DNA of 64,000 nucleotides from Alkalibacillus aidingensis. GTDB lineage: Bacteria > Bacillota > Bacilli > Bacillales > Alkalibacillaceae. The notes under the pieces are model-generated. The model was not told the DNA's origin, made no database searches, and saw only the letters and a program-made list of their open reading frames with translations. Positions 1 to 64,000 of this stretch are shown in pieces (position 1 is the first letter of the stretch; the number at the start of each line of letters is the position of its first letter). The stretch spans positions 1 to 64,000 of the forward strand of contig NZ_JABXWU010000003.1 in NCBI RefSeq assembly GCF_014595945.1. Reading direction: 5' to 3'. A program made the translations under genes and the position numbers.

Positions 1-192
1 AACTTCAACAAAACGTGAAAGACGTTTGCGTTTCGACTTGGATCATCTCTTATCTAGTTTTGAAGGTGCTTCACCTTACATATGTTAATTGAAATTATCA
101 TTAAAAATTTCAATTATGCACTTGCATTTTTACTCGAAGGTGAATATAATATAATTTGTCGCAGGAAAACCTGAGAGAATTACAAATGAATA
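1..192 (+). other. rRNA operon spacer upstream of 5S
   Basis: Non-coding AT-rich stretch leading into the 5S gene. It contains short inverted repeats such as GAAGGTG..CACCTT near 62-77. It is read as the spacer between an rRNA gene lying left of the window and the 5S gene. No coding frame is credible here. Confidence 0.6.
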
Positions 193-311
193 TGTCCGGT
201 GGTAATGGCAGAGAGGTCACACCTGTTCCCATGCCGAACACAGCAGTTAAGCTCTCTAGCGCCGATGGTAGTTGGGGTTTTTCCCCTGCGAGAGTAGGAC
301 GCTGCCGGGCA
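193..311 (+). rRNA. rrf: 5S ribosomal RNA
   Basis: About 119 nt with the Firmicutes 5S core (GAGGTCACACC, CCCATGCCGAACAC, GTTAAGCTC, GCCGATGGTAGT, GAGAGTAGGACG). The ends pair as a terminal helix (TGTCCGG with CTGCCGGGCA, with wobbles). It is followed at once by a tRNA array, the usual end of a Bacillus-type rRNA operon. Confidence 0.95.
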
Positions 312-350
312 TATATTAACCATTCTCCTTCGTGGACAGTTTAATCATAT

Positions 351-425
351 TCCAGCGTAGCTCAGTGGTAGAGCAGTTGGCTGTTAACCAATTGGTCGCA
401 GGTTCGAATCCTGCCGCTGGAGCCA
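351..425 (+). tRNA. tRNA-Asn(GTT)
   Basis: 75-nt cloverleaf with acceptor TCCAGCG/CGCTGGA, anticodon GTT and encoded CCA. First tRNA of the array, as in the Bacillus trnD order Asn-Ser-Glu-Val-Met-Asp-Phe. Confidence 0.97.
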
Positions 426-432
426 TTATTTT

Positions 433-525
433 GGAGAGCTGTCCGAGTTGGTCGAAGGAGCACGATTGGAAATCGTGTAGGCCGCTACCGCGGTCTCGAG
501 GGTTCGAATCCCTCGCTCTCCGCCA
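433..525 (+). tRNA. tRNA-Ser(GGA)
   Basis: 93-nt class II tRNA with a long variable arm, anticodon GGA, acceptor GGAGAGC/GCTCTCC and encoded CCA. Confidence 0.97.
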
Positions 526-535
526 TATTATAAAT

Positions 536-610
536 GGCCCGTTGGTCAAGTGGTTAAGACACCGCCCTTTCACGGCGGTAACACGGGTTCGAATCCCGTA
601 CGGGTCACCA
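536..610 (+). tRNA. tRNA-Glu(TTC)
   Basis: 75-nt cloverleaf, anticodon TTC (CTTTCAC loop), encoded CCA. Confidence 0.97.
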
Positions 611-679
611 CTATTCTTTCAATCATCTATGTGAGATAAAGAAGATCGAAATCATATAGAAAATATAGACTTACGTCCC

Positions 680-755
680 GGAGGATTAGCTCAGCTGGGA
701 GAGCACTTGCCTTACAAGCAAGGGGTCGGTGGTTCGAGCCCGCCATCCTCCACCA
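680..755 (+). tRNA. tRNA-Val(TAC)
   Basis: 76-nt cloverleaf, anticodon TAC, acceptor GGAGGAT/ATCCTCC, encoded CCA. Confidence 0.97.
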
Positions 756-770
756 TTTTAAAAACTAAAT

Positions 771-849
771 AGTCAATTAAATTTATGTCGTCTGGGTTCG
801 CTACTATATGAATCACAGTCAATATCGCGGGGTGGAGCAAACCCGCAAC
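771..849 (+). pseudogene. Truncated tRNA-fMet copy with its upstream spacer
   Basis: Positions 771-839 duplicate 919-988 with a single one-base indel. The copy holds the spacer plus the first 14 nt of tRNA-fMet (CGCGGGGTGGAGCA), followed directly by ACCCGCAAC, which matches the tRNA 3' end. It is therefore a tRNA remnant with an internal deletion. Positions 850-918 are unrelated sequence. Confidence 0.7.
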
Positions 850-974
850 AATGAAACAACATCTTCGCAGGTTTGCGAGGAGCACATAGCTACAATGTAT
901 CGCTACAAAGCGACGAGCAGTCAATTAAATTTATGTCGTCTGGGTTCAGCTACTATATGAATCACAGTCAATAT

Positions 975-1051
<77 letters not shown>

Positions 1052-1130
1052 AATTATTTATTCATTCTATTTGACCATCATACGTTAAGAGAATAAAATA
1101 AATGACTCCTTGGTTTAGACACAACAGTTA

Positions 1131-1207
1131 GGTCCGGTAGTTCAGTTGGTTAGAATGCCTGCCTGTCACGCAGGAGGTCGCGGGTTCGAGTCCCGTCCGG
1201 ACCGCCA
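1131..1207 (+). tRNA. tRNA-Asp(GTC)
   Basis: 77-nt cloverleaf, anticodon GTC, acceptor GGTCCGG/CCGGACC, encoded CCA. Confidence 0.97.
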
Positions 1208-1250
1208 TTTTAAATTGCACCATATTATAAATTAATAAAATCAGTATTTA

Positions 1251-1391
1251 TTCACTTCATTTATGGCTCGGTAGCTAAGCGTAAACCTCATGAAAATTCA
1301 TCTGAGTAGCTTTGCGAGCAAGTAACCATCATTGATTTTGCTAATTCTGTGAGCACTGTTTACTCACAAGGTATCTAGAGTGAATAAAGTT
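1251..1391 (+). repeat. Partial tRNA-Phe 5' duplication plus insert
   Basis: Positions 1251-1276 repeat 1392-1417 exactly over 26 bp, covering upstream spacer and the first 12 nt of tRNA-Phe. The 115 bp between the copies are not tRNA-like. They contain TTTGCGAG, also present in the insert before tRNA-fMet (850-918). Confidence 0.7.
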
Positions 1392-1405
1392 TTCACTTCA
1401 TTTAT

Positions 1406-1481
<76 letters not shown>

Positions 1482-1490
1482 TTTATCAAT

Positions 1491-1576
1491 GGAGGGGTAG
1501 CGAAGTTGGCCAAACGCGGCGGACTGTAAATCCGCTCCCTTTGGGTTCGGCGGTTCGAATCCGTCCCCCTCCACCA
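1491..1576 (+). tRNA. tRNA-Tyr(GTA)
   Basis: 86-nt class II tRNA with long variable arm, anticodon GTA, encoded CCA. In the usual trnD order a tRNA-Thr lies between Phe and Tyr; it is absent here. Confidence 0.97.
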
Positions 1577-1595
1577 TTTCTTTTAATATAAACGT

Positions 1596-1669
1596 AGGGG
1601 TATAGTTTAATGGTAAAACGAAGGTCTCCAAAACCTTTGATGTGGGTTCGATTCCTACTACCCCTGCCA
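1596..1669 (+). tRNA. tRNA-Trp(CCA)
   Basis: 74-nt cloverleaf, anticodon CCA, acceptor AGGGGTA/TACCCCT, encoded CCA end. Confidence 0.97.
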
Positions 1670-1679
1670 TTTTTTATAT

Positions 1680-1753
1680 GGCGGTCGTGGCGAAGGGGTT
1701 AACGCACCGGATTGTGGCTCCGGCACTCGTGGGTTCGATTCCCACCGATCGCC
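1680..1753 (+). tRNA. tRNA-His(GTG), no encoded CCA
   Basis: Cloverleaf with G-1 at 1680 opposite the discriminator C at 1753, as expected for tRNA-His; anticodon GTG. The 3' end runs straight into CTTTTT, so CCA is not genome-encoded, unlike the other tRNAs of this array. Confidence 0.95.
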
Positions 1754-1761
1754 CTTTTTAT

Positions 1762-1836
1762 TGGGCCATAGCCAAGCGGTAAGGCAACGGGTTTTGGTCT
1801 CGTGATTCCCAGGTTCGAATCCTGGTGGCCCAGCCA
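1762..1836 (+). tRNA. tRNA-Gln(TTG)
   Basis: 75-nt cloverleaf, anticodon TTG, acceptor TGGGCCA/TGGCCCA, encoded CCA. Confidence 0.96.
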
Positions 1837-1883
1837 TTTTATTCTTATTTATCACATTTTTATATTTTAATCATAATTATAAT

Positions 1884-1958
1884 GCGGAAGTAGTTCAGCG
1901 GTAGAACACCACCTTGCCAAGGTGGGGGTCGCGGGTTCGAATCCCGTCTTCCGCTCCA
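1884..1958 (+). tRNA. tRNA-Gly(GCC)
   Basis: 75-nt cloverleaf, anticodon GCC, acceptor GCGGAAG/CTTCCGC, encoded CCA. Confidence 0.97.
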
Positions 1959-1964
1959 TTAATT

Positions 1965-2038
<74 letters not shown>

Positions 2039-2073
2039 TAATTTATTAATAATACATAATTTATAATAAACCT

Positions 2074-2117
2074 AAGCTGGTAGACAGTTAACCTTTTAAC
2101 TGCCTACCAGCTTTTTT
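2074..2117 (+). terminator. Rho-independent terminator of the rRNA/tRNA operon
   Basis: Long hairpin (AAGCTGGTAG..CAGTTAA / TTAACTG..CTACCAGCTT) followed by six T, 36 bp after tRNA-Cys. Confidence 0.95.
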
Positions 2118-2182
2118 GTTGTACATATTACTATGGTTCTAGAATGGCTCTGAAATATTATTTTAAAATCATTTAAATTAGT

Positions 2183-2211
2183 TTGACAGAAAAAATCAAT
2201 CACGTTATAAT
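2183..2211 (+). promoter_or_regulatory. Consensus sigma-A promoter of the murQ operon
   Basis: TTGACA at 2183-2188, 17-nt spacer, TATAAT at 2206-2211: a perfect match to the housekeeping consensus. Start of transcription would be near 2218. Confidence 0.85.
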
Positions 2212-2275
2212 TAGAGTAAATTTTCAGGTAATTATATTCGGTTATATGTTTGAGGTTATTTTTTTATACATTATA

Positions 2276-2289
2276 TGTAAGCGCTTTAT
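2276..2289 (+). promoter_or_regulatory. cre-like catabolite operator
   Basis: TGTAAGCGCTTTAT fits the CcpA cre consensus TGWAARCGYTWNCW with one mismatch. It lies about 60 bp downstream of the predicted start, where bound CcpA would act as a roadblock. This suits an amino-sugar catabolic operon. Confidence 0.65.
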
Positions 2290-2318
2290 TATTAATGTTT
2301 AAGGAGTCTTCTATATCA

Positions 2319-3227
2319 ATGAAACTATCAAATTTATTAACAGAGCAAAGAAACGAAAATAGTATGAATCTTGATCAGCTACCTACCATGGATATACTAA
2401 AGATTATCCATCAGGAAGATAAGAAAGTTGAAAAAGCTGTTGAAGAGGTTTTACCGCAAATTAATGAAGCAGTAGAAAATATTTATGAAAGGTTAAGCAG
2501 AGGAGGACGCTTAATTTACGTAGGTGCGGGTACTAGTGGTCGATTGGGTGTACTTGATTCTTCAGAATGTCCTCCAACATTTATGACTGACCCCGAAATG
2601 GTTCAGACATTAATGGCTGGTGGAATGGGAGCTTTCTTTGAAGCTAAGGAAGGTTCTGAAGATAACGAGGAGCAAGGTGCACAAGATTTATTTAATAAAA
2701 ATGTGACTGAAAATGACGTTATTGTTGGGATTACAGCAAGTGGTCGTACCCCGTATCCAATTGGTGCTTTAAAAAAAGCTAAGGAAGTTGGTAGTTACAC
2801 GGTTTCATTATCTTGTAATCCCCATTCCCTTATTAGTGAATATGCGGATACAGCCATTGAGGTGATAGTTGGACCTGAAGTGTTGACAGGTTCGACGAGA
2901 ATGAAGGCGGCTACTGCACATAAAATGATTTTGAATATGATCAGTACGACAACGATGGTGAAGCTAGGTAAAGTTTATGAAAACTTAATGGTTGATGTTC
3001 AGGCAAGTAACTTTAAGTTAATGAACCGGGCACGTCGAATTATTATGGATATTACTAATGTTTCATATGAGGAGGCGGATCGGGTACTTTCTGAGACTAA
3101 GAATCAAGTTAAACCGGCAATTGTTATGATTAAAAGTGGTGTAGATGTTAATCAAGCACAACAAGCCATCAATGATAGTGATGGAGATGTCCGTAAAGCT
3201 ATCCAATTAGCTCTTGATCAGAAGTGA
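2319..3227 (+). CDS. murQ: N-acetylmuramic acid 6-phosphate etherase MurQ
   Basis: Cleaves the lactyl ether of MurNAc-6-phosphate to GlcNAc-6-phosphate and lactate, in cytosolic cell-wall sugar recycling. SIS-fold protein of 302 residues, the family's usual size, when started at the ATG at 2319 behind AAGGAG (12-nt spacing); an upstream in-frame TTG at 2250 lacks a good binding site. Visible are the phosphosugar-binding stretch VGAGTSGRLGVLD (about 68-80) and the two family catalytic glutamates, E83 (SSECPPTF) and E114 (EGSEDN). It heads an operon with a carbohydrate ABC importer; no MurP-type PTS gene or MurR-type regulator is adjacent. Confidence 0.93.
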   Translation: MKLSNLLTEQRNENSMNLDQLPTMDILKIIHQEDKKVEKAVEEVLPQINEAVENIYERLSRGGRLIYVGAGTSGRLGVLDSSECPPTFMTDPEMVQTLMAGGMGAFFEAKEGSEDNEEQGAQDLFNKNVTENDVIVGITASGRTPYPIGALKKAKEVGSYTVSLSCNPHSLISEYADTAIEVIVGPEVLTGSTRMKAATAHKMILNMISTTTMVKLGKVYENLMVDVQASNFKLMNRARRIIMDITNVSYEEADRVLSETKNQVKPAIVMIKSGVDVNQAQQAINDSDGDVRKAIQLALDQK

Positions 3228-3295
3228 ATTCGCATCGTAGTAAAAAACTATGAATGCGTTTCATATATTAATAAGTTTTAAAGGGGGAGAAGAAA

Positions 3296-4699
3296 TTGAA
3301 CAGATTATTTAAAGGTCATTTTTTACTTATGATAATGGCCATAGCTATTTTGGTTTTTGCCGCTGCATGTGCACCAGATGAGGCACCGATAGATGATGGT
3401 AGCGATTCAGATTCAACTGAAGAAAATGGAGATTCAAATGGTGATTCAGACAGTGATTCTGAAGGTGAAGCATCTGGTGACGGTGAGATCAGTGGAGAGC
3501 TTGAAATCCAGTATTTTGTTGGTGGTTATGGTGATTCTTGGTGGAAAGAAGTGATTAGTGACTTTGAAGCCGAGTATCCAGATGTAGAAGTGGTTGAACA
3601 TGCTGGTGCGAGTATTAATGAAGAAATGAGATCGCGCTGGGTTTCTGGTAACCCACCTGATGTCGTTTATATTGATGGTGCTGGTTCTAGTGAGACTCAA
3701 ATGGTAGAAGACGGTCAGTTAATGAACTTAACTGATTGGGCAGGAGAGATTGAATTAGAAGATGGTTCTCCAATTCTAGATAGTTTTATTGCAGAGCCGT
3801 CTGACTTTGATGGTGAATTATACAGCTTACCGTTAGTATTTGATGCTTGGGGTACTTGGTATGATATGGCGTTGTTCGACGAAGGTGGCTATGAAGTACC
3901 ATCTGATTTTGAAAGCTTCATGAGCACAATGGGTGATATCCAAGAAGGAGAGGGAATTGAGCCATTTGTTACAACTGGTCAACACCCTTACTACTTCTCA
4001 AGAGGTATGTTGTACCCAGCATTTGCTGCGTATGGTGGTAATGAGCTTCTAGCTGACATCATTCAAGGTGCAGATGGTGCATGGGAAACTGATGAAGCAG
4101 TAGAGATTATGCAAGGCGTAGAAGACATGGTGGAAGCAGGATATGTTGATTCTGGTCTTGGTGCACTAAATCATACACAGTCTCAAATGAACTTCCTATT
4201 ACATGAAAATGCATTTATCCCAGTAGGGTTCTGGTTACCAAATGAAATGGAAGGGGATACGCCTGAAGATTTCGAGTATGGCTTTATTCCTTCACCTATG
4301 AACCCAGAAGGTGAACCAATGGCAATTGTTCCTGACTTACGTCCACTTGCTATTGCAGAAGAAGCAGATAATCCTGAAGCTGCTAAAGCGTTTGTTGAGT
4401 TTGTATTTACAAGAGAATATGCGCAGCTATTCTCTGAACATACAGGTGCGATTATGAACATTGAGGGTGTGGATCTTTCTGAGAATCCAAATGTACCTGA
4501 ATATCTAATCGAAGCTAATGAAATGATTAATGATCCTGAACAAGTTCAGATCTACTATAAGCCTCATCCAATGAGTGCTGACTTAGAGACACCTTTAAGT
4601 GACTCTCTAGTTTCATTACTATTAGGTAACATAACTGCAGAAGAATTTATTGAAGAAGCAGAAGAGGCAGCAGAAGAATATCGTGATGAGGAAGAATAA
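3296..4699 (+). CDS. Carbohydrate ABC transporter substrate-binding lipoprotein
   Basis: Family 1 extracellular solute-binding protein, 467 residues, TTG start behind AAGGGGGAG. A signal peptide ends in the lipobox AAAC with the lipidated cysteine at residue 25. Residues 26-65 form a very acidic Asp/Ser/Glu/Gly linker, and the whole mature protein is acidic, as in salt-adapted bacteria. Its place between murQ and two permeases suggests it delivers an amino sugar or muropeptide-derived sugar; the ligand cannot be read from the sequence. The ATPase is not encoded here, so a shared MsmX-like ATPase is likely (known pattern for such importers, inferred here). Confidence 0.85.
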   Translation: MNRLFKGHFLLMIMAIAILVFAAACAPDEAPIDDGSDSDSTEENGDSNGDSDSDSEGEASGDGEISGELEIQYFVGGYGDSWWKEVISDFEAEYPDVEVVEHAGASINEEMRSRWVSGNPPDVVYIDGAGSSETQMVEDGQLMNLTDWAGEIELEDGSPILDSFIAEPSDFDGELYSLPLVFDAWGTWYDMALFDEGGYEVPSDFESFMSTMGDIQEGEGIEPFVTTGQHPYYFSRGMLYPAFAAYGGNELLADIIQGADGAWETDEAVEIMQGVEDMVEAGYVDSGLGALNHTQSQMNFLLHENAFIPVGFWLPNEMEGDTPEDFEYGFIPSPMNPEGEPMAIVPDLRPLAIAEEADNPEAAKAFVEFVFTREYAQLFSEHTGAIMNIEGVDLSENPNVPEYLIEANEMINDPEQVQIYYKPHPMSADLETPLSDSLVSLLLGNITAEEFIEEAEEAAEEYRDEEE

Positions 4700-4704
4700 T
4701 TAAA

Positions 4705-4750
4705 AATGTATGGAATGTAGAATGTGTTCCATTTCTGCATTCCATACAAT
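4705..4750 (+). promoter_or_regulatory. Intercistronic stem-loop after the binding-protein gene
   Basis: TGTATGGAATG and CATTCCATACA form an 11-bp stem with a complementary inner part, without a long T-run. It lies between the binding-protein gene and the permeases, where such loops commonly stabilise the upstream mRNA or partly terminate to give more binding protein than permease. Confidence 0.6.
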
Positions 4751-4895
4751 TATTTAACATGGTTTAAGTGATGAAGGGGTTAAAATAATAACTTATTTTA
4801 TGGTACAAGATGATGATTTAACTGAATATAAATAACTAAGACATTTGCTTATAAAGAGCATAGAAAAATCATCTTTGAGTGAAAAGAGTGGTTGT

Positions 4896-5789
4896 ATGGT
4901 TCAAAGTAAAAAACAAAAATACATATTTCTAGCATTCTGTTTGGTTCCGACATTTATTATGTTTGCTATATTCACATTATATCCGTTGTTTAGTGGACTC
5001 TACTATTCTTTATTTGAATGGTCAGGGGCTTCACAAACAAGAGAATTTGTTGGATTAGATAACTATGTGAAATTATTTAATGACGGTATTATTCCGAAAA
5101 CCATTTGGCATGATTATTTTCTAGTGATTACAAAAGTATTTGGAATTATGGTTATGGCATTATTTATTGCGGTCGCATTAACACAGCTTAAAATCAAGGA
5201 AGCGCCATTTTATCGAATTATCTTCTTCTTTCCAAATATCATGTCAGTTGTTGTTATCGGTATTTTATGGATGTTTATTTACAACCCGAACCTTGGTCTA
5301 GTCAACTCTGGATTAGAGGCTATCGGTTTGGAGGAATGGACGAGACCGTGGCTAGGTAGTGAAACATGGGCTTTACCAAGTTTAGTCTTACCTTCGATTT
5401 GGGCTGGTATAGGGTTATTTATGTTACTGCTTATGGGTGGTATTGCTAACATATCTAAAAGTAATTATGAAGCGGCTGAAATTGATGGAGCTTCAGAGTG
5501 GCAGCAGTTTTGGCATGTCACCTTGCCTTTGATTTGGCCACAGATTAAGATTTCAATTCTTTATATTGTTATTACAACATTAAACGGTTCATTCATTATT
5601 GTTCAAGTTATGACTGGTGGTGGACCAAACAATTCCACTCATGTTATGGGGTCCTATCTGTACCAACAAGCATTCACCCAATACAACTTCGGTTATGGAG
5701 CAACTATTGGTGTAATGATCCTAGTTCTATCTCTGGTTACTGTATTGATCCTACAATTCTTACTCAGAAGAGAAAAAGTAGAGTATTAA
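4896..5789 (+). CDS. Carbohydrate ABC transporter permease (MalF-like)
   Basis: Inner-membrane permease of about 297 residues with six predicted spans. The EAA loop that docks the ATPase is clear (YEAAEIDGASEWQQFWHVTLP). The ATG at 4896 is preferred to the upstream TTG at 4845 because family members start just before the first span and a weak AAGAGTGG lies in front. It partners with the next permease and the upstream lipoprotein to import a carbohydrate. Confidence 0.85.
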   Translation: MVQSKKQKYIFLAFCLVPTFIMFAIFTLYPLFSGLYYSLFEWSGASQTREFVGLDNYVKLFNDGIIPKTIWHDYFLVITKVFGIMVMALFIAVALTQLKIKEAPFYRIIFFFPNIMSVVVIGILWMFIYNPNLGLVNSGLEAIGLEEWTRPWLGSETWALPSLVLPSIWAGIGLFMLLLMGGIANISKSNYEAAEIDGASEWQQFWHVTLPLIWPQIKISILYIVITTLNGSFIIVQVMTGGGPNNSTHVMGSYLYQQAFTQYNFGYGATIGVMILVLSLVTVLILQFLLRREKVEY

Positions 5790-5807
5790 AGAGGGGAGGA
5801 ACGTATT

Positions 5808-6650
5808 ATGAAACGTACAGTGGGTGAAATATTGGTTAGATCAGGTATCAGATTACCCCTAATTCTTTGGTCATTAGCAGTTTTATATCCGATTTTCTGG
5901 ATGTTTTTAGGAGCGTTTAAGACAAACGCTGAAATTTATGCGAATCCGTGGGGGGTTCCAGAGTCATTTGAATTTGGAAACTTTGTATCAGCATGGACAG
6001 AATATAATTTAGATACAAGCATTTTTAATAGTTTAATAGTGACGGCTTTTGGGGCCGTTCTATGCCTTGTATTAGCGATCCCAACAGCTTATGCTTTAGA
6101 GCGAGTAAAGTTTAAAGGTAGTCATGCGTTATTCACTTTATATATTTCAGCGATGATGATTCCGATGGTACTAGGTTGGATTCCTTTATTCTTCTTATTA
6201 GCTCAGTTTAATTTATTGGATAATATTTTTGGTTTAGGAATTGTTTATGCCATTTCACAATTACCGTTTACGATTTTTGTTTTAACTAGCTTCATGGGTA
6301 CAATTCCTAAGTCATTAGAGGAATCAGCAGCCATGGATGGCATGTCACCATATGGGGTGCTTTGGAAAATTGTAACACCCTTAACGACTTCAGGGATTAT
6401 TACAGTGACGATTATGAACTCGATTCAGTTCTGGAACGAATACTTTATGGCGTTAATCTTCTTGGATTCTAGTGAAAATTATACACTAGCCTTGGCGATT
6501 GACTTTATTAGTAATGAAGCTCAATATACTAATGCATGGGGGGTCCTCTTCGCCAGCTTAGTTATTGCGATTGTTCCAGTCATTATTCTTTACTCGATCT
6601 TCCAACGTCGTATCTCTCAAGGTATGACAGAAGGGGCCATTAAGGGATAA
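5808..6650 (+). CDS. Carbohydrate ABC transporter permease (MalG-like)
   Basis: 280-residue permease, second half of the channel. The EAA motif is seen as EESAAMDGMSPYGVLWKIVTP. ATG start behind GAGGGGAGG, 18 bp after the first permease, so the two are co-translated. The last gene of the murQ operon; a strong terminator follows. Confidence 0.87.
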   Translation: MKRTVGEILVRSGIRLPLILWSLAVLYPIFWMFLGAFKTNAEIYANPWGVPESFEFGNFVSAWTEYNLDTSIFNSLIVTAFGAVLCLVLAIPTAYALERVKFKGSHALFTLYISAMMIPMVLGWIPLFFLLAQFNLLDNIFGLGIVYAISQLPFTIFVLTSFMGTIPKSLEESAAMDGMSPYGVLWKIVTPLTTSGIITVTIMNSIQFWNEYFMALIFLDSSENYTLALAIDFISNEAQYTNAWGVLFASLVIAIVPVIILYSIFQRRISQGMTEGAIKG

Positions 6651-6669
6651 TCATATTAACATTTACGGG

Positions 6670-6701
6670 GTGCTTTGGTCTTAAGGCCAAAGCACTTTTT
6701 T
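6670..6701 (+). terminator. Terminator of the murQ/ABC operon
   Basis: GTGCTTTGG / CCAAAGCAC stem followed by six T. Confidence 0.92.
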
Positions 6702-6721
6702 CATCTTATATAAAATTCCTC

Positions 6722-6751
6722 TTGAAGTCATGAGGACAAGTCTATTATAAT
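6722..6751 (+). promoter_or_regulatory. Promoter of nrdAB
   Basis: TTGAAG at 6722-6727, 18-nt spacer, TATAAT at 6746-6751. Transcription from about 6758 would include the cobalamin riboswitch in the leader. Confidence 0.6.
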
Positions 6752-6761
6752 GACTTTAGCA

Positions 6762-6808
6762 ACACAAAATATAGTGTTGTAATATTAAAGTAAAACTATA
6801 TATGGTAA
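6762..6808 (+). promoter_or_regulatory. NrdR-box pair
   Basis: ACACAAAATATAGTGT (6762-6777) matches the NrdR box consensus acaCwAtATaTwGtgt; AAACTATATATGGTAA (6793-6808) is a second, weaker copy. The starts are exactly 31 bp apart, the three-turn spacing typical of NrdR operators. Both lie just downstream of the predicted promoter, so bound NrdR would repress nrdAB transcription. Confidence 0.75.
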
Positions 6809-6811
6809 AAA

Positions 6812-6988
6812 CGTTTGTGTAGATGCCTTTTTAGGCTTAATAGGGAATTTGGTGAAAGTCCAAAACTGCCCCCGCAACTGTAAGCGTGGACGAAATGGTT
6901 AACCACTTTATAAGGATTGTTAAGAGCAACTTATAAGGGAAGGGCCAAAGTAGGTTGAAACGTAAGTCAGGAGACCTGTCTACATAAG
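6812..6988 (+). promoter_or_regulatory. Cobalamin (B12) riboswitch
   Basis: Carries the conserved aptamer blocks in order: GGGAA..GGTGAAAGTCC, CTGCCCCCGCAACTGTAAGC, the GGGAAGGGCC region, and AGTCAGGAGACCTG, closed by a terminal helix (TGTAGA with TCTACA). It sits in the nrdAB leader ahead of a terminator at 7099-7129. When B12 is plentiful it should switch off this B12-independent reductase, which implies a B12-dependent NrdJ elsewhere in the genome. Confidence 0.95.
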
Positions 6989-7098
6989 CAAAGTTTACAT
7001 TTTCTTCGGGGATTGAGAGAATGAAACGACTGTGTGGATATTCAGTAGATTGATATTTAACTAGTCTATAAGTATATGAATATGACAGATCGTTTTAT

Positions 7099-7129
7099 TC
7101 GCTTCCCCAACTTAGGAAGCGATTTTTTT
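7099..7129 (+). terminator. Riboswitch-controlled leader terminator
   Basis: TCGCTTCC / GGAAGCGA stem with seven T, placed between the B12 aptamer and the nrdA ribosome binding site. It is the likely expression platform. Confidence 0.88.
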
Positions 7130-7148
7130 ATTTTAAGGAGGATGACAG

Positions 7149-9422
7149 ATGGAGACAGTTAAGGCAAGAACACGCGTGACAGATGGCGATGGCGAGGAAT
7201 TCCTAGATTTGGAACGACTTAATCGGTTTATTCACCGGATGTCTACGAATCTTGATCACTTAGATGTTACTAGCTATGGAATAAAGGTGTTTGAAGCTCT
7301 TCATGGTAAAGAAGAGGTATCAAAAAAACAAATCACTAATGAGCTATTGTTAAGAGGTCTTGAAAATATAAGCCCGAGTGAACCAGATTGGACTTATGTT
7401 TGTTCGAATATTTACCTCAACCAATTGTATAAACAAGCAGCGAGTAATCGAGGGTTTCAAAGTACAGACAAATATGGCCCTTTTGATCAACTACATAAGC
7501 AATTAACTGACATGAATATATATAGTGGCCAAATTTTAAACAACTATACAGAAAAAGAAATTAAAGAATTAGGAGAAATAATAGATCCTGAAAAAGATCG
7601 CCTGTTTACTTATATTGGTTTAAAAACATTAGCTGATCGCTATTTAGCAACAGACCATGATGGTAACGTGTTTGAATTACCACAAGAGAGGTTCTTAACG
7701 ATTGCCATGACGTTAATGGTTAATGAACCAAAAGAAGACCGTCTTGAGCTCGTTAAGGAGGCTTATTGGGCCTTAAGTAATTTATATATGACGGTTGCAA
7801 CACCAACGTTAGCGAATGCAGGTAAGTCTTATGGACAATTGTCTAGTTGCTTCATCGATACAGTAGATGATAGTTTGCAAGGAATTTACGATTCGAATAC
7901 TGACATAGCTAATTTGTCGAAAAATGGTGGCGGAATTGGGGTGTATTTAGGAAAGATTCGCGCCCATGGTAGTTCGATTAAAGGGTTTAAAGGTGTTTCA
8001 AGTGGCGTGATGCCTTGGATGAAGCAGTTAAACAATACCGCTGTGAGTGTTGATCAATTAGGACAACGACAAGGTGCTATTGCCGTCTATTTAGATATAT
8101 GGCATCAAGATATTTTTAAATTTTTAGATGCCAAGTTAAATAACGGTGATGAAAGACAGCGTACACACGATTTATTTACAGGTGTTTCTCTTCCTGATCT
8201 TTTTATGGAAAAAGTCGATGCGAGAGAAGACTGGTATTTGTTTGACCCTCATGAAGTAAGAACTGTGATGGGATACAGCTTAGAAGATTACTATGATGAG
8301 AAGACTGGAGCCGGATCCTTTCGAGAGAGGTATGAAGAATGCGTTAATCACCCTGATCTTAGTAAAGAAAAAGTTCCAGCAATTGAAATTATGAAGCGGG
8401 TTATGATTAGTCAGCTAGAGACAGGAACGCCTTATATGTTCTATCGAGATGAGGCTAACCGTCAAAACCCAAACTCACATAATGGCATGATTTATTGTTC
8501 TAATCTATGCACTGAAATCATGCAAAACCAGAGTGCGACAACGGTAGAAGAACAATATACAGAAGACGGTAAAATAATCATCACGAAGACTCCAGGCGAT
8601 TTTGTGGTTTGTAACCTATCAAGTATTAACCTAGGAAAAGCAATACCAGATGAAGTGTTAGAAAGATTAATTCCAATCCAGGTGAGGATGCTAGATAATG
8701 TCATTGATCTAAACAATATCCCTGTTTTACAAGTTCAACTGACTAATCAAAAATACCGTGCAGTTGGGCTAGGAACTTTTGGTTATCACCATCTATTGGC
8801 ACTGAAAGAGATCAAGTGGGAGTCAGAAGAAGCAGTTGATTATGCTGATCAATTATATGAACAGATCGCCTTTTTGACGATTAAGGCCAGTATGGAACTC
8901 GCAAAAGAGAAAGGTCATTATCCGTTATTTGAAGGCTCTAAATGGCATGATGGGAGCTACTTCGAACAAAAAGACTATCATAGTGAAGTATGGGGCGAAC
9001 TTAAGCGGGATGTACAAAAGTATGGGATGCGCAATGGATATTTAATGGCAGTGGCACCGAATTCAAGCACGAGCATTATTGCCGGAAGTACAGCGAGTAT
9101 TGACCCAATCTTTAAGAAATTTTATTCCGAAGAAAAGAAAGATTATAAAATTCCAGTTACTGCTCCAGATTTAAGTCCGAAAACGTTCTGGTATTATAAA
9201 TCCGCCTATGAAATTGATCATACTTGGACAATTAAGCAAAATGCGGTTAGGCAAAAGCATATTGATCAGTCTATTTCATTTAATTTTTATGTTAAAAATA
9301 CGATTAAAGCAAAAGAGTTACTAGATTTACACATGTTTGCTTGGAAATCCGGCTTTAAAACAACTTATTATACGAGATCAACCTCATCTGACATTGAGGA
9401 CTGTGAGAGCTGTGAATCATAA
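7149..9422 (+). CDS. nrdA: Ribonucleoside-diphosphate reductase, class Ia alpha subunit
   Basis: Reduces ribonucleotides to deoxyribonucleotides, using the radical generated in NrdB. 757 residues, ATG behind AAGGAGG. An ATP-cone-like region covers about residues 1-90. The active-site set is visible: C234 (SSCFIDTV) and C488 (VVCNLSS) as the redox pair, C454 in NLCTE as thiyl site with N452 and E456, and C752/C755 in the C-terminal tail (CESCES) for re-reduction. It resembles NrdA rather than the shorter NrdE. Co-transcribed with nrdB (18-bp gap) under NrdR and B12 control. Confidence 0.93.
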   Translation: METVKARTRVTDGDGEEFLDLERLNRFIHRMSTNLDHLDVTSYGIKVFEALHGKEEVSKKQITNELLLRGLENISPSEPDWTYVCSNIYLNQLYKQAASNRGFQSTDKYGPFDQLHKQLTDMNIYSGQILNNYTEKEIKELGEIIDPEKDRLFTYIGLKTLADRYLATDHDGNVFELPQERFLTIAMTLMVNEPKEDRLELVKEAYWALSNLYMTVATPTLANAGKSYGQLSSCFIDTVDDSLQGIYDSNTDIANLSKNGGGIGVYLGKIRAHGSSIKGFKGVSSGVMPWMKQLNNTAVSVDQLGQRQGAIAVYLDIWHQDIFKFLDAKLNNGDERQRTHDLFTGVSLPDLFMEKVDAREDWYLFDPHEVRTVMGYSLEDYYDEKTGAGSFRERYEECVNHPDLSKEKVPAIEIMKRVMISQLETGTPYMFYRDEANRQNPNSHNGMIYCSNLCTEIMQNQSATTVEEQYTEDGKIIITKTPGDFVVCNLSSINLGKAIPDEVLERLIPIQVRMLDNVIDLNNIPVLQVQLTNQKYRAVGLGTFGYHHLLALKEIKWESEEAVDYADQLYEQIAFLTIKASMELAKEKGHYPLFEGSKWHDGSYFEQKDYHSEVWGELKRDVQKYGMRNGYLMAVAPNSSTSIIAGSTASIDPIFKKFYSEEKKDYKIPVTAPDLSPKTFWYYKSAYEIDHTWTIKQNAVRQKHIDQSISFNFYVKNTIKAKELLDLHMFAWKSGFKTTYYTRSTSSDIEDCESCES

Positions 9423-9440
9423 TAGAGGAGGATTAAAGGA

Positions 9441-10484
9441 ATGAATCACCAATCATTACAAGAACGAAAGCTATATGATCTACATGCACCGAATGCCTCA
9501 ACAGGGATCATTAACGGGGAAAGCTCAAACGTCTTAAACTGGGATGATGTGCGCTTTAAATGGGCATATCCAATGTATAAAAATATGCTTGCCAACTTCT
9601 GGACGCCATTTGAAATCAATATGTCAAATGACCGTAAGCAATGGCCAGAGTTAACAGCAGAAGAACAAGAGTCATTTAAAAAGATTATTGGATTACTAGC
9701 CTTTTTGGATTCGGTCCAAACTGATTATTCGGCAAAAGTAGCTGATTACTTAACAGACTCTAGTTTAGCTGCTTTAATGCAAGTGCTATCATTCCAAGAA
9801 GTGGTTCACAATCAATCCTATTCTTATATCTTGTCATCTTTAGTCGATAAACAAGAACAGGATGAAATCTTTGAATACTGGAAGCATGACGACGTATTAA
9901 AAGAACGCAATAACTTCATCGCGGAAGGTTATGAACGCTTTGTCGATGAAAAGTCACCACAAGCTTTTATAGAATCAGTCGTTTATGATGTTGTTTTAGA
10001 AGGGCTCTTTTTCTATGCTGGATTTGCCTTCTTCTACAATCTAGCACGAAATCAGAAAATGGTATCGACCAGTACAATGATCAATTATATTAATCGAGAC
10101 GAACTGTTACATGTTAACCTGTTTGCCCATATCTTTAAAGAAACTTTAAACGAAAATCCGGAACTTAACACAGAGGAAAATATTCAGTTTGTAACGGATA
10201 CATTTAAACAAGCAACAGAGTTAGAAGTTAACTGGGGACGTCATATTATTGGCAATAAAATTGATGGCATTCATATGGACGAGTTAGAAGAATATATCCA
10301 GTATACAGCCAATAAACGCTGCAAACTATTAGGTGCACCGGTTCCATTCCCTGGAGTGACAGAAAACCCATTAAAGTGGATTAAAGCGTATAAGGAAGTA
10401 GATGAAGGAAAGTCTGATTTCTTCGAGCAAAAATCAAGACAGTATACGAAAGTGTCTGATGATAACGGTTTTGATGAATTATAA
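9441..10484 (+). CDS. nrdB: Ribonucleoside-diphosphate reductase, beta subunit
   Basis: 347-residue ferritin-like radical generator. The dimetal ligands are all visible: D90, E120 and H123 (EVVHNQSYSY), E187, E221 and H224 (RDELLH). Y127, four residues after H123, is the expected radical tyrosine. ATG behind GAGGAGG. Pairs with NrdA. Confidence 0.93.
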   Translation: MNHQSLQERKLYDLHAPNASTGIINGESSNVLNWDDVRFKWAYPMYKNMLANFWTPFEINMSNDRKQWPELTAEEQESFKKIIGLLAFLDSVQTDYSAKVADYLTDSSLAALMQVLSFQEVVHNQSYSYILSSLVDKQEQDEIFEYWKHDDVLKERNNFIAEGYERFVDEKSPQAFIESVVYDVVLEGLFFYAGFAFFYNLARNQKMVSTSTMINYINRDELLHVNLFAHIFKETLNENPELNTEENIQFVTDTFKQATELEVNWGRHIIGNKIDGIHMDELEEYIQYTANKRCKLLGAPVPFPGVTENPLKWIKAYKEVDEGKSDFFEQKSRQYTKVSDDNGFDEL

Positions 10485-10499
10485 TAATATTAGTGGTTA

Positions 10500-10533
10500 G
10501 AAGGCTCTGTCACGTGATTGCAGAGCCTTCTTT
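10500..10533 (+). terminator. Terminator of nrdAB
   Basis: GAAGGCTCTG / CAGAGCCTTC stem followed by TTT. Confidence 0.85.
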
Positions 10534-10546
10534 CCACCACCTTATC

Positions 10547-10575
10547 TTGACAAAAACTCTAAATTATTATATGAT
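10547..10575 (+). promoter_or_regulatory. Promoter of tRNA-Leu
   Basis: TTGACA (10547-10552), 17-nt spacer, TATGAT (10570-10575), 30 bp before the tRNA. Confidence 0.75.
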
Positions 10576-10604
10576 TATTTTTGTCGCAAAAAAGTTATAT
10601 ACAT

Positions 10605-10686
10605 GCCGGTGTGGCGGAATTGGCAGACGCGCACGACTCAAAATCGTGTTCCTCACGGAGTGTCGGTTCGACCCCGACCACCGGTA
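10605..10686 (+). tRNA. tRNA-Leu(CAA), island integration site
   Basis: Class II tRNA, anticodon CAA, acceptor GCCGGTG/CACCGGT, discriminator A, CCA not encoded. Its last 19 nt are repeated at 21930-21948, marking this gene as the attachment site of the downstream island. The duplication leaves the tRNA complete. Confidence 0.95.
10668..10686 (+). repeat. attL core of the island
   Basis: TCGACCCCGACCACCGGTA, the tRNA-Leu 3' end, repeated exactly at 21930-21948. Confidence 0.88.
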
Positions 10687-10723
10687 TTACCAAGTAAATA
10701 TAGGTCTCGTTTAAAGACTATAA

Positions 10724-10768
10724 AACACTCACAAATGTTGATATATCAATGTTTGTGAGTGTTTTTTG
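10724..10768 (+). terminator. Terminator brought by the island behind tRNA-Leu
   Basis: AACACTCACAAA / TTTGTGAGTGTT stem with an inner TTGATATATCAA palindrome, then six T. It lies inside attL, so it replaces the tRNA's original terminator, now right of attR. Confidence 0.88.
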
Positions 10769-10801
10769 TTTTTAAGAATACGATAGAAAAAGATATGTTT
10801 T

Positions 10802-10831
10802 GAAATTAAAATGCACAAAAATGCACAAGGT
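10802..10831 (+). repeat. Left arm-type repeat of the integrase
   Basis: Two 10-bp direct repeats (ATGCACAAAA, ATGCACAAGG) preceded by AAATTAAA. An almost identical block lies at 21860-21889 beside attR. Likely integrase arm-binding sites. Confidence 0.6.
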
Positions 10832-11078
10832 TATTTGCATTTTTTACTATCTACCTTTTTAGGGATTTAGAAAAATATGTTAATCCAAAAGAAGTAAGAT
10901 GGTTCTCACTACGAACATACTTATGCTAATAAATATGTCATCTGTTATGTTAATATATGATTCATAAAAAGGGGAGTTGTATCGAATTTGAAGTGTAACG
11001 GACGGATTAGTTGAACAATGGTTTGAGATGTTACAATTATGTTGGGCACTGGAAGAGGAAATATTAGGAGGAAAAGGG

Positions 11079-11501
11079 TTGAATATTGAACAAAAATTAT
11101 ATTATGCAGCAAAAGAGCTTATTGAAAAAAGATATCGTACTGGTTGGGGTGGTGCAGCAGCAATGCACACTAACGATGGAGAAATATTGACAAGTGTCGC
11201 ACCAGAGGTCATAAATGCTTCAACAGAGTTATGTATAGAAACAGGTGCAATTTTGGAAGCACATAAATTTAATACCAAAATTACTCATTCAATTTGTGTT
11301 GTAAGAGATGATGAAAATGGAGAATTTAAGGTATTAACACCTTGTGGGGTCTGTCAGGAAAGATTAATTTATTGGGGAAGAGATGTAAAAGTTGCGGTAT
11401 CTGTTTCAAATGATGAGAAACAATTACTTTTTAAAACATTGGAAGAAGTCCAGCCATATCATTGGTCTCGCGCATACGAAGATGAAGGATTTTTCGAATA
11501 A
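11079..11501 (+). CDS. Cytidine deaminase-like zinc hydrolase
   Basis: 140 residues from a TTG at 11079 placed 7 nt after AGGAGG. Zinc-site motifs of the cytidine deaminase fold are visible: C-x-E in ELCIETG (usual form [HC]AE) and PCGVC for the other two cysteines. The length fits cytidine or blasticidin-S-type deaminases; the changed first motif leaves the substrate open. First gene inside the island. It could be nucleoside salvage, antibiotic resistance or cargo of a conflict system; only the catalytic class is well supported. Confidence 0.75.
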   Translation: MNIEQKLYYAAKELIEKRYRTGWGGAAAMHTNDGEILTSVAPEVINASTELCIETGAILEAHKFNTKITHSICVVRDDENGEFKVLTPCGVCQERLIYWGRDVKVAVSVSNDEKQLLFKTLEEVQPYHWSRAYEDEGFFE

Positions 11502-11528
11502 CGGAACGGGGCAATAGTTAAACAGGAG

Positions 11529-11553
11529 GATCGTCTTTTCGACGATCTTTTTT
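11529..11553 (+). terminator. Terminator of the deaminase gene
   Basis: GATCGTC / GACGATC stem followed by six T. Confidence 0.85.
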
Positions 11554-11687
11554 AATTAAAAAGGTTTATTGGGTTTTTGTTAATATTTTAGTGATAGTAG
11601 CCTAATCAGTAATCTTACTGTAAAGGGCGTTTTAGAGAAATAAAAAATGGTAAAATTAAATTATTACTTTTTATAGAGGAAAGCAAT

Positions 11688-11759
11688 ATGGATATTAGAT
11701 TATTGAATAAAGTTGAAAGCCCGTCTATGAATATGCCTCGTTTATCTCAAAATTTATAA
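11688..11759 (+). CDS. Possible micro-ORF, 23 residues
   Basis: ATG with GAGGAAAG in front, encoding a 23-residue peptide that begins MDIRLLN, like the start of GNAT acetyltransferases, then stops. It is either a truncated gene start or chance. No other coding signal occurs in 11554-11938. Confidence 0.2.
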   Translation: MDIRLLNKVESPSMNMPRLSQNL

Positions 11760-11802
11760 AAAATTGAATTTATATACACAAACAGCTTCATTAATTTAAA
11801 AA

Positions 11803-11837
11803 TAAACGCTCTGAGTTTACATGCTCGGAGCGTTTAC
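11803..11837 (-). terminator. Terminator downstream of the integrase gene
   Basis: AAACGCTC..GAG / CTC..GAGCGTTT hairpin. On the minus strand it is followed by TATTTTT, fitting the end of int transcription. Confidence 0.7.
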
Positions 11838-11938
11838 TCTATGATAATTATGTGTGTATTGCATTACTCATTAGGTTGGTAAATCTAGCATTAAATACAG
11901 TTTCCATTGTAATATTTTACTTAAAACTTTTAAACGAT

Positions 11939-13057
11939 TTATGCCACCATACTTTCAAATATATTCATAGTCTCACGTTCATCTTCAATACGTCGCTCCT
12001 GTAATAAATGTGCATATTTGTTAAAAGTTGTTTGTATATCACTATGTCCTAGTCGTTCACTTACATAATCAATAGAAACATCCCTATGAAGCAGTACACT
12101 AGCATGAGTATGACGCAATCCATGCATTGTGATTGGATTGATTTCCAGTTCTTTTAAAATTTCTTTTAACTTTTTATTTGCAGTGGAATTAGATATTACT
12201 TTATATTTTGAATTAGAATTAAAAAAAACTAATTGGTTTACGTTTGAAGGCATAACTCTAAAAAGCTTTTTAAATGCTTCCATTGTTCTTCTGTCGATCT
12301 TTATAATTCGATTTGATTGCTCGTTTTTGGTTGGTCCAAATCCTTCAGGTGACCGTTTCAAATATCCCCATGCTTTTTCAACATTAATTGTGTTACTTTG
12401 GAAATCAAAATCTTTTGTCGTTAAACCAACTAACTCTCCAAAACGTAGCCCTGATGTTAAACCTAACAAAATTAAATAATATTCTAATCCGTAATCAAGT
12501 ATTGTAAATAGTTTATTTAATAATCTCTGACTTTCATTATAATTTAAGTGTTTCTCAATAGGTTTCTTTGATTTAATGGTCCAAGTTAACTCCGCCTTTC
12601 TAGTGAAGTCATGTCTTATAATTTCGTCTTCCATAGCATCTTGTATGCAAGCACGAATATGTGAATGTACTTTTTCTACAGTTTCACGAGACTTAGTTGC
12701 ACCAAAATTATTTAAGAATAACTGATAATCATGACGTTTTAAATTTTGTAATGGAATATCTCCGAAATGTGCTTTTATAGCATTAAGAGTATATTTATAA
12801 TTATATTTTGTAGATCCTGCTACATTAGGTTTATATAATTCAACCCACTTCTCAAAATATTCATCGATATGTTGTGGACTTGAGGGTGTTGAAGATGGTA
12901 AATGTCCTTTTTTTATTTGTAATTCCATTTCATTCCCTGCAAGTTGTGCTTCTTTTTTAGTTCTAAATCCACCTTTTCTAAATTGTTCTGTTTTACCATT
13001 TACCGTATAACTAACCGAATATTGAAAAGTTTTACCTCTTTTTTGAGCTCCTGCCAT
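11939..13057 (-). CDS. int: Island integrase (tyrosine recombinase)
   Basis: Site-specific recombinase that should integrate and excise the island at tRNA-Leu. 372 residues from the ATG at 13057, preferred to the GTG three codons earlier because GGGAG lies at good spacing. Domains: N-terminal AP2-like arm-binding domain (about 1-50), SAM-like core-binding domain (about 60-160), catalytic domain (about 170-370). Catalytic signatures are SGLRFGELVGL (Arg I), HGLRHTHASVLL (His-x-x-Arg) and LGHSDIQTTFNKYAH with the nucleophilic Tyr. Overall like ICE and phage integrases of Gram-positives. No frameshift, so probably active. Confidence 0.92.
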   Translation of the reverse strand: MAGAQKRGKTFQYSVSYTVNGKTEQFRKGGFRTKKEAQLAGNEMELQIKKGHLPSSTPSSPQHIDEYFEKWVELYKPNVAGSTKYNYKYTLNAIKAHFGDIPLQNLKRHDYQLFLNNFGATKSRETVEKVHSHIRACIQDAMEDEIIRHDFTRKAELTWTIKSKKPIEKHLNYNESQRLLNKLFTILDYGLEYYLILLGLTSGLRFGELVGLTTKDFDFQSNTINVEKAWGYLKRSPEGFGPTKNEQSNRIIKIDRRTMEAFKKLFRVMPSNVNQLVFFNSNSKYKVISNSTANKKLKEILKELEINPITMHGLRHTHASVLLHRDVSIDYVSERLGHSDIQTTFNKYAHLLQERRIEDERETMNIFESMVA

Positions 13058-13152
13058 TTTTATCACTCCCTATTATTTTTGAGAAGCTAATAGTATATTT
13101 TTAGAATAAGAATGTTAGTGATTTATCTTAATAAGATTTAATTAGCGTTATT

Positions 13153-13302
13153 TTATACTTTATCTTTAATAAACTTTTCAGCTGCATCTTTTGCTTCATA
13201 TGCTGTTCGAAAACCTCTTTTTCTATATATTCTCTTTCTTCCATTTTGAATACTTATAACACTAAACTGCCATGAATTCCCTCTTTTTAATATTTTAATC
13301 AT
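13153..13302 (-). CDS. Stand-alone integrase arm-binding (AP2-like) mini-protein
   Basis: 49 residues, ATG behind AAAGGTGAG on the minus strand, 95 bp upstream of int. The sequence (RGNSWQFSVISIQNGRK, then RKRGFRTAYEAKDAAEKF) mirrors the first 50 residues of the adjacent integrase (RGKTFQYSVSYTVNGK, then RKGGFRTKKEAQLA). It looks like a free copy of the arm-DNA-binding domain, so it could compete for or cooperate at arm sites, acting as a recombination directionality factor. It could also be the remnant of a second integrase. No ordinary excisionase is seen in the island. Confidence 0.6.
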   Translation of the reverse strand: MIKILKRGNSWQFSVISIQNGRKRIYRKRGFRTAYEAKDAAEKFIKDKV

Positions 13303-13552
13303 AGTTGATCACTCACCTTTCGAATTATTAATTTTCTGTATTAAGTAATTTGAATATAAATTAAATATTAGACTCTGACAAAGTAGAGTTTGAAAATATA
13401 TCTGAATAAAGACATGCAATAAACCCACCTGTGACATCTTTTTGTTCCACTTATGACACATTTTTGACCCACCTATGACTTAGAGAGACCCAACCTCTTA
13501 TATAATAGACTTGCACCATAAGGTGCAAATCTACTATATAGGAGGTTTTTTC

Positions 13553-15100
13553 ATGGTGAAGTATCGTGAAATACTAAGGCTCCATGCACAGGGAGTTACA
13601 CAAAGGGGGATAGCATCTAGTTGTGGGCATTCTAGAACTACGATTCGCAATGTAGTCAATAGGGCCGAAGAAAAGGACCTTTCTTGGCCGTTTGAGACTA
13701 ATTTGACCGATTCAGATATTCAGAATCTATTGTTTCCAGAAAAGCATCAGTCTATTGATTTCAGAAAAAAGCCAGATTGCGAATACATTCATAAAGAGTT
13801 AGCCAAGTCTGGTGTGACCTTATCGCTGTTATGGAATGAGTATTCACTTAACTGTCGAGAGAATAATGAAATCCCATATGGTTATCGACAGTTTTGTCGT
13901 TTTTACCATAACTATGCGATTAAAACTAAAGCCACTATGCGTATCAAACGAAAACCGGGAGAAATTCTTGAAGTCGACTGGGCTGGGCAAACCATGCATC
14001 TAACCGATAATCTTACTGGTGAAGCAATCCCAGTCTATGTATTTGTATCTACATTACCCTGTAGCCAATATTCATATGTAGAGGGGTTTCTTACAATGAA
14101 CACCGAGAGTTGGATTACTGCTCATATTAATGCTTTTCAATTTTACGGTGGTGTTCCCCGTGTTATTGTGCCAGATAACTTGAAGACAGGTGTGATCAAG
14201 GCTTCAAGAACCGAACCCATCATCAACACGACATATCAAGAAATGGCCGAACATTATCAATCGACGATTATTCCTGCACGTGTGCGTCATCCGAAGGATA
14301 AGCCGAGTGCTGAAGGGACTGTTGGCCATATATCAACTTGGATCATCGCCTCTCTACGTCATGAAACGTTCTTTTCATTAAGTGAGTTAAATAAAGCAAT
14401 CCATGAAAAGTTAAAAGAGTATAATTTGAGACCTTTTCAGAAAAGAGATGGAAACAGGCAGACGGCCTATATTGAGGAAGAAAAGTTTGCGATGGCCCCT
14501 CTGCCTGCTTCACCGTACGAAATCGCCACTTGGCAAAAAGCAACCGTACAATATGATTATCACATAAACATTAATAAGATGTATTATTCTGTCCCTTATG
14601 ATTATATCAAACACCAGGTGGATGTTAGGGTAACCCGCAATATCATCGAAGTCTTCTACAAAAGTCTCCGCATTGCATCTCATAAAAAGTTGACAGGGAA
14701 ACCAGGACAATTTTCTACCGTTCCTGATCATATGCCTAAAGAGCATCAACAATATATTGACTTCAACCAAGAGTATGTTTTGAAATGGGCTCGATCAGTG
14801 GGCGAATATACTTTTAAAACAGCTGAGAGTATATTAGCTTCTTATCAGTCTGAAAAGCAAGGGTTAAAATCTTGCCTCGGTTTAATTAAGTTAGGAGATA
14901 AACATTCCATCGAACGACTTGAAATGGCTTGTGAAAAAACTCTATCTTACACTCATCGTCCAACACTTAAAAGCATTCAGACCATTTTAAAAACCGGACA
15001 GGAAAAAGTAACAAAAGAAGAACGGAAAAAATCTACAAAACAAAATAATGGAAGCTCTTACGGGTTCACTCGTGGAGCTGATTACTATGGGGGTAATTAG
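13553..15100 (+). CDS. istA: IS21 transposase IstA
   Basis: 515 residues from the ATG at 13553 directly after GGAGG. N-terminal helix-turn-helix (QRGIASSCGHSRTTIRNVV), then an rve-type integrase core with the acidic triad seen in VDWAGQT, VPDNLKT and SAEGTVG. The full-length frame suggests a functional element. Confidence 0.92.
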   Translation: MVKYREILRLHAQGVTQRGIASSCGHSRTTIRNVVNRAEEKDLSWPFETNLTDSDIQNLLFPEKHQSIDFRKKPDCEYIHKELAKSGVTLSLLWNEYSLNCRENNEIPYGYRQFCRFYHNYAIKTKATMRIKRKPGEILEVDWAGQTMHLTDNLTGEAIPVYVFVSTLPCSQYSYVEGFLTMNTESWITAHINAFQFYGGVPRVIVPDNLKTGVIKASRTEPIINTTYQEMAEHYQSTIIPARVRHPKDKPSAEGTVGHISTWIIASLRHETFFSLSELNKAIHEKLKEYNLRPFQKRDGNRQTAYIEEEKFAMAPLPASPYEIATWQKATVQYDYHININKMYYSVPYDYIKHQVDVRVTRNIIEVFYKSLRIASHKKLTGKPGQFSTVPDHMPKEHQQYIDFNQEYVLKWARSVGEYTFKTAESILASYQSEKQGLKSCLGLIKLGDKHSIERLEMACEKTLSYTHRPTLKSIQTILKTGQEKVTKEERKKSTKQNNGSSYGFTRGADYYGGN

Positions 15101-15101
15101 A

Positions 15102-15845
15102 ATGACTACTGAAAACACATTAACAAAATTAAATGATATGAGGTTAACTGCCATGGCAGAAACGTATAGGGAACAATTACGTAATCCCGAATATCAAGAA
15201 CTATCATTTGAAGAACGTTTTGGATTACTTGTCGATTTAGAATGGTCTCATAAACAAAATAATAAATTGGATCGATTAATTAAAGCTGCAGAATTAAGAG
15301 ATAGACAAGCTTCCATCGAAGATATTGAGTACCACCCTGACCGAAAACTTGATAAGACACAAATCCTCAGACTAGCTAATGGGCAATACATTCAGGATCG
15401 ACATAACATCATATTGAAGGGCGCATCAGGAAATGGGAAAACATACTTAGCTTGCGCATTTGGTCTCGCTGCTTGTCGACAGTTCTATAAAGTCAAGTAC
15501 ACAAGGTTACCAGACTTATTAGATGAACTCGCCATCGCAAGAGGTGAAGGAACTTACCGAAAGGTAATGAAAAAGTATAAGAAAGTTAATCTTTTAATAT
15601 TAGATGAATGGTTGTTGACCCCTTTAAGAGAAAGTGAAGCAAGAGATCTCTTAGAGATCGTAGAATCGAGGCACCAAGAATCATCAACCATTTTCTGTTC
15701 TCAGTTTGACCCAAAAGGGTGGCACGAGAAAATTGGTGAAGGTACATTAGCAGACGCTATTTTAGATCGAATCGTCCATGATTCATATAACATCTTAATA
15801 GACGGCAAAGTTTCTATGAGAGAGCGACACGGTTTAAACCAATAG
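15102..15845 (+). CDS. istB: IS21 helper ATPase IstB
   Basis: 247-residue AAA+ protein, ATG one base after the istA stop, preceded by GGGGGT. Walker A is GASGNGKT and Walker B is LLILDEWL. It assembles with IstA for target choice and strand transfer. Intact. Confidence 0.92.
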   Translation: MTTENTLTKLNDMRLTAMAETYREQLRNPEYQELSFEERFGLLVDLEWSHKQNNKLDRLIKAAELRDRQASIEDIEYHPDRKLDKTQILRLANGQYIQDRHNIILKGASGNGKTYLACAFGLAACRQFYKVKYTRLPDLLDELAIARGEGTYRKVMKKYKKVNLLILDEWLLTPLRESEARDLLEIVESRHQESSTIFCSQFDPKGWHEKIGEGTLADAILDRIVHDSYNILIDGKVSMRERHGLNQ

Positions 15846-15945
15846 TTAACCTATGTGGCCACTATCAGATTGATAGTGGCTCACTTCATGTCATCGCTGG
15901 GTTAAAACCATGTCACGGATGGGTCAAAAAGATGTCAAAGGTGGA

Positions 15946-16803
15946 CCACTCAAAGGACAATATTCAAATTCATCTCCTTGTAAAAAACTTTAAATAATTT
16001 TCTGACGCCCAAATGCTTTTTCCTAATTATTTCTATCAACTACATAAATACGTGTTAAAACCAGAGTAAACATTGTTTTAAAGATATTGAGAAAATATAT
16101 GCTATTTTATTTTTGTGAATTAATGTATCGCTTGGTAAGGGTACTAATTATATAACGATTTACCAAAATTTTATAAATTACTAAATAGATGACGACAAAA
16201 TAACTAGAACCTGTATTTTAAGTGATGGAAGAAGAGGGTTTTATAAACTCTGTAAATTAATTAGTAGAACGTAGTCATTAAAGGTTCTATGAATGTAATA
16301 TGTCACGGAAATGCTTAAATTTTATGTGTTACTAAACCTTGAATGGCGGTGTTTTAAATCACAGGTATATGAACTGGTTTATAGCCTCAAGGGGGGATGG
16401 TTAAGTGTACCCCTTTGAACTTATTAATTTCTCCTAGAATCTCTAATATGAATTATGGAATGCATGATTTTAGATACATATAACTAATTTTTATATCTTA
16501 CTTATTGGTATTATTTACGTTCGCTAATCATATGTCTAATTAAAATCTTACAAACTTCTCGATAAGTGATGTTACTTTATCTTGGATATCGAAATTAGGT
16601 TCACTATAACAGTAACAAAAAAATTATTTATTTTATATGAGTTGGTTTGGAATTTTTTAAACAGCTGAAAAGAAGTTAGAAAATGATTATATCAGAATGA
16701 GAAAAAAGTTAGAATGAATTCGGAAAAAAGTAATAATTATTTTGTCTTGAAATTTAGAGGATTGAAGATACAATGCTTTAAAACGTCAGAAAGGAGGAAA
16801 AAC
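15946..16803. other. AT-rich intergenic stretch
   Basis: About 860 bp between IS21 and the next gene with many stops in all frames. No convincing gene, RNA or repeat was recognised; it is probably decayed sequence beside the insertion. Confidence 0.5.
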
Positions 16804-17280
16804 GTGACTTTACAAGAGGTGCTTAATCAATTAAATGATGGGATATTAATTACTGAAGTTGCCAAGCGTGCAGGTATAGACAAAGAACAAAAATTATCAA
16901 CAAAGTTACAGAATGCTGCGATTGTATATAATGAACAAAATAATCAGTGGAATTACATTGGAAATTCACCAAGTATATCGCTTAGTAGAGAAGTTAACAA
17001 ACCAATAAAACTTCTAAAAGTAGATAGACCATTTGTGAGTAGGGAGGAAAAACATCAAAGGACAAACCCGAAGGAGCATAATGATAAGAATTACGAATTA
17101 TACGCTAATTCTATTAGTGTAGATTATTCTTTATTAAAAGAAAAGAAAACCTTTTTTTTAACTGAAGAAATGTATAAAACATTAAAGGTAATTAGTAAGG
17201 AAAGATCTTTAAAAATCAACGTTCTTATCGATGTTTTATTATCCAAGGGATTAGAATATTATAATTTTGATCAAAAGTAG
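16804..17280 (+). CDS. Hypothetical protein with ribbon-helix-helix-like C-terminus
   Basis: 158 residues from the GTG at 16804, three nt after a strong AAAGGAGGAAAAA; the longer frame starting at 16714 lacks a binding site. The N-terminal part (TLQEVLNQLNDGILITEVAKRAGI) looks like a small helical DNA-binding unit. The C-terminal FFLTEEMYKTLKVISKERSL then NVLIDVLLSKGLEYY fits a ribbon-helix-helix strand plus two helices. The middle is charged and low in complexity. It could be a regulator or partition-like protein of the island. Family not recognised. Confidence 0.55.
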   Translation: MTLQEVLNQLNDGILITEVAKRAGIDKEQKLSTKLQNAAIVYNEQNNQWNYIGNSPSISLSREVNKPIKLLKVDRPFVSREEKHQRTNPKEHNDKNYELYANSISVDYSLLKEKKTFFLTEEMYKTLKVISKERSLKINVLIDVLLSKGLEYYNFDQK

Positions 17281-17360
17281 TTAACTGATCAAAGTCAGTT
17301 ATAAATTGATTTTCTTCAAATATTTTCATGAACATTTATAGTAAATACAATTATAGATTA

Positions 17361-17395
17361 AACGACCACTCTTGTAATGTGAGTGGTCGTTTTTA
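17361..17395 (+). terminator. Terminator after the 158-residue gene
   Basis: AACGACCACTC / GAGTGGTCGTT stem followed by TTTATT. It can also serve the converging ABC-3C operon. Confidence 0.88.
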
Positions 17396-17533
17396 TTCGT
17401 TAACTTAAAAATCAATGGTTTTTTTGAAGGGATAAAAACTTTCATTAATGACCGAGATATATTAATACAAAATATTGTAAAAAAGAAAGGGCATTGTAAA
17501 AGAACAGATGCCCCGATAATTATTAATAGTAAT

Positions 17534-19333
17534 CTAAAATTTCATGCTGAATAATCTCCCTAAATTGTCTTCATCGTCACTAAGTTCCAGTGCAATTTCA
17601 TCTTCGGTAAAATCATAAAGTTTATTGTCTGTCCCTCTAGGTATATCATCACTTAGAGTAGTAAAAATATATTGAATGTCAAACTTGTCACAAATTTCAC
17701 GAACCTTATCTAAATATTTGATTTTCCTTGTATCAGACATTGATTCATAAGCGCCATCATGATAAACAAACTTAAAGAATCTTTTTTTAGAATATGTAAG
17801 TAGTACTGCTAGGTCAAAGCAAACACATAACATTTTCTTATATGAATACCCATCGGATTGTGAATCTACTTTTGATTCATTAATGTTAACGAAGTCAGCG
17901 AAAAAGTCAGGGTTATCATTTGTATTCATTATGTAATACAAAATAGCTGACTCACCTAATATACCTTTTGACAATGTCCTAAAGTGACTTTTAATTTCAT
18001 TATAATAATCATTTGGTTTTTCTAAATGTTCCTCTAACTTTTGAATACTCTCCTCAAGATCCTTATCCATTTGTTTCAATTTTTTATTTATAGATTTGAT
18101 TACATCAACATTGTCTAATTTATTTAGTAAGTGGCTAATTTCGTTTTCTGTTTCTACCAATTCATTTTGGTATTTTTTAAACTTAGCCATTGTATTAGAG
18201 TTTCTAATATATGCGAGTTTACTTTTTCTCTCATCATTTAATTCTTTCAATTTTTTTCTTACTAGTTGTAATTCATCGCCTTTTTTACGCAGCATTTTTG
18301 CTTGATATGTATTTCTTTCTTGAATTATATCTTCATTAAATTGTACAAGTTCATTGTATGATTTCTTAATTTGATCCCCAAAGAGTATTTTCGCTTCATT
18401 AAAAATACTTTCAACCTTTTCTAAGTCAAAATCTAAATCGCGTTTAAGTGTGCCATTTATCTTTTCAATTTCATATGATAACTTGTATTCTAAGTTATTT
18501 AAATTACTTATTTCTGATTCTATATCTTCAACTAGTATTCTAGTATTCTCTCTCTCTTTATTATAGAAATCGAATCTATTAATTTCCTCTTCTAATTTTT
18601 CCTTATCCTCTGATTTCGCCTCAATTAACGAATGAATTACGTCTATTTCGTAATCACTGACTCTTAACTCTTCTTTCATTTCTTCCAAATACTTTTTTGT
18701 TAATTCAATTTGGCTTTCAAGCGCTAATTTATCTTTTAAATAATCTCCATCAAAACCTAATAAATCTAATAATGCTGGTTTCCAATTAATCATTTTACCT
18801 TTGAATTTGTTGAGTTTAAAAACCTCATCATAATCATATTGAGTTCTCAAAAAATAGCCTAAATACTTTCGGAAATTATACTCCTCCTTAGTATAAAAAG
18901 AAAAAAAGTTATTTAATATTTCTTTTGGGTTCTTCTCAACATTTTTAGATGTTAGGGGGAGATCAGTGTAATCCCATATCGCTTCATTTCTAAAGTCTTG
19001 AAATGGTTTGGTATGGAATTTGATTGATATTTTAGTGTTATTTTTAACATTTCTTTTTATTGTGACGTAACTATTCTCATCTTTCTTTAATTCCATAAAA
19101 AAAGTGAAATCTTTGAGGCGATCATAGTTCTTCTTAAATAGATCTCTATTACTCTTAATTTCTTTTAGGAACATAAAATCAATTACGTATATTAATGTTG
19201 ATTTACCTAGGTTATGTGAATCAGTATCTTCATTGGATTTATCTTTTATTATTCCTAAAATAACGTTTAAGTGTTTATTGAATTTTATCCATTTAAATTT
19301 ATTATTATTTGAATAGATTTGGCAAATTTTCAT
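17534..19333 (-). CDS. ABC-3C system ATPase with DUF2326-type C-terminus
   Basis: 599-residue SMC/RecN-like ATPase. A Walker A variant (SHNLGKSTL, about 41-49) sits near the N-terminus, followed by roughly 250 residues of Lys/Glu-rich coiled coil (about 190-440). The C-terminal DUF2326-like half carries a degenerate Walker B/D-loop (FKFVYHDGAYESMSD) typical of the ATPases of ABC-three-component conflict systems. Its ATGA start overlaps the stop of the middle component. In such systems the ATPase is the sensor or switch that licenses the effector. Last gene of the operon. Confidence 0.8.
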   Translation of the reverse strand: MKICQIYSNNNKFKWIKFNKHLNVILGIIKDKSNEDTDSHNLGKSTLIYVIDFMFLKEIKSNRDLFKKNYDRLKDFTFFMELKKDENSYVTIKRNVKNNTKISIKFHTKPFQDFRNEAIWDYTDLPLTSKNVEKNPKEILNNFFSFYTKEEYNFRKYLGYFLRTQYDYDEVFKLNKFKGKMINWKPALLDLLGFDGDYLKDKLALESQIELTKKYLEEMKEELRVSDYEIDVIHSLIEAKSEDKEKLEEEINRFDFYNKERENTRILVEDIESEISNLNNLEYKLSYEIEKINGTLKRDLDFDLEKVESIFNEAKILFGDQIKKSYNELVQFNEDIIQERNTYQAKMLRKKGDELQLVRKKLKELNDERKSKLAYIRNSNTMAKFKKYQNELVETENEISHLLNKLDNVDVIKSINKKLKQMDKDLEESIQKLEEHLEKPNDYYNEIKSHFRTLSKGILGESAILYYIMNTNDNPDFFADFVNINESKVDSQSDGYSYKKMLCVCFDLAVLLTYSKKRFFKFVYHDGAYESMSDTRKIKYLDKVREICDKFDIQYIFTTLSDDIPRGTDNKLYDFTEDEIALELSDDEDNLGRLFSMKF

Positions 19334-19566
19334 TCAGTCCACTCCAATAAATCTTCACTCATTATATATTCCAATTTTCCAAAGGCATGAAGCAATATAA
19401 GAGATGGAATAAATAGTTCATTCACTTCTACACCAAACTTATGCTCCATTTTTTTATATAAATAATCAAATTCTATTGCCTCTTTATTAGAAAATTCTTT
19501 TATTATCTCACTGCTCACCTTTAGAACGCTCTTTTCAAGATTCATATACTTATGAGGAAGTAACAT
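19330..19566 (-). CDS. ABC-3C middle component-like protein
   Basis: 78 residues from the ATG at 19566, about 10 nt after GGTGGGG; a GTG five codons earlier is possible. A small winged-helix-like, all-helical protein (FDYLYKKMEHKFGV, SLILLHAFGKLEYI). Size, composition and place between the large partner and the ATPase match the middle components of ABC-three-component systems. It overlaps both neighbours (17 and 4 nt), so translation is coupled. The family call rests mostly on context. Confidence 0.65.
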   Translation of the reverse strand: MLLPHKYMNLEKSVLKVSSEIIKEFSNKEAIEFDYLYKKMEHKFGVEVNELFIPSLILLHAFGKLEYIMSEDLLEWTE

Positions 19567-20107
19567 GACCAATTTCCCCACCTTTTCCTATATCACATTT
19601 CCAATACATATAATGTAGCATAACCCAAATTAACCTTCGATCGGTCTTTAATTCAGATTTGTTGTTATAAAATATATGATCAAATAAATCATTAAAAACA
19701 AATTCAAATTCTTCGTATTTTTTTCTAAATATAGCGATTTTTTGATTTAGATCGTCTACTGTATTTTCATACATTTCCAAATATTCGGCATTGATGGGTG
19801 ACTTTAAAAAATCATCTATTTGTTGAAAATAACAGATGCTATTTTCCAAAATAACATCTGTAAAATAATCGTTAGTTAGTCCGTTTAATTCATTTTTTTG
19901 TTCAGCTGCTATTCTTTTGAAATTATAGTTTCGTCCAATTTCTTTTCGGGCAACTTTAGCGAATTCTTTTATTACCTCTTTAATCTCTTCATCAAAAAAT
20001 CTTAATGGACTAGTGTCCGCAAAAATATACTTTCTATTATCATTGTAATCCCGACCCACTGCAGTATTACTAGTACCGTCTATTTCTATCTTGTTTTTAT
20101 TTAGCAT
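19550..20107 (-). CDS. ABC-3C effector-partner protein with N-terminal shared motif
   Basis: 185 residues from the ATG at 20107. The first 20 residues contain GTSNTAVGRDYN, which echoes GNSNTVTGRDYN at the end of the membrane protein encoded just upstream. The rest is helical and ends in a C-terminal domain (LKTDRRLIWVMLHYMYWKCDIGKGGEIGHV) like the ABC-3C 'CTD' that links effectors to the ATPase. It overlaps the upstream gene by 11 nt. Proposed role: adaptor carrying the receptor-side motif that recruits or templates the membrane effector. The motif pairing is seen; the mechanism is inferred. Confidence 0.65.
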   Translation of the reverse strand: MLNKNKIEIDGTSNTAVGRDYNDNRKYIFADTSPLRFFDEEIKEVIKEFAKVARKEIGRNYNFKRIAAEQKNELNGLTNDYFTDVILENSICYFQQIDDFLKSPINAEYLEMYENTVDDLNQKIAIFRKKYEEFEFVFNDLFDHIFYNNKSELKTDRRLIWVMLHYMYWKCDIGKGGEIGHVTSS

Positions 20108-20294
20108 TATAGTCACGCCCTGTTACTGTGTTACTATTACCGTTGACTTTCATTTTATTATTACGATTAATATCTTTACTTTTATCTGTTAATCTATTTA
20201 CCTTTCTTAGTGAATATGTACTAAAACATATAGAAAAAATTCCAAGAAGTAAAGATATAATTGAGGCCCAACCTGCTATCAAACTAAAACTCAT
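20097..20294 (-). CDS. Small single-span membrane protein with C-terminal shared motif
   Basis: 65 residues, ATG behind AAAGGGGG. An N-terminal transmembrane helix (about residues 5-28, IAGWASIISLLLGIFSICF) is followed by a basic, Asn-rich stretch and the terminal motif GNSNTVTGRDYN. First gene of the ABC-3C operon. Small membrane proteins at this place in conflict operons are often pore-forming effectors. The motif at the C-terminal end, with its partner at the N-terminal end of the next protein, is the arrangement seen in amyloid-motif signalling pairs. The effector role is inferred. Confidence 0.6.
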   Translation of the reverse strand: MSFSLIAGWASIISLLLGIFSICFSTYSLRKVNRLTDKSKDINRNNKMKVNGNSNTVTGRDYNAK

Positions 20295-20750
20295 TTAATT
20301 AACCCCCTTTGAATCTATACTTATTATAACTAACATTTAATATAGAATTAAATATTTGACATTATTCCCCACAATTTTATTCCAAATTTTTAATAATCGG
20401 TTAGTAGTTTCTTATTATGAAATTATTACTAAATGAGAAGAGCCGTTACTTATTTAATTATTAGAATTAACATTATTGGGAATCTAAAAACTATGGTTTA
20501 GGAGTTAACAATTGTAGTCTAGTGTTGAAAAAAGGAGTTTTATAATATAATAAAATTATGTGATTTAGTGGATAAATTACCGGGATATTATAAAATCATC
20601 CCATCAATTACAAGAACTCATTACATCCAACTTGCTATATCAATAGATAAGAAGGTTGGCCTATCTTCTCGTTGTTCCTGTTTTACCACACTTTACCATT
20701 TATATTCTTTCAATTAATATTAGGATTATTATAAAGAAGGGGGAAGTAGC
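20295..20750. other. Divergent intergenic region
   Basis: 456 bp between the ABC-3C operon (leftward) and the next gene (rightward). It should hold both promoters; a TATAAT on the minus strand at 20323-20328 is a possible -10 for the ABC-3C operon, without a clear -35. No gene or repeat recognised. Confidence 0.4.
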
Positions 20751-21368
20751 TTGTCAGATACAGTGGAAAAAATGAATGAAGCTAAATTCTTTTTAGAAAA
20801 GCTAAAGACTGAAACTAAAATGCCGGATTTCAATTATTATTTAAGTGCATGTATCAGTTCTGCGCGTTCAATTTTATGGGTGATGAAAGCAGAATATTCA
20901 AAGGTTGATGGGTGGAAGGATTGGTATGATTCTGAATCTCCATCTATAGAAGAAAGGCAATTATTAAAGAAGTTAAATGATATTAGGGTTCGTACCCAAA
21001 AAATTAGTCCAATAGACACCTATATTAGAGCAGTTTTGAATGTTAATGAAGACAAAGTAACTGAGGAAATGAAGAGTAAATTACGAAAAATGGATAAGAA
21101 AGAAGTAGAGTTTACTGTTAGTGCGTATGACCCAGAAAATGAGCCGGTAGATGATGAAAACACAGTAACTTTTCATGGGAAATTAGCAGGTTATCATCAC
21201 GAGTTGGAGGATTTTCCTAAAAGTGATATTAAAGAAATATGCGTGAAATATATAAACAGTTTAGAAGCCCTAGTTGATAAGTGTGAAAAGAAATTTGGAA
21301 ATGAACTTAAAGAGAAACCGCATCCAATCTTTTCCTTCGATTTTACTAATCCAGATATATTAAAATAA
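20751..21368 (+). CDS. Hypothetical helical protein, possibly HEPN-like
   Basis: 205 residues, TTG start behind AAGGGGGAAG. The N-terminal 90 residues are helical with a pattern (FNYYLSACISSARSILWVMKAEY.. LLKKLNDIR) recalling HEPN-fold proteins, but the catalytic R-x4-6-H is not visible, so RNase activity is not supported. Residues 100-160 are more strand-like (EVEFTVSAYDP.. TVTFHGKLAGYHHEL). It is divergent from the ABC-3C operon inside the same island; a link is possible but unproven. Family not recognised. Confidence 0.5.
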   Translation: MSDTVEKMNEAKFFLEKLKTETKMPDFNYYLSACISSARSILWVMKAEYSKVDGWKDWYDSESPSIEERQLLKKLNDIRVRTQKISPIDTYIRAVLNVNEDKVTEEMKSKLRKMDKKEVEFTVSAYDPENEPVDDENTVTFHGKLAGYHHELEDFPKSDIKEICVKYINSLEALVDKCEKKFGNELKEKPHPIFSFDFTNPDILK

Positions 21369-21482
21369 AAAACTCCACCATATCAATTAACGGGTTCAAT
21401 GGCAGTTCGTTTTAAAACTTCACGTCTTCATGTATCTTATGGTCCGACAGTATTGTTTGAACGAGTGCAGTATAAGTATTAA

Positions 21483-21827
21483 GAACATAGATCATTAAAA
21501 TTACACGGAAAGCATTTTAAGCAAAGAGCTGAAGAAAGGTCAATTCCAGAAAATATAATAGAGGATTTATTGGCCTTCGATCCAAACGAATGGAAATTGG
21601 TAACCGTTGAAGTGAGAAATGATAAAGGTAAATTTATTAATAGTACTTGGGAAAAAACTATAGATATGGAGAAATATTGCATCACAATTGGATATGGGGA
21701 TGCAGTACAAACTATTATCAAAATAGATAGTGATGGATTAGGATTTGAATTTGTAAAAGATGGACCAATTTATCAATTTGTTTCTGAAGTAAACCAAGAG
21801 TTAATGAAGGAGATTAAGTATGTTTAA
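21483..21827 (+). pseudogene. DUF4258-like fragment lacking a clear start
   Basis: An open frame of 114 codons after the TAA at 21480 has no ATG, GTG or TTG until 21570, yet the conserved-looking part (HGKHFKQRAEERSIPENIIEDLL) lies before that codon. This His..Arg..ER pattern resembles DUF4258/BrnT-type small proteins. It is probably a 5'-truncated gene at the island's right end; translation from the TTG at 21570 would lose the motif. Confidence 0.5.
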
Positions 21828-21859
21828 GGTATAGCATTAAGTACAAATATTCAGCTTTA

Positions 21860-21889
21860 AAATTAAAATTCACAAAAAATGCACAAGGT
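21860..21889 (+). repeat. Right arm-type repeat of the integrase
   Basis: AAAATTAAAATTCACAAAA, then AATGCACAAGGT: near copy of 10802-10831 in the same orientation, 40 bp inside attR. Confidence 0.6.
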
Positions 21890-21929
21890 ATCTAAGAATC
21901 CTTATAACATAGGTGTTTACGAGGTTATC

Positions 21930-21948
21930 TCGACCCCGACCACCGGTA
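21930..21948 (+). repeat. attR core of the island
   Basis: Exact 19-bp copy of the tRNA-Leu 3' end (attL at 10668-10686). Confidence 0.88.
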
Positions 21949-21976
21949 CTTACAAAAGTTTAATGAACGTTGATAT

Positions 21977-22007
21977 GACTTTCGAGAACTTCTCGGAGGT
22001 CTTTTTT
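21977..22007 (+). terminator. Displaced original terminator of tRNA-Leu
   Basis: GACTTTCGAG / CTCGGAGGTC stem (with wobbles) and six T, just right of attR. It presumably ended tRNA-Leu transcription before the island arrived. Confidence 0.75.
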
Positions 22008-22085
22008 ATTTCCTCAAAAAATTGACTATTCAATTTAAAATCGTATGTTACGAACGATACGCCTATTCCAAAGGAGGTGTATCAT

Positions 22086-22995
22086 ATGTCTAAACGTAAT
22101 AACGACCTCTCTCATGATGAACTTCAATTAGTTGATCGTGAAATTGATCGGAATATTCCTCAAACGTTTGGGGAATGTTTGCAATCGTTCCTAGGTGATT
22201 GTAACATTCTTAATTTACGAGGACATACCATTAAATTTTATCAAACAGAATTATCTATTTTTTACAAGCAACTAAGAGAACAAAAAATAGATACCACACA
22301 CCAAGCAAAATCACTTTAGAAATTATCAACCAAAATCAAATTTTATTCATGAAAGAAATTAAAAAGAACAAGATAGTAACCATTAACACACGTCTTCGAG
22401 CATTCGTACATTCTTTAATTATTTATATCGGGAAAAGTACATCAAGGATAACCCTGTTAAAAACTTGAAACTATTGAAGGATCGTAAAATGGCAGTACCT
22501 ATTTATTAAGATGATGAATTAATCAAACTATTTAATCAACCTGATTTGAAAACTTTTGTAGGTGTACGTGATTACACGATTATGATGTTACCTGTTAGAA
22601 ACAGGAGTAAGAGCGAACGAAGTATCAAATATTCAAATTCATGATATAAACCTACAGGAAAATCTAATATTGCTGAAAACAACAAAAGGTTATAGTGACA
22701 GATATGTACCATTTCAAGATCGCATAAAGGATCAGTTAGAAAAGTATTTAAAATTACGTGGAGTGGTTAATTGTAACTATTTGTTTATAACACTTGAAAA
22801 TGAACAACTAGCAAAACGTCAACGTATTACAAAATACGGTAAACAATGAAATGTACATGCGACTTGTCACAAGTTCAGACATACATTTTCAAGTTTGGCA
22901 GTTAGAAGCAGGAATATAGATTTATTTCAATTGCAACGGATTTTTTGCTGGGTTTCAGATGTAGGACTAAAGGTGTACACTTTTAGAAGTATAAT
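22086..22995 (+). pseudogene. Broken tyrosine recombinase
   Basis: The ATG at 22086 follows AAAGGAGGTG and opens an 80-residue frame matching a core-binding domain (FGECLQSFLGDCNILNLRG, then HTIKFYQTELSIFYKQLRE). Later pieces lie in different frames: FFNYLYREKYIKDNPVKNL, VGVRDYTIMM, LLETGVRANEVSNIQ (Arg I), GYSDRYVPFQD, KFRHTFSSLAV (HxxR) and a decayed VSDVGLKVYT. Several frameshifts and stops are present. It is clearly XerC/D-like rather than a copy of the island integrase, and sits 137 bp right of attR, probably left by an older element in the same site. Confidence 0.85.
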
Positions 22996-23409
22996 TGTTG
23001 GATTGCACGAACAAATCCTGTTATATCAGGGTATAGCAGGTGTTATGGATTGCTGTTATGCTAGAAATACCAGGTATATATGGCATGATCCGTTTGACTT
23101 ACAGGTTAAATATGGTAAAATAACCATTAATCCAATAAAATTAACGTTTTAAGCAGTACATACTTATAAACGTCTAAAATGTCGGTATAACCTATATTAT
23201 CAGACATTGAAATAGGGCAGAGTGTACTTCCTATAACTGCATTATGTAAACTTCTTAACATTTTACAGTTAATTTATTGCAAATACCCCAACTTATACCG
23301 ATCAGCCCCCTAACTAACCAATTTACACACCCAATAAAAATTTAATGATATATGGCTTTAAAGAATCAATTTTATAAATATATATTTCCATAAAGAGAGA
23401 GGTGTGTAT
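22996..23409. other. Intergenic decay region
   Basis: 414 bp without a supportable gene. A promoter-like pair (TTGACT near 23093, TAAAAT 16 bp later) points right but no gene follows closely. Confidence 0.4.
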
Positions 23410-24255
23410 ATGCAATTTCTATTTGCAATAGGAATGATCTTTTTCTTATTTATCATGTTTAAACTTTGGTCAATATCAGGGTGGCTTGTCTTTTTATTGT
23501 TTTTGGTAATAATTGTAGGTGTTATTTTACTCGGTAGATCAGAATCTAAGGAACAACAAGCCATTAAGGATAAAAAAGAAAAACTTTTATCTAACATAAA
23601 AAATGTACTCTTAGAGGATTTCACGGTAACTAAAGAATACATAACTAACGATCAGGATCATGGTATTTTAATTGACGAAGATAATAAAAAAGTTTGTATA
23701 GTTTGGCAAGGAATGAACAGGCATAAGGTTTTTAATTATCGTGATATATTAGAATCAGAAATTATTGAAGATGGAGAAACAATAACCAAATCTTCTAGGA
23801 AATCACAAATCGGTGGTGCTTTATTAGGTGGAGTTCTTGCAGGTGGAGTCGGTGCAATTATTGGTGGTTTAAGTGGTAAGCAAAAATCTGATAAAGAGAT
23901 AATAAGTTTAGATTTAAAGTTAGTTGTAAATAACACACAGAATCCAGTTTATACAATTAATTTTCTTAAAGCAGAAATTGAATCAATTTCACAAAAGCCA
24001 ATTCCAATTAAGAAATCATCTAGTCAATATAAGTTATCAAAAAACAAAATAAATCACTGGCACTCGTTAATAACAGTACTTATTAAACAGGCAGATGAAG
24101 AAGATAATAAACAACCTGAACCTACTCAATCTACTAACTCTAACAGTTCTACAGCAGATGAAATCCGAAAATTGAGTGAGTTGCTCAATGATGGATTTAT
24201 AACCCAAGAAGAATTTAACTCGGAAAAACAAAAAGTATTAAGTCAAGGTAGTTAA
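23410..24255 (+). CDS. SHOCT-domain membrane protein
   Basis: 281 residues from the ATG at 23410, eight nt after GAGAGG. Two N-terminal membrane spans (about 2-45), a soluble middle, a Gly-rich hydrophobic hairpin (IGGALLGGVLAGGVGAIIGGL, about 133-153) and a C-terminal SHOCT motif (ADEIRKLSELLNDGFITQEE). SHOCT proteins are often membrane-linked oligomers of unknown job. It lies in accessory DNA beside phage-like remnants. Confidence 0.7.
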   Translation: MQFLFAIGMIFFLFIMFKLWSISGWLVFLLFLVIIVGVILLGRSESKEQQAIKDKKEKLLSNIKNVLLEDFTVTKEYITNDQDHGILIDEDNKKVCIVWQGMNRHKVFNYRDILESEIIEDGETITKSSRKSQIGGALLGGVLAGGVGAIIGGLSGKQKSDKEIISLDLKLVVNNTQNPVYTINFLKAEIESISQKPIPIKKSSSQYKLSKNKINHWHSLITVLIKQADEEDNKQPEPTQSTNSNSSTADEIRKLSELLNDGFITQEEFNSEKQKVLSQGS

Positions 24256-24333
24256 TGTCTAAATAACTTATATATAAATAAGTTTGGTGGTGTTATTATT
24301 TCTAACAACAAAAAAAATAATGAGAAACAAGAG

Positions 24334-24417
24334 ATGCCTAGTGCGTTAATTGGGCTAATTGTCTTTACAGTATTCATAGGGTTCATGGCAATTTTAGGCA
24401 CGATTGTTTCCAATTAA
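24334..24417 (+). CDS. Small single-span membrane peptide
   Basis: 27 residues from ATG at 24334, nearly all one hydrophobic helix (ALIGLIVFTVFIGFMAILGT). The same frame stays open upstream to about 24295, where a rare ATT start after GGTGGTG would give a longer product with a charged N-terminus (NNKKNNEKQEMPS). Followed by a terminator, so probably expressed. Function unknown. Confidence 0.45.
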   Translation: MPSALIGLIVFTVFIGFMAILGTIVSN

Positions 24418-24446
24418 AAACAAATAAATTTAAATCTTTTACCCAC

Positions 24447-24473
24447 AGCCACTCCATTGCGAGTGGCTTTTTA
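24447..24473 (+). terminator. Terminator after the small membrane peptide
   Basis: AGCCACTC / GAGTGGCT stem with five T. Confidence 0.85.
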
Positions 24474-24497
24474 TTATGCCCAAAAGAGAGTGAATGC

Positions 24498-24842
24498 ATG
24501 AACAATTTACAACGTTTAGAAATGGAAGTTAAAAACGTCAACCTAGAACAGTCAGAACTAACGATTTACCTTCAGGAAAATGGTTTACAGCCATTTAATG
24601 AATATGATCCCGATTCAGCCACAAGTAAAAAGAATATTTATAAATCCGCATTATCTATTTTAGAATCTTTGGCTAATGACCCTGAACAAATGAAAAATAT
24701 TAAACATGAAGATTTAGATATATCTGAATTTGCAACCAATCTTCAAAATCGCATAGATCAATTAGAACGAAAAATTAGAGGGATAAAAACAAATGAACAG
24801 TTAGAGAATGAATCTAACATTTTTATGCTGTTCGATAGGTAG
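24498..24842 (+). CDS. Phage-like hypothetical protein
   Basis: 114 residues, ATG with AAGAGAG in front; Glu/Asn-rich and helical with a coiled-coil C-terminus (FATNLQNRIDQLERKIRGI). It lies nine bp before a broken gene that resembles a phage head-closure-type protein, so it may be a prophage leftover. Family not recognised. Confidence 0.45.
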   Translation: MNNLQRLEMEVKNVNLEQSELTIYLQENGLQPFNEYDPDSATSKKNIYKSALSILESLANDPEQMKNIKHEDLDISEFATNLQNRIDQLERKIRGIKTNEQLENESNIFMLFDR

Positions 24843-24850
24843 GTGATAAT

Positions 24851-25414
24851 GTGTTAGCAGAAACTTTTAACCATACCATAAAGGAATATGGTAAAGATAT
24901 TTATCTAAATGACGAATCAGAGCCACGCAAAGTATTACTTTCTAAGAATAATAGAAATAAAGATTTTGACGAATACATCATACATACTAATTTCTCCATA
25001 CAACGTGGAGATATGATTACATGGGAAAATGAGAAGTTTATTATTATTTCTGATGTTCAATTGAAAAGTAACTACGAGTATAAAGCAACGATTAGACCAT
25101 GAGATTTAGTTATAGAGGTAGTTACTGTAGAAGAAGTTGATACAGGTGATACTGATGATATGGGAAGACCTATATATGATGGAGTTGAAACATATCATGA
25201 TGTGCCATGCTATATTGATTGGCAACGTTTAAGCATTGAAGGTACTCAAATAGTTGTTTCCGACCAAGAAATAGATATAGTTGTACAGGCCAACGAAGAA
25301 ACTCAAACGATTGAAATAAATGATAAGTTTGATTTGGTTGATAAACGTTATGAAGTGCAAAATATCAATAAGTTTAAGTCAGGTTTATTAATCCTACGTG
25401 CTGATGAAGTATAA
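24851..25414 (+). pseudogene. Phage-type structural gene split by an in-frame TGA
   Basis: GTG start after a GGTAGGTGAT stretch. The first 83 codons (AETFNHTIKEYGKDIYLND.. YKATIRP) end in TGA at 25100-25102, and the same frame then runs on without a break through DLVIEVVTVEEVD to ILRADEV at 25414. Read through, it is a single protein of about 187 residues with a two-domain beta-rich look like small phage head-tail proteins. A one-base change at the stop (for example TGT or CGA) would restore it. The phage assignment is by look and context only. Confidence 0.55.
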
Positions 25415-25655
25415 ATGTAAATAACTATTGCTTCTTTTGGAATGATGAAAGAAAGATGGAAGCGTCCCATAATAAAGTGAAATTTGTGGTTGCAAAAACA
25501 CCAAACCACCGTATAAATTTTGAACGACCTTAACGCCGTACTATCTATAAGTGTTTTGATGCTTTGTTCTTTCGTGACGGCTAAAAGTAATTTTTTCATA
25601 ATTACAAGCTATTTTCCACATAATACTTTTATACTAATGAAAGAAGGTGAGTATT

Positions 25656-26225
25656 GTGTCAAACAACCCTACTTGGGAAGATATAACGAATATTCGTGAA
25701 GAATTATTTCAAACATATTTACAATATTGGGTGGATAATGAAGTTTTTTCTCTTAATTGGTGGGTACTTTTAACACTGTTATTTGCTATCCCTATTATAT
25801 GGTGGGTATTAGCCGATAAAAGAAGAATATTTGAATTATTAGCATATGGACTTTTGGTTTCTGCACTCGCTACTTTTTTTGATTCATTATTTATGAGCAT
25901 GGTTCTTTTTGGACATAAGACCAGGCTAATACCAATACTTCCACCTTTACTACCTTATTTAACCATGATTCCTTTTCTTTATATGTTAATTTATCAATGG
26001 TTTACTACTTTAAAATCATTAACAATTAGTACAATATTTTTAGCGTTAATTCTTGCGTATGTAGCAGAACCTATTCTTGTATGGATGGATATATATAACT
26101 TACAAAAATGGACGCACACATATTCGTTTGCAGTTTATTTAACACTTGGTATCCTATCAAAACTAGTTATGATGTTTTTAGTTAAAGAAAAATCCAAGGT
26201 AGTAGAGCGTAGAGATAAAAAATAA
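25656..26225 (+). CDS. CBO0543-family membrane protein
   Basis: 189 residues from the GTG at 25656, placed after GAAAGAAGG. About five hydrophobic spans, with the family-like NWWVLLTLLF..WWVLADKRRIFELLAYG start and the SLFMSMVLFGH segment. These proteins are common in sporulating Bacillales; their role is unknown. A relative is at 60576-61106. Confidence 0.7.
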   Translation: MSNNPTWEDITNIREELFQTYLQYWVDNEVFSLNWWVLLTLLFAIPIIWWVLADKRRIFELLAYGLLVSALATFFDSLFMSMVLFGHKTRLIPILPPLLPYLTMIPFLYMLIYQWFTTLKSLTISTIFLALILAYVAEPILVWMDIYNLQKWTHTYSFAVYLTLGILSKLVMMFLVKEKSKVVERRDKK

Positions 26226-26423
26226 AAGTAGAGTATTGTATTACTTGTCCTTAATGGATTTCTGTTTCGTTTTATGTCTATGGCAAACTTAGAATGTAGT
26301 CTTTAGTACTTAATTTAGTTAGGCTAGTGAAAAAGCCGCACAAATAAAAAATTCCACTTGAGAACCTCTCTAAATAACTTTAAACTCCACGTTGGACCAA
26401 TAACGTTTACAGGAGACTAGGAG

Positions 26424-26495
26424 ATGTTAGCAGTGGAACAAACTGATTATATCAGATATGAAGTGAATCAAACAGGAGTAATAAAATGCGAATAA
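26424..26495 (+). CDS. Micro-ORF, possible transposase start remnant
   Basis: 23-codon frame, ATG with AGGAG nearby. YIRYEVNQTG resembles some transposase N-termini, but the frame stops at once. Low support. Confidence 0.15.
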   Translation: MLAVEQTDYIRYEVNQTGVIKCE

Positions 26496-26524
26496 TTTGG
26501 GAAACATTAGGTTGAGGTGATTAT

Positions 26525-27535
26525 ATGGAGAAAGAAGATTTAAAACTCACATCTGCTGAGATAGGAACATTATGGGGCGAATATGTAAATGGAACAGCCG
26601 TTGATATTGTTAATAAATATATGCTATCCATTATAGAAGATGAGAAGATAAAACTGCTGTTCGAAGATGCAATAATGATATTTGATAAACAGAAAAGTCA
26701 AATAAGACAATTTATTGAAAATGAAGGTTTTCCAGTACCAGTTGGCTTTACTGAATCAGACCTTAACAAAGGAACCAAAAGATTATTTTCTGATATATTC
26801 TGTTTGCACTATTTACATATTATGACACTTCATGGATTACTAGGGCATTCAACATCTCTTAGTTCTTCTGTAAGGAAGGACTTGAGGCACTTTTATGATT
26901 CATGTACTAATGACGGGATGAGTATGTATCATCGAACTACTGAACTACTACTCGAAAAAGGACATTTTCAAAGAGACCCGTACTTTTACCCAGAAGAGAA
27001 TCCTGAATTTGTTTCAGGACAGCAATTTATAGATGGTTTTTTAGGAGATAAGCGTCCTTTAGCATCAACAGAAATTATTGCCTTATCACTTAATTTAAAA
27101 AAGAAAATAATGGAAAAGTCTCTTTCCATTGGATTCAGTCAAGTAACACAATCAAAAGAGGTTAGAAAATTTTTAGAGAGCACACAGAACGCTTCCGACC
27201 AGCAAATTCAATCACTAAGTAAAATACTTAAAGGAGATAAATTACCTGTTCCCATGTCTTGGGAATCTGAGGTTACAGCTTCCCAAGATTCCCCTTTTTC
27301 AGATAAGCTAATGTTGTATCACATTGGATTCTTGTTACAATCAGCCCAATCATATCACGGTGCAGGTCTCGCAGCTGCCATGAGAATAGACCTCGTGACG
27401 ACTTATGAAAAAATAATACTAAAGAATTTAATGATTACAAAAGAGTGGTTCAATTTAATGACCAAAAATAAATGGTTAGAACAACCACCACTTGCTCCAA
27501 ACAGGAAAGACCTTGCAAAAGGTAAAGAGAACTAA
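26525..27535 (+). CDS. DUF3231 family protein (paralogue 1)
   Basis: 336 residues, ATG behind GAGGTG. Two similar helical halves, each starting with LTSAEIGTLWGEY- or PLASTEIIALSLN-like stretches, as in the duplicated ferritin-like DUF3231 fold related to spore coat F. It ends PPLAPNRKDLAKGK, a tail shared with the paralogue at 56137-57147 (PPMASDRRNLAKGK). Role unknown, probably sporulation or stress related. Confidence 0.85.
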   Translation: MEKEDLKLTSAEIGTLWGEYVNGTAVDIVNKYMLSIIEDEKIKLLFEDAIMIFDKQKSQIRQFIENEGFPVPVGFTESDLNKGTKRLFSDIFCLHYLHIMTLHGLLGHSTSLSSSVRKDLRHFYDSCTNDGMSMYHRTTELLLEKGHFQRDPYFYPEENPEFVSGQQFIDGFLGDKRPLASTEIIALSLNLKKKIMEKSLSIGFSQVTQSKEVRKFLESTQNASDQQIQSLSKILKGDKLPVPMSWESEVTASQDSPFSDKLMLYHIGFLLQSAQSYHGAGLAAAMRIDLVTTYEKIILKNLMITKEWFNLMTKNKWLEQPPLAPNRKDLAKGKEN

Positions 27536-27645
27536 AATGCCCTTTTAGCAAGGGTATCTTTTTGTAAATTCTTGTTTTACTCTACTGTCTCGTTGGTTTA
27601 AGATTGATCCTTCACAAACTATAAATAATAGCACAAATATTTTAA

Positions 27646-27819
27646 ATGTATTTCCCTGCTGGAACAGGTACTTACACTAGTACATCATTGGTAAGCAATT
27701 TATACCAAATATTTAAAGAGTTGAGTGAGAATAACGAAGTTTCTTATACAGTGGATCTAGAAGTATCCACTTTCACTTCCAAACAACTCCCTTTCTTAAA
27801 TTCTCAATCCGTATTATGA
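27646..27819 (+). CDS. Orphan 57-residue ORF or gene fragment
   Basis: ATG at 27646 opens a frame beginning YFPAGTGTYTSTSLVSNLY and ending LPFLNSQSVL. It has no obvious ribosome binding site, but its protein-like composition suggests a real C-terminal fragment rather than chance. Family not recognised. Confidence 0.35.
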   Translation: MYFPAGTGTYTSTSLVSNLYQIFKELSENNEVSYTVDLEVSTFTSKQLPFLNSQSVL

Positions 27820-27857
27820 TGGAAGGAAGAGAGAAAGAGTGGGGGAGTAGAGGCATC

Positions 27858-28499
27858 ATGTACATCATTCGTTGGTTATTTTACTTGATTGGATTAATTA
27901 TTTTTAGTTATGGAATTACCATTGCGCTAAGTCTTCAGCATTTGGGTATTCACCCATGGGATGTTCTTTCTGTTGCGCTTTATGAAAAAATGGGGTTATC
28001 AATTGGTTCTTGGGCGATTATTATTTCGTTAGTATTAATCATTGTCTCTTGGATCTTGGATAAGAGTTATATCAAATTAGGCACATTTTTAAATGGAATT
28101 CTCGTGGGTGTTTTTGTGGATCTGTTTTTATGGTTGGATTTTTTACCGAATGCGAGTTATGCGTGGACCGATATATTGGTTATGATTGGTGGTATTATCA
28201 CCATGGGAATGGGTGGTGGATTGTATAATTCTGCACAAGTAGGTGCTGGTCCAAGGGATGGATTTATGCTATCGATCGCTGATAAACTGGGGGCACCGAT
28301 AGGAAGAATACGAATTATTGTTGAAAGCTCTGTGTTAGTCCTCGGGCTAATTCTAGGGGGACCTGTTTTTTGGTTCACATTTATATTTACATTTATTCAG
28401 AGTCCGGTATTTGCCTATTCATTTATGAAGTTTAAAGCACTACTTCATTTTATTGAACATCGACGAGATGAGTTCAAAACGAATACGGAGACAGTGTGA
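27858..28499 (+). CDS. YczE/YyaS-type integral membrane protein
   Basis: 213 residues from the ATG at 27858, about 10 nt after GAGTGGGGGAG; the earlier ATG at 27816 has no binding site. Five hydrophobic spans. The loop GAGPRDGFMLSIADKLGAPIG matches the conserved region of the YczE/YitT-like group. Transport or assembly role unknown. Confidence 0.8.
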   Translation: MYIIRWLFYLIGLIIFSYGITIALSLQHLGIHPWDVLSVALYEKMGLSIGSWAIIISLVLIIVSWILDKSYIKLGTFLNGILVGVFVDLFLWLDFLPNASYAWTDILVMIGGIITMGMGGGLYNSAQVGAGPRDGFMLSIADKLGAPIGRIRIIVESSVLVLGLILGGPVFWFTFIFTFIQSPVFAYSFMKFKALLHFIEHRRDEFKTNTETV

Positions 28500-28518
28500 A
28501 ATGGTATCATATAAAAAA

Positions 28519-28564
28519 TCATGGAGTAGGATGGCTGATCATTTCTACTCCATGAATTTTTTTT
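28519..28564 (+). terminator. Terminator of the YczE-like gene
   Basis: TCATGGAGTAG / CTACTCCATGA stem followed by eight T. Confidence 0.92.
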
Positions 28565-28688
28565 GTCTAATTATCGAAAAATTCACGTAATATATTGCAT
28601 TTTGGGATTAAAAGTAGTACGATTGTTTTCGTTCAGAGCGATATATTGCATTTCTATATAAAATTGACCATCATTGGGGGAACCTATT

Positions 28689-30047
28689 GTGAAACTATCA
28701 TTTTCGTCTTACGCAGCTGTTGGAGTTATGTTGTTTGCACTATTTTTTGGGGCTGGTAATCTGATTTTTCCTGCAAGTTTGGGACAAAATGCTGGGACGA
28801 ACCTCTGGCCATCGGTTGTTGGATTTTTAATTACTGGTGTGGGACTGCCGCTTCTTGGAATCATCGCCATGAGTTTTTCAGGGAGTCGTAATTTGCAGGA
28901 ACTTTCCTCAAGGGTTCACCCGGTGTATGCCGTGTTTTTTACATCAGTACTTTATTTAACGATTGGACCATTTTTTGCTTCTCCTCGTACAGGTACGGTT
29001 GCGTTTGAGGTTGGTATATCATCTTTTGTAGGTGAATCTTCGCAACAATTGTGGTTGTTCATTTTTACCTTAGTGTTCTTCACGATCGTGCTCTTGTTTT
29101 CATTAAAACCGGCTAAACTAGTGGATCATGTTGGGAAGTTGTTGGCACCTGGATTGGTTGTTCTGGTTGCCGTTCTACTTATGACAGCCATTGTTAATCC
29201 GATGGGGCCAATGGAGTCACCTCAGGGATCGTATACTAGTGGTGCGTTTGTAACGGGCTTTCTTGAAGGTTATAATACCATGGATGCACTAGCCTCATTG
29301 GTATTTGGGATTATCGTAATTAATGCGATCCGGGCTATGGGTGTCACGTCCAAAACAGATATTCTTAAGACAACTATTAAGTCTGGTAGTATTGCTATTT
29401 TACTTCTGGGTGCGATTTATGTCGGGATTGCCTACATGGGGGCAACAAGCACACAATTATTCGGGATATTTGAAACTGGTGGACCAGTATTAAGTGGTGC
29501 TGCTTCGCATTACTTTGGGACATTTGGTTCTATCCTGCTTGCTATTGCCATTACTTTAGCCTGTCTAACGACTGCCATCGGACTGACAACAGCCAATGCA
29601 GAATATTTTCATACATTGTTTCCGAAAATCAGCTATAAAACCTTGGTTACCTTCTTTGCCACGTCGACCTTTGTGATTGCGAACTTCGGGTTGGCAAATA
29701 TCATTACTTACTCTGTTCCAGTCTTGATGTTCTTGTATCCTTTGGCCATCGTCTTAATGATCTTAACGTTTTTATCACCATTGTTCAGACATGCAAGAAT
29801 TGTTTATGTATCTACCATTGCTGTCACGTTTTTGATCAGCATTTTTGATGGTCTAAAGTCCCTTTGTCAATCACTGGGTATCGAATATTTTAGCTGGATG
29901 GAGCCGATTATAGCTTTTTATGAACAATCGCTTCCACTATATAATCAGGGGCTTGGATGGTTACTTCCGGCAATAGTCGTTATTGTCGTTACTGCGATCA
30001 TCAGCCGTTTCCAAAATGAAAAGGCCACTACAGCTCATGTATCATAA
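28689..30047 (+). CDS. brnQ: Branched-chain amino acid symporter BrnQ
   Basis: Sodium-coupled importer of Leu, Ile and Val (LIVCS family), 452 residues and about 12 spans. The GTG at 28689 sits behind GGGGGAA; the earlier TTG lies inside that site. Family signatures include FGAGNLIFPASLGQNAG near the N-terminus and GPFFASPRTGTVAFEVG. Own terminator follows. Confidence 0.92.
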   Translation: MKLSFSSYAAVGVMLFALFFGAGNLIFPASLGQNAGTNLWPSVVGFLITGVGLPLLGIIAMSFSGSRNLQELSSRVHPVYAVFFTSVLYLTIGPFFASPRTGTVAFEVGISSFVGESSQQLWLFIFTLVFFTIVLLFSLKPAKLVDHVGKLLAPGLVVLVAVLLMTAIVNPMGPMESPQGSYTSGAFVTGFLEGYNTMDALASLVFGIIVINAIRAMGVTSKTDILKTTIKSGSIAILLLGAIYVGIAYMGATSTQLFGIFETGGPVLSGAASHYFGTFGSILLAIAITLACLTTAIGLTTANAEYFHTLFPKISYKTLVTFFATSTFVIANFGLANIITYSVPVLMFLYPLAIVLMILTFLSPLFRHARIVYVSTIAVTFLISIFDGLKSLCQSLGIEYFSWMEPIIAFYEQSLPLYNQGLGWLLPAIVVIVVTAIISRFQNEKATTAHVS

Positions 30048-30056
30048 AATAAATGA

Positions 30057-30088
30057 AAACCGGTTCCTGATTCGGAGCCGGTTTTTTT
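30057..30088 (+). terminator. Terminator of brnQ
   Basis: AAAACCGG..TCC / GGA..CCGGTTTTTTT hairpin; may act for both converging genes. Confidence 0.88.
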
Positions 30089-30099
30089 ATGTACAAATC

Positions 30100-30747
30100 T
30101 CATTCGAACTCTTTTAATGTACGTAGCCAGTTTTCTTTCATAATTGCTGAAGCTTGATCTTTATTTCCGTTTTTCATAGCCGTAATAATCGATTGATGTT
30201 CTTCAATGGACTTTTCCGTTAACACAATTGAATTGTAGAAGAAATGCCTTCGCACATGTGCCTGTAATGATTCTAGTATGCTATGGATATAGGAGTTATT
30301 TGTTATGTCAACAATCACTTGATGAAATTCTTCATCGACCTTTAAGGCAGCATATTCGTTATGGGAACGAATAGATTGTGCGAAACGTTCATTGATCTGT
30401 TCGAGTTGGATAATATGATCTGTCGTTAAGTTATCAATGGCTAGCTCAGCGGATAAGGACTGCAACACCGCCAATGGGGGGAGAAGCTCCTTAATGGCTT
30501 CGCGTCTAATTTCGGTAACTTGTGTGGCTTTACCTGGATACATTTTGACAAACCCTTGGACTTCTAAAAGCTGCAGTGATTCTCGAATCGGAGTTCGACT
30601 GACACCTAGCGATTCAGCTAATTCGGAATCATTTAGCTTTTCGCCTGGTAGCAATGTTCCATCAATGATCCACTGTTGAATCTGGTTAAATGCACTTTCT
30701 TTTGCCGATTGACGAACAGGTTTCGAGTGGTTTACAGGGATTGGCAT
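30100..30747 (-). CDS. GntR-family regulator, FadR (FCD) subgroup
   Basis: 215 residues from the ATG at 30747 behind AAAGGAGAGG; a longer frame to 30822 lacks a binding site. N-terminal winged helix (GEKLNDSELAESLGVSRTPIRESL, about 30-55), then an all-helical FCD effector domain with metal-ligand-like residues (DEEFHQVIVD, ..HVRRHF, EEHQSII). Probably a metabolite-responsive repressor. It converges on brnQ; no divergent target is adjacent. Confidence 0.88.
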   Translation of the reverse strand: MPIPVNHSKPVRQSAKESAFNQIQQWIIDGTLLPGEKLNDSELAESLGVSRTPIRESLQLLEVQGFVKMYPGKATQVTEIRREAIKELLPPLAVLQSLSAELAIDNLTTDHIIQLEQINERFAQSIRSHNEYAALKVDEEFHQVIVDITNNSYIHSILESLQAHVRRHFFYNSIVLTEKSIEEHQSIITAMKNGNKDQASAIMKENWLRTLKEFE

Positions 30748-30902
30748 GCTACCTCTCCTTTCTTGACCGACCTTAGTATGAATATAGTATACATGAAAAT
30801 ACCTCGGAGTAAAAATATGCAATATATTAATTGATCATTGTTTGTAAAAAAAGTATGAGCAGATCAAAGGAGATCTATTTTATAAAGTTATAAGTCAACA
30901 TA

Positions 30903-30950
30903 AAAAATCGTGGAGCTCATCGGTTAAGATGAACTTCCACGGTTTTATTT
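30903..30950 (-). terminator. Terminator of the DUF438 gene
   Basis: CGTGGA..TCATC / GATGA..TCCACG hairpin; on the minus strand it ends in ATTTTTTA. Confidence 0.75.
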
Positions 30951-32177
30951 TTAACTCAATTCTTTTTTTACCTCACGGGGTAAGTCCATAAATGGCTGAA
31001 TATCTTGAACATATTCTAAGATTCCTAAGTACTCACCGTTTTCATCAAACACACCTTTATACGTCACGTGAACATATTCGTCTTTCTTTTTGAACCACAT
31101 CGATTCTGAAGTTCGTTGCTTTGTTTTTAAGTCACGGATGAGTCTCATGACTTTCCCTAAGCTTTTCGGTGGGTGGCAGTTTGCTACATTTCGTCCAATC
31201 GAAGTTTGGGTGCGTATAAACATCATGTCGGAAGATTCGACTATTTCATTAAAGTACTTAAAGACGCCATGCTTATCAACGAATGTTAATTCTAGTGGTA
31301 AGTTGTTGAGAATATGGTTGGCTTCTTTAAGGGTTAAGTAACCACCACCGAATCGTAAATGTTCTGTGTTGGTTGTGTCATTTTGTTGCTCTGTATCTTC
31401 ATTTGATTGGCTTTCGGGCATCCATTCTTCTTCTGGTTCGTTGATGGCATAGCCAAATGCCTTACTTTCTTTTGAAACGGCTAACCAGTCTTCTTCTTTA
31501 AAGATTGACTGGATGATAGGTAATAGAAAGTATTCTTCTTGAATCATCATGTCTTTGAACGCTTTTTCTAAGTCAATATAAGCTTGTTTGACGTAGTGAA
31601 ATTCTATTTCTGGAATCTTCTCCATCATTTTTTTGGCACCCTTATATAACGTGCGAATTCGATCATCTTCTGCCCACATTGTTCGTGATAGGGTATAGAT
31701 GCCATAGCGCTCTAGTATTGGAAAATAGAGTTTTTCTTTACGATTGTAATGACTGTATAGCTTCCCTAATTGATTCATTTCAGTGATTAATTGATCTTTT
31801 GGGTGTTGTGGATCATTTTCAATAGCTTTTACAAGGTTATTTAGTCGAGTTAATAGGTCCTCAAATGCTCGATTCTCTTCTTTGAAAATGTGAATGGGAT
31901 GGTTGGGATGGTGCGAATTTGGAACAGGAATGTCTTGAATGGAATGACCATATAGGTGCTGGTATGTATCAAAGAATGTTTTGATATCCTGATTGGTCAT
32001 ACCGTAGCCACTATTTTTTAATTCTTGTAGGTTCAACAATATATCTAAAGTGTCTAGGTGACGAATGTGCTCGTCAAATTCCTCTTGGACGTCTTGCTCG
32101 GATTCTCCTTGATGTAAACGTGCTAATATATCTTTGATCGTATGGATTAAGGTAATATCTAATTGTGCTTGAATCAT
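30951..32177 (-). CDS. DUF438 / hemerythrin-like / PAS protein
   Basis: 408 residues. N-terminal DUF438 (about 1-75), a hemerythrin-type helical region with His/Glu iron-ligand candidates (HHPNHPIHIFKEENRAF, LYSHYNRKEKLYFPIL, MIQEEYFLLP; about 85-220), an acidic linker, and a PAS domain (about 285-400: LTFVDKHGVFKYFNE, GRNVANCHPPKSL). Proteins of this layout are thought to sense oxygen, nitric oxide or redox state. Confidence 0.88.
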   Translation of the reverse strand: MIQAQLDITLIHTIKDILARLHQGESEQDVQEEFDEHIRHLDTLDILLNLQELKNSGYGMTNQDIKTFFDTYQHLYGHSIQDIPVPNSHHPNHPIHIFKEENRAFEDLLTRLNNLVKAIENDPQHPKDQLITEMNQLGKLYSHYNRKEKLYFPILERYGIYTLSRTMWAEDDRIRTLYKGAKKMMEKIPEIEFHYVKQAYIDLEKAFKDMMIQEEYFLLPIIQSIFKEEDWLAVSKESKAFGYAINEPEEEWMPESQSNEDTEQQNDTTNTEHLRFGGGYLTLKEANHILNNLPLELTFVDKHGVFKYFNEIVESSDMMFIRTQTSIGRNVANCHPPKSLGKVMRLIRDLKTKQRTSESMWFKKKDEYVHVTYKGVFDENGEYLGILEYVQDIQPFMDLPREVKKELS

Positions 32178-32447
32178 GTTTTCACCTCATTGTGATGGTA
32201 GTAAAAAGCGATTTCTGTAAGTCTAAACTTGTAAGATCAAGCAAATAGAACGGATTATGATTTTATACTTCACATGGGATTTTTTAAATATAATCCATTT
32301 TATCAGACTGATCATCTTACTTATATTATATGGGAAGAAGATGATTGAGCACAAGGAAGAAGGGGTCAGTGCCCAATTATTTCGTACATAATAAAGTTGA
32401 TGTTCGAATAGTTTAACGACTAGGTAAAGGCAAAAGGATGATGAGTT

Positions 32448-32888
32448 TTGACAATAAAAAATCAAAGGTTAATAAATGTCATCATAGTCCTGTTGGCATG
32501 GTTGACACTTCCTTTTTTCGGACAACGCCGGTTCAAAAGGTTCCTTCAGGCTACTTTTCTAATTTACCTAGTGGAATTAATGACGACAATCGTCGGGAAA
32601 AATCGGAAATGGTGGGTATTTTATAATAAACCAAAGTCAGTCTTGTTTGGGGAGTTTCCTTATATCATTGGGCCGTTTTTTGTAGGGTCCTTATGGATTT
32701 TAAGGTGGACCTATGGAAGGTTTAAGAGCTTTGTATTACTTAATGCAGTTGTAAATGCATTTTTTGCTTTTCCAATCACAAGAATAGCTAAAAAGCTAAA
32801 GCACTATCAACTAGTACGATTTAATGAATTTCAATTCTTCCTTTATTATTTTTTAAAGTCGTTTTTATGGTTTTCAATACTTTTTTGA
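32448..32888 (+). CDS. Small integral membrane protein
   Basis: 146 residues, TTG start behind AAAGGATGATGAG, with four hydrophobic spans and a basic character. The pattern resembles the CBO0543-type group seen twice more in this window. No domain recognised. Confidence 0.6.
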   Translation: MTIKNQRLINVIIVLLAWLTLPFFGQRRFKRFLQATFLIYLVELMTTIVGKNRKWWVFYNKPKSVLFGEFPYIIGPFFVGSLWILRWTYGRFKSFVLLNAVVNAFFAFPITRIAKKLKHYQLVRFNEFQFFLYYFLKSFLWFSILF

Positions 32889-32927
32889 AAATCAAATTAA
32901 AAAGATATGATGAATAACCTAATGGAA

Positions 32928-32965
32928 ACTACCCCCTCACCAATGGTGAGGGGGTAGTTAATTTT
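32928..32965. terminator. Bidirectional terminator
   Basis: ACTACCCCCTCACC / GGTGAGGGGGTAGT perfect hairpin between two converging genes; a T-run follows on the plus strand. Confidence 0.9.
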
Positions 32966-32976
32966 TGATAAAAGCT

Positions 32977-34659
32977 TTATGATTCTTCCCGATTTAATAC
33001 ATCCTGAATAACATGATTAGTTAAATTCGGCACAATTTCTAGTGAATAAGTCATTTCCATACGTTCCAGTTTTTTATGCCCGTCCATTCCGTATGGTCCT
33101 ATATTAATAACGGGAATATTTAATTCGTTTACATCTTCATATGCGACGTGTAGCTTTTGGCCCCATGATGGAGTGTTAGTCACTGCATAATCAATTTCAA
33201 TCATCCGATCGCTCATCGCAACAAAACTCATATCAGATATGTGTGGGAAGAAGTTTTTTGCGGCTATCGGGTGTTTGTACTCAGGTTGAAGGGCATTAAT
33301 GGCATGATCCAATGCAGCCAATAACCTTTGCTCGTCTTGTGTTTCTCCTGTTAATGCGACACGTGGTGAATATAACGAAGAATAAAAGACAATGATTGCA
33401 GGACTTTTATCGGGCATAAACTTCCATGATTCTTCGACGACACGAGCAGCATACATACGGATATCAAGTGTTTCATCTTGTAATAGATCTTCTTTAAAAT
33501 CATTCATATGTTGCTCATAAGATTCTCCGTGTGTACGTGTTAACATTTCTTGCATTTCACTATACGTAAAGACACGTGGTTCCCAAGGAATTGAGCGGTA
33601 TGGCTGCTGACTCACCTGACAATATTGTTGATAACGTTCTTCAAAAGAACTTAATGCATTCTCAAAAGCAATGGTAGCTTGTTCTTTTAATAATTCGAGC
33701 ACTTTTTCCGGTGACCAGGAATGCACGAAGAAATTATAGTAGACATATGCTGATAATGCGGTTTGCACTGTGTAAGATGGTTTTAAGTCTGTTTGTTTTA
33801 AGGAAACTGGTGGTAAAGTGGATTCACCTAAACCAACGTCACTCAAGTCTGGATTGTAATTGATTTGTTTGGTAAGTTCAGCAGCGACGAAATTTGGGTC
33901 AAGCCCATCGAAGGCTGATCCAACATGAGTTTCCTCACCTGTGATAAAAAAGGAAGGTAATAATTTTCCTACTGTACCTTTATACACATAACGGTTTTCA
34001 TCACCTTCATACGCTGGAGCAACAAAATCACTATTAATGGCTGCTACATAATCAAATGCATGTTCTTCTTTCCATTTCTTTAACGTCTTTAAAGCAGATA
34101 AAATACCGTTAGAACTATCTTCCTCATCACATTCTGCAATCAATACGAGGTTACCATCTAGTAATTCAGGATGTTCAGCATAATAGGTGAGTAGATAGAT
34201 ATTGCTAGCGAGACCACTTTTCATATCAAGAACACCACGTCCAAATAGCCAATCACCTGACTTTAATTGGTCTTGTATTTGTTCTGGTAGTTGTTCACTT
34301 TGTAAATATTCCATCCAATCATCTGGGGAGAAAGCTAGATCGCGTTGTTGGTTAAAATCGTCAACGCCAACCGTATCTAGATGCCCCATTAATACAATGG
34401 TACGATTGCTTTTCCCCTTTGTTCCTTTCACATGGGCGAGTACATTATAACGCTCTCTATCATCATTTATCGTTTGTTCCATAACGAGTTGGGAAGGCTT
34501 CATTTCAAAATAAGGGTGGGAAGCCAAATAATCATAAACGGTTTTGGCAATGTCTTGTTCTCCACTTGTATTCACAATGCTATTAACATTTACTAAACTT
34601 TTGGTAATTGATAAGATCTCTTCCCGACACGACAACTTATTTATATTTGACTGACTCAT
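32977..34659 (-). CDS. rocB: RocB-like M20-family peptidase (arginine utilisation)
   Basis: 560 residues from the ATG at 34659 behind GGGGG, close to the 566 of Bacillus subtilis RocB. M20 metallopeptidase signatures: MGHLDTVG (metal His and Asp), GRGVLDMKSG, and AECDEEDSS with the catalytic Glu pair. It would act in the cytosol on a small peptide or amidated amino acid. No other roc genes are adjacent, so the arginine role rests on family resemblance. Confidence 0.85.
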   Translation of the reverse strand: MSQSNINKLSCREEILSITKSLVNVNSIVNTSGEQDIAKTVYDYLASHPYFEMKPSQLVMEQTINDDRERYNVLAHVKGTKGKSNRTIVLMGHLDTVGVDDFNQQRDLAFSPDDWMEYLQSEQLPEQIQDQLKSGDWLFGRGVLDMKSGLASNIYLLTYYAEHPELLDGNLVLIAECDEEDSSNGILSALKTLKKWKEEHAFDYVAAINSDFVAPAYEGDENRYVYKGTVGKLLPSFFITGEETHVGSAFDGLDPNFVAAELTKQINYNPDLSDVGLGESTLPPVSLKQTDLKPSYTVQTALSAYVYYNFFVHSWSPEKVLELLKEQATIAFENALSSFEERYQQYCQVSQQPYRSIPWEPRVFTYSEMQEMLTRTHGESYEQHMNDFKEDLLQDETLDIRMYAARVVEESWKFMPDKSPAIIVFYSSLYSPRVALTGETQDEQRLLAALDHAINALQPEYKHPIAAKNFFPHISDMSFVAMSDRMIEIDYAVTNTPSWGQKLHVAYEDVNELNIPVINIGPYGMDGHKKLERMEMTYSLEIVPNLTNHVIQDVLNREES

Positions 34660-34698
34660 ATGATATTCCCCCTGGATTTTTCTACAAATATACAAAAT

Positions 34699-34727
34699 CC
34701 ATCAGTTGACAAACTGATGGTATTTTT
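34699..34727. promoter_or_regulatory. Hairpin in the rocB leader
   Basis: CCATCAGTT / AACTGATGG stem with a four-base loop, 40 bp upstream of the rocB start and followed by TATTTTT on the plus strand. It could be a terminator reading right, or an operator in the rocB leader. The rest of 34728-35016 shows no gene. Confidence 0.4.
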
Positions 34728-35016
34728 CTGACGTTTCTAGTAACTAAAAGGATCTGTGGATTACTTTGGCCACATTTATGTGTGTATATAGTTTTCTAAC
34801 TACTTGGTCAAACTTTAGCAAAATGATGCTGAAAAATCAAACACTACTAAACGCTTAAGTAACCAATAGAATGCCAATGACATAGGATAAATTAGAAGTT
34901 GGGTGAGGAGCCTAGTACTTCTCAATTAATAATATGACGAGATTTCTTTTATTTAGCCTTTTTTAAAGGAATGGAAGTCTTGTGAATTTCAAAAGTTAGA
35001 AAAAGGAGAACACTGT

Positions 35017-35637
35017 ATGAATCTAAACCCAATTATTTATCATAACCCTCCAGTTGCAGAAGTGACGAGTATTAGTTATCCCAAAATTAGTCCAAAATCT
35101 GTTATTGGAACAGACACCATGATTATAGGTGACATCACAATTGATGATGAAGTGTTTGTGGGATTTAAAAATTTGCTCCGTGCAGATTCGGGATATCCTT
35201 ATCATGTTGGACCATACACAAACATACAAGATAATGTTTTAATGCATGTACATCCAGGTCGAGAACACGTGGTTGTTGATGGTCAGAGATGGGGAGTTTA
35301 CTTAGAAGGTGAGAACAGTGTTTTGCACCATGCTGCTGTTCACGGTCCATTGTTTATTGGTAGAAATACTTTTATTGGACAGCATACCAGTATTTATGAT
35401 GCTATTATTGGAAGAGATTGTGTGATCATGCACAATGCGACGGTGACGAATGGAGTAACGATAGGTGATAATCGATTTGTTGCACCCGGACAATCGGTGT
35501 GGGAACAAGAAGAAGCAGACCAACTCCCACCAGTACCTGAAGAATTCCAAGACTTAAATCAAAAAATTGTTGATCATTATTATCGCCTAGGAAAGTCATA
35601 TGGTCAGAATACACCTTTAGCTTTTACTTTGTCATAG
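35017..35637 (+). CDS. Gamma-class carbonic anhydrase (Cam-like)
   Basis: 206-residue left-handed beta-helix enzyme that interconverts CO2 and bicarbonate; ATG behind AAAAGGAG. It matches the Methanosarcina Cam layout: the metal histidines are seen in NVLMH and SVLHHAAVH, with GPLFIGRNTFIG hexapeptide turns after them and the long VVVDGQRWGVYLEGENS loop before them. No signal peptide, so it is intracellular. Stands alone between terminators. Confidence 0.88.
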   Translation: MNLNPIIYHNPPVAEVTSISYPKISPKSVIGTDTMIIGDITIDDEVFVGFKNLLRADSGYPYHVGPYTNIQDNVLMHVHPGREHVVVDGQRWGVYLEGENSVLHHAAVHGPLFIGRNTFIGQHTSIYDAIIGRDCVIMHNATVTNGVTIGDNRFVAPGQSVWEQEEADQLPPVPEEFQDLNQKIVDHYYRLGKSYGQNTPLAFTLS

Positions 35638-35644
35638 AAATAGC

Positions 35645-35683
35645 AAAGTGACTCAGACATAATTCTTGCTGAGTCACTTTTTT
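35645..35683 (+). terminator. Terminator of the carbonic anhydrase gene
   Basis: AAAGTGACTCAG / CTGAGTCACTTT stem followed by six T. Confidence 0.92.
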
Positions 35684-35761
35684 GTGTGAATGTGATTTTT
35701 TATCAAATTATATAGTTACCACTACCTTTAAACCCCTCATCCTTATGGGACTAAATCACCT

Positions 35762-35800
35762 ACCTGTTGATAGAAGACAACTCTATTAACAGGTTTTTTA
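35762..35800 (+). terminator. Second hairpin terminator in the betA upstream region
   Basis: ACCTGTTGATAG / CTATTAACAGGT twelve-bp stem (one G-T pair) and six T, with no intact gene in front of it. It may be left from a lost gene or be a leader attenuator. The rest of 35801-36208 shows no supportable gene. Confidence 0.6.
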
Positions 35801-36208
35801 TTGAATGAAAAGTGTTCACCCTAAAAACGGTCTACTATTTAACATGTTTGACTAACTTTTATTTTGATAAAAAAAGAATATGGTTGTCGGTTTACAAAAA
35901 CAAAATGCTATGGTAAATTAAAATCGTTAAGAACGTTAAATAAAAATTTAACAAAGTTAATGAAGGAGAGTTGCTTATCAGGTAACGGATTTATCCGTTC
36001 TGGAAAAGTGATGGCATATCAATCCTTATTAACACAGGCTTTGTGGGTGGTTATAGGTAATCAGGATTGAAGGAAATTAGGTTAGGAGTACATAGAACCT
36101 ATGCTTACCCATGCCACCCCCAACCTAAAGATGTGAAATAGATTAAGGAAAAGTTATTAAAAACTATCAAGCTATTAAGCTGTTTTCATTATTGAAGGAG
36201 GAATTCTA

Positions 36209-36280
36209 ATGAATGGTTTCAATATAGTTTTGACCACTTCATTCCATATCAAAATCCAAGGAGGTCTTGAAGATGAATAA
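36209..36280 (+). CDS. Leader peptide overlapping betA
   Basis: 23 codons with a strong binding site (GAAGGAGG). Its stop TAA lies inside ATGAATAA, so it overlaps the betA start and contains the betA ribosome binding site. The layout suggests translational coupling or a regulatory leader peptide. Confidence 0.5.
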
Positions 36281-37958
36281 ATCTTATGACGTTGTTATTA
36301 TTGGAGGCGGTAGTGCGGGTTCTGTACTCGGAAATCGCTTAAGTGAAGATGGGACTCGTAATGTTCTAGTTCTAGAGGCAGGACGTAGTGATTATCCATG
36401 GGACTTGTTGATTCAAATGCCAGCTGCTTTACCATTCCCCTCAGGGAAGCGTTTATATGACTGGAGATACGAGTCTGACCCAGAACCTTATATGGGTGGA
36501 CGACGTGTTAAGCATGCTCGAGGTAAGGTACTTGGAGGATCAAGTTCAATTAATGGCATGATTTATCAGCGAGGTAACCCAATGGATTATGAGCGTTGGG
36601 GATCTGATGAGGGGATGGAATCATGGGATTTTGCCCATTGTCTTCCGTATTTTAAACGCCTGGAAACTGCTTTAGCGGCGGATCCAGATGATGAACTGCG
36701 TGGCCATGATGGTCCACTAAAATTAGAACGCGGACCAGCTAAAAATCCTTTATTCCAGGCCTTTTTTGATGCAGCGGTTGAGGCAGGTTACTCTCGAACT
36801 CCTGATGTAAATGGTTATCGACAAGAGGGCTTCGGTCCGTTTGATAAACACGTGTATAAAGGAAGGCGTTTGTCAGCATCACGTGCCTATCTGCGTCCAG
36901 CTATGAAACGTCCGAACCTTACAGTGAAAACACGTGCCTTTGTGACAAGTATTGATTTCGATGGTAAGCGAGCTAAGGGTGTGACCTTTCAACGCAATGG
37001 GAAGACACATCATGTTGATGCTGGTGAAGTTATCCTATCAGGTGGAGCAATTAATACGCCACAGCTTCTTCAACTCTCAGGTGTAGGTGATGCGGATCAT
37101 TTGCTTTCACTTGGCATTAAACCAGTGGTTGATCTTCCTGGAGTAGGTGAAAACCTTCAAGACCACCTTGAAACATATATTCAATACTCATGTCCCAAAC
37201 CAGTTTCTGAACAACCAAACTTAAATAAAGCACGTATGCCTTGGATCGGTTTGCAGTGGTTACTTGGACGTAAAGGACCTGCAGCAACTAACCATTTCGA
37301 AGGTGGAGGATTTGTTCGTTCTAACGAGGATGTCGAGTATCCTAACTTGATGTTCCACTTCCTTCCGGTAGCAGTAAGGTACGATGGACAAAAAGCAGAT
37401 ACTGATCACGGATTCCAGGTACATGTTGGACCTATGTACTCTGATGCTCGTGGGTCATTAAAGATTCGTTCTAAGGACCCTAAAGAACATCCAAGTATGG
37501 TCTATAATTATCTTTCTACGGAACAGGATCGTCGCGAGTGGGTTGAAGCCGTGCGTATTTCACGAGAAATCATGTCTCAGCCAGCTATGAAACCTTATAA
37601 CTCAGGTGAAATTTCACCAGGTCCTTCTGTTAAAACTGACGAAGAGATTCTGGATTGGGTAGCCAAAGATGCAGAGACAGCTCTTCATCCGTCATGTACA
37701 GCAAAAATGGGACCAACTTCTGACCCTATGGCAGTTGTCGACCCAGAAACGATGAAGGTTCATGGTCTTGACAACGTACGAGTGGTCGATGCTTCTGCTA
37801 TGCCTTATGTCACGAACGGAAATATTCACGCACCCGTGTTAATGCTCGCAGAAAAGGCAGCAGACTTGATTCTTGGAAAAGAACCCCTTAAGCCGATTCA
37901 TGCCGATTATTATCGTCATAGAGTAGATCCAGCTGATGCTGGTACAGTAAAGAAATAA
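36273..37958 (+). CDS. betA: Choline dehydrogenase (GMC oxidoreductase)
   Basis: FAD enzyme oxidising choline towards glycine betaine, an osmoprotectant. 561 residues from the ATG at 36273 behind AAGGAGG. Rossmann FAD motif [18 protein letters not shown] at the start, GMC signatures ([38 protein letters not shown]), and the catalytic His-containing [11 protein letters not shown] near residue 465. No betB or choline transporter is adjacent. Fits a salt-adapted host. Confidence 0.9.
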
Positions 37959-38005
37959 GAAAATAATAGCTTTTTAAGAAGCCTTATAAGTTATAAATAT
38001 TAAAT

Positions 38006-38033
38006 AAAGCCTGCAGACTAAACTGCAGGCTTT
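38006..38033 (+). terminator. Terminator of betA
   Basis: AAAGCCTGCAG / CTGCAGGCTTT stem. Its T-run is cut short because the next sequence is a gene fragment. Confidence 0.7.
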
Positions 38034-38204
38034 AGCCCAGATGACCCAGAAAGCGCTGCAGAAGCAATTAAGCAAGGTATTCCGCTAGGTAGATTTGGCA
38101 CTCCAAAAGATGTAGCAGAAGTTGTTCTATTCTTAGCCTCTGATAAGTCTCCATTTGTAACTGGATCGCTTTATAATGTCGATGGTGGTATGCAGGCAGA
38201 TTAA
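38031..38204 (+). pseudogene. C-terminal fragment of a short-chain dehydrogenase
   Basis: 57 codons, [16 protein letters not shown].. [20 protein letters not shown].. [15 protein letters not shown], then TAA: the characteristic end of SDR/3-oxoacyl-ACP-reductase-type enzymes. The N-terminal three quarters are missing and the fragment joins the betA terminator directly. Confidence 0.88.
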
Positions 38205-38238
38205 TTAATTTAAGGAAAATAAAACTCCATTTAAATTG

Positions 38239-38275
38239 TAAAACCGTTCTTTTCACTATTAGAAAAGGACGGTTA
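38239..38275 (+). terminator. Terminator after the SDR fragment
   Basis: AACCGT..CTTTTC / GAAAA..ACGGTT hairpin followed by ATTTATTT. Confidence 0.6.
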
Positions 38276-38434
38276 TTTATTTGGTCGAGGTTATTGAGTT
38301 ATAAGATTGGTAGTTTTTATTCCCGATATGCCCACACAAAAGGTGTTTTAATAAGGTATTTTATCTAATCATTTTTATATTCCTCAATAACCTGCTACAC
38401 TAAGGTTAAAAAGGTTACAAGAAGGAGTAATCCT

Positions 38435-39574
38435 ATGTCTAAAATGGATATTTTTAATTTAGAAGAAACGCTGAAAGAATATAAAACTGAGAATAATGAA
38501 GCAGACTTAAATGAGATTGTTGATCAATTTAAAGGTAATCAGTTTGAAAATGTTCTAGCTAAAACAGATGAGTATCGCAAGAAGCATGAGCCTGATGAAG
38601 TTTTAAAAAAGGTCTTATTATTACTTGATGCTACTTGTTATGCGCAAATGGATGATAACGAAAAGGCTGCTGAAATCATTAATAGCTTGTATCAAGGTTC
38701 ACATGACCAGTCGATTGATGATTTAATTTTATTTGGGAACATTGCTTTTATGTGTGATCTTAAGCTGTCTAGAAGAATAATGTCAGATGCGGTGAAACAA
38801 ATGGAGGAAGAGGAATCGTATGATCAAGTAGAAGCGGCTCGTGCTTACTTAGTATTAGGTGAGGCTGAAGAGAATTTAGAGAAGTTTAAACGGGCAATCA
38901 AGTACTATAAACAAGGTTTAGCTCATTTCCAACAGGCAGAAGGACCTTACGAAGAAATGGTTCTATTTCTAAACTTTAAACTTGGTGCACTTCATTCTCA
39001 GATTAATGAATTAGACGAGGCGATTAACTATTTGGAACAAACGATTGAAATGGCCGATGAATCGAATCAGGAAGTGAAGATTAATAGCTTAGTCAGTATG
39101 GCGAAGATGTATGGAAATAAAGATCAATATGAAAAAGCGATTAATTATTTACATGAAGCCATTCCGATGCTAGAGGATTCCTCTTTATCCGGAAAGTTTG
39201 TACATGCTGAGGCTTGTACGGAAATGGCCTATAATTACTTTGCTCAGTCTAAACCTGATGAAGCTGTTCCATATTATGAAAAAGCGATCGACATTCATTT
39301 AAATAATCCTAATTTTTCTTATCGTGAGCTAGGTATGATCTATATGCAGTACGCCTATTGCTTGGAGAATCAAGAGCAATCAGACAAGGTAGCAGCAGGG
39401 AAAAATTATGAAAAGGCAATTGAGCAACTTGAGCAAACTGAGGATTATGAGCTATTGGAAAATGCCCTAGGAGACACGATTGCTTTCTTTGAAAGTACGG
39501 GGAATCAGAAGAAGAAGCGTTTCTATGAAAATAAATTCGTTAAACTGACGAATGAAAAAGCACGGATGCAGTAA
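38435..39574 (+). CDS. Tetratricopeptide repeat protein
   Basis: 379 residues, ATG behind AGAAGGAG. At least six TPR-like helical pairs (ARAYLVLGEAEENLEKFKRA, ..FKLGALHSQINELDEAINYL, ..MAKMYGNKDQYEKAINYLHE, ..MAYNYFAQSKPDEAVPYYEKA). Very acidic. No enzymatic domain or DNA-binding part is seen, so it is a protein-interaction scaffold rather than a Rap-type phosphatase. Confidence 0.85.
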   Translation: MSKMDIFNLEETLKEYKTENNEADLNEIVDQFKGNQFENVLAKTDEYRKKHEPDEVLKKVLLLLDATCYAQMDDNEKAAEIINSLYQGSHDQSIDDLILFGNIAFMCDLKLSRRIMSDAVKQMEEEESYDQVEAARAYLVLGEAEENLEKFKRAIKYYKQGLAHFQQAEGPYEEMVLFLNFKLGALHSQINELDEAINYLEQTIEMADESNQEVKINSLVSMAKMYGNKDQYEKAINYLHEAIPMLEDSSLSGKFVHAEACTEMAYNYFAQSKPDEAVPYYEKAIDIHLNNPNFSYRELGMIYMQYAYCLENQEQSDKVAAGKNYEKAIEQLEQTEDYELLENALGDTIAFFESTGNQKKKRFYENKFVKLTNEKARMQ

Positions 39575-39612
39575 TAACCTATAAACCTATAACACTAATT
39601 ATGTTGAAGAGT

Positions 39613-39653
39613 CCTCACAAATGTTGGTTCAACCAGTTTGTGAGGGTTTATTT
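39613..39653 (+). terminator. Terminator of the TPR gene
   Basis: CCTCACAAA / TTTGTGAGG stem followed by GTTTATTT. Confidence 0.8.
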
Positions 39654-39759
39654 GTCAGACTGTAAGAGACTTCTCAATTATTATCTTTAGTTGTGATTAA
39701 TATCACATTATGTCATGCCCATCCCTTTTATAATAGGAGTAAAAAGAGTGGGTGGGAAA

Positions 39760-40152
39760 ATGAATCAGAATCAATCACTTTATGATGAAATAGGTGGGCA
39801 AGAGACGGTCAATCAGCTTGTTGACGAGTTTTATCCACGTGTATATGAAGATGAGGAGTTAAAGCCACTGTTTGAAGGAAACGACATTGAAGAAATTAAG
39901 CGTAAGCAACGGATGTTTTTACCCCAATTTTTAGGTGGGCCAACTTTTTATAGTGATGAGTTTGGACCACCTGCAATGCCATCTCGACACCAAACTTTTG
40001 AAATCACGCTCAAACAGGCTGAATGTTGGTTGAATTGTATGAAAGAAGCGTTAAAAGCAATCGATCTGTACGATACTCCGGCTGGACAGGAGTTTTATGA
40101 AAAGTTAACTAAAGTTGCACCTTTGATGGTTAGCCGCCAGGAGACAAATTAA
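39760..40152 (+). CDS. Truncated hemoglobin, group II (TrHbO)
   Basis: 130 residues from the ATG at 39760; the longer frame to 39715 lacks a binding site. 2-over-2 globin with Tyr B10 (Y25 in DEFYPRVY), proximal His F8 (H77 in SRHQTFE) and Trp G8 (W90 in ECWLNCM), the group II set. Binds heme and oxygen or detoxifies NO and peroxide; in Bacillus the homologue is YjbI. Confidence 0.92.
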   Translation: MNQNQSLYDEIGGQETVNQLVDEFYPRVYEDEELKPLFEGNDIEEIKRKQRMFLPQFLGGPTFYSDEFGPPAMPSRHQTFEITLKQAECWLNCMKEALKAIDLYDTPAGQEFYEKLTKVAPLMVSRQETN

Positions 40153-40162
40153 TATGAATAGT

Positions 40163-40207
40163 TACCTGTCTTTCTCTACTTTTGTAGAAAGAGACAGGTA
40201 TTTTTTT
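40163..40207 (+). terminator. Terminator of the hemoglobin gene
   Basis: TACCTGTCTTTCTCTAC / GTAGAAAGAGACAGGTA stem with seven T. Confidence 0.95.
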
Positions 40208-40305
40208 GCCTCTTTAATCTATATGTTAGATTATAAGAATGGTTACGATATATGCTAAAATGAAGGAATGTATTTATAATCAACATCACATAGGAGTGGA
40301 ACAAC

Positions 40306-41496
40306 TTGAATAAAAAAGATATTGCCAATATACGCAAACAATTTAAAGTGAATAATGATTTGTTAAACATACATGAGATTTTTAATGTCTATATCATGAA
40401 AGAATCAAGCGAAATTTATCATCATCAAAGTATGTCGTTTGATTTTATGGAAGAAGAACAGCAAGAGTTATTTATGAATAATTTCAAAAAGGTGTTAACC
40501 GGACAGTTAGATCAGAAGTTGTTTGAATTAAAATTCCAACGTGATGTAGAAGATAATAGTCAGCTCATTCTTCATCAAGGGTTATTGACTCAGGACACTG
40601 AGGAATGGAAGGGTCAAATGCTGCGTCTTGTTGAGAAGATGCTAAAGGATAAACAATATGAGATGGATGTAGTTGTGAGCTTTATTCGCGGGGAATATAT
40701 GAAGCCTACCAAGCCACGTAATGAAGAAGCAGAAGAGAGTGAGCGTGATACGGTTTATACTCATCCATTCATTTTGTGTAGTGTAAATAAAACACAAGAC
40801 CCGAAAAAGGAACTACTGTTTGACTATGTGCAAAAGGAGTTTAAATACAATATTGTCGTCGATCCAGTTATTAACCTTAAAGCTCCAATATCAGGATTTT
40901 TGTTCCCTTGTTTTACGGAAAATGCAGCCGATGTTAATCACGTGCTTTATTCTGCTGGGAAAGCCAATGAACCGGATTATTATTTCATCGAGCAAGTTCT
41001 GAATGCTGAAGAAATGATGACAGCTCAAGAGGATAAAATTGTGTTTGAAGAAGTGATGAGGAAAGTGGCTGGTGACCAAATTAACACGACGACACTTTCT
41101 AATGTATATGAGGAAATCAATCGAACGGTAGAGGAAAACGAAGAGGAAGAAATCCCTAAGTTGGACTATAAAGATGTGGAAAAAGTACTGAAAAGTAGTG
41201 GGGTAAAAGAAGCTGAACCTGAAAAAGTGCAAGAAGCGTTCAAAACCGTGATTAATGATGAATCTTATGAACTAAAAGCGAGTAATATTGTGCCTAAGTA
41301 CAATTCTAAATCAATCAAAATTAAGACCAAAGTAGCTGACATCGCGGTCAGTCCACAAGATTTAAAGTATGTACGCCAAACTCAGTTAGGTGGAAAGTTA
41401 TGCCTTATGATTGAAGTAGAAGAAAATACTGTGATTGAAGGATTTGAAATGATTCCTGAGGCTTTAGTGCAAAAAGCTAAAGATCATGAAGAATGA
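40306..41496 (+). CDS. DUF4317 family protein
   Basis: 396 residues, TTG start behind AGGAGTGG. Starts with the family-like MNKKDIANIRKQFKVNNDLL and contains GEYMKPTK and the RDTVYTHPFILCSVNKTQDPK region. A soluble acidic protein common in Firmicutes, function unknown. Single-gene unit with its own terminator. Confidence 0.88.
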   Translation: MNKKDIANIRKQFKVNNDLLNIHEIFNVYIMKESSEIYHHQSMSFDFMEEEQQELFMNNFKKVLTGQLDQKLFELKFQRDVEDNSQLILHQGLLTQDTEEWKGQMLRLVEKMLKDKQYEMDVVVSFIRGEYMKPTKPRNEEAEESERDTVYTHPFILCSVNKTQDPKKELLFDYVQKEFKYNIVVDPVINLKAPISGFLFPCFTENAADVNHVLYSAGKANEPDYYFIEQVLNAEEMMTAQEDKIVFEEVMRKVAGDQINTTTLSNVYEEINRTVEENEEEEIPKLDYKDVEKVLKSSGVKEAEPEKVQEAFKTVINDESYELKASNIVPKYNSKSIKIKTKVADIAVSPQDLKYVRQTQLGGKLCLMIEVEENTVIEGFEMIPEALVQKAKDHEE

Positions 41497-41526
41497 TCGT
41501 TTAAAAATGAATGATTATGAAATATT

Positions 41527-41566
41527 AATGGGAGGTAATTTTTTATAAGATTACCTCCCATTTTAT
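41527..41566. terminator. Bidirectional terminator
   Basis: AATGGGAGGTAAT / ATTACCTCCCATT stem, T-rich on both sides, between converging genes. Confidence 0.9.
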
Positions 41567-41594
41567 ATGTCCAAGATTTTTCGTTTAAACCTAT

Positions 41595-43022
41595 TTAAAA
41601 CATCAATACGGCAAACACAGTAGTAACCAGCAAGCCAATTACGACAGGTATGAAGCTTTTTCTTACGAGTTCTATGACAGATATTTTAGCGAAACCAGCA
41701 ATGGCGATGATTGGTGACCATGCTACAAGTGTGCCACCACCTACCCAAATAGCACCGACTTGGCCGATAGAGGCTAGTGTTGTTGGGTCGATTGCAGTTG
41801 ATGCAGCTAGTGCTTCAGATAATGAACCGATTAATGGTAGAGCAGAGAAGCCAGATCCGTCAAGTCCTGAAACCATACCTAAAATTAATACACCTAATGC
41901 CGTGAATAAAGCGTTATCCGGAATAAACGCCTGACCTTCTTGAACTAAGTCGAATAAGAAAGAAGGTGTTGTTTCTGGGTCTGTATTAAGAATTTGTCCT
42001 GCAAGCTCTCCACTGCCAATAAAGAAGAATGCTGCAACGGGAATGACAAGCCCCATAACTTTAAAGGCGAAGACAAACCCACTAACAATGTGGTCGCTAA
42101 CTTCTTGTAATGTCTTCTTATAGTCACGGAATAGTGACATGAGAATAATTAAGATAATCGCTGTACCACCAACAAGAGCCGAACCAGCGCCGTCTTCAAT
42201 AGCTGGCACGAAGTCAGTGAATGTTGCAACAACGACATACGTAACAATGACTAAGAAGATGGCAGGGACGAGAAAAGCGAATACTGGGCTGTATTTACCT
42301 TTCTTTACGTTAGTGTCATCTACTCTAATATTTAAGTCGTCATCTCCACTTTCTTCCCATTCGGTGAGGTTTTCTTTAGCTGGCTTTTTAATATGTTTGC
42401 GAATCATAAAGTAAGCAATTGTTAGTGACACTGCCCCAGCAACAAGAGATAAGATCAATGTTTGCTCGCCAATAGCACTTGCTTCTAGTGCACTGCTACT
42501 TGATGCCGTCAATTCTGGGGCAACTTTTAAGATGAAGTCAGATGATAGTGCCATTCCGTGACCAGCTAGGGAAATAGAAATTGCCGCTCCAATTGGTGGA
42601 AGTCCTGCTTTAATAGCAACCGGAATGAGTAATGCCCCAATTAAAGGTGCTGCTGGTGCTGGCCAGAAGAATAGTGATAAAAAGTATGTTACGACAACAA
42701 GGATCCAAAATGACAGTGTACCAGTGCTCATAATCTTCTGGAATGGTTGGATCATTTGTTCATCTGCACCGATCGACTGTATAGAGCGTAAGAGAGTTGT
42801 CATAATCGCTATAATTAAAAAGATGTTAAACAGCTCAGTCGCAGCTGTTAAGTTCGCATTGAAAATTGCTTGAACCCCGTCAAGGAAAGACCCTGTATAG
42901 GTCCAAGCAACGAAAAATGCCATGATCAATGCTGGGACGACCACGTTTTGTCTAAACAACATTGTTAAAATGATCAATAATGTCCCGATCAGATATAGCC
43001 AATGAGCCATAGTTAGTTCCAT
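41595..43022 (-). CDS. Ion transporter superfamily permease
   Basis: 475 residues from the ATG at 43022 behind AAGGAG; the frame further upstream is not needed. About 11-12 spans with re-entrant-like loops (FFWPAPAAPLIGALLIPVAI, LDGSGFSALPLIGSLSEAL), like GntP/DcuC-type carriers of organic anions, and an acidic cytosolic loop (EESGDDDLNIRVDD). Substrate unknown. Confidence 0.7.
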   Translation of the reverse strand: MELTMAHWLYLIGTLLIILTMLFRQNVVVPALIMAFFVAWTYTGSFLDGVQAIFNANLTAATELFNIFLIIAIMTTLLRSIQSIGADEQMIQPFQKIMSTGTLSFWILVVVTYFLSLFFWPAPAAPLIGALLIPVAIKAGLPPIGAAISISLAGHGMALSSDFILKVAPELTASSSSALEASAIGEQTLILSLVAGAVSLTIAYFMIRKHIKKPAKENLTEWEESGDDDLNIRVDDTNVKKGKYSPVFAFLVPAIFLVIVTYVVVATFTDFVPAIEDGAGSALVGGTAIILIILMSLFRDYKKTLQEVSDHIVSGFVFAFKVMGLVIPVAAFFFIGSGELAGQILNTDPETTPSFLFDLVQEGQAFIPDNALFTALGVLILGMVSGLDGSGFSALPLIGSLSEALAASTAIDPTTLASIGQVGAIWVGGGTLVAWSPIIAIAGFAKISVIELVRKSFIPVVIGLLVTTVFAVLMF

Positions 43023-43212
43023 GTACGCTAACTCCTTTTTCTCGGAATGTAGAAATCTGTGGTTATTCTTATGTAGACTTTTGGGCAAGTGTGACAGATG
43101 AGGTGTTTAGTCAGAGAATTCGCGTTCACCGGATTCCTTACTCGTTTCTCTGAGGTATAAGAATAAAACACTCTTTCTTGAGCCATTTTATGTAGTAAAT
43201 ATAGGAGTTGAG

Positions 43213-43473
43213 ATGATGAATTTATGTCCTTTATGTAATGGTTTAGCGAAGGTTTCTATAGAGTGTTCAAAATGTCATTCAAACCTGGATGATCATGGGA
43301 AATTAACTGATTACTTTGATGATTATAGTGCTTATATGGATATTGATATGGTGAAGATGTTTGATGGGGATCCTAAGTCGTTAGAAAACCATCAATGTTT
43401 ACATTATTTCTATTGTCAAAATTGCCAACATGAAGAGATCAAAGCAATTGATGAGTTAGATTCATTTCAGTAA
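43213..43473 (+). CDS. Small zinc-ribbon protein
   Basis: 86 residues, ATG behind AGGAG. Two CxxC pairs (CPLC, CSKC) at the start and CLHYFYCQNC near the end could bind one or two zinc ions. First gene of a rightward cluster reaching 45171. Function unknown. Confidence 0.65.
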   Translation: MMNLCPLCNGLAKVSIECSKCHSNLDDHGKLTDYFDDYSAYMDIDMVKMFDGDPKSLENHQCLHYFYCQNCQHEEIKAIDELDSFQ

Positions 43474-43490
43474 ATGGGAGGTGTAATGAA

Positions 43491-43754
43491 ATGGATGTTA
43501 ATGGTGAGATTATTTCAGGACAGTTTGATCAACCAAACAATGAATTTTCGTTAAAAAGAGTTAAACATTTAACGACTGAATCGACACTAAATGAAGCCCA
43601 GATCGATAGTTTGTATCAGTATTTAGAGCGTCACAAATATGAAGATGGTGGACAGGTTATTACGTTATATGACCAAATTCCGTTTCAGTTAGATCAAGAA
43701 GAAATCATGCAATTAATTGATGATCTAAAGCAGGTAAAGTCTTTATATCAATAG
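43491..43754 (+). CDS. Conserved-looking hypothetical protein
   Basis: 87 residues, ATG behind GGGAGG, 17 bp after the zinc-ribbon gene. Beta strand start (DVNGEIISGQF), then two helical segments. No family recognised; its operon place supports it as real. Confidence 0.6.
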   Translation: MDVNGEIISGQFDQPNNEFSLKRVKHLTTESTLNEAQIDSLYQYLERHKYEDGGQVITLYDQIPFQLDQEEIMQLIDDLKQVKSLYQ

Positions 43755-43781
43755 TGGTTTAAAATGACGGGAGAGTTTATA

Positions 43782-44507
43782 ATGACAACATCTAAACAAC
43801 CTGTTATTGGGTTAACTTGTTCAAGTGTTAACCATAATAATATACCGAGTTTTAATATACATAAAAAGCTGGTTGATGTAGTTATCAAAGCAGGAGGAGT
43901 ACCTGTTGTCATTCCAACAGGTAAGCAGGAGATGACGAAAGTGTGGGTTAGTCATTGTGATGGGGTTATCCTAACTGGAGGAGAGGATATCGATCCTAAC
44001 TCTTATGGTGACAATCCATCTCCACAAATTAAGAAGACGAATAAGAAGCGTGATCAAACTGAGATGGAACTAGTAAGGCAAGCAATGAACCAGAAGAAGC
44101 CAATTCTAGGTCTTTGCCGAGGGGCGATGATCTTAAATGTGGGCTTAGGTGGTTCGGTTATTCAAGATATTGAAACGAACATTCCCAATGCTATCAATCA
44201 TTATCAGCAAGCTGAAAGGCCAGAGCCTACTCATGATATCAGGATTGATCAAACAAGTAGGCTTTATCAAATACTGGGTAGCACCAATTACCAAGTGAAC
44301 AGTTTTCACCATCAGTCTATTGATCAGTTATCTTCGCATCTAAAAAGTGTCGCAGAGGCTCCTGATGGTGTGATTGAAGCAGTTGAAGTAACTGATTTAT
44401 CTTCACCAGTGGTATTGGGAGTTCAATGGCATCCTGAAGAGATGGCTGGTGATGATTTGGCAATGCAACGTCTATTTGATACGTTTGTGATAGAGTGTAA
44501 GAACTGA
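43782..44507 (+). CDS. Gamma-glutamyl-gamma-aminobutyrate hydrolase-like amidotransferase (peptidase C26)
   Basis: 241 residues from the ATG at 43782 behind CGGGAGAG. Class I glutamine-amidotransferase fold with GVILTGGEDIDP, nucleophile Cys in GLCRGAMILNVGLGGSVIQD, and the His-Glu pair in VQWHPEE. The PuuD/C26 group hydrolyses gamma-glutamyl compounds. Followed by a GGCT-like gene, which suggests shared gamma-glutamyl chemistry. Confidence 0.88.
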   Translation: MTTSKQPVIGLTCSSVNHNNIPSFNIHKKLVDVVIKAGGVPVVIPTGKQEMTKVWVSHCDGVILTGGEDIDPNSYGDNPSPQIKKTNKKRDQTEMELVRQAMNQKKPILGLCRGAMILNVGLGGSVIQDIETNIPNAINHYQQAERPEPTHDIRIDQTSRLYQILGSTNYQVNSFHHQSIDQLSSHLKSVAEAPDGVIEAVEVTDLSSPVVLGVQWHPEEMAGDDLAMQRLFDTFVIECKN

Positions 44508-44541
44508 TGCTTTTGAAAATTTAAAATTGGATGTGGTTCTG

Positions 44542-45171
44542 TTGTCTAAAAATTATGTTTGGTACGCAAGCTATGGGTCGAATTTAAGTAGAGAAAGATT
44601 TTTATGTTATATCAAAGGTGGTCGTCCAATCGGTTCTGAACAAGAAGAAGTTGGCTGTCGTGATCAATCGCTTCCTATTGATCAAGCTACATATATTATG
44701 AGATATCCTTTATACTTTGCTAAAGAATCAGGACGTTGGCAAAGACAAGGTGTCGCTTTTATCGGACTAAAAGAGGATAAGAAGTTTAAGACGTATAGTA
44801 GTAAATATTTAATCACTGAAGAACAATTTATGGATGTCGTAAAACAAGAGAATAACGGTGCTGAGGTTGATATTGATCTAGATGAAGTGATGGAGAAGGG
44901 ATATAAAACTTTTAGAGATTCTTGGTATGGAACGATTGTGTATTTAGGTGAAGAAGGTGGCCACCCAATCTTTACATTTACCGCAGACTGGGATTTAGAC
45001 GTGCCTTTCAATAAACCCTCGAAAGAATATTTAAGCATGATTATTCATGGATTAAAAACCACCTTATCACTAGAAGACCGTGACATTTTAGAATATTTGA
45101 TTACTAAACCCGGAATCGCAGACAACTACAACAGAGCAGAGCTACAAGAAATAATTAAACAGGTACAATAA
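44542..45171 (+). CDS. GGCT-like (gamma-glutamylcyclotransferase fold) protein
   Basis: 209 residues from a TTG at 44542 (SD-like GGATGTGG in front); the start is uncertain. The N-terminal WYASYGSNLSRERF holds the YGSN loop that binds the gamma-glutamyl group in GGCT-fold enzymes. The catalytic Glu is not certain from sequence alone. It may act on the same substrates as the amidotransferase upstream. Confidence 0.7.
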   Translation: MSKNYVWYASYGSNLSRERFLCYIKGGRPIGSEQEEVGCRDQSLPIDQATYIMRYPLYFAKESGRWQRQGVAFIGLKEDKKFKTYSSKYLITEEQFMDVVKQENNGAEVDIDLDEVMEKGYKTFRDSWYGTIVYLGEEGGHPIFTFTADWDLDVPFNKPSKEYLSMIIHGLKTTLSLEDRDILEYLITKPGIADNYNRAELQEIIKQVQ

Positions 45172-45183
45172 CAAGTACTTCAA

Positions 45184-45234
45184 ATTCGACAAAATCCGGG
45201 AGGTGCCTGTCACCCCTCGAGGAGTGACAGGCAC
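45184..45234 (-). repeat. REP-like dispersed repeat, copy A (full form)
   Basis: On the minus strand: GTGCCTGTCAC and its inverted copy around CTCGAGG, followed by the tail TCCCGGATTTTGTCGAAT. It starts 3 nt after the stop of the minus-strand MFS gene and can fold as a perfect 11-bp hairpin, possibly serving as terminator. Related copies at 48508, 52205 and 54670. Confidence 0.85.
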
Positions 45235-45237
45235 GCC

Positions 45238-46470
45238 TTACGCTACCTTCCTGAATGGGTGAAGGAGTAACCGGATAAATAGGGTGAAGAATATTATGGT
45301 GGAGATTCCGAATAGGATTGGGATTGGCAGCCATTCTGCCCATAGTCCTGCGATGAAAAGGCCTAGGGGAAGGGTTAGTTTCATGAACATGGATGATGTG
45401 CCAGCGACACGTCCTAATAAATGGTTAGGGGTGAACTCCTGTCTGATCGTGTGGTAAACAATATTAGATACGGTCGTTGAAAACGTCCTGACAGCGAGTG
45501 CTAACCCAATCACCCACCAAGAAGGCGCCATCATTAACCAAGCCATGGCGACAACATCAATGAGTAAACAATACGTGAAAATCACACCCCTGCCTAATAG
45601 CTTTCTGATCTTACTGATGACCAACGCTCCAAGAAGCCCACCAATTGCTGAAATCGAAAACATCCAGCCAATTTGATCCTCTGTCGCCTTCAATTGATCG
45701 GCTACGTAAAAAATCAGTACGCCAATAACCAGACTAGAAGCAAAATTAACAAATAGTACGGTAATCGTTGGTGTTAATAACGTTTTGTTATCTAAGAGCT
45801 CATCAATGCCTTCTTTCATATCTCTCCATATACTATTGGATTCCTGCTTTTGCTCACTTTCTACAGGCATTTGAAGGAAATGCATGCACATAAACAAAAT
45901 GAGTAAACAAATGCTGTAGATTGCTAATGTAGAAGTATAGGAAAATAGCAAAATTAATGATCCAGCTATTCCGGGGCCAACCGTGCGAATTAATGTACTT
46001 ACAAAAGATAATTTCGCGTTTGCTGATGTTAGTTGCTCTTTGGTGACTAGCTGTGGAATCACCGAGTGGTGTGCGTTTCCAAAGGTATATCCGGCAGAAG
46101 ACAATATAAAACCTAACAAGAATAAGTGCCAAAGTTGAATGTGGTTAGTAGTTAACAAAAGCAGGATCAACACCATCGCGATCACTTGGATGAAACTAGT
46201 CCATTGCATCATACGTTTACGGTTAAAGCGATCAACAAACACACCTGCAATCATTCCTAAAAATATATTCGGGAAAAATTCAATTGCTCTCATCGTACTC
46301 ATTGCTAAGGCTGATTGGCTCATATGATAAATTAATAGTGGAATAGCAATAGTGTACATTTGTGACCCAAAGCTTGCGATCGTTGAGCCTCCCCATAATA
46401 GCAAGAAGTTTTTATTTTTCCATAATGTTCCACTTTCCTCTTTGATAGGCGTGGCTTCTCTCGTTATCAA
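45238..46470 (-). CDS. MFS transporter, probable efflux
   Basis: 410 residues, TTG start behind AGGGGGGATC. Twelve spans; GMIAGVFVDRFNRKRMM between spans 2 and 3 is the conserved MFS loop, in the DHA3 (MefA-like) style. Divergent from an SgrR-like regulator at 46587, a pairing that recalls SgrR with the sugar exporter SetA and the Bacillus yhjP-yhjO pair. The stop codon abuts a REP-like repeat. Confidence 0.85.
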   Translation of the reverse strand: MITREATPIKEESGTLWKNKNFLLLWGGSTIASFGSQMYTIAIPLLIYHMSQSALAMSTMRAIEFFPNIFLGMIAGVFVDRFNRKRMMQWTSFIQVIAMVLILLLLTTNHIQLWHLFLLGFILSSAGYTFGNAHHSVIPQLVTKEQLTSANAKLSFVSTLIRTVGPGIAGSLILLFSYTSTLAIYSICLLILFMCMHFLQMPVESEQKQESNSIWRDMKEGIDELLDNKTLLTPTITVLFVNFASSLVIGVLIFYVADQLKATEDQIGWMFSISAIGGLLGALVISKIRKLLGRGVIFTYCLLIDVVAMAWLMMAPSWWVIGLALAVRTFSTTVSNIVYHTIRQEFTPNHLLGRVAGTSSMFMKLTLPLGLFIAGLWAEWLPIPILFGISTIIFFTLFIRLLLHPFRKVA

Positions 46471-46586
46471 ATAGATCCCCCCTGATTGATTATTTGAATA
46501 ATGAAAGTATACTGAAATAAAAGGTGTATAAAAAGTGACGATTTAAATGATGGATAGTTCACCTTTTTCATAATGGAGGGAATAGG

Positions 46587-48317
46587 ATGAAGTATATCGA
46601 TTATGCCAAAATGATAGCAACACATTTTCCGAAAAATAAACCGGTAGAAACCTCTATTGACGATATTTCAGGGTTGCTAAAATGTTCAGAACGACATACT
46701 AAAACGGTCTTAAACTATTTGGATCAAAGAGAGTGGATCCGTTGGGATGTCCAACGTGGTCGGGGGAAAAAACCAAAAATCACGCTATTACTAGATCATG
46801 CAGATATTTTATTTGAAGAAGCAGTGAAACTCTCTAAAGAAGAACACTATCAAAAGGCCTTTCAAATTGTTCAGCGTTTAAATGTAAATCTCCAAGAAAA
46901 GTTTCAAGGTTGGCTAAAGACGAATGCGGGAATTTTTAAAACGAATTCGGTTAAGGAACAGGAATTAGATATTCTCAAATATCCTTTTTACGAAACGAAT
47001 CTAGTAATGGATCCCATCTTCCTTAAATCAAGGCATGATGGCCACATGGTACAACAGATTTATGATCGCCTAGTGGAATATGATTCTAAGACCGATCAGT
47101 TAACGCCACAACTTGCTCACCACTGGGAATCGACCGATGGGGTGAAGTGGACATTTTATTTACGTAAATGTGTGTTGTTTCATGATGGGAAGGTGCTAAC
47201 GGCACGTGATGTTCGTGCAACTATTGAACGATTAGGTGAAGATGATGTTATTACACAAAATATCGATAGAATAGAAATTATCAATCAAACAGTCATCGTT
47301 TTTCATTTAAATGAAACAAACTTTCTCTTCCCTAGATACTTAGCAAACTTGAAAGTCTCGATTATTCCTAGTGATGTTTTAGAAAAGGATCAAAAGGCAT
47401 TGCTCAAACACCCTATAGGGACAGGTCCTTTTCAGTTGATAAGAAATGACGATGATCTCATCCGTTTAGACGTGTTTGAGAATTACTTTGGCTATAGACC
47501 ATGGCTTGATCGAGTTGAAATCATCAAAGTCCCAGATAAATTCGACAGCAGTCGTGAAATGCCGTTATTTTTATACGCGCCTGACGACTCTTGGGATAAA
47601 ATTACAACCCAAGAAGAAGGGGCTGATTACATCATATTTAATTGTCGAAAACAAGGGCCTATGAGCGATGAGTCGTTAAGAAAGTGGACATGTGAACAGA
47701 TTAATGCTGAAGAATTCTGTTTAGCACGTGAAATGGTTGCTCATAGTTTACTGACTCAAAGATCTCTGGAATTTAAGTCTAGTAATGGTAAGCGCCCTAC
47801 CGAGGAAAAATCACCACAATTAACCTTAAAGATTGCCGCACAACAAATTCGAAAGGGGGCTAACCATGAACGAGAAGCCCTTATTTTTCAACAACAATTG
47901 AATAAAATTGGTGTGGATTCTAGCGTTGAGGCAGTTCCTATCCATCAATTAATTCAACCTGATGTACTCGATCAGTATGACATCGTTGTTGGAGGGGTTG
48001 CATTATCAGACGATCATCTTTTATCAGTACTGACAACATTGCAGTCCAATCGAATGGTCATTTATCCATGTTTGAGTGATGAGTTGAAGAAGGAAGTTAA
48101 CGATGGAATATCTATGATCAAGGAAAATCAGAATACCAATGTGCAATGGGATATTTATTTTAAGGTCGAGGAATATCTCAAATCTGAACATGCGATTTTC
48201 TTCTTGAGTCATCGCACACACACCATCTACCAATCAGAAACGAGCCCCTACATGGGAATAGAGTTAGATAGTCATGGAAGAGTTGATTACCGAAACGTGT
48301 GGAAACGACAGGAATAA
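46587..48317 (+). CDS. SgrR-like regulator with solute-binding domain
   Basis: 576 residues, ATG behind GGAGGG. N-terminal SgrR-type winged helix (DDISGLLKCSERHTKTVLNYL, about 25-50), then a family 5 (oligopeptide/SgrR) solute-binding domain without signal peptide (LVMDPIFLKSRHDGHMVQQIYDRLVEYDS; PQLAHHWES; FYLRKCVLFHDGKVLTARDV). A cytosolic ligand sensor that likely controls the divergent MFS gene; ligand unknown. Confidence 0.88.
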   Translation: MKYIDYAKMIATHFPKNKPVETSIDDISGLLKCSERHTKTVLNYLDQREWIRWDVQRGRGKKPKITLLLDHADILFEEAVKLSKEEHYQKAFQIVQRLNVNLQEKFQGWLKTNAGIFKTNSVKEQELDILKYPFYETNLVMDPIFLKSRHDGHMVQQIYDRLVEYDSKTDQLTPQLAHHWESTDGVKWTFYLRKCVLFHDGKVLTARDVRATIERLGEDDVITQNIDRIEIINQTVIVFHLNETNFLFPRYLANLKVSIIPSDVLEKDQKALLKHPIGTGPFQLIRNDDDLIRLDVFENYFGYRPWLDRVEIIKVPDKFDSSREMPLFLYAPDDSWDKITTQEEGADYIIFNCRKQGPMSDESLRKWTCEQINAEEFCLAREMVAHSLLTQRSLEFKSSNGKRPTEEKSPQLTLKIAAQQIRKGANHEREALIFQQQLNKIGVDSSVEAVPIHQLIQPDVLDQYDIVVGGVALSDDHLLSVLTTLQSNRMVIYPCLSDELKKEVNDGISMIKENQNTNVQWDIYFKVEEYLKSEHAIFFLSHRTHTIYQSETSPYMGIELDSHGRVDYRNVWKRQE

Positions 48318-48322
48318 TACTG

Positions 48323-48462
48323 ATATCGACATTCAACATAAAATATCGACACTTTGGAAGGTTTTATCGACAGTTATAGTGAGGTTAACGACACTCACGG
48401 AGAGATTAACGACACTCATGAAAAGATATCGACACTTAACATGAAATTAACGACACTAAATG
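48323..48462 (+). repeat. Seven-unit 20/21-bp tandem repeat
   Basis: CGAC occurs at 48327, 48347, 48368, 48389, 48410, 48430 and 48451, each inside a unit like TTAACGACACTCAnnnAnAGA. The units diverge. In one frame they read as seven-residue repeats (VNDTHGE, INDTHEK). It lies between the SgrR-like gene and copy B of the REP-like repeat. Confidence 0.85.
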
Positions 48463-48507
48463 GTTCTACAGACTGGTGTACATATCTATTTTCCATGTTG
48501 ACATCAG

Positions 48508-48548
48508 ATTCGACAAAATCCGAGAGGTGCCTGTCACCCCTCAGGCAC
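48508..48548 (-). repeat. REP-like dispersed repeat, copy B (internal deletion)
   Basis: Same as copy A but lacking ten bases of the central loop and arm (CGAGGAGTGA), so the hairpin is lost. It ends three nt from the stop codon of the CotF-like gene on the minus strand. Confidence 0.8.
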
Positions 48549-48551
48549 GCT

Positions 48552-49070
48552 CTACAAAAGATGTTGGAAATTTCGGTAGGTATTGATCTGTTCTTGTTCA
48601 GATGTATGAGGAGTAAACTCCCAGCCCATTTCTTTAATGATTTCTGCATATTTTTCTTTTATTTGATATTGTTGTAATGCCATTTCAATATGTGCATTCT
48701 TTACATTAGTGTCTTGCATCATCAAGGCAGATTTATAATTTTCATTTGACATATTTTTTGCTGTGTTGTGTGCTTCTAAAGCTATCCATTTATTGTTAGT
48801 GGTATTTTCATATCCTTCTTTCTCGGAATAATGTCTTACGAAAGGGGCATTTAAAGGTGGAACTTCAATGTAATTATTATATTCTGGATTTATTAGACCT
48901 AACATAATCCAGACGTGCATACGCATCGTCGTTTCTTGCAATTCTATAATATCTCTCAATCGCTTGTTTGTTACTGTACCTTTGTAGGCCTTCAACTTAT
49001 TTATGACACCCTCATGAGCTGATAGATGTTCAGCCATTAGCCCAAGGTCAATAGCAGGTAATGAAGTCAT
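48552..49070 (-). CDS. CotF-like spore coat protein
   Basis: 172-residue helical, ferritin-like protein with the coat F pattern (MAEHLSAHEGVINKLKAY, ELQETTMRMHVWIM, ALMMQDTNVKNAHIEMALQQ). ATG with GAGGTG upstream. Suggests a spore-forming host. Confidence 0.75.
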   Translation of the reverse strand: MTSLPAIDLGLMAEHLSAHEGVINKLKAYKGTVTNKRLRDIIELQETTMRMHVWIMLGLINPEYNNYIEVPPLNAPFVRHYSEKEGYENTTNNKWIALEAHNTAKNMSNENYKSALMMQDTNVKNAHIEMALQQYQIKEKYAEIIKEMGWEFTPHTSEQEQINTYRNFQHLL

Positions 49071-49284
49071 TTTGACACCTCTTCAATTGAATGTAGGTTA
49101 TTTCATCATAATGTATGCATTGAAAATCATTTTGTTCAGGACAAACCCTCTTAATGTGGTTATGTATTGACGGATCAATAGAAAATACGATTGTGAATTC
49201 ATAAAGTTGGTGAGAGTTATTTAAGCTGTTTTTACGGAATATAGTAAACTATTATTTAATTGGTGCTATTACATACATAAATTT

Positions 49285-49292
49285 GGTATAAT
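49285..49292 (+). promoter_or_regulatory. Extended -10 promoter of the hydrolase gene
   Basis: TGGTATAAT: a TGn motif directly before TATAAT (49287-49292), about 60 bp before the start codon. The -35 match is weak. Confidence 0.5.
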
Positions 49293-49352
49293 GAGATTAT
49301 TGTAAATATATTGAAGTTTGAAAATGCTCTAGTAAGCAAAGGGGAATTTAAA

Positions 49353-50306
49353 TTGAAAAAGAAAATCCTGATTGTATTAGGGAGTCTTTTTACTTTATTT
49401 TTTGTCGCATTGATTTTCGCAGGCAATTATTTTTATAGTGAAGGGATTAAACGGGGGACTGAGGTTGAACTTCATCGTGAAGATGAGGTTGTTAATGTTG
49501 TCGCAACTGAAGGAGACGAAACGCTTGTTGGTGAAGCAAATGAATGGTTTGATGAACAGGATACAGAAATCCTTGAGCACATATCTTATGATGATTTAAA
49601 CCTAGTTGCACAGTTTATAGAGAATAGTTCTGACGAAGGTCGAGCAGTTATTCTAGCTCACGGGTTTCGAAATACAGGAGATGATATGGGGAAGTTAGCG
49701 AAACTTTACTATGATAAGGGATTTGATATTCTTTTACCTGATGCTCGTGGTCACGGGGAAAGTGAAGGAGATTACATAGGCTATGGCTGGCATGATCGGT
49801 TAGATATTTTGGATTGGATTGACGTCTTAATTAGAGATTATGGCGTAGAAGATATCATTTTACATGGGAATTCAATGGGAGCAGCAACTGTTTTAATGAC
49901 TAGTGGTGAAGAGCTTCCGGATGAAGTGAAGGGTATTGTTGCCGATAGTGGCTATAGTACAGTGAAAGAAGAGTTGGCTTATCAATTGGAGAATATTTAT
50001 GGTCTTCCACCATTTCCATTACTTGATGTGACCAGTGTGATCACGAATATTCGTGCAGGTTATTATTTAGGTGAAGCATCAGCAGTTGATCAAGTACAAG
50101 AGAATACACTGCCTTTATTGATCATCCATGGAGAGGGTGATGATTTAGTACCAACAACCATGGCACATGAGATTTTTGAAGCAGCCGGTGGGGATAAAGA
50201 ATTGTGGCTTGTTCCTGATGCGGGTCATACGAAGGCATTTGATAATGTTACTGAAGAGTTTTATGAGCGTGTAAGTAATTTTATTGTGAATGTATTGGAT
50301 GAATAA
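49353..50306 (+). CDS. Membrane-anchored alpha/beta hydrolase
   Basis: 317 residues from the TTG at 49353 behind AAAGGGGAA; the upstream TTG at 49311 lacks a site. One N-terminal span (KILIVLGSLFTLFFVALIFAG), then a hydrolase with AHGFRNTGDD (oxyanion loop), DARGHGESEGDY, nucleophile Ser in GNSMGA, Asp in HGEGDDLVP and His in DAGHTKAF. Like Bacillus YqkD; the active domain probably faces outside. Substrate unknown. Confidence 0.85.
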   Translation: MKKKILIVLGSLFTLFFVALIFAGNYFYSEGIKRGTEVELHREDEVVNVVATEGDETLVGEANEWFDEQDTEILEHISYDDLNLVAQFIENSSDEGRAVILAHGFRNTGDDMGKLAKLYYDKGFDILLPDARGHGESEGDYIGYGWHDRLDILDWIDVLIRDYGVEDIILHGNSMGAATVLMTSGEELPDEVKGIVADSGYSTVKEELAYQLENIYGLPPFPLLDVTSVITNIRAGYYLGEASAVDQVQENTLPLLIIHGEGDDLVPTTMAHEIFEAAGGDKELWLVPDAGHTKAFDNVTEEFYERVSNFIVNVLDE

Positions 50307-50395
50307 CTCAAATCATTGGGGCGATAGACCACCCCACCTCACACCAAGTTGGACATAGGAATACTGTAGGGTAGGTAATCAAAAGGAGTGGAAAG

Positions 50396-50923
50396 ATGTA
50401 TTTTAACAGACATCCGTTAAATTGCCTTTATGAACAGCAGTATGTTGTGATGCCTGGGGATACGTTTTATGACTTAGCTAAGCGTTATAACATTGCTGTT
50501 CTCAGCATTCAACAGGCAAACCCTGATGTAAATCCAAATCAGCTGTATGTTGGTCAAGTGATCTGTTTACCATTGCCCCCTTGTGAAAACGGGTTCCAAT
50601 ACATTGTCAAACCAAATGATACTTTATTTCAGATTGCTCAGATGTATCATGTCACGGTGGAAGATCTTTTATCTAGAAATCCAGGAGTTAACCCATATCA
50701 ACTTCGATTAGGGCAACCTCTTTGTATTCCACCAAGTATTGATGTGGAGTGTCCAATGGAGCGATTCCATATTGTAAGGCCTGGAGAAACGTTGTATGAG
50801 TTAGCTGATCGTTTTAATATCCCGTTAGAATCACTTATTGCGATTAATGATCATATTGAAAATCCAGATCATGTTCAAGTTGGCACAAAACTTTGTGTGC
50901 CTAGTCCGATGGTGACACCATAA
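50396..50923 (+). CDS. Triple LysM-domain protein
   Basis: 175 residues, ATG behind AAAGGAGTGG. Three LysM modules (about 17-60, 66-108, 120-163), each with a PGDT/PNDT/PGET turn and CLP/CIP/CVP end. Modules bind peptidoglycan or chitin-like glycans. There is no signal peptide, as in spore-coat LysM proteins that assemble from the mother cell, so a spore role is possible. Confidence 0.85.
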   Translation: MYFNRHPLNCLYEQQYVVMPGDTFYDLAKRYNIAVLSIQQANPDVNPNQLYVGQVICLPLPPCENGFQYIVKPNDTLFQIAQMYHVTVEDLLSRNPGVNPYQLRLGQPLCIPPSIDVECPMERFHIVRPGETLYELADRFNIPLESLIAINDHIENPDHVQVGTKLCVPSPMVTP

Positions 50924-50938
50924 TAGGAGTGAATATAA

Positions 50939-50987
50939 ACACCTTCGATTTAGTGAGAGATATCCTAAATCGAAGGTGTATTTTTTG
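50939..50987 (+). terminator. Terminator of the LysM gene
   Basis: ACACCTTCGATTTAG / CTAAATCGAAGGTGT perfect stem followed by ATTTTTT. Confidence 0.93.
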
Positions 50988-51024
50988 AGAGGGCCCTTTC
51001 ACGTAAATCATTATGACGGGCATT

Positions 51025-51420
51025 TTATCTTCTACTAATAATTCCATTAAATATTTCTCCACCATTTTCATAAATATTAATGATTCTCAGACGGTTAGTT
51101 TGTTTATTAAATATGGTTTTGTAATGTTTATTCCCGTTGATTACAAGGAACATGATACGTTTTTGGTTGTTATCAGTTGTTAGTTCAAATGTATATCCTT
51201 GGTCCCCGACTTGTTCTATGATTGTCTTGTGTTCTGGTAGAGATAGTAAGTGGTTTTCTAGAATGGGTTCAATGTTGTTATTTTCTGTATGACTCACTTG
51301 AATGTTTTTATGTTCTATTTGATTATCATGTGTGGAGGCTAAGTTGTCGGACTGAACTTCATTGTTGCAAGCGGTTAATGCCAAGGTTAAGACAATAAGT
51401 ACATAAATCAATTGATACAT
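51025..51420 (-). CDS. Hypothetical lipoprotein
   Basis: 131 residues, ATG behind AAGGAG. Signal peptide with lipobox LTAC (Cys at residue 18), a His/Asn-rich linker, and a small C-terminal domain. No family recognised. Confidence 0.65.
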   Translation of the reverse strand: MYQLIYVLIVLTLALTACNNEVQSDNLASTHDNQIEHKNIQVSHTENNNIEPILENHLLSLPEHKTIIEQVGDQGYTFELTTDNNQKRIMFLVINGNKHYKTIFNKQTNRLRIINIYENGGEIFNGIISRR

Positions 51421-51582
51421 TTAAGAATCATCTCCTTCTAAATATTAACATTTTCTGATTAAAGAGAATTATTCATTGGCTAAATAGTGGTAGTAATGGG
51501 CAATTGTTAAGCATGGAATTTGCAGTGTAAGAAATCCTTGTCCATAATAAAACTAACAGTACGTAAGGGAAGTAGGGGTTAG

Positions 51583-52143
51583 ATGAAGACAGAAGAGCAG
51601 TACTTTACTGAAGGAATCACGATACAGGATTATATGGATGAGATGAGTAAGTTAAAAGAAGAGAGTTTTAATGTTTATGAAAACTTCCAATTACCTAATG
51701 ACGGATTTCCTGAGGAATTAAGACAGCAGTCATTGCATTTCTTAGTCATTACAGAGGATTGGTGTGGCGATGCGATGATGATTAACCCAGTTATACGTCG
51801 ATTGGCTGAGCCAGCAAATATTGATATGCGCGTTGTATTAAGGGATGAGGATACTGATCTGATTGACCGTCATCTAACTAATGGTGGACGGGCGATCCCG
51901 ATTATTTTGGTTTTAAATGAGAGTGGAGAGCTAGTTGGAAAGTGGGGACCACGAGCGCCTGAAGTGCAACAAATAGTGGATGAAATGCGTGCACAACTTC
52001 CATCTAAAGACGACCCAGCTTTTGAGGAGAAACAAAAAGACATGATTAAGACGTTAACGAAAAAGTACTCTGAGGAGTCTACGCTTTGGTCATATGTATA
52101 CGAAAGCTTTAAGGAAAGCCTTCTAACCAGATCAATAAATTAG
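51583..52143 (+). CDS. Thioredoxin-fold protein with single active-site cysteine
   Basis: 186 residues, ATG preceded by GGGAAGTAGGGG. The redox loop is EDWCGDAMM: the first cysteine of CxxC is kept but the second is Ala, so ordinary disulfide exchange is unlikely. The cis-Pro loop (GRAIPIILVL) is present. Role unknown; a monothiol or chaperone role is possible. Confidence 0.8.
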   Translation: MKTEEQYFTEGITIQDYMDEMSKLKEESFNVYENFQLPNDGFPEELRQQSLHFLVITEDWCGDAMMINPVIRRLAEPANIDMRVVLRDEDTDLIDRHLTNGGRAIPIILVLNESGELVGKWGPRAPEVQQIVDEMRAQLPSKDDPAFEEKQKDMIKTLTKKYSEESTLWSYVYESFKESLLTRSIN

Positions 52144-52156
52144 TAACGTCATATTA

Positions 52157-52191
52157 AGAAAAAGACAGGAAATGATTCCTGTCTTTTTCTT
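52157..52191 (+). terminator. Terminator of the thioredoxin-fold gene
   Basis: AAAAAGACAGGAA / TTCCTGTCTTTTT stem. Confidence 0.9.
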
Positions 52192-52202
52192 TGAACATTT
52201 AT

Positions 52203-52724
52203 TTATTCGACAAAATTCGAGGAGTGACAGGCACCTATATTTCTGTAAACTTTTTTGGCTATTTCTTCTGTCGATGTTTTGAGTGCGATAGATAATTCTT
52301 TAAATAGGACATTTTGTGTCTCATTTAAAAGTTTGCTGTCATTGGCATGTAGTTTTTGTTCTTTTTGTTTAAGTTCGTGATTTTTACGTAACAACGTGTT
52401 GACGACTTTAGCAACTTTCATTCGATCTCCAGTATCTAATGTCTTAGTGAAATGCTGAGTTCTTAGATTTGGCCTCTCAATCCAGTCATAACCATCCGAA
52501 TTAAATGAATGCAAGATCTTTTCGGCTTCTTGTTGATTAACCAATTGCAGCATCGAAATTTGATCATTATCAATAGGAGTATTAATGGTTAATTGGTGAT
52601 TATTCTCAAGAGGGTGCAGGATATAATAAGTCTTCTTCATTCCGAATAAGTTTTTATCACAAATATCATCTACACGACAGATACCATGACCTGTATAAAC
52701 AACTAAATCCCCAATATTTAACAT
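52203..52724 (-). CDS. CarD/TRCF-type RNA polymerase-binding regulator, 3' end replaced by repeat
   Basis: 173 residues, ATG behind AAAGGAG. The N-terminal RNAP-interaction domain is clear (NIGDLVVYTGHGICRVDDI), followed by a helical DNA-binding half. The final residues GACHSSNFVE and the stop are encoded by a REP-like repeat (copy C), so the native C-terminus has been cut and replaced. Divergent from marR with overlapping promoters. Confidence 0.85.
   Translation of the reverse strand: MLNIGDLVVYTGHGICRVDDICDKNLFGMKKTYYILHPLENNHQLTINTPIDNDQISMLQLVNQQEAEKILHSFNSDGYDWIERPNLRTQHFTKTLDTGDRMKVAKVVNTLLRKNHELKQKEQKLHANDSKLLNETQNVLFKELSIALKTSTEEIAKKVYRNIGACHSSNFVE
52205..52235 (-). repeat. REP-like dispersed repeat, copy C (half form, inside carD 3' end)
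   Basis: Minus strand GGTGCCTGTCACTCCTCGAA, then TTTTGTCGAAT. It runs into the stop codon of the CarD-type gene. Confidence 0.85.
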
Positions 52725-52749
52725 GTGTTAACTCCTTTAAGGCGTATTA

Positions 52750-52762
52750 TCAACTAGGTTGA
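52750..52762. promoter_or_regulatory. Secondary palindrome in the carD leader
   Basis: TCAAC-TAG-GTTGA, the core of the 19-bp palindrome at 52793, placed near the carD transcription start. A second MarR site is likely. Confidence 0.6.
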
Positions 52763-52770
52763 CTATATTC

Positions 52771-52833
52771 ATTTTATACCTCTTGCCCCATTTTGTCAAC
52801 TTAGTTGACAATAGTAAACTGCTTTTGTATATT
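52771..52833. promoter_or_regulatory. Back-to-back promoters of carD and marR sharing one operator
   Basis: Palindrome TTGTCAACTTAGTTGACAA (52793-52811) contains TTGACA on both strands. Leftward: -35 at 52794-52799, 17-nt spacer, TAAAAT at 52771-52776 (minus strand). Rightward: -35 at 52805-52810, 17-nt spacer, TATATT at 52828-52833. A MarR dimer on the palindrome would block both promoters. Confidence 0.8.
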
Positions 52834-52871
52834 AAGGTCACTACAATTGGGAGTGAAGGAGTGAGTTCTAT

Positions 52872-53291
52872 TTGGAGCAACTAGATTTAATTGATCTTAT
52901 TAGTGAACGTCATTTACAACTTCGTCAGGTTTCAGAAAAAATATGGAACGACCAAAATAACATTGATTTATCCAATTCAGAATGGATTATCATATCGAAA
53001 ATTTATCATAAGAAACAAATGACTGTACCATGTATTGCCAAGCATGTAGATATCTCACGACAAGCTGCACATAAATTCATTAATCGTCTTGAAGAAAAAG
53101 GTGTGGTTTCAGTAAAAAGGCTAGAAAATAATAGAAATGCAAAGTTATTAGAATTAACCGAGTTAGGTAAGCAATGTTATGAAAAAAATGAAACCCTTAA
53201 AGCTCATCTAGAGAATCGGATTGCTGAAGAAATTGGTGAAGAACGTTTGAAGCAATTTAAACAGGTGCTAAAGGAAGATTGGGGGTTATAA
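52872..53291 (+). CDS. MarR-family transcriptional regulator
   Basis: 139 residues, TTG start behind GGAGTGAAGGAGTG. Winged helix with TVPCIAKHVDISRQAAHKFINRLEEKGVV (about 55-83) and the wing VKRLENNRNAKLLELTELG. Very likely autoregulated through the palindromes in front, which also cover carD. Confidence 0.9.
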   Translation: MEQLDLIDLISERHLQLRQVSEKIWNDQNNIDLSNSEWIIISKIYHKKQMTVPCIAKHVDISRQAAHKFINRLEEKGVVSVKRLENNRNAKLLELTELGKQCYEKNETLKAHLENRIAEEIGEERLKQFKQVLKEDWGL

Positions 53292-53316
53292 GAGGGTCGT
53301 TACCTTTAATTACCAT

Positions 53317-53345
53317 TGAATAAGTAGGGAGTACGTGGTATATTA
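53317..53345 (+). promoter_or_regulatory. Promoter of the candidate 6S RNA
   Basis: TTGAAT (53317-53322), 17-nt spacer, TATATT (53340-53345). Confidence 0.5.
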
Positions 53346-53346
53346 T

Positions 53347-53564
53347 TAATCACAGGGAACGAGCTTCCCAAACAACCAATTCTGCGTTGTTCGTAGCCTC
53401 ATTTTGTCTTAAACCTATAATTAATAAAAGGGAAACCTAAATTTTAAACTCAACAACATGCCTGTACATCTGGACGTTGGACAGTTTAATGCGGTTACCC
53501 ACCTGCTAAAGCGGGTTTACAAGACAATCCGAGTTACGACATCAGGCGGAATGGTCATTAATTA
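53347..53564 (+). ncRNA. Candidate 6S-type rod-like RNA
   Basis: A non-coding stretch that folds by long-range pairing into one irregular rod: TTAATCAC/GTCATTAA, CCAATTCTGC/GCGGAATGG, TCGTA..CTC/GAG..TACGA, TGTCTT..AAACC/GGTTT..AAGACA, then GGGAAACC/GGTTACCC, TTAAACT/AGTTTAA and CAAC/GTTG. An open bubble (CTATAATTAATAAAA opposite ACCTGCTAAAGC) sits mid-rod; its 5' side holds TATAAT and its 3' side can form a small hairpin (CCCACCTGCTAAAGCGGG). This is the 6S RNA architecture, which mimics an open promoter to bind RNA polymerase. Assignment is by structure, not by sequence match. Confidence 0.5.
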
Positions 53565-53594
53565 AATTCGTTTAAAATTAATTTGATTATATGT

Positions 53595-53639
53595 AGCTGT
53601 CTTAGAAGTCATTGGAGTGACTTTTGAGGCAGCTTTTTT
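53595..53639 (+). terminator. Terminator downstream of the candidate 6S RNA
   Basis: 17-bp stem (AGCTGTCTTAGAAGTCA with TGACTTTTGAGGCAGCT, some G-T pairs) followed by six T. Confidence 0.88.
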
Positions 53640-53873
53640 GTATGAATTTTTAGCATAGGTGATGTCTATGTGGGATTTGATTAGTAAAGTCGCTTTGCCT
53701 AAATGAGTTGTTTATTCACTTGATCGGGGCAGCTAGGAGATATTGCCGGATAGCGATGTCTCTACGACTGAAAAGAATAAGAATGTTTTAGAGGTAGTTT
53801 GGTCAAAGAGACGCGATTTCAATACCAAACCTCAGTGCTCAAAAATTCACACTATGACAGGAGCCACTTTAAA

Positions 53874-53977
53874 GAAGTCCTCTCGGTGACGTTTCATCCT
53901 GGTGTGAAGCGCAAAATGTAAGAGAGAAGTCCTCTCGGTGACGTTTCATCCCTGTGTGAAGCGCAAAATGTAAGAGA
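53874..53977. repeat. 52-bp tandem duplication
   Basis: Two adjacent 52-bp units starting GAAGTCCTCTCGGTGACG and ending AATGTAAGAGA, differing only around 53901/53953. Non-coding, between the terminator at 53639 and the DinB-family gene. The rest of 53640-54008 shows no gene. Confidence 0.85.
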
Positions 53978-54008
53978 CGACTGCTCAATAACATGAAAAT
54001 ACATAAAC

Positions 54009-54051
54009 AACCGGAACCGGGCTAGTCATTTCCAGCCCCGATTGTTTTATC
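54009..54051 (-). terminator. Terminator of the DinB-family gene
   Basis: Minus strand: AACAATCGGGGCT / AGCCCGGTTCCGGTTGTTT hairpin with a T-rich end. Confidence 0.7.
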
Positions 54052-54056
54052 GTTGA

Positions 54057-54533
54057 TTATTGTTGATCTTCTTTCGTTGGTCCCATCACCCCTGGAACAG
54101 GAAGTCCTGCTTGGCGTAGGAGGACTGTCATTTGACCTCGGTGATGTGTTTGGTGATCAATCAATGTTCTAAGTACAGCACCTCTAGGAAGCTGAGTACC
54201 AAAGCCTTCAACTTTTTCCTCCAGTTGTTCGTCTGTTAGTTCTTGTTCGACTTTTTCTTTGAGTTCATTGGCTACTTGCTTATAAGTATCTACAATCTGA
54301 CTAGCTTGGTTCGGTACTTTTTCAGGGTTCGCGTTAGTTTCAAGCTTGATTCCAACAACACTGGCAAAGAAAACGGGTGAAGTCGCTAAATGCCAACCAA
54401 GCCATCCAAGAGAACTATGTCCCTCGACAATTGCTTGATCTAACTGTTCGTCTGTCATCGCTTCAAATACCATTGTTGTTCCTTCTAATGCTTGTGACCA
54501 ATCAGCCACAAAGTCTGAGACTGTTCTGTACAT
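54057..54533 (-). CDS. DinB-family four-helix protein
   Basis: 158 residues, ATG with GGAGATG in front. Metal-site histidines of the DinB/YfiT fold are visible: LGWHLATSP and LIDHQTHHRGQM. Family members include thiol transferases and damage-induced proteins; the reaction here is unknown. Confidence 0.85.
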   Translation of the reverse strand: MYRTVSDFVADWSQALEGTTMVFEAMTDEQLDQAIVEGHSSLGWLGWHLATSPVFFASVVGIKLETNANPEKVPNQASQIVDTYKQVANELKEKVEQELTDEQLEEKVEGFGTQLPRGAVLRTLIDHQTHHRGQMTVLLRQAGLPVPGVMGPTKEDQQ

Positions 54534-54653
54534 AAAATCATCTCCATATATGTAGATTTTTGTTTCCTTATATTAGGTTATCAAATATATAAATTGATGA
54601 GAAATAAAGTGTTTGAGATGTTGTTAAAACATAGATATCTCAAGCAGCTGGTG

Positions 54654-55238
54654 CTACTTGTTTAGAGGTATTCGACAAAAATCGGGAAGTGACAGGCACC
54701 TTAAAACACGGGAGATAGGTAGTCCAACTACGTTGTAATAGTCACCGATGATTTGTTTAACGAACATTGCTCCTATGCTTTGGATGCCGTATGCTCCTGC
54801 TTTATCGTAGGGGTCATTGGTGGTTATGTACCATTTAATTTCTTCTTGGGATAATGGCCAGAATTCAACTTGGGTTTTTTCAACAAACGTGATTTCGTTA
54901 TCTTGAGAGCGGATCATGACCCCAGTAAAAACTTCATGAGTGTCTCCGCTTAATTGAGAAATCATCCTATAGGCTTCTTCCTTATCAGAAGGCTTTTCAA
55001 ATATTTTTTGATTGTATGAAACAACTGTATCTGCTGAAAGAATGACTTCGTTCGAATGATGAAAGGGAACGTTTTCCCCCTTAAGAATAGCTAACTGCTT
55101 CACTTTTTCTTCAGGATCATCCGTTTTAATTTGTGATTCGTCGACGTTTGGTTTACGAATGTCAAAAGGAATCTTTACTTGTTTTAATAACTCCTGCCTT
55201 CTAGGTGATGATGAGGCTAAGATAAGCGACTTTGTCAT
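54654..55238 (-). CDS. maf: Maf-type nucleoside triphosphate pyrophosphatase, C-terminus replaced by repeat
   Basis: 194 residues, ATG behind AGGAGGTA. House-cleaning enzyme that removes modified dTTP/UTP. N-terminal SSSPRRQELL, the catalytic ILSADTVV with its Asp, and the DPYDKAGAYGIQ substrate loop are intact. After VVGLPISR the reading frame passes through a REP-like repeat (copy D), giving the atypical tail CLSLPDFCRIPLNK. The core is complete, so activity may survive. Downstream in an operon with the flavoprotein gene (22-bp gap). Confidence 0.9.
   Translation of the reverse strand: MTKSLILASSSPRRQELLKQVKIPFDIRKPNVDESQIKTDDPEEKVKQLAILKGENVPFHHSNEVILSADTVVSYNQKIFEKPSDKEEAYRMISQLSGDTHEVFTGVMIRSQDNEITFVEKTQVEFWPLSQEEIKWYITTNDPYDKAGAYGIQSIGAMFVKQIIGDYYNVVGLPISRVLRCLSLPDFCRIPLNK
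54670..54700 (-). repeat. REP-like dispersed repeat, copy D (half form, inside maf 3' end)
   Basis: Minus strand GGTGCCTGTCACTTCCCGAT, then TTTTGTCGAAT, lying within the last codons of maf. Confidence 0.85.
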
Positions 55239-55260
55239 AGTTATACCTCCTATAAAAGAG

Positions 55261-55974
55261 TTAACGATATTCTTTCTTTAATTGCATGGTTTCATCATAA
55301 TGTCCATTTGGATGATATGAGATCAGTGGGATTTCGTCTAGCTGGTGTAACCTTGTTTTATAGTCCGTTAGATATTGTTTTCGTAACTCTTCACTCTGTG
55401 TTGGTTTCCATACTAGAAATGGTTCAACAGGCTTCATACCTGAATAATAAAGAATCCCATGATTGATATGATAGAGAATCTGTTCATGGATATCACCTTC
55501 CATACCATAGGGTGTAAAGGCTTCTTGTCTAATTCCTGTCGTGACTGATAACATGGCTTTTCTACCTTTAAGTCCACCGTGTTCATATCTGCCAATTTCA
55601 CTTCCATGAACGAAGCCTGCTGCAAATACTCGGTCAAACCAGCCTTTTAAAATAGCCGGTACAGAATACCACCATAGAGGAAATTGGAAGATGACGAAAT
55701 CTGCCCATAATAGTTTATCCTGTTCATCTTTAATATCCTGTGCAAATCCACTCGTTTGTGACGCATGGTTTTGTTCTAATCCATATTTAAAAAAGTCCTG
55801 AACCTGTCGTTGGTGAAAATCATCTTGATCAGCAACCGCTTTAAAATTCATTGCGTACAAGTCTGAAACTTGGACTTGATGCCCTAACATTTGTAATTCT
55901 GAAACTGCGAGGTCCTTTAAAGCACCATTAAAAGATTTAGGTTCAGGGTGTGCATAGATTATAAGAGTATTCAA
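55261..55974 (-). CDS. Flavodoxin-fold NAD(P)H oxidoreductase (MdaB/YwrO-like)
   Basis: 237 residues, ATG behind GGAGGAGG. NQO-like features: IYAHPEPKSFN for FMN phosphate at the start, FQFPLWWYSVPAILKGWFDRVF around the flavin, and SVTTG. Two-electron reduction of quinones or similar acceptors in the cytosol. Co-transcribed with maf. Confidence 0.88.
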   Translation of the reverse strand: MNTLIIYAHPEPKSFNGALKDLAVSELQMLGHQVQVSDLYAMNFKAVADQDDFHQRQVQDFFKYGLEQNHASQTSGFAQDIKDEQDKLLWADFVIFQFPLWWYSVPAILKGWFDRVFAAGFVHGSEIGRYEHGGLKGRKAMLSVTTGIRQEAFTPYGMEGDIHEQILYHINHGILYYSGMKPVEPFLVWKPTQSEELRKQYLTDYKTRLHQLDEIPLISYHPNGHYDETMQLKKEYR

Positions 55975-56136
55975 GTTAGGTCCTCCTCCTCGTTAATTAT
56001 GTAACATGTCAATATTAACATACCTTCAATAGCGGTCCAGTTTTCTTAATTACTATGTTTTCCCTACTTTTATTTAAATAGTATAAAATTTGCCAGTTGA
56101 ATAATCATAATAGGTAAAACGCCTAAGGAGTTTGTT

Positions 56137-57147
56137 ATGGAACCCAAAAACATACAGCTAACAGCATCGGAAATGGCAAGTTTATGGAATCAGTATTTGT
56201 TTGATACGATGTCAATTTGCTTCTTTAAATATGCATTGGAACATATTGAAGATGAAGAGATTCGAGGTTTGTATCACCATGCTTTAGAAATAGCAGAAAG
56301 TCATATCAAGAAGTTAAAAGAATTTTTTGAAGGGGAAAATTATCCAGTGCCTCATGGGTTTACAGAGGATGATGTGAACCCTAAGGCTACACGGTTGTTT
56401 CAAGATCCTTTTTATTTAAATTACCTGTATATTATGACGCTTCAGGGGCTTACAGGTTATGGGCTTTCTGTTGGTACGTCGATTCGAGAAGACTTGCGAA
56501 AATACTTTATGGAATGTAATTCAGAAGCGATGGACATTTTTGACAAAACGATTGGGATCATGCTTGAGAAGGGGATCTATACGCGCCCACCAACATTAAA
56601 TCAACCTGAATCTGTTGATTTTGTCAAAGAACAAAGCTTTTTAACAGGTTGGTTTGGTGAACGTAGACCGCTAACGGCGATGGAAATTGGTGATATCACC
56701 TTTAATTCAAATAAAATGCAACTACATGTGGCTTTAAAGCTGGCCTTTAGTCAGGTGGTTCAGTCTAATAAAGTTCGAAAATATATTCAACGAGGACTTC
56801 GGATTACGGATAAACATTTAGATGAGTTTGAGGACGTCTTACGTGAAGAAAAACTCAACTCACCTATGTCTTGGCAGTCACACGTGACCGATTCGACCGA
56901 ACCACCTTTTTCAGATCGACTGATGATGTATCAAGTACAATTATCTACACAGATTGCAATTGCTTTTTACGGGACGGCTCTTAGTGTCAACTCTAGAAGA
57001 GATTTAGCTGCTAAATATGTGGCGCTAACTGGTGAGTTGGCTAAGTATGCTGAAGATGGAATGAAATTGATGATCGATTGTGGTTGGTTTGAACAGCCAC
57101 CGATGGCAAGTGATCGGAGGAATTTAGCAAAAGGGAAGAAGATATAA
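56137..57147 (+). CDS. DUF3231 family protein (paralogue 2)
   Basis: 336 residues, the same length as the gene at 26525, ATG behind AAGGAG. Two ferritin-like halves beginning LTASEMASLWNQYLFD and PLTAMEIGDITFNSN; the tail PPMASDRRNLAKGKK matches its paralogue. Probably spore- or stress-related. Confidence 0.87.
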   Translation: MEPKNIQLTASEMASLWNQYLFDTMSICFFKYALEHIEDEEIRGLYHHALEIAESHIKKLKEFFEGENYPVPHGFTEDDVNPKATRLFQDPFYLNYLYIMTLQGLTGYGLSVGTSIREDLRKYFMECNSEAMDIFDKTIGIMLEKGIYTRPPTLNQPESVDFVKEQSFLTGWFGERRPLTAMEIGDITFNSNKMQLHVALKLAFSQVVQSNKVRKYIQRGLRITDKHLDEFEDVLREEKLNSPMSWQSHVTDSTEPPFSDRLMMYQVQLSTQIAIAFYGTALSVNSRRDLAAKYVALTGELAKYAEDGMKLMIDCGWFEQPPMASDRRNLAKGKKI

Positions 57148-57152
57148 GCATG

Positions 57153-57183
57153 ATACCGTCTCTCCATTAGGGGGGACGTTTTT
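57153..57183 (+). terminator. Terminator of the DUF3231 gene
   Basis: CCGTCTCTCC / GGGGGGACG stem followed by seven T. Confidence 0.8.
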
Positions 57184-57257
57184 TTATTATACATTAAATA
57201 TAAAAAGGTTTTTCATTTCGAATGTCGAAATATTATGTTATAAGGGAGGTTTGTTTA

Positions 57258-59279
57258 ATGACAGTGATAAAAAAGAGTGATATTGTAGAGGATTTTCATG
57301 GTACAAAGGTGGCTGACCCGTATCGATGGTTAGAGGATTCCCAAAGTGAGGAAACCACCCAATGGGCAAAGGAGCAAGAGAAAAGGTGTGAAGCCTATTT
57401 CGATCAGACGACAACCAGGGATGAAGATAAGGTAAGGCTTATGGAATTATGGAATTACCCAAAGTTTTTTGTCCCGAGAAAAGTGGAGAACAAGCTCTTT
57501 TTCCAAAAAAATGATGGTTTACAAAACCAAGCCGTATTGTACCAAAAGCAAGTGGGGAATGACTCTGTTTTACTCGATCCTAATAAGTTAAGTAATGACG
57601 GTACTGTCGCATTGACAAATTATTCATTTAGTAGCGATAGTCGGTATATGGCTTATGCGACGTCAACTCATGGTAGTGACTGGCAAGAGATTTTTGTTAG
57701 AGATGTTGAAACGGGTGAGGATTTGAACGATCACCTTGAGTGGGTAAAATTCACACCAATCTCTTGGGCGCCTGATAGTTCAGGATTTTTCTATAGTCGC
57801 TTTCCGGATCCATCGACTATTGCTAAGGAAGATGAGGGGAAATACCATAAAGTTTATTTTCACCAATTAGGAACTTCTCAAGATAAAGATGAGCTTATCT
57901 ATGAGCATCCAGACAATCCTGAATTGATGCTGGCCCCATTTATCAGTCACGATGATCAATTTATTTGTCTTGCTGTTAGACAAGGTACGGCTGCGGAAAA
58001 TCGTTTTTACTATAAAGAATTAGGTTCAGATGAGGACTTCACACGATTGTTGGATGACCAGGATGCTGAGTATAATTATATTCATAATGAAGGTTCAATC
58101 TTTTATTTTCAAACTAATCTAGATGCACCACGTAGACGAATTATCGCCATTGATATAGAAGAACCATCTCGTGAAAATTGGCAAGAGGTTGTTGGTGAGC
58201 AAAATGATGTTATGCATGCAGTTAGGTTTGTTAATGGTCAGTTTGTCATCGCCTTTTTACATGATGCTCATCACCAAATTCACTTGTATGATCAAAACGG
58301 AAGTTACAATCAGCAAGTCGAGGTTCCAGTGATTGGGTCGATTACCGATATATCAGGTAAACATGATCAACCGGAAATGTTCTTCGGAATGACGTCTTTC
58401 TTAAGTCCAACAGTCGTATATCGCTATGATTTTACTAGTGGACAGCTTGAGGAGTTTGCACAATCTGAACTCAACATAGAAACGTCACAGTTTGAGACGG
58501 AGCAAGTTTTCTTTACGTCTAAAGATGGAACTAAGGTGCCGATGTTCATTACCAAGAAAAAGGAGCTCCCGTTAGATGGACAGAATCCAGTTATTTTGTA
58601 TGGTTATGGTGGGTTTAACATAAGTGTGACGCCGTCTTTTAATCCAGCGATTTTACGTTGGCTTGAAAAAGGTGGGATTTATGCGGTAGCCAACTTACGT
58701 GGGGGTTCAGAGTATGGTGAGGAATGGCATAGAGCCGGTATGTTAGAAAATAAACAAAATGTGTTTGATGATTTTATTTCCGCTGGGGAATACTTAATCG
58801 AACAGAACTATACACGTCAAGAGAAGTTATCGATTATGGGTGGCTCAAATGGTGGACTCTTAGTTGCTGCTTGTATGGTACAGCGTCCAGATTTATTTGG
58901 TGCAGTCATTTGCCGTGTACCTGTGATTGATATGTTACGTTACCACAGGTTTACGATTGGCCAGTTTTGGATTCCTGAGTACGGAAGTGCAGAGAACCCG
59001 GAACACTTTCCATTCCTTTATCAATATTCACCATTGCATAATGTGAAAGGTGGACAGAAATATCCTCCAGTATTAATTGCGACTGCTGAAAGTGATGATC
59101 GTGTTGTGCCAGCTCATGCGAAGAAGTTTACGGCTACTTTATTAGAAAAGGCTAGTGAAGATTCTACAGTTGTTTTACGATTAGAATCTAAAGCTGGACA
59201 TGGTCTCGGTAAGCCGACTTCTAAAATAATTGATGAGTGGGTAGACTTTTATGCCTTTTTAGATAAAGAATTAGGCTAA
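57258..59279 (+). CDS. Prolyl oligopeptidase (S9A family)
   Basis: 673 residues from the ATG at 57258 behind GGGAGG. N-terminal part IVEDFHGTKVADPYRWLED is typical; a seven-bladed propeller follows (about 70-400), then the hydrolase domain with GYGGF, nucleophile Ser in GGSNGGLL, Asp in ESDDRVVP and His in KAGHGLGK. It cuts short proline-containing peptides in the cytosol. No signal peptide. Confidence 0.93.
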   Translation: MTVIKKSDIVEDFHGTKVADPYRWLEDSQSEETTQWAKEQEKRCEAYFDQTTTRDEDKVRLMELWNYPKFFVPRKVENKLFFQKNDGLQNQAVLYQKQVGNDSVLLDPNKLSNDGTVALTNYSFSSDSRYMAYATSTHGSDWQEIFVRDVETGEDLNDHLEWVKFTPISWAPDSSGFFYSRFPDPSTIAKEDEGKYHKVYFHQLGTSQDKDELIYEHPDNPELMLAPFISHDDQFICLAVRQGTAAENRFYYKELGSDEDFTRLLDDQDAEYNYIHNEGSIFYFQTNLDAPRRRIIAIDIEEPSRENWQEVVGEQNDVMHAVRFVNGQFVIAFLHDAHHQIHLYDQNGSYNQQVEVPVIGSITDISGKHDQPEMFFGMTSFLSPTVVYRYDFTSGQLEEFAQSELNIETSQFETEQVFFTSKDGTKVPMFITKKKELPLDGQNPVILYGYGGFNISVTPSFNPAILRWLEKGGIYAVANLRGGSEYGEEWHRAGMLENKQNVFDDFISAGEYLIEQNYTRQEKLSIMGGSNGGLLVAACMVQRPDLFGAVICRVPVIDMLRYHRFTIGQFWIPEYGSAENPEHFPFLYQYSPLHNVKGGQKYPPVLIATAESDDRVVPAHAKKFTATLLEKASEDSTVVLRLESKAGHGLGKPTSKIIDEWVDFYAFLDKELG

Positions 59280-59287
59280 AACGTTTT

Positions 59288-59314
59288 AGACGGGTGTGTT
59301 ACCCGTCTTTTTTT
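59288..59314 (+). terminator. Terminator of the oligopeptidase gene
   Basis: AGACGGGT / ACCCGTCT stem followed by seven T. Confidence 0.93.
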
Positions 59315-59382
59315 GTGTGCAAGTCCTGCCAGAAATCTTTATGAATAGAATGAATTGAGTTATAAAGAATGGAGGGATTTGC

Positions 59383-59916
59383 TTGAATGATTTCAGTTCA
59401 CTGTTAGAAGAGCTAAGAAGTGGTGGGTACGTGCTTTATGCTAGACATGCGGAGGCAACGGTTGGAGAGGATCAACCTAACCTTAATTATTACGATTGTT
59501 CAACCCAAAGGAACCTCTCTAAAACGGGAAGGGAACAGGCGATTGCTTATGGAAAGGTATTTCGTAGTTTAGCTATTCCTGTTGAACATCCAGTCTATAC
59601 GAGTCCGTTTTGTAGGACTAGAGAAACCACAGCTTTAGCGTTTGGGGAAGGGAATTATTTTGTTAGTCCTTTTTGGGCTAGTGTCTTTCAAGTTGGGAAT
59701 CATCAGCAGCAACAGATGATGCTATATTCATTAAATTCTATTTTTGAACAACAGCCACAACCTGGTACCAATCGAGTCATTATCGCACACAGTTTCCCTG
59801 AAGGATTTGCGCTTGGATTCATTCCTAATATGGGTACTGTGGTTATTAGACCATTAGGGCAAGGTAATGGTTTTGAAGTCGTTGATCAATTGACCCTAGA
59901 AGATTGGACAAATTGA
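59383..59916 (+). CDS. Histidine phosphatase superfamily protein
   Basis: 177 residues, TTG start behind GGAGGG. The phosphate-binding start is YARHAEA (usually RHG), the second Arg is in SPFCRTRETT, and the second His in IAHSFPEG. Branch 2-like small phosphatase of unknown substrate. Confidence 0.85.
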   Translation: MNDFSSLLEELRSGGYVLYARHAEATVGEDQPNLNYYDCSTQRNLSKTGREQAIAYGKVFRSLAIPVEHPVYTSPFCRTRETTALAFGEGNYFVSPFWASVFQVGNHQQQQMMLYSLNSIFEQQPQPGTNRVIIAHSFPEGFALGFIPNMGTVVIRPLGQGNGFEVVDQLTLEDWTN

Positions 59917-59940
59917 AAAATCATTCATCTAATGATTATA

Positions 59941-59976
59941 AAAGGCTGACTCCAATGATTGAGAATCAGCCTTTAA
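59941..59976. terminator. Bidirectional terminator
   Basis: AAAGGCTGA / TCAGCCTTT stem between converging genes. Confidence 0.75.
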
Positions 59977-59978
59977 AG

Positions 59979-60437
59979 TTAGTCACTATACTTTCTAATG
60001 GAACCAATTGCCCCACGTGCTCCTAAAAAGGTTAGTAGAAGTGAAGTGAAGGTATGATATGGTGTCCATTGTTTATATTGAATGACCTTGGTATTTCTCT
60101 CCAGCCAGTGCTCCACAATAGTGACTACAATGCTATAGAGGCATGCTTGGCGAATAATACCAGGTAGCTTTGAATAACGTGATGTTTGGTTATACCACAC
60201 ACATAGTAGTGGAAATAACAAATAGTCATATAACGTGCTCATGTTTGCTTTTTTAGTCAAGGTGACAGGGTATTTTAAATATTTCTTCGTGACGAAGATC
60301 GTATCGATAAAGCCTGACACATAGCCTTTTAATAGAAATACGATGATCCAATCCTTAAGCGGTTTTTTAAAAACGGTAGGTATAAAGGCTAGAAGGCCAA
60401 AAAATAGAAGGCCTCTTAATAATAATTTATCTTTCAA
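59979..60437 (-). CDS. Small integral membrane protein, CBO0543-like
   Basis: 152 residues, TTG start behind AAAGGTGG. Four hydrophobic segments with FIDTIFVTKKYLKYPVTLTK and YDYLLFPLLCVWYN, resembling the CBO0543 membrane group. Divergent from a second member at 60576. Confidence 0.6.
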   Translation of the reverse strand: MKDKLLLRGLLFFGLLAFIPTVFKKPLKDWIIVFLLKGYVSGFIDTIFVTKKYLKYPVTLTKKANMSTLYDYLLFPLLCVWYNQTSRYSKLPGIIRQACLYSIVVTIVEHWLERNTKVIQYKQWTPYHTFTSLLLTFLGARGAIGSIRKYSD

Positions 60438-60575
60438 GTCACACGCACCACCTTTTAATAATAAGGTGTGTATTTTGTCCTATTTTATTCAATATCCAGC
60501 TCACTTATAAAGTCGACATATTTTAATGGATGTAGGTTAGGATAATGGTGATTAAGCAAAGAAGGCGTGACAGCG

Positions 60576-61106
60576 ATGCATTTTCTACTGACATTCATTG
60601 TCATTCTGATCGTCTGGCTAAATGGGGATTACAAGGACTGGAGAAAATACCACTCAACTATGCTTTATTATGCCGTAGGTAACCTTACCTATAACTTTTT
60701 GTGCGCTAATTATTTGCTATGGAAATTAGATCCTGATTTAATGCCAAATCATCCAATTACTGAAATGCTATATACTTTTGTTGTTTTTCCTGCTACTGCA
60801 TTAATGTTTTTAAGACGCTATCCGAGTGAACTTAAGAAAAAAATAATACATTATTTACTGTGGATTGGTTTGTACGTTGGAATTGAGTATTTCTTTTTAT
60901 TAACCGGTCGAATATATTATCAGTTTGATTGGACTTATTGGTGGTCAGTCACTCTAGTGATCATCATGTTTCCGATGTTTCGCTTACATCACAAGCGCCC
61001 AGTTTTAACCTATATACTTTCGGTGATTATTACAATTATCTTTCTTGAAGTTTTTAATATTCCAGTCGAGGTTCCGATTGAGGAAAGACCGGGATATGAC
61101 CACTAA
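60576..61106 (+). CDS. CBO0543-family membrane protein
   Basis: 176 residues from the ATG at 60576 (AAGAAGG about ten nt before); a GTG three codons earlier is too close to the site. Five to six spans; YKDWRKYHSTMLYYAVGNLTYN at the start fits the family. Function unknown. Confidence 0.7.
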   Translation: MHFLLTFIVILIVWLNGDYKDWRKYHSTMLYYAVGNLTYNFLCANYLLWKLDPDLMPNHPITEMLYTFVVFPATALMFLRRYPSELKKKIIHYLLWIGLYVGIEYFFLLTGRIYYQFDWTYWWSVTLVIIMFPMFRLHHKRPVLTYILSVIITIIFLEVFNIPVEVPIEERPGYDH

Positions 61107-61142
61107 AAAGCTTTAGAGCACACAGTCTCTAAAGCTTTTTAA
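61105..61142. terminator. Bidirectional terminator
   Basis: AAAAAGCTTTAGAG / CTCTAAAGCTTTTT stem between converging genes. Confidence 0.9.
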
Positions 61143-61149
61143 GTGTCGT

Positions 61150-62454
61150 TTACTTTACGGTATGACTTTGTTCATCATCCATGAGATCTTTTACTGATCT
61201 CTTGATTCTCTCCACATCTGAAATGACAAATTGGCTTTTGGGAATAGTGGGCATTCGTTTCATGTTATAGCTAAGGTCTTGTTCAGGTACGTTATAATTG
61301 ATATTTTCTACTAAGTATTTAAAGAAGGAGCGCATCACCATTACCGTCATCCATTCACCTGCACAGCGGTGACCAATATGATGATCGCCTCCCCCTTGTG
61401 GAATAAATCCGAATGGACTACCTTTCCAATTTTTGAAGCGCTCTGGTTTGAATTGGTCTGGGTCATCCCAAGTATCAGGATGTCTGTTTGTACCAAAAAT
61501 ATCTAAAACGACCAGCATATTCTTTTTAAAATGATAATCGTGCCATTGAAAGCTTTTCTTAACTTTTGCACCCATAGCAGGAGCGAACGGATAAAAACGC
61601 CGCACTTCTTGAGAAAACTGATGACTATAGTTGTCTTTGTCTTCTTTAAGTTTATCGAATGTTTCTGGATAATCGTGGAGTGCTAGTGCACCAAATACAA
61701 TAAAGTATGCGGTGGCGACTAAGGGTCGAAACGTATTATTTAATTCGACTGCGGCTGTGTCTAAATCAAGTAGCTTTCCATTTGGTTCACGATGATTAGA
61801 TACAATATATGCTGGTGTATATTCTGGTGGTGAGATTTTACGTGATCGTATTTGTTTAATGATACCTTTTAGCCATTTTTCGTGTTGATCTCGAGCTTTT
61901 TTTCCACTAGCCATTCGTTTAGCTGAGCCAAAGGAATCGACTAATTGGCTTAACTCATCTGTTCGTTTTTTAACTTCGCTTTCTTGTAACGGGACTCCTG
62001 CCCACTTACACCCAGCCCTGGTCAGGATTTCCCTTAATTCATCAAATAATATAACGTGTTCCTTAGTTTCCCATTCTTTAGCTTTAGCGTCTAACTCTTG
62101 TAAAGCGGTGTTTTTCATCTCTTCCAGACGTTCAGGGGTGATTAAGGATAAATGCATTCTCTTCCGCTGTTTATGAGCTTCATCATCTAGACCGTGGACT
62201 CCACCTTGACCAAGTAAGGACTGTCTAATCGGTAAAGGTACGGCATTTTTACGTTTGAACAGGTTATTATCGTAAAACATTTCTGCTGCATCTTCACCGG
62301 CCATGCAGATGACTTTTTTTCCCATTAATCGTGTCTCAAAAATATCTGATTTTAGTTCTTTCCTTTGACCGGGGAGGAAGTTGAATCCTTCTTTTAGGAG
62401 GGTTAGTGTCTGATCAATACCATCAGCCCGTGGGATGGGGGTCTTTACTTTCAT
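61150..62454 (-). CDS. Cytochrome P450 of the CYP152 (fatty-acid peroxygenase) family
   Basis: 434 residues from the ATG at 62454 behind AAGGAG; family members start just before this DQTLTLLKEGF region. The heme-binding IPQGGGDHHIGHRCAGEW with its Cys ligand, and the acid-binding Arg-Pro in NTFRPLVATAYF, are CYP152 hallmarks: these enzymes use hydrogen peroxide on fatty acids. Residue 87 (GGVHGLD) is His, where the beta-hydroxylase P450-BSbeta has Gln and the alkene-forming OleT has His. No redox partner gene is adjacent, as expected for a peroxygenase. Confidence 0.92.
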   Translation of the reverse strand: MKVKTPIPRADGIDQTLTLLKEGFNFLPGQRKELKSDIFETRLMGKKVICMAGEDAAEMFYDNNLFKRKNAVPLPIRQSLLGQGGVHGLDDEAHKQRKRMHLSLITPERLEEMKNTALQELDAKAKEWETKEHVILFDELREILTRAGCKWAGVPLQESEVKKRTDELSQLVDSFGSAKRMASGKKARDQHEKWLKGIIKQIRSRKISPPEYTPAYIVSNHREPNGKLLDLDTAAVELNNTFRPLVATAYFIVFGALALHDYPETFDKLKEDKDNYSHQFSQEVRRFYPFAPAMGAKVKKSFQWHDYHFKKNMLVVLDIFGTNRHPDTWDDPDQFKPERFKNWKGSPFGFIPQGGGDHHIGHRCAGEWMTVMVMRSFFKYLVENINYNVPEQDLSYNMKRMPTIPKSQFVISDVERIKRSVKDLMDDEQSHTVK

Positions 62455-62584
62455 GAATGACAACTCCTTATGCAATAGTAGGTACTTTTGAATCGCCATC
62501 CTTATTGTCTCTCGGTTCAAGGGAATTATGACAGGTAGAAGTAAGAGTCACCCTGTTAATTTCGGAAGTCTTCCGTCTAAAAAA

Positions 62585-62613
62585 TAACTAGGCTCATATT
62601 CATAAGCCTAGTC
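62585..62613 (-). terminator. Hairpin after the lipoprotein gene
   Basis: ACTAGGCT / AGCCTAGT stem just downstream of the minus-strand lipoprotein gene; the minus-strand T-run is weak. Confidence 0.6.
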
Positions 62614-62615
62614 AT

Positions 62616-63299
62616 TTATAACGGTTCAAAATGTATTTGTGAGATTTCCGTAATACGAAGAATTTGCCCATCTTCTAATTGGACATGTCCTTTAGTTGCA
62701 CCAAATTCTCCACCAATAACTTCATGAATTTTAGGCTCATCTGTTTGTGAATCGTATATCTGGAGGAAGCCCATCCCGTTAGAGGTGGTGATTTGATAAT
62801 CCCCTGGTTCGATATCTGTACCCACTTCCCAGACCCCGGCAGTAAGGTGGTTATTTTCGTTAAAATCATGCGTTGAAGGAGCAGCATGGACCATGTCGAA
62901 TCCACCATCAGCTATAATTGTATAAGATTCATCTAAATCAACAGTAATACTTTCAACACCATAACTTCTACCGATAATGTTATGGAATAATAAATGATCA
63001 TGTTCATCATAAATGTAAAGATTACCTGTGATACTTCCTGTGATTTCGTATCTTCCTGGTGAGGCGTTAAACTCAACACCTTCTTGGTCAATGCCATCAA
63101 TTATGATTTCCTCGGCTTCTGGATTTCCCCTTACTTCTGGGATGACGACTGGATCTGTTAAATCTTCTAGTAGTTCATCTTTTTCGTCACCAATGATTTC
63201 ATATTGATCTTGGTAGGCAGTGGCTTCATCAGTTGTTCCTGAACATGCGCTGATGAATATGAGTAAACATAGTAAAATTACTATTTGTCCAATTCGCAT
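62616..63299 (-). CDS. Lipoprotein with two tandem beta domains
   Basis: 227 residues, ATG behind TAGGAGG. Lipobox ISAC (Cys at residue 19), an acidic linker, then two related domains: GRYEITGSITGNLYIYDE.. NIIGRSYGVESITVDL and GDYQITTSNGMGFLQIYDS.. EVIGGEFGATKGHVQL. The internal repeat suggests duplication of a roughly 60-residue sandwich. Function unknown; 35 bp downstream of the ABC ATPase gene, so possibly part of that transport operon. Confidence 0.75.
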   Translation of the reverse strand: MRIGQIVILLCLLIFISACSGTTDEATAYQDQYEIIGDEKDELLEDLTDPVVIPEVRGNPEAEEIIIDGIDQEGVEFNASPGRYEITGSITGNLYIYDEHDHLLFHNIIGRSYGVESITVDLDESYTIIADGGFDMVHAAPSTHDFNENNHLTAGVWEVGTDIEPGDYQITTSNGMGFLQIYDSQTDEPKIHEVIGGEFGATKGHVQLEDGQILRITEISQIHFEPL

Positions 63300-63334
63300 G
63301 GTTAGTAGCCTCCTAAATGCGTGGAGTGATGCTC

Positions 63335-64000
63335 TTATTTAAAGTCGTGATAATATTTTTCATAGTATTCCATCGTACCTAGTGGGCCGATTACGACCTC
63401 TGAATCCTTGTAATCAAGAGTGCGTTCAATCCAGTTCGTTTGTTCATCGATCGTCATATTTTCTAATGGAATGCATAAGAGATGACCAGCAATATATTGG
63501 TGATTCTCAGGTAACGGATAGTTTTCCTTAAACCGCTTATATTGCATGTGGTCCATCGAGATTTTAATATGATCTTGATTGTCTTCATTTAAATGATGTT
63601 GGTAAACAATTTTTCCACCTTTTAAGAATATAACTCGATCTGCATATAAATCCAGGTTTTCAAGTAAGTGGGATGCGACAAAAATAATTTTGTTCTGTTG
63701 TTTCATTTCAATTAAAATGTCTGAGATAATGGCGACATTAGAAATATCGAGTCCGTTCATGACCTCATCCATTAACATGATGGAAGTGTCGGCTGCGGCC
63801 ATCATAGCGAAACATAGGCGTTGTCTCATGCCTAATGAATAAGTTTTGACTTTCTTTTTGACATAGTCTTGCATGTGTAAACGTTGAATGACTTCTGGGA
63901 CGTGTCGTGTATGGCCTTGCCACATATTGGCGTATAACTTTAAATGATCCACACCTGAAAGTTCTTCAAAGAGATCTTTTTGTTCTGGGAAAGTTGCCAT
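63335..64000 (-). CDS. ABC transporter ATP-binding protein (partial)
   Basis: C-terminal 221 residues; the gene continues beyond the right edge and Walker A is outside the window. Visible: Q-loop-like FPEQKDLFEELSG, signature YSLGMRQRL, Walker B IMLMDEVMNGLD and H-loop ASHLL, then a 90-residue C-terminal extension. Exporter-type ATPase of the bacitracin/gliding group; the permease is not in view. Confidence 0.88.
   Translation of the reverse strand: MATFPEQKDLFEELSGVDHLKLYANMWQGHTRHVPEVIQRLHMQDYVKKKVKTYSLGMRQRLCFAMMAAADTSIMLMDEVMNGLDISNVAIISDILIEMKQQNKIIFVASHLLENLDLYADRVIFLKGGKIVYQHHLNEDNQDHIKISMDHMQYKRFKENYPLPENHQYIAGHLLCIPLENMTIDEQTNWIERTLDYKDSEVVIGPLGTMEYYEKYYHDFK

Follow-up and report, generated by a model that had tools for sequence, protein, structure and literature searches.

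REPs and their transposases have been investigated chiefly in Gram-negative bacteria. As far as the available portions of the published accounts go, REPs can lie no more than 20 bp from the 3' ends of ORFs, their GTAG termini can supply TAG stop codons, and intragenic REPs also occur (PMC3733652). Inverted REPs are found at rayt genes, the presence of REPs correlates with that of rayt, and in Thauera REPs are preferentially produced near rayt, according to the available part of a second study (PMC2817692). The accessible text of a third describes E. coli REPs no farther than 15 nt from a stop codon, and Bacillus subtilis is one of the genomes that it scanned with a broad definition of palindromes (PMC12306157). 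For genes of transposase subclass 2.1, the available sections of PMC6006769 report no REP-like sequences nearby. That REPs occur close to stop codons and to rayt genes is already known for other bacteria. What is new, as far as our searches reach, is the repeat family described here, the fact that its tag is not GTAG, and its association with a RAYT bearing the motifs of a subclass for which an absence of REPs has been reported. No paper describing this repeat family was found among the matches listed in full-text searches with pieces of the repeat and with RAYT or REP plus Bacillus, judged by title and abstract.

The repeat was encountered in a window of 64 kb, the whole stretch of DNA that was analyzed, for which a preliminary description had reported four like copies lying in one orientation at the ends of genes (Table 1). 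All four are present at the positions given there, and their tags share one orientation, reading TTCGACAAAA on the plus strand and TTTTGTCGAA on the minus strand. They are not fully alike, however: only those at 52205 and 54670 have the plain 31-nt form, whereas those at 45184 and 48508 are composite and contain an inverted core. The cores lie at 45203-45213 and 45224-45234 (an inverted pair), 48527-48537, 52224-52234, and 54689-54699. The 48508 copy looks like a composite hairpin from which a part was deleted, so that its sole intact core is inverted relative to its own tag. The reported spacing of 3 nt between two of the copies and the stop codons preceding them proved correct, and the CarD and Maf genes both run into the repeat, which supplies their tails as had been proposed. 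The label "CotF-like" for the ORF at 48552-49070 is unsupported, as neither Pfam nor NCBIfam gave a family for it.

Table 1. Copies of the repeat, the genes that they adjoin or overlap, and an RNA gene in the 64-kb window
Feature	Coordinates	Strand	Details	Basis
REP copy 1	45184..45236	-	Composite: tag TTCGACAAAATCCGGGAG, inverted core 45203-45213, spacer, core 45224-45234	Sequence
MFS transporter gene	45238..46470	-	Stop codon 45238-45240, 3 nt from REP copy 1	Pfam MFS_1, 7.7e-33
REP copy 2	48508..48548	-	Looks like the composite form minus part of the hairpin (GTGCCTGTCACCCCTCAGGCAC)	Sequence
172-aa ORF	48552..49070	-	Stop 3 nt from REP copy 2	ORF; no match in Pfam/NCBIfam
REP copy 3	52205..52236	-	Plain 31-nt form within the CarD tail	Sequence
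CarD-family gene	52203..52724	-	Repeat and its edge supply the stop and the last 10 residues, GACHSSNFVE	Pfam CarD_TRCF_RID, CarD_C
6S RNA	53376..53556	+		Rfam RF00013, 85.6 bits
REP copy 4	54670..54701	-	Plain 31-nt form within the Maf tail	Sequence
Maf gene	54654..55238	-	Tail CLSLPDFCRIPLNK encoded by the repeat and flank	Pfam Maf, 3.2e-61

The 11-base core of the repeat, GTGACAGGCAC, occurs in 24 exact copies (15 forward, 9 reverse) in the 2,843,321-base genome that contains the window, and the reversed core, used as a control pattern, has 0 occurrences in that whole genome. Across 249 genomes of the order, the core averages 7.8 copies per genome against 0.49 for the reversed control. The copies are thus not due to chance. 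A reading of all 24 copies gives the plain unit as ATTCGACAAAWTTCGGGAA-GTGACAGGCAC-C, with the consensus 5'-ATTCGACAAAWTTCGGGNNGTGACAGGCACC-3'. The column profile delimits a conserved unit of about 31 nt with a separate tag, TTCGACA, in place of the GTAG/CGTC tags that define the described REP superfamilies. In relatives, a fuller form is encountered (L054) in which TCGGGTGGTG-ACAGG-CACCACCCGA is followed by the inverted tag; each plain copy thus corresponds to one half of a palindrome whose loop is ACAGG/CCTGT. Predicted folding of the single-stranded DNA parallels this difference: the full form has a z score of -5.9, copy 1 folds at -14.7 kcal/mol (z -4.4) and copy 2 at -7.8 kcal/mol (z -2.5), whereas plain copies, at -1.4 to -4.2 kcal/mol (z 0.2 to -1.6), do no better than shuffled sequences. 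The initial view of a mobile hairpin element is supported insofar as this is a REP family with a RAYT, but a lone 31-nt copy folds poorly.

As in REP/RAYT systems, the copies are mostly extragenic: those classed as inside a predicted gene number 1 of 24 in the window's genome, 11 of 64 in the related genome G017, and 6 of 46 rows in G256, two of these six being duplicate entries from overlapping loci. Rfam matched only the 6S RNA between 44000 and 56000, indicating that the repeat is covered by no known RNA family. Plasmid or phage carriers were considered and rejected, with two weak records in 72,556 plasmids and none in 50,697 phage records; given this near absence, the family looks chromosomal. 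Variants also exist. A subfamily in G017 (L056-L070) combines the same core with another tag, ATCTTGTTTCAC.., and one in G011 (L192-L227) has the core joined directly to TTGTCGAA; such variant-tag subfamilies are perhaps matched to different RAYTs. In G204 (L234-L236; C53:125334), the head of the repeat is partly duplicated in tandem (TTTAAGTGCCAG twice), and the duplications, which are absent from G060, have a stop codon on one side and an intact copy on the other.

Other repetitive sequences are present as well. The interval from a gene end to the REP copy at 48508 contains eight WAWCGACA-type motifs at a regular spacing of 20-21 nt (48304-48457), and arrays with a similar period of about 21 nt, built from other unit sequences, adjoin REPs at L127 and L128 of the same genome and at L209 of G011. 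In six locus sets, 11 arrays were found at a period of 20-22 (one of which, L227, resembles coding sequence), compared with 2, 1, and 0 at periods of 17-19, 23-25, and 26-28, respectively, and 0 in shuffled sequences. Further along the window, two tandem 52-nt units (AGAAGTCCTC...GTAAGAG) occupy 53873-53976. This unit matches more than 20 other places in the genome, several of them in tandem, and is by this distribution a second dispersed repeat family.

The preliminary description had suggested that a Y1 REP-associated transposase might be encoded elsewhere, and the genome has exactly one. The gene (C12:210625-211200 in the window's genome, G000) encodes 191 aa, is the sole Pfam Y1_Tnp match in the genome, and is flanked on both sides by inverted copies of the repeat (C12:210463 and C12:211410). 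Its product scores 51.7 bits against PF01797 (Y1_Tnp; cut-off 23) and 79.8 bits against NCBIfam NF047646 (REP_Tyr_transpos), just under the cut-off of 80. The HUH motif is NHFH and the Y motif is YIHLNP, both largely retained in 30 aligned relatives. The RAYT signature NP(L/V)(R/K)xG, given in the available portion of PMC2817692, is represented by NPVKAQ, in which the first part is present and the G is absent. The W position reads GHVFEKR, i.e., F-E as against the F-Q of subclass 2.1. No C-terminal HTH-like extension was found in the 191 aa, Y1_Tnp being the only Pfam match at E<=0.001; as this tail is not detectable, we claim shared motifs with subclass 2.1 and not membership in it. Among the best 30 RAYT loci from the 249 genomes of the order, the window's genome included, the exact core is present within the fetched 3.4-3.5 kb at 22 and absent at 8; with a relaxed pattern it is found at 24 of the 30, compared with 1 of 30 in shuffled sequence.

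The abundance of the repeat follows the transposase. When cores and RAYTs were scored in the single sample of 249 genomes, at least 5 cores were present in 39 of the 44 genomes with a close RAYT (E<=1e-48; median 20 cores), as against 24 of the 205 others (Fisher p 1.6e-23, with relatedness ignored). In each of the other five genomes of the close-RAYT group, between 1 and 3 cores were counted. Of those 24 genomes that have at least 5 cores and no close RAYT, 15 encode a more distant RAYT-like gene and 9 have none at E<=1e-8. Two genomes with no RAYT match at that threshold, G099 and G166, have 37 and 21 cores; in these, the transposase may have been lost or become too divergent. Copies also gather around the gene itself. 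Those within 50 kb of the RAYT, counted against a random expectation whose P values are too small since neighboring copies are not independent, amount to 12 of 13 in G090 (0.25 expected), 24 of 64 in G017 (1.9), 21 of 44 in G256 (0.9), 18 of 52 in G142 (1.0), 10 of 45 in G197 (1.1), 9 of 36 in G170 (0.9), and 4 of 24 in the window's genome (0.8). Clear clustering within this distance was not found in G011 (5 of 114 copies versus 3.0 expected). A comparison with the positions of dnaA in G256 and G090 revealed no common distance from it. Together, the repeat and its RAYT constitute a REP/RAYT system.

We examined the placement of the copies relative to stop codons using genes called by a custom, simple hexamer-based ORF caller. 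A first set held 260 distinct copies (24/24 from the window's genome, 64/64 from G017, 44/44 from G256, 100/114 from G011, and 28/195 from G097), of which 162 are single, 43 are two-armed, and 55 without a clear arm were set aside. The GGTGCC end lies 0-8 nt past a stop codon of the same strand ("docked") in 39 of the 162 single copies; random intergenic points give an expectation of 3.6 (standard deviation 1.9, maximum 10 in 2000 draws). In a further 8 of the 162, the stop lies 25-38 nt inside the repeat, usually as a TAA after GTCGAA, as in CarD. The mirror placement occurs in 0 of the 162 from the core and in 2 from the tag end, with 7 in a wide bin of -5 to 35 nt. In the window's genome, 7 of the 24 cores follow a stop on their own strand by 0 to 4 nt, and the CarD and Maf tails account for another two. 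A second set (12/13 copies from G090, 39/52 from G142, 17/36 from G170, and 24/45 from G197; 69 single, 5 two-armed, and 18 set aside) has 9 of 69 docked (13%), where chance predicts 1.5 (at most 6 in any of 2000 draws), with mirror placement in 0 from the core and 1 from the tag end. A forecast made before this set was analyzed had called for docking in 15% or more of the copies and mirror placement in 3% or fewer; the 15% was not reached, but the excess over chance was retained. The genome-wide placement is accordingly nonrandom, with an orientation-specific excess at stops both in the window's genome and in relatives, G142 being the exception with no stop-adjacent copies among its 24 single ones. 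Docking is real, and its strength differs among lineages.

The earlier proposal that the repeat rewrites C-termini is borne out by comparison with relatives. Three CarD proteins of the same genus end in KINQRLLKAV and have no GACHSSNFVE, and five Maf proteins of the genus lack the repeat-encoded tail, with ends such as SRVMKELKKIK; the core was not found in the 60 nt past the stops of either gene in these relatives. Against other members of the genus, the ends of CarD and Maf are thus rewritten. Similar cases are seen elsewhere. In one further protein GACHHPNFVE replaces EKV, a G017 protein is about 7 codons shorter than a relative 89% identical to it, and in another compared gene the protein end is unchanged, with the repeat 4 nt downstream. 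In yet another, the protein ends LELVK, followed by the stop and the repeat, where relatives (about 75-85% identical) have LELVTQ; the repeat sits exactly between the stop codon and the terminator, where the relatives have a spacer of about 15 nt. This arrangement is no more than suggestive of spacer loss. A homolog without a nearby core was available among the fetched loci for 22 of 74 docked genes, and 5 of these 22 comparisons were dropped because the homolog extends more than 12 residues beyond the alignment. In the remaining 17, the junction precedes the homolog's stop in 13, by 1 to 11 codons; it coincides with that stop in 1 and follows it in 3, although the homologs are 47-89% identical and ordinary C-terminal variation may account for some of these offsets. 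Empty sites were sought in the orthologous stretches of two close pairs. In G060/G204 the partner also has the repeat in 16 of 17 entries, and neither the single empty entry there nor the three in G139/G214 gave a clean junction. Odd tails such as GACH..NFVE, VPVT.R.LS, and CLSLPDFCR, which annotators might otherwise mistake for domains or sequencing errors, are explained by the repeat.

The reading that we favor, with a probability of roughly 0.8, is that the repeat is a REP maintained and spread by its own RAYT and that loss of flanking DNA together with purifying selection produces docking. We infer movement by the RAYT from the sequences and their arrangement, and the role of flanking-DNA loss and selection is likewise put forward conditionally. 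The repeat would be a short, nonautonomous element, half of a longer palindrome. The RAYT, as a Y1 HUH nuclease, would cut and join single-stranded DNA at the hairpin end (GGTG...CACC), and joining would often take place near its own gene, giving local clusters. Copies landing within genes or promoters would be lost; those at the extreme 3' end of an ORF would survive, their GGTGCC end attached to its stop or final codons. Removal of the intervening spacer would leave survivors abutting the last tolerated codon, and a join a few codons early would yield C-terminal rewriting as a by-product.

Docking could instead reflect target choice, the transposase preferring gene ends by way of a TA-type target in stop codons or of transcription-linked single-stranded DNA. 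We regard this as rather unlikely, even though the near absence of mirror placement would suit it and TAG is the stop at 23 of the 39 docked copies (TAA at 11, TGA at 5) compared with 155 of the 683 stops of all called genes (TAA 387, TGA 141), with the G of TAG serving as the first base of GGTGCC in 7 docked copies. All three stop codons are nevertheless used at docked copies, and the motif does not extend away from stops: TA precedes GGTGCC in only 9 of 145 undocked copies, as against 11 of 56 docked ones. A fixed TA/TAG target as the entire cause was therefore rejected, and no constant target sequence was found around the copies. Nor is orientation toward the lagging strand consistent across three complete genomes, being seen in G256 (33/44) and G090 (11/13) but not in G017 (31/64). 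The preliminary description had taken the element to target 3' ends. The polar excess at stops stands, but targeting as such does not follow from it, as selection or later deletion could give rise to it too. Docking after terminators was also considered: 27 of the 169 undocked copies have a T-run directly 5' of GGTGCC, versus 17 to 20 in three flanking controls (background, 7.9% of 16-mers), an excess too weak for us to make a claim.

A role in the mRNA, with stop-adjacent copies kept because structure after the stop lowers translation or protects the message, would account for docking being specific to the coding strand and to one orientation, and, in the available text of PMC12306157, E. coli REPs less than 16 nt from the stop can downregulate translation. 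Yet the plain copies that make up most of the docked set form the weak hairpins noted above, and the strongly folding two-armed copies are seldom docked at 0-8 nt (3/43). This reading is unlikely, and a ribosome-stalling hairpin in particular is disfavored as the driver, given that the docked form folds weakly. DNA-uptake, segregation, and protein-binding signals can occur as inverted pairs at gene ends, and the core is indeed short, conserved, and sometimes in inverted pairs. That the 11-mer is such a signal rather than part of a mobile element is nonetheless highly improbable: the conserved unit extends to about 31 nt with a separate tag, copy number follows one transposase clade, and copies flank the RAYT gene and cluster near it. 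Returning to a REP spread by its own RAYT, a more inclusive version may be entertained as a tentative possibility: a Bacillales-type REP/RAYT world, with a RAYT lineage of subclass-2.1-like motifs, supposed to be REP-free, in which the hairpin end would be joined in fixed orientation to ORF 3' ends, the repeat would spread outward from the RAYT locus, C-termini would be repeatedly rewritten or reset, and docking would be a product of the joining reaction (e.g., deletion on one side only, ending at the last tolerated codon) and not of survival bias. The family, which has many copies in this group of bacteria, also in genomes that encode few RAYTs (a single one in the window's genome), offers a new system for questions of REP movement, and it suits asking why REPs gather near their transposase and at stop codons.

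The REPtrons of Proteobacteria are among the closest described systems. As far as the available text of PMC2817692 and PMC3733652 goes, they and the present system both have a tyrosine transposase gene between inverted copies, many dispersed extragenic copies whose abundance follows the transposase, REPs beside ORF 3' ends that sometimes give a TAG stop, and enrichment near rayt (in theirs, for Thauera). Unlike those REPtrons, the tag here is TTCGACA and not GTAG/CGTC, a single copy is half a palindrome with a weak stem, the hosts belong to a single order of Bacillales-type genomes, and docking strongly favors one side. With the TnpAY1 subclass 2.1 (Bertels group 1), the RAYT shares motifs, NHFH and YIHLNP fitting its second variant, NH[YF]H and Y[IV]HLNP; in contrast to that subclass, whose genes have no REP-like sequences nearby according to the available part of the account, there is a clear repeat family here, no HTH tail is detected by Pfam, and the protein has 191 aa against a median of 238 (PMC6006769). 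The TIRYT elements, in the portion of PMC3733652 available, resemble the present system in placing RAYT relatives between non-GTAG inverted repeats, some of them repeated families, but their motif GGGGWSAS is missing from our repeat consensus. Finally, the Y1 HUH transposase domain is shared with IS200/IS605, from which the present system differs in that the gene has one copy per genome rather than being a multicopy insertion sequence and in that its Y motif ends in NP and not in Q.
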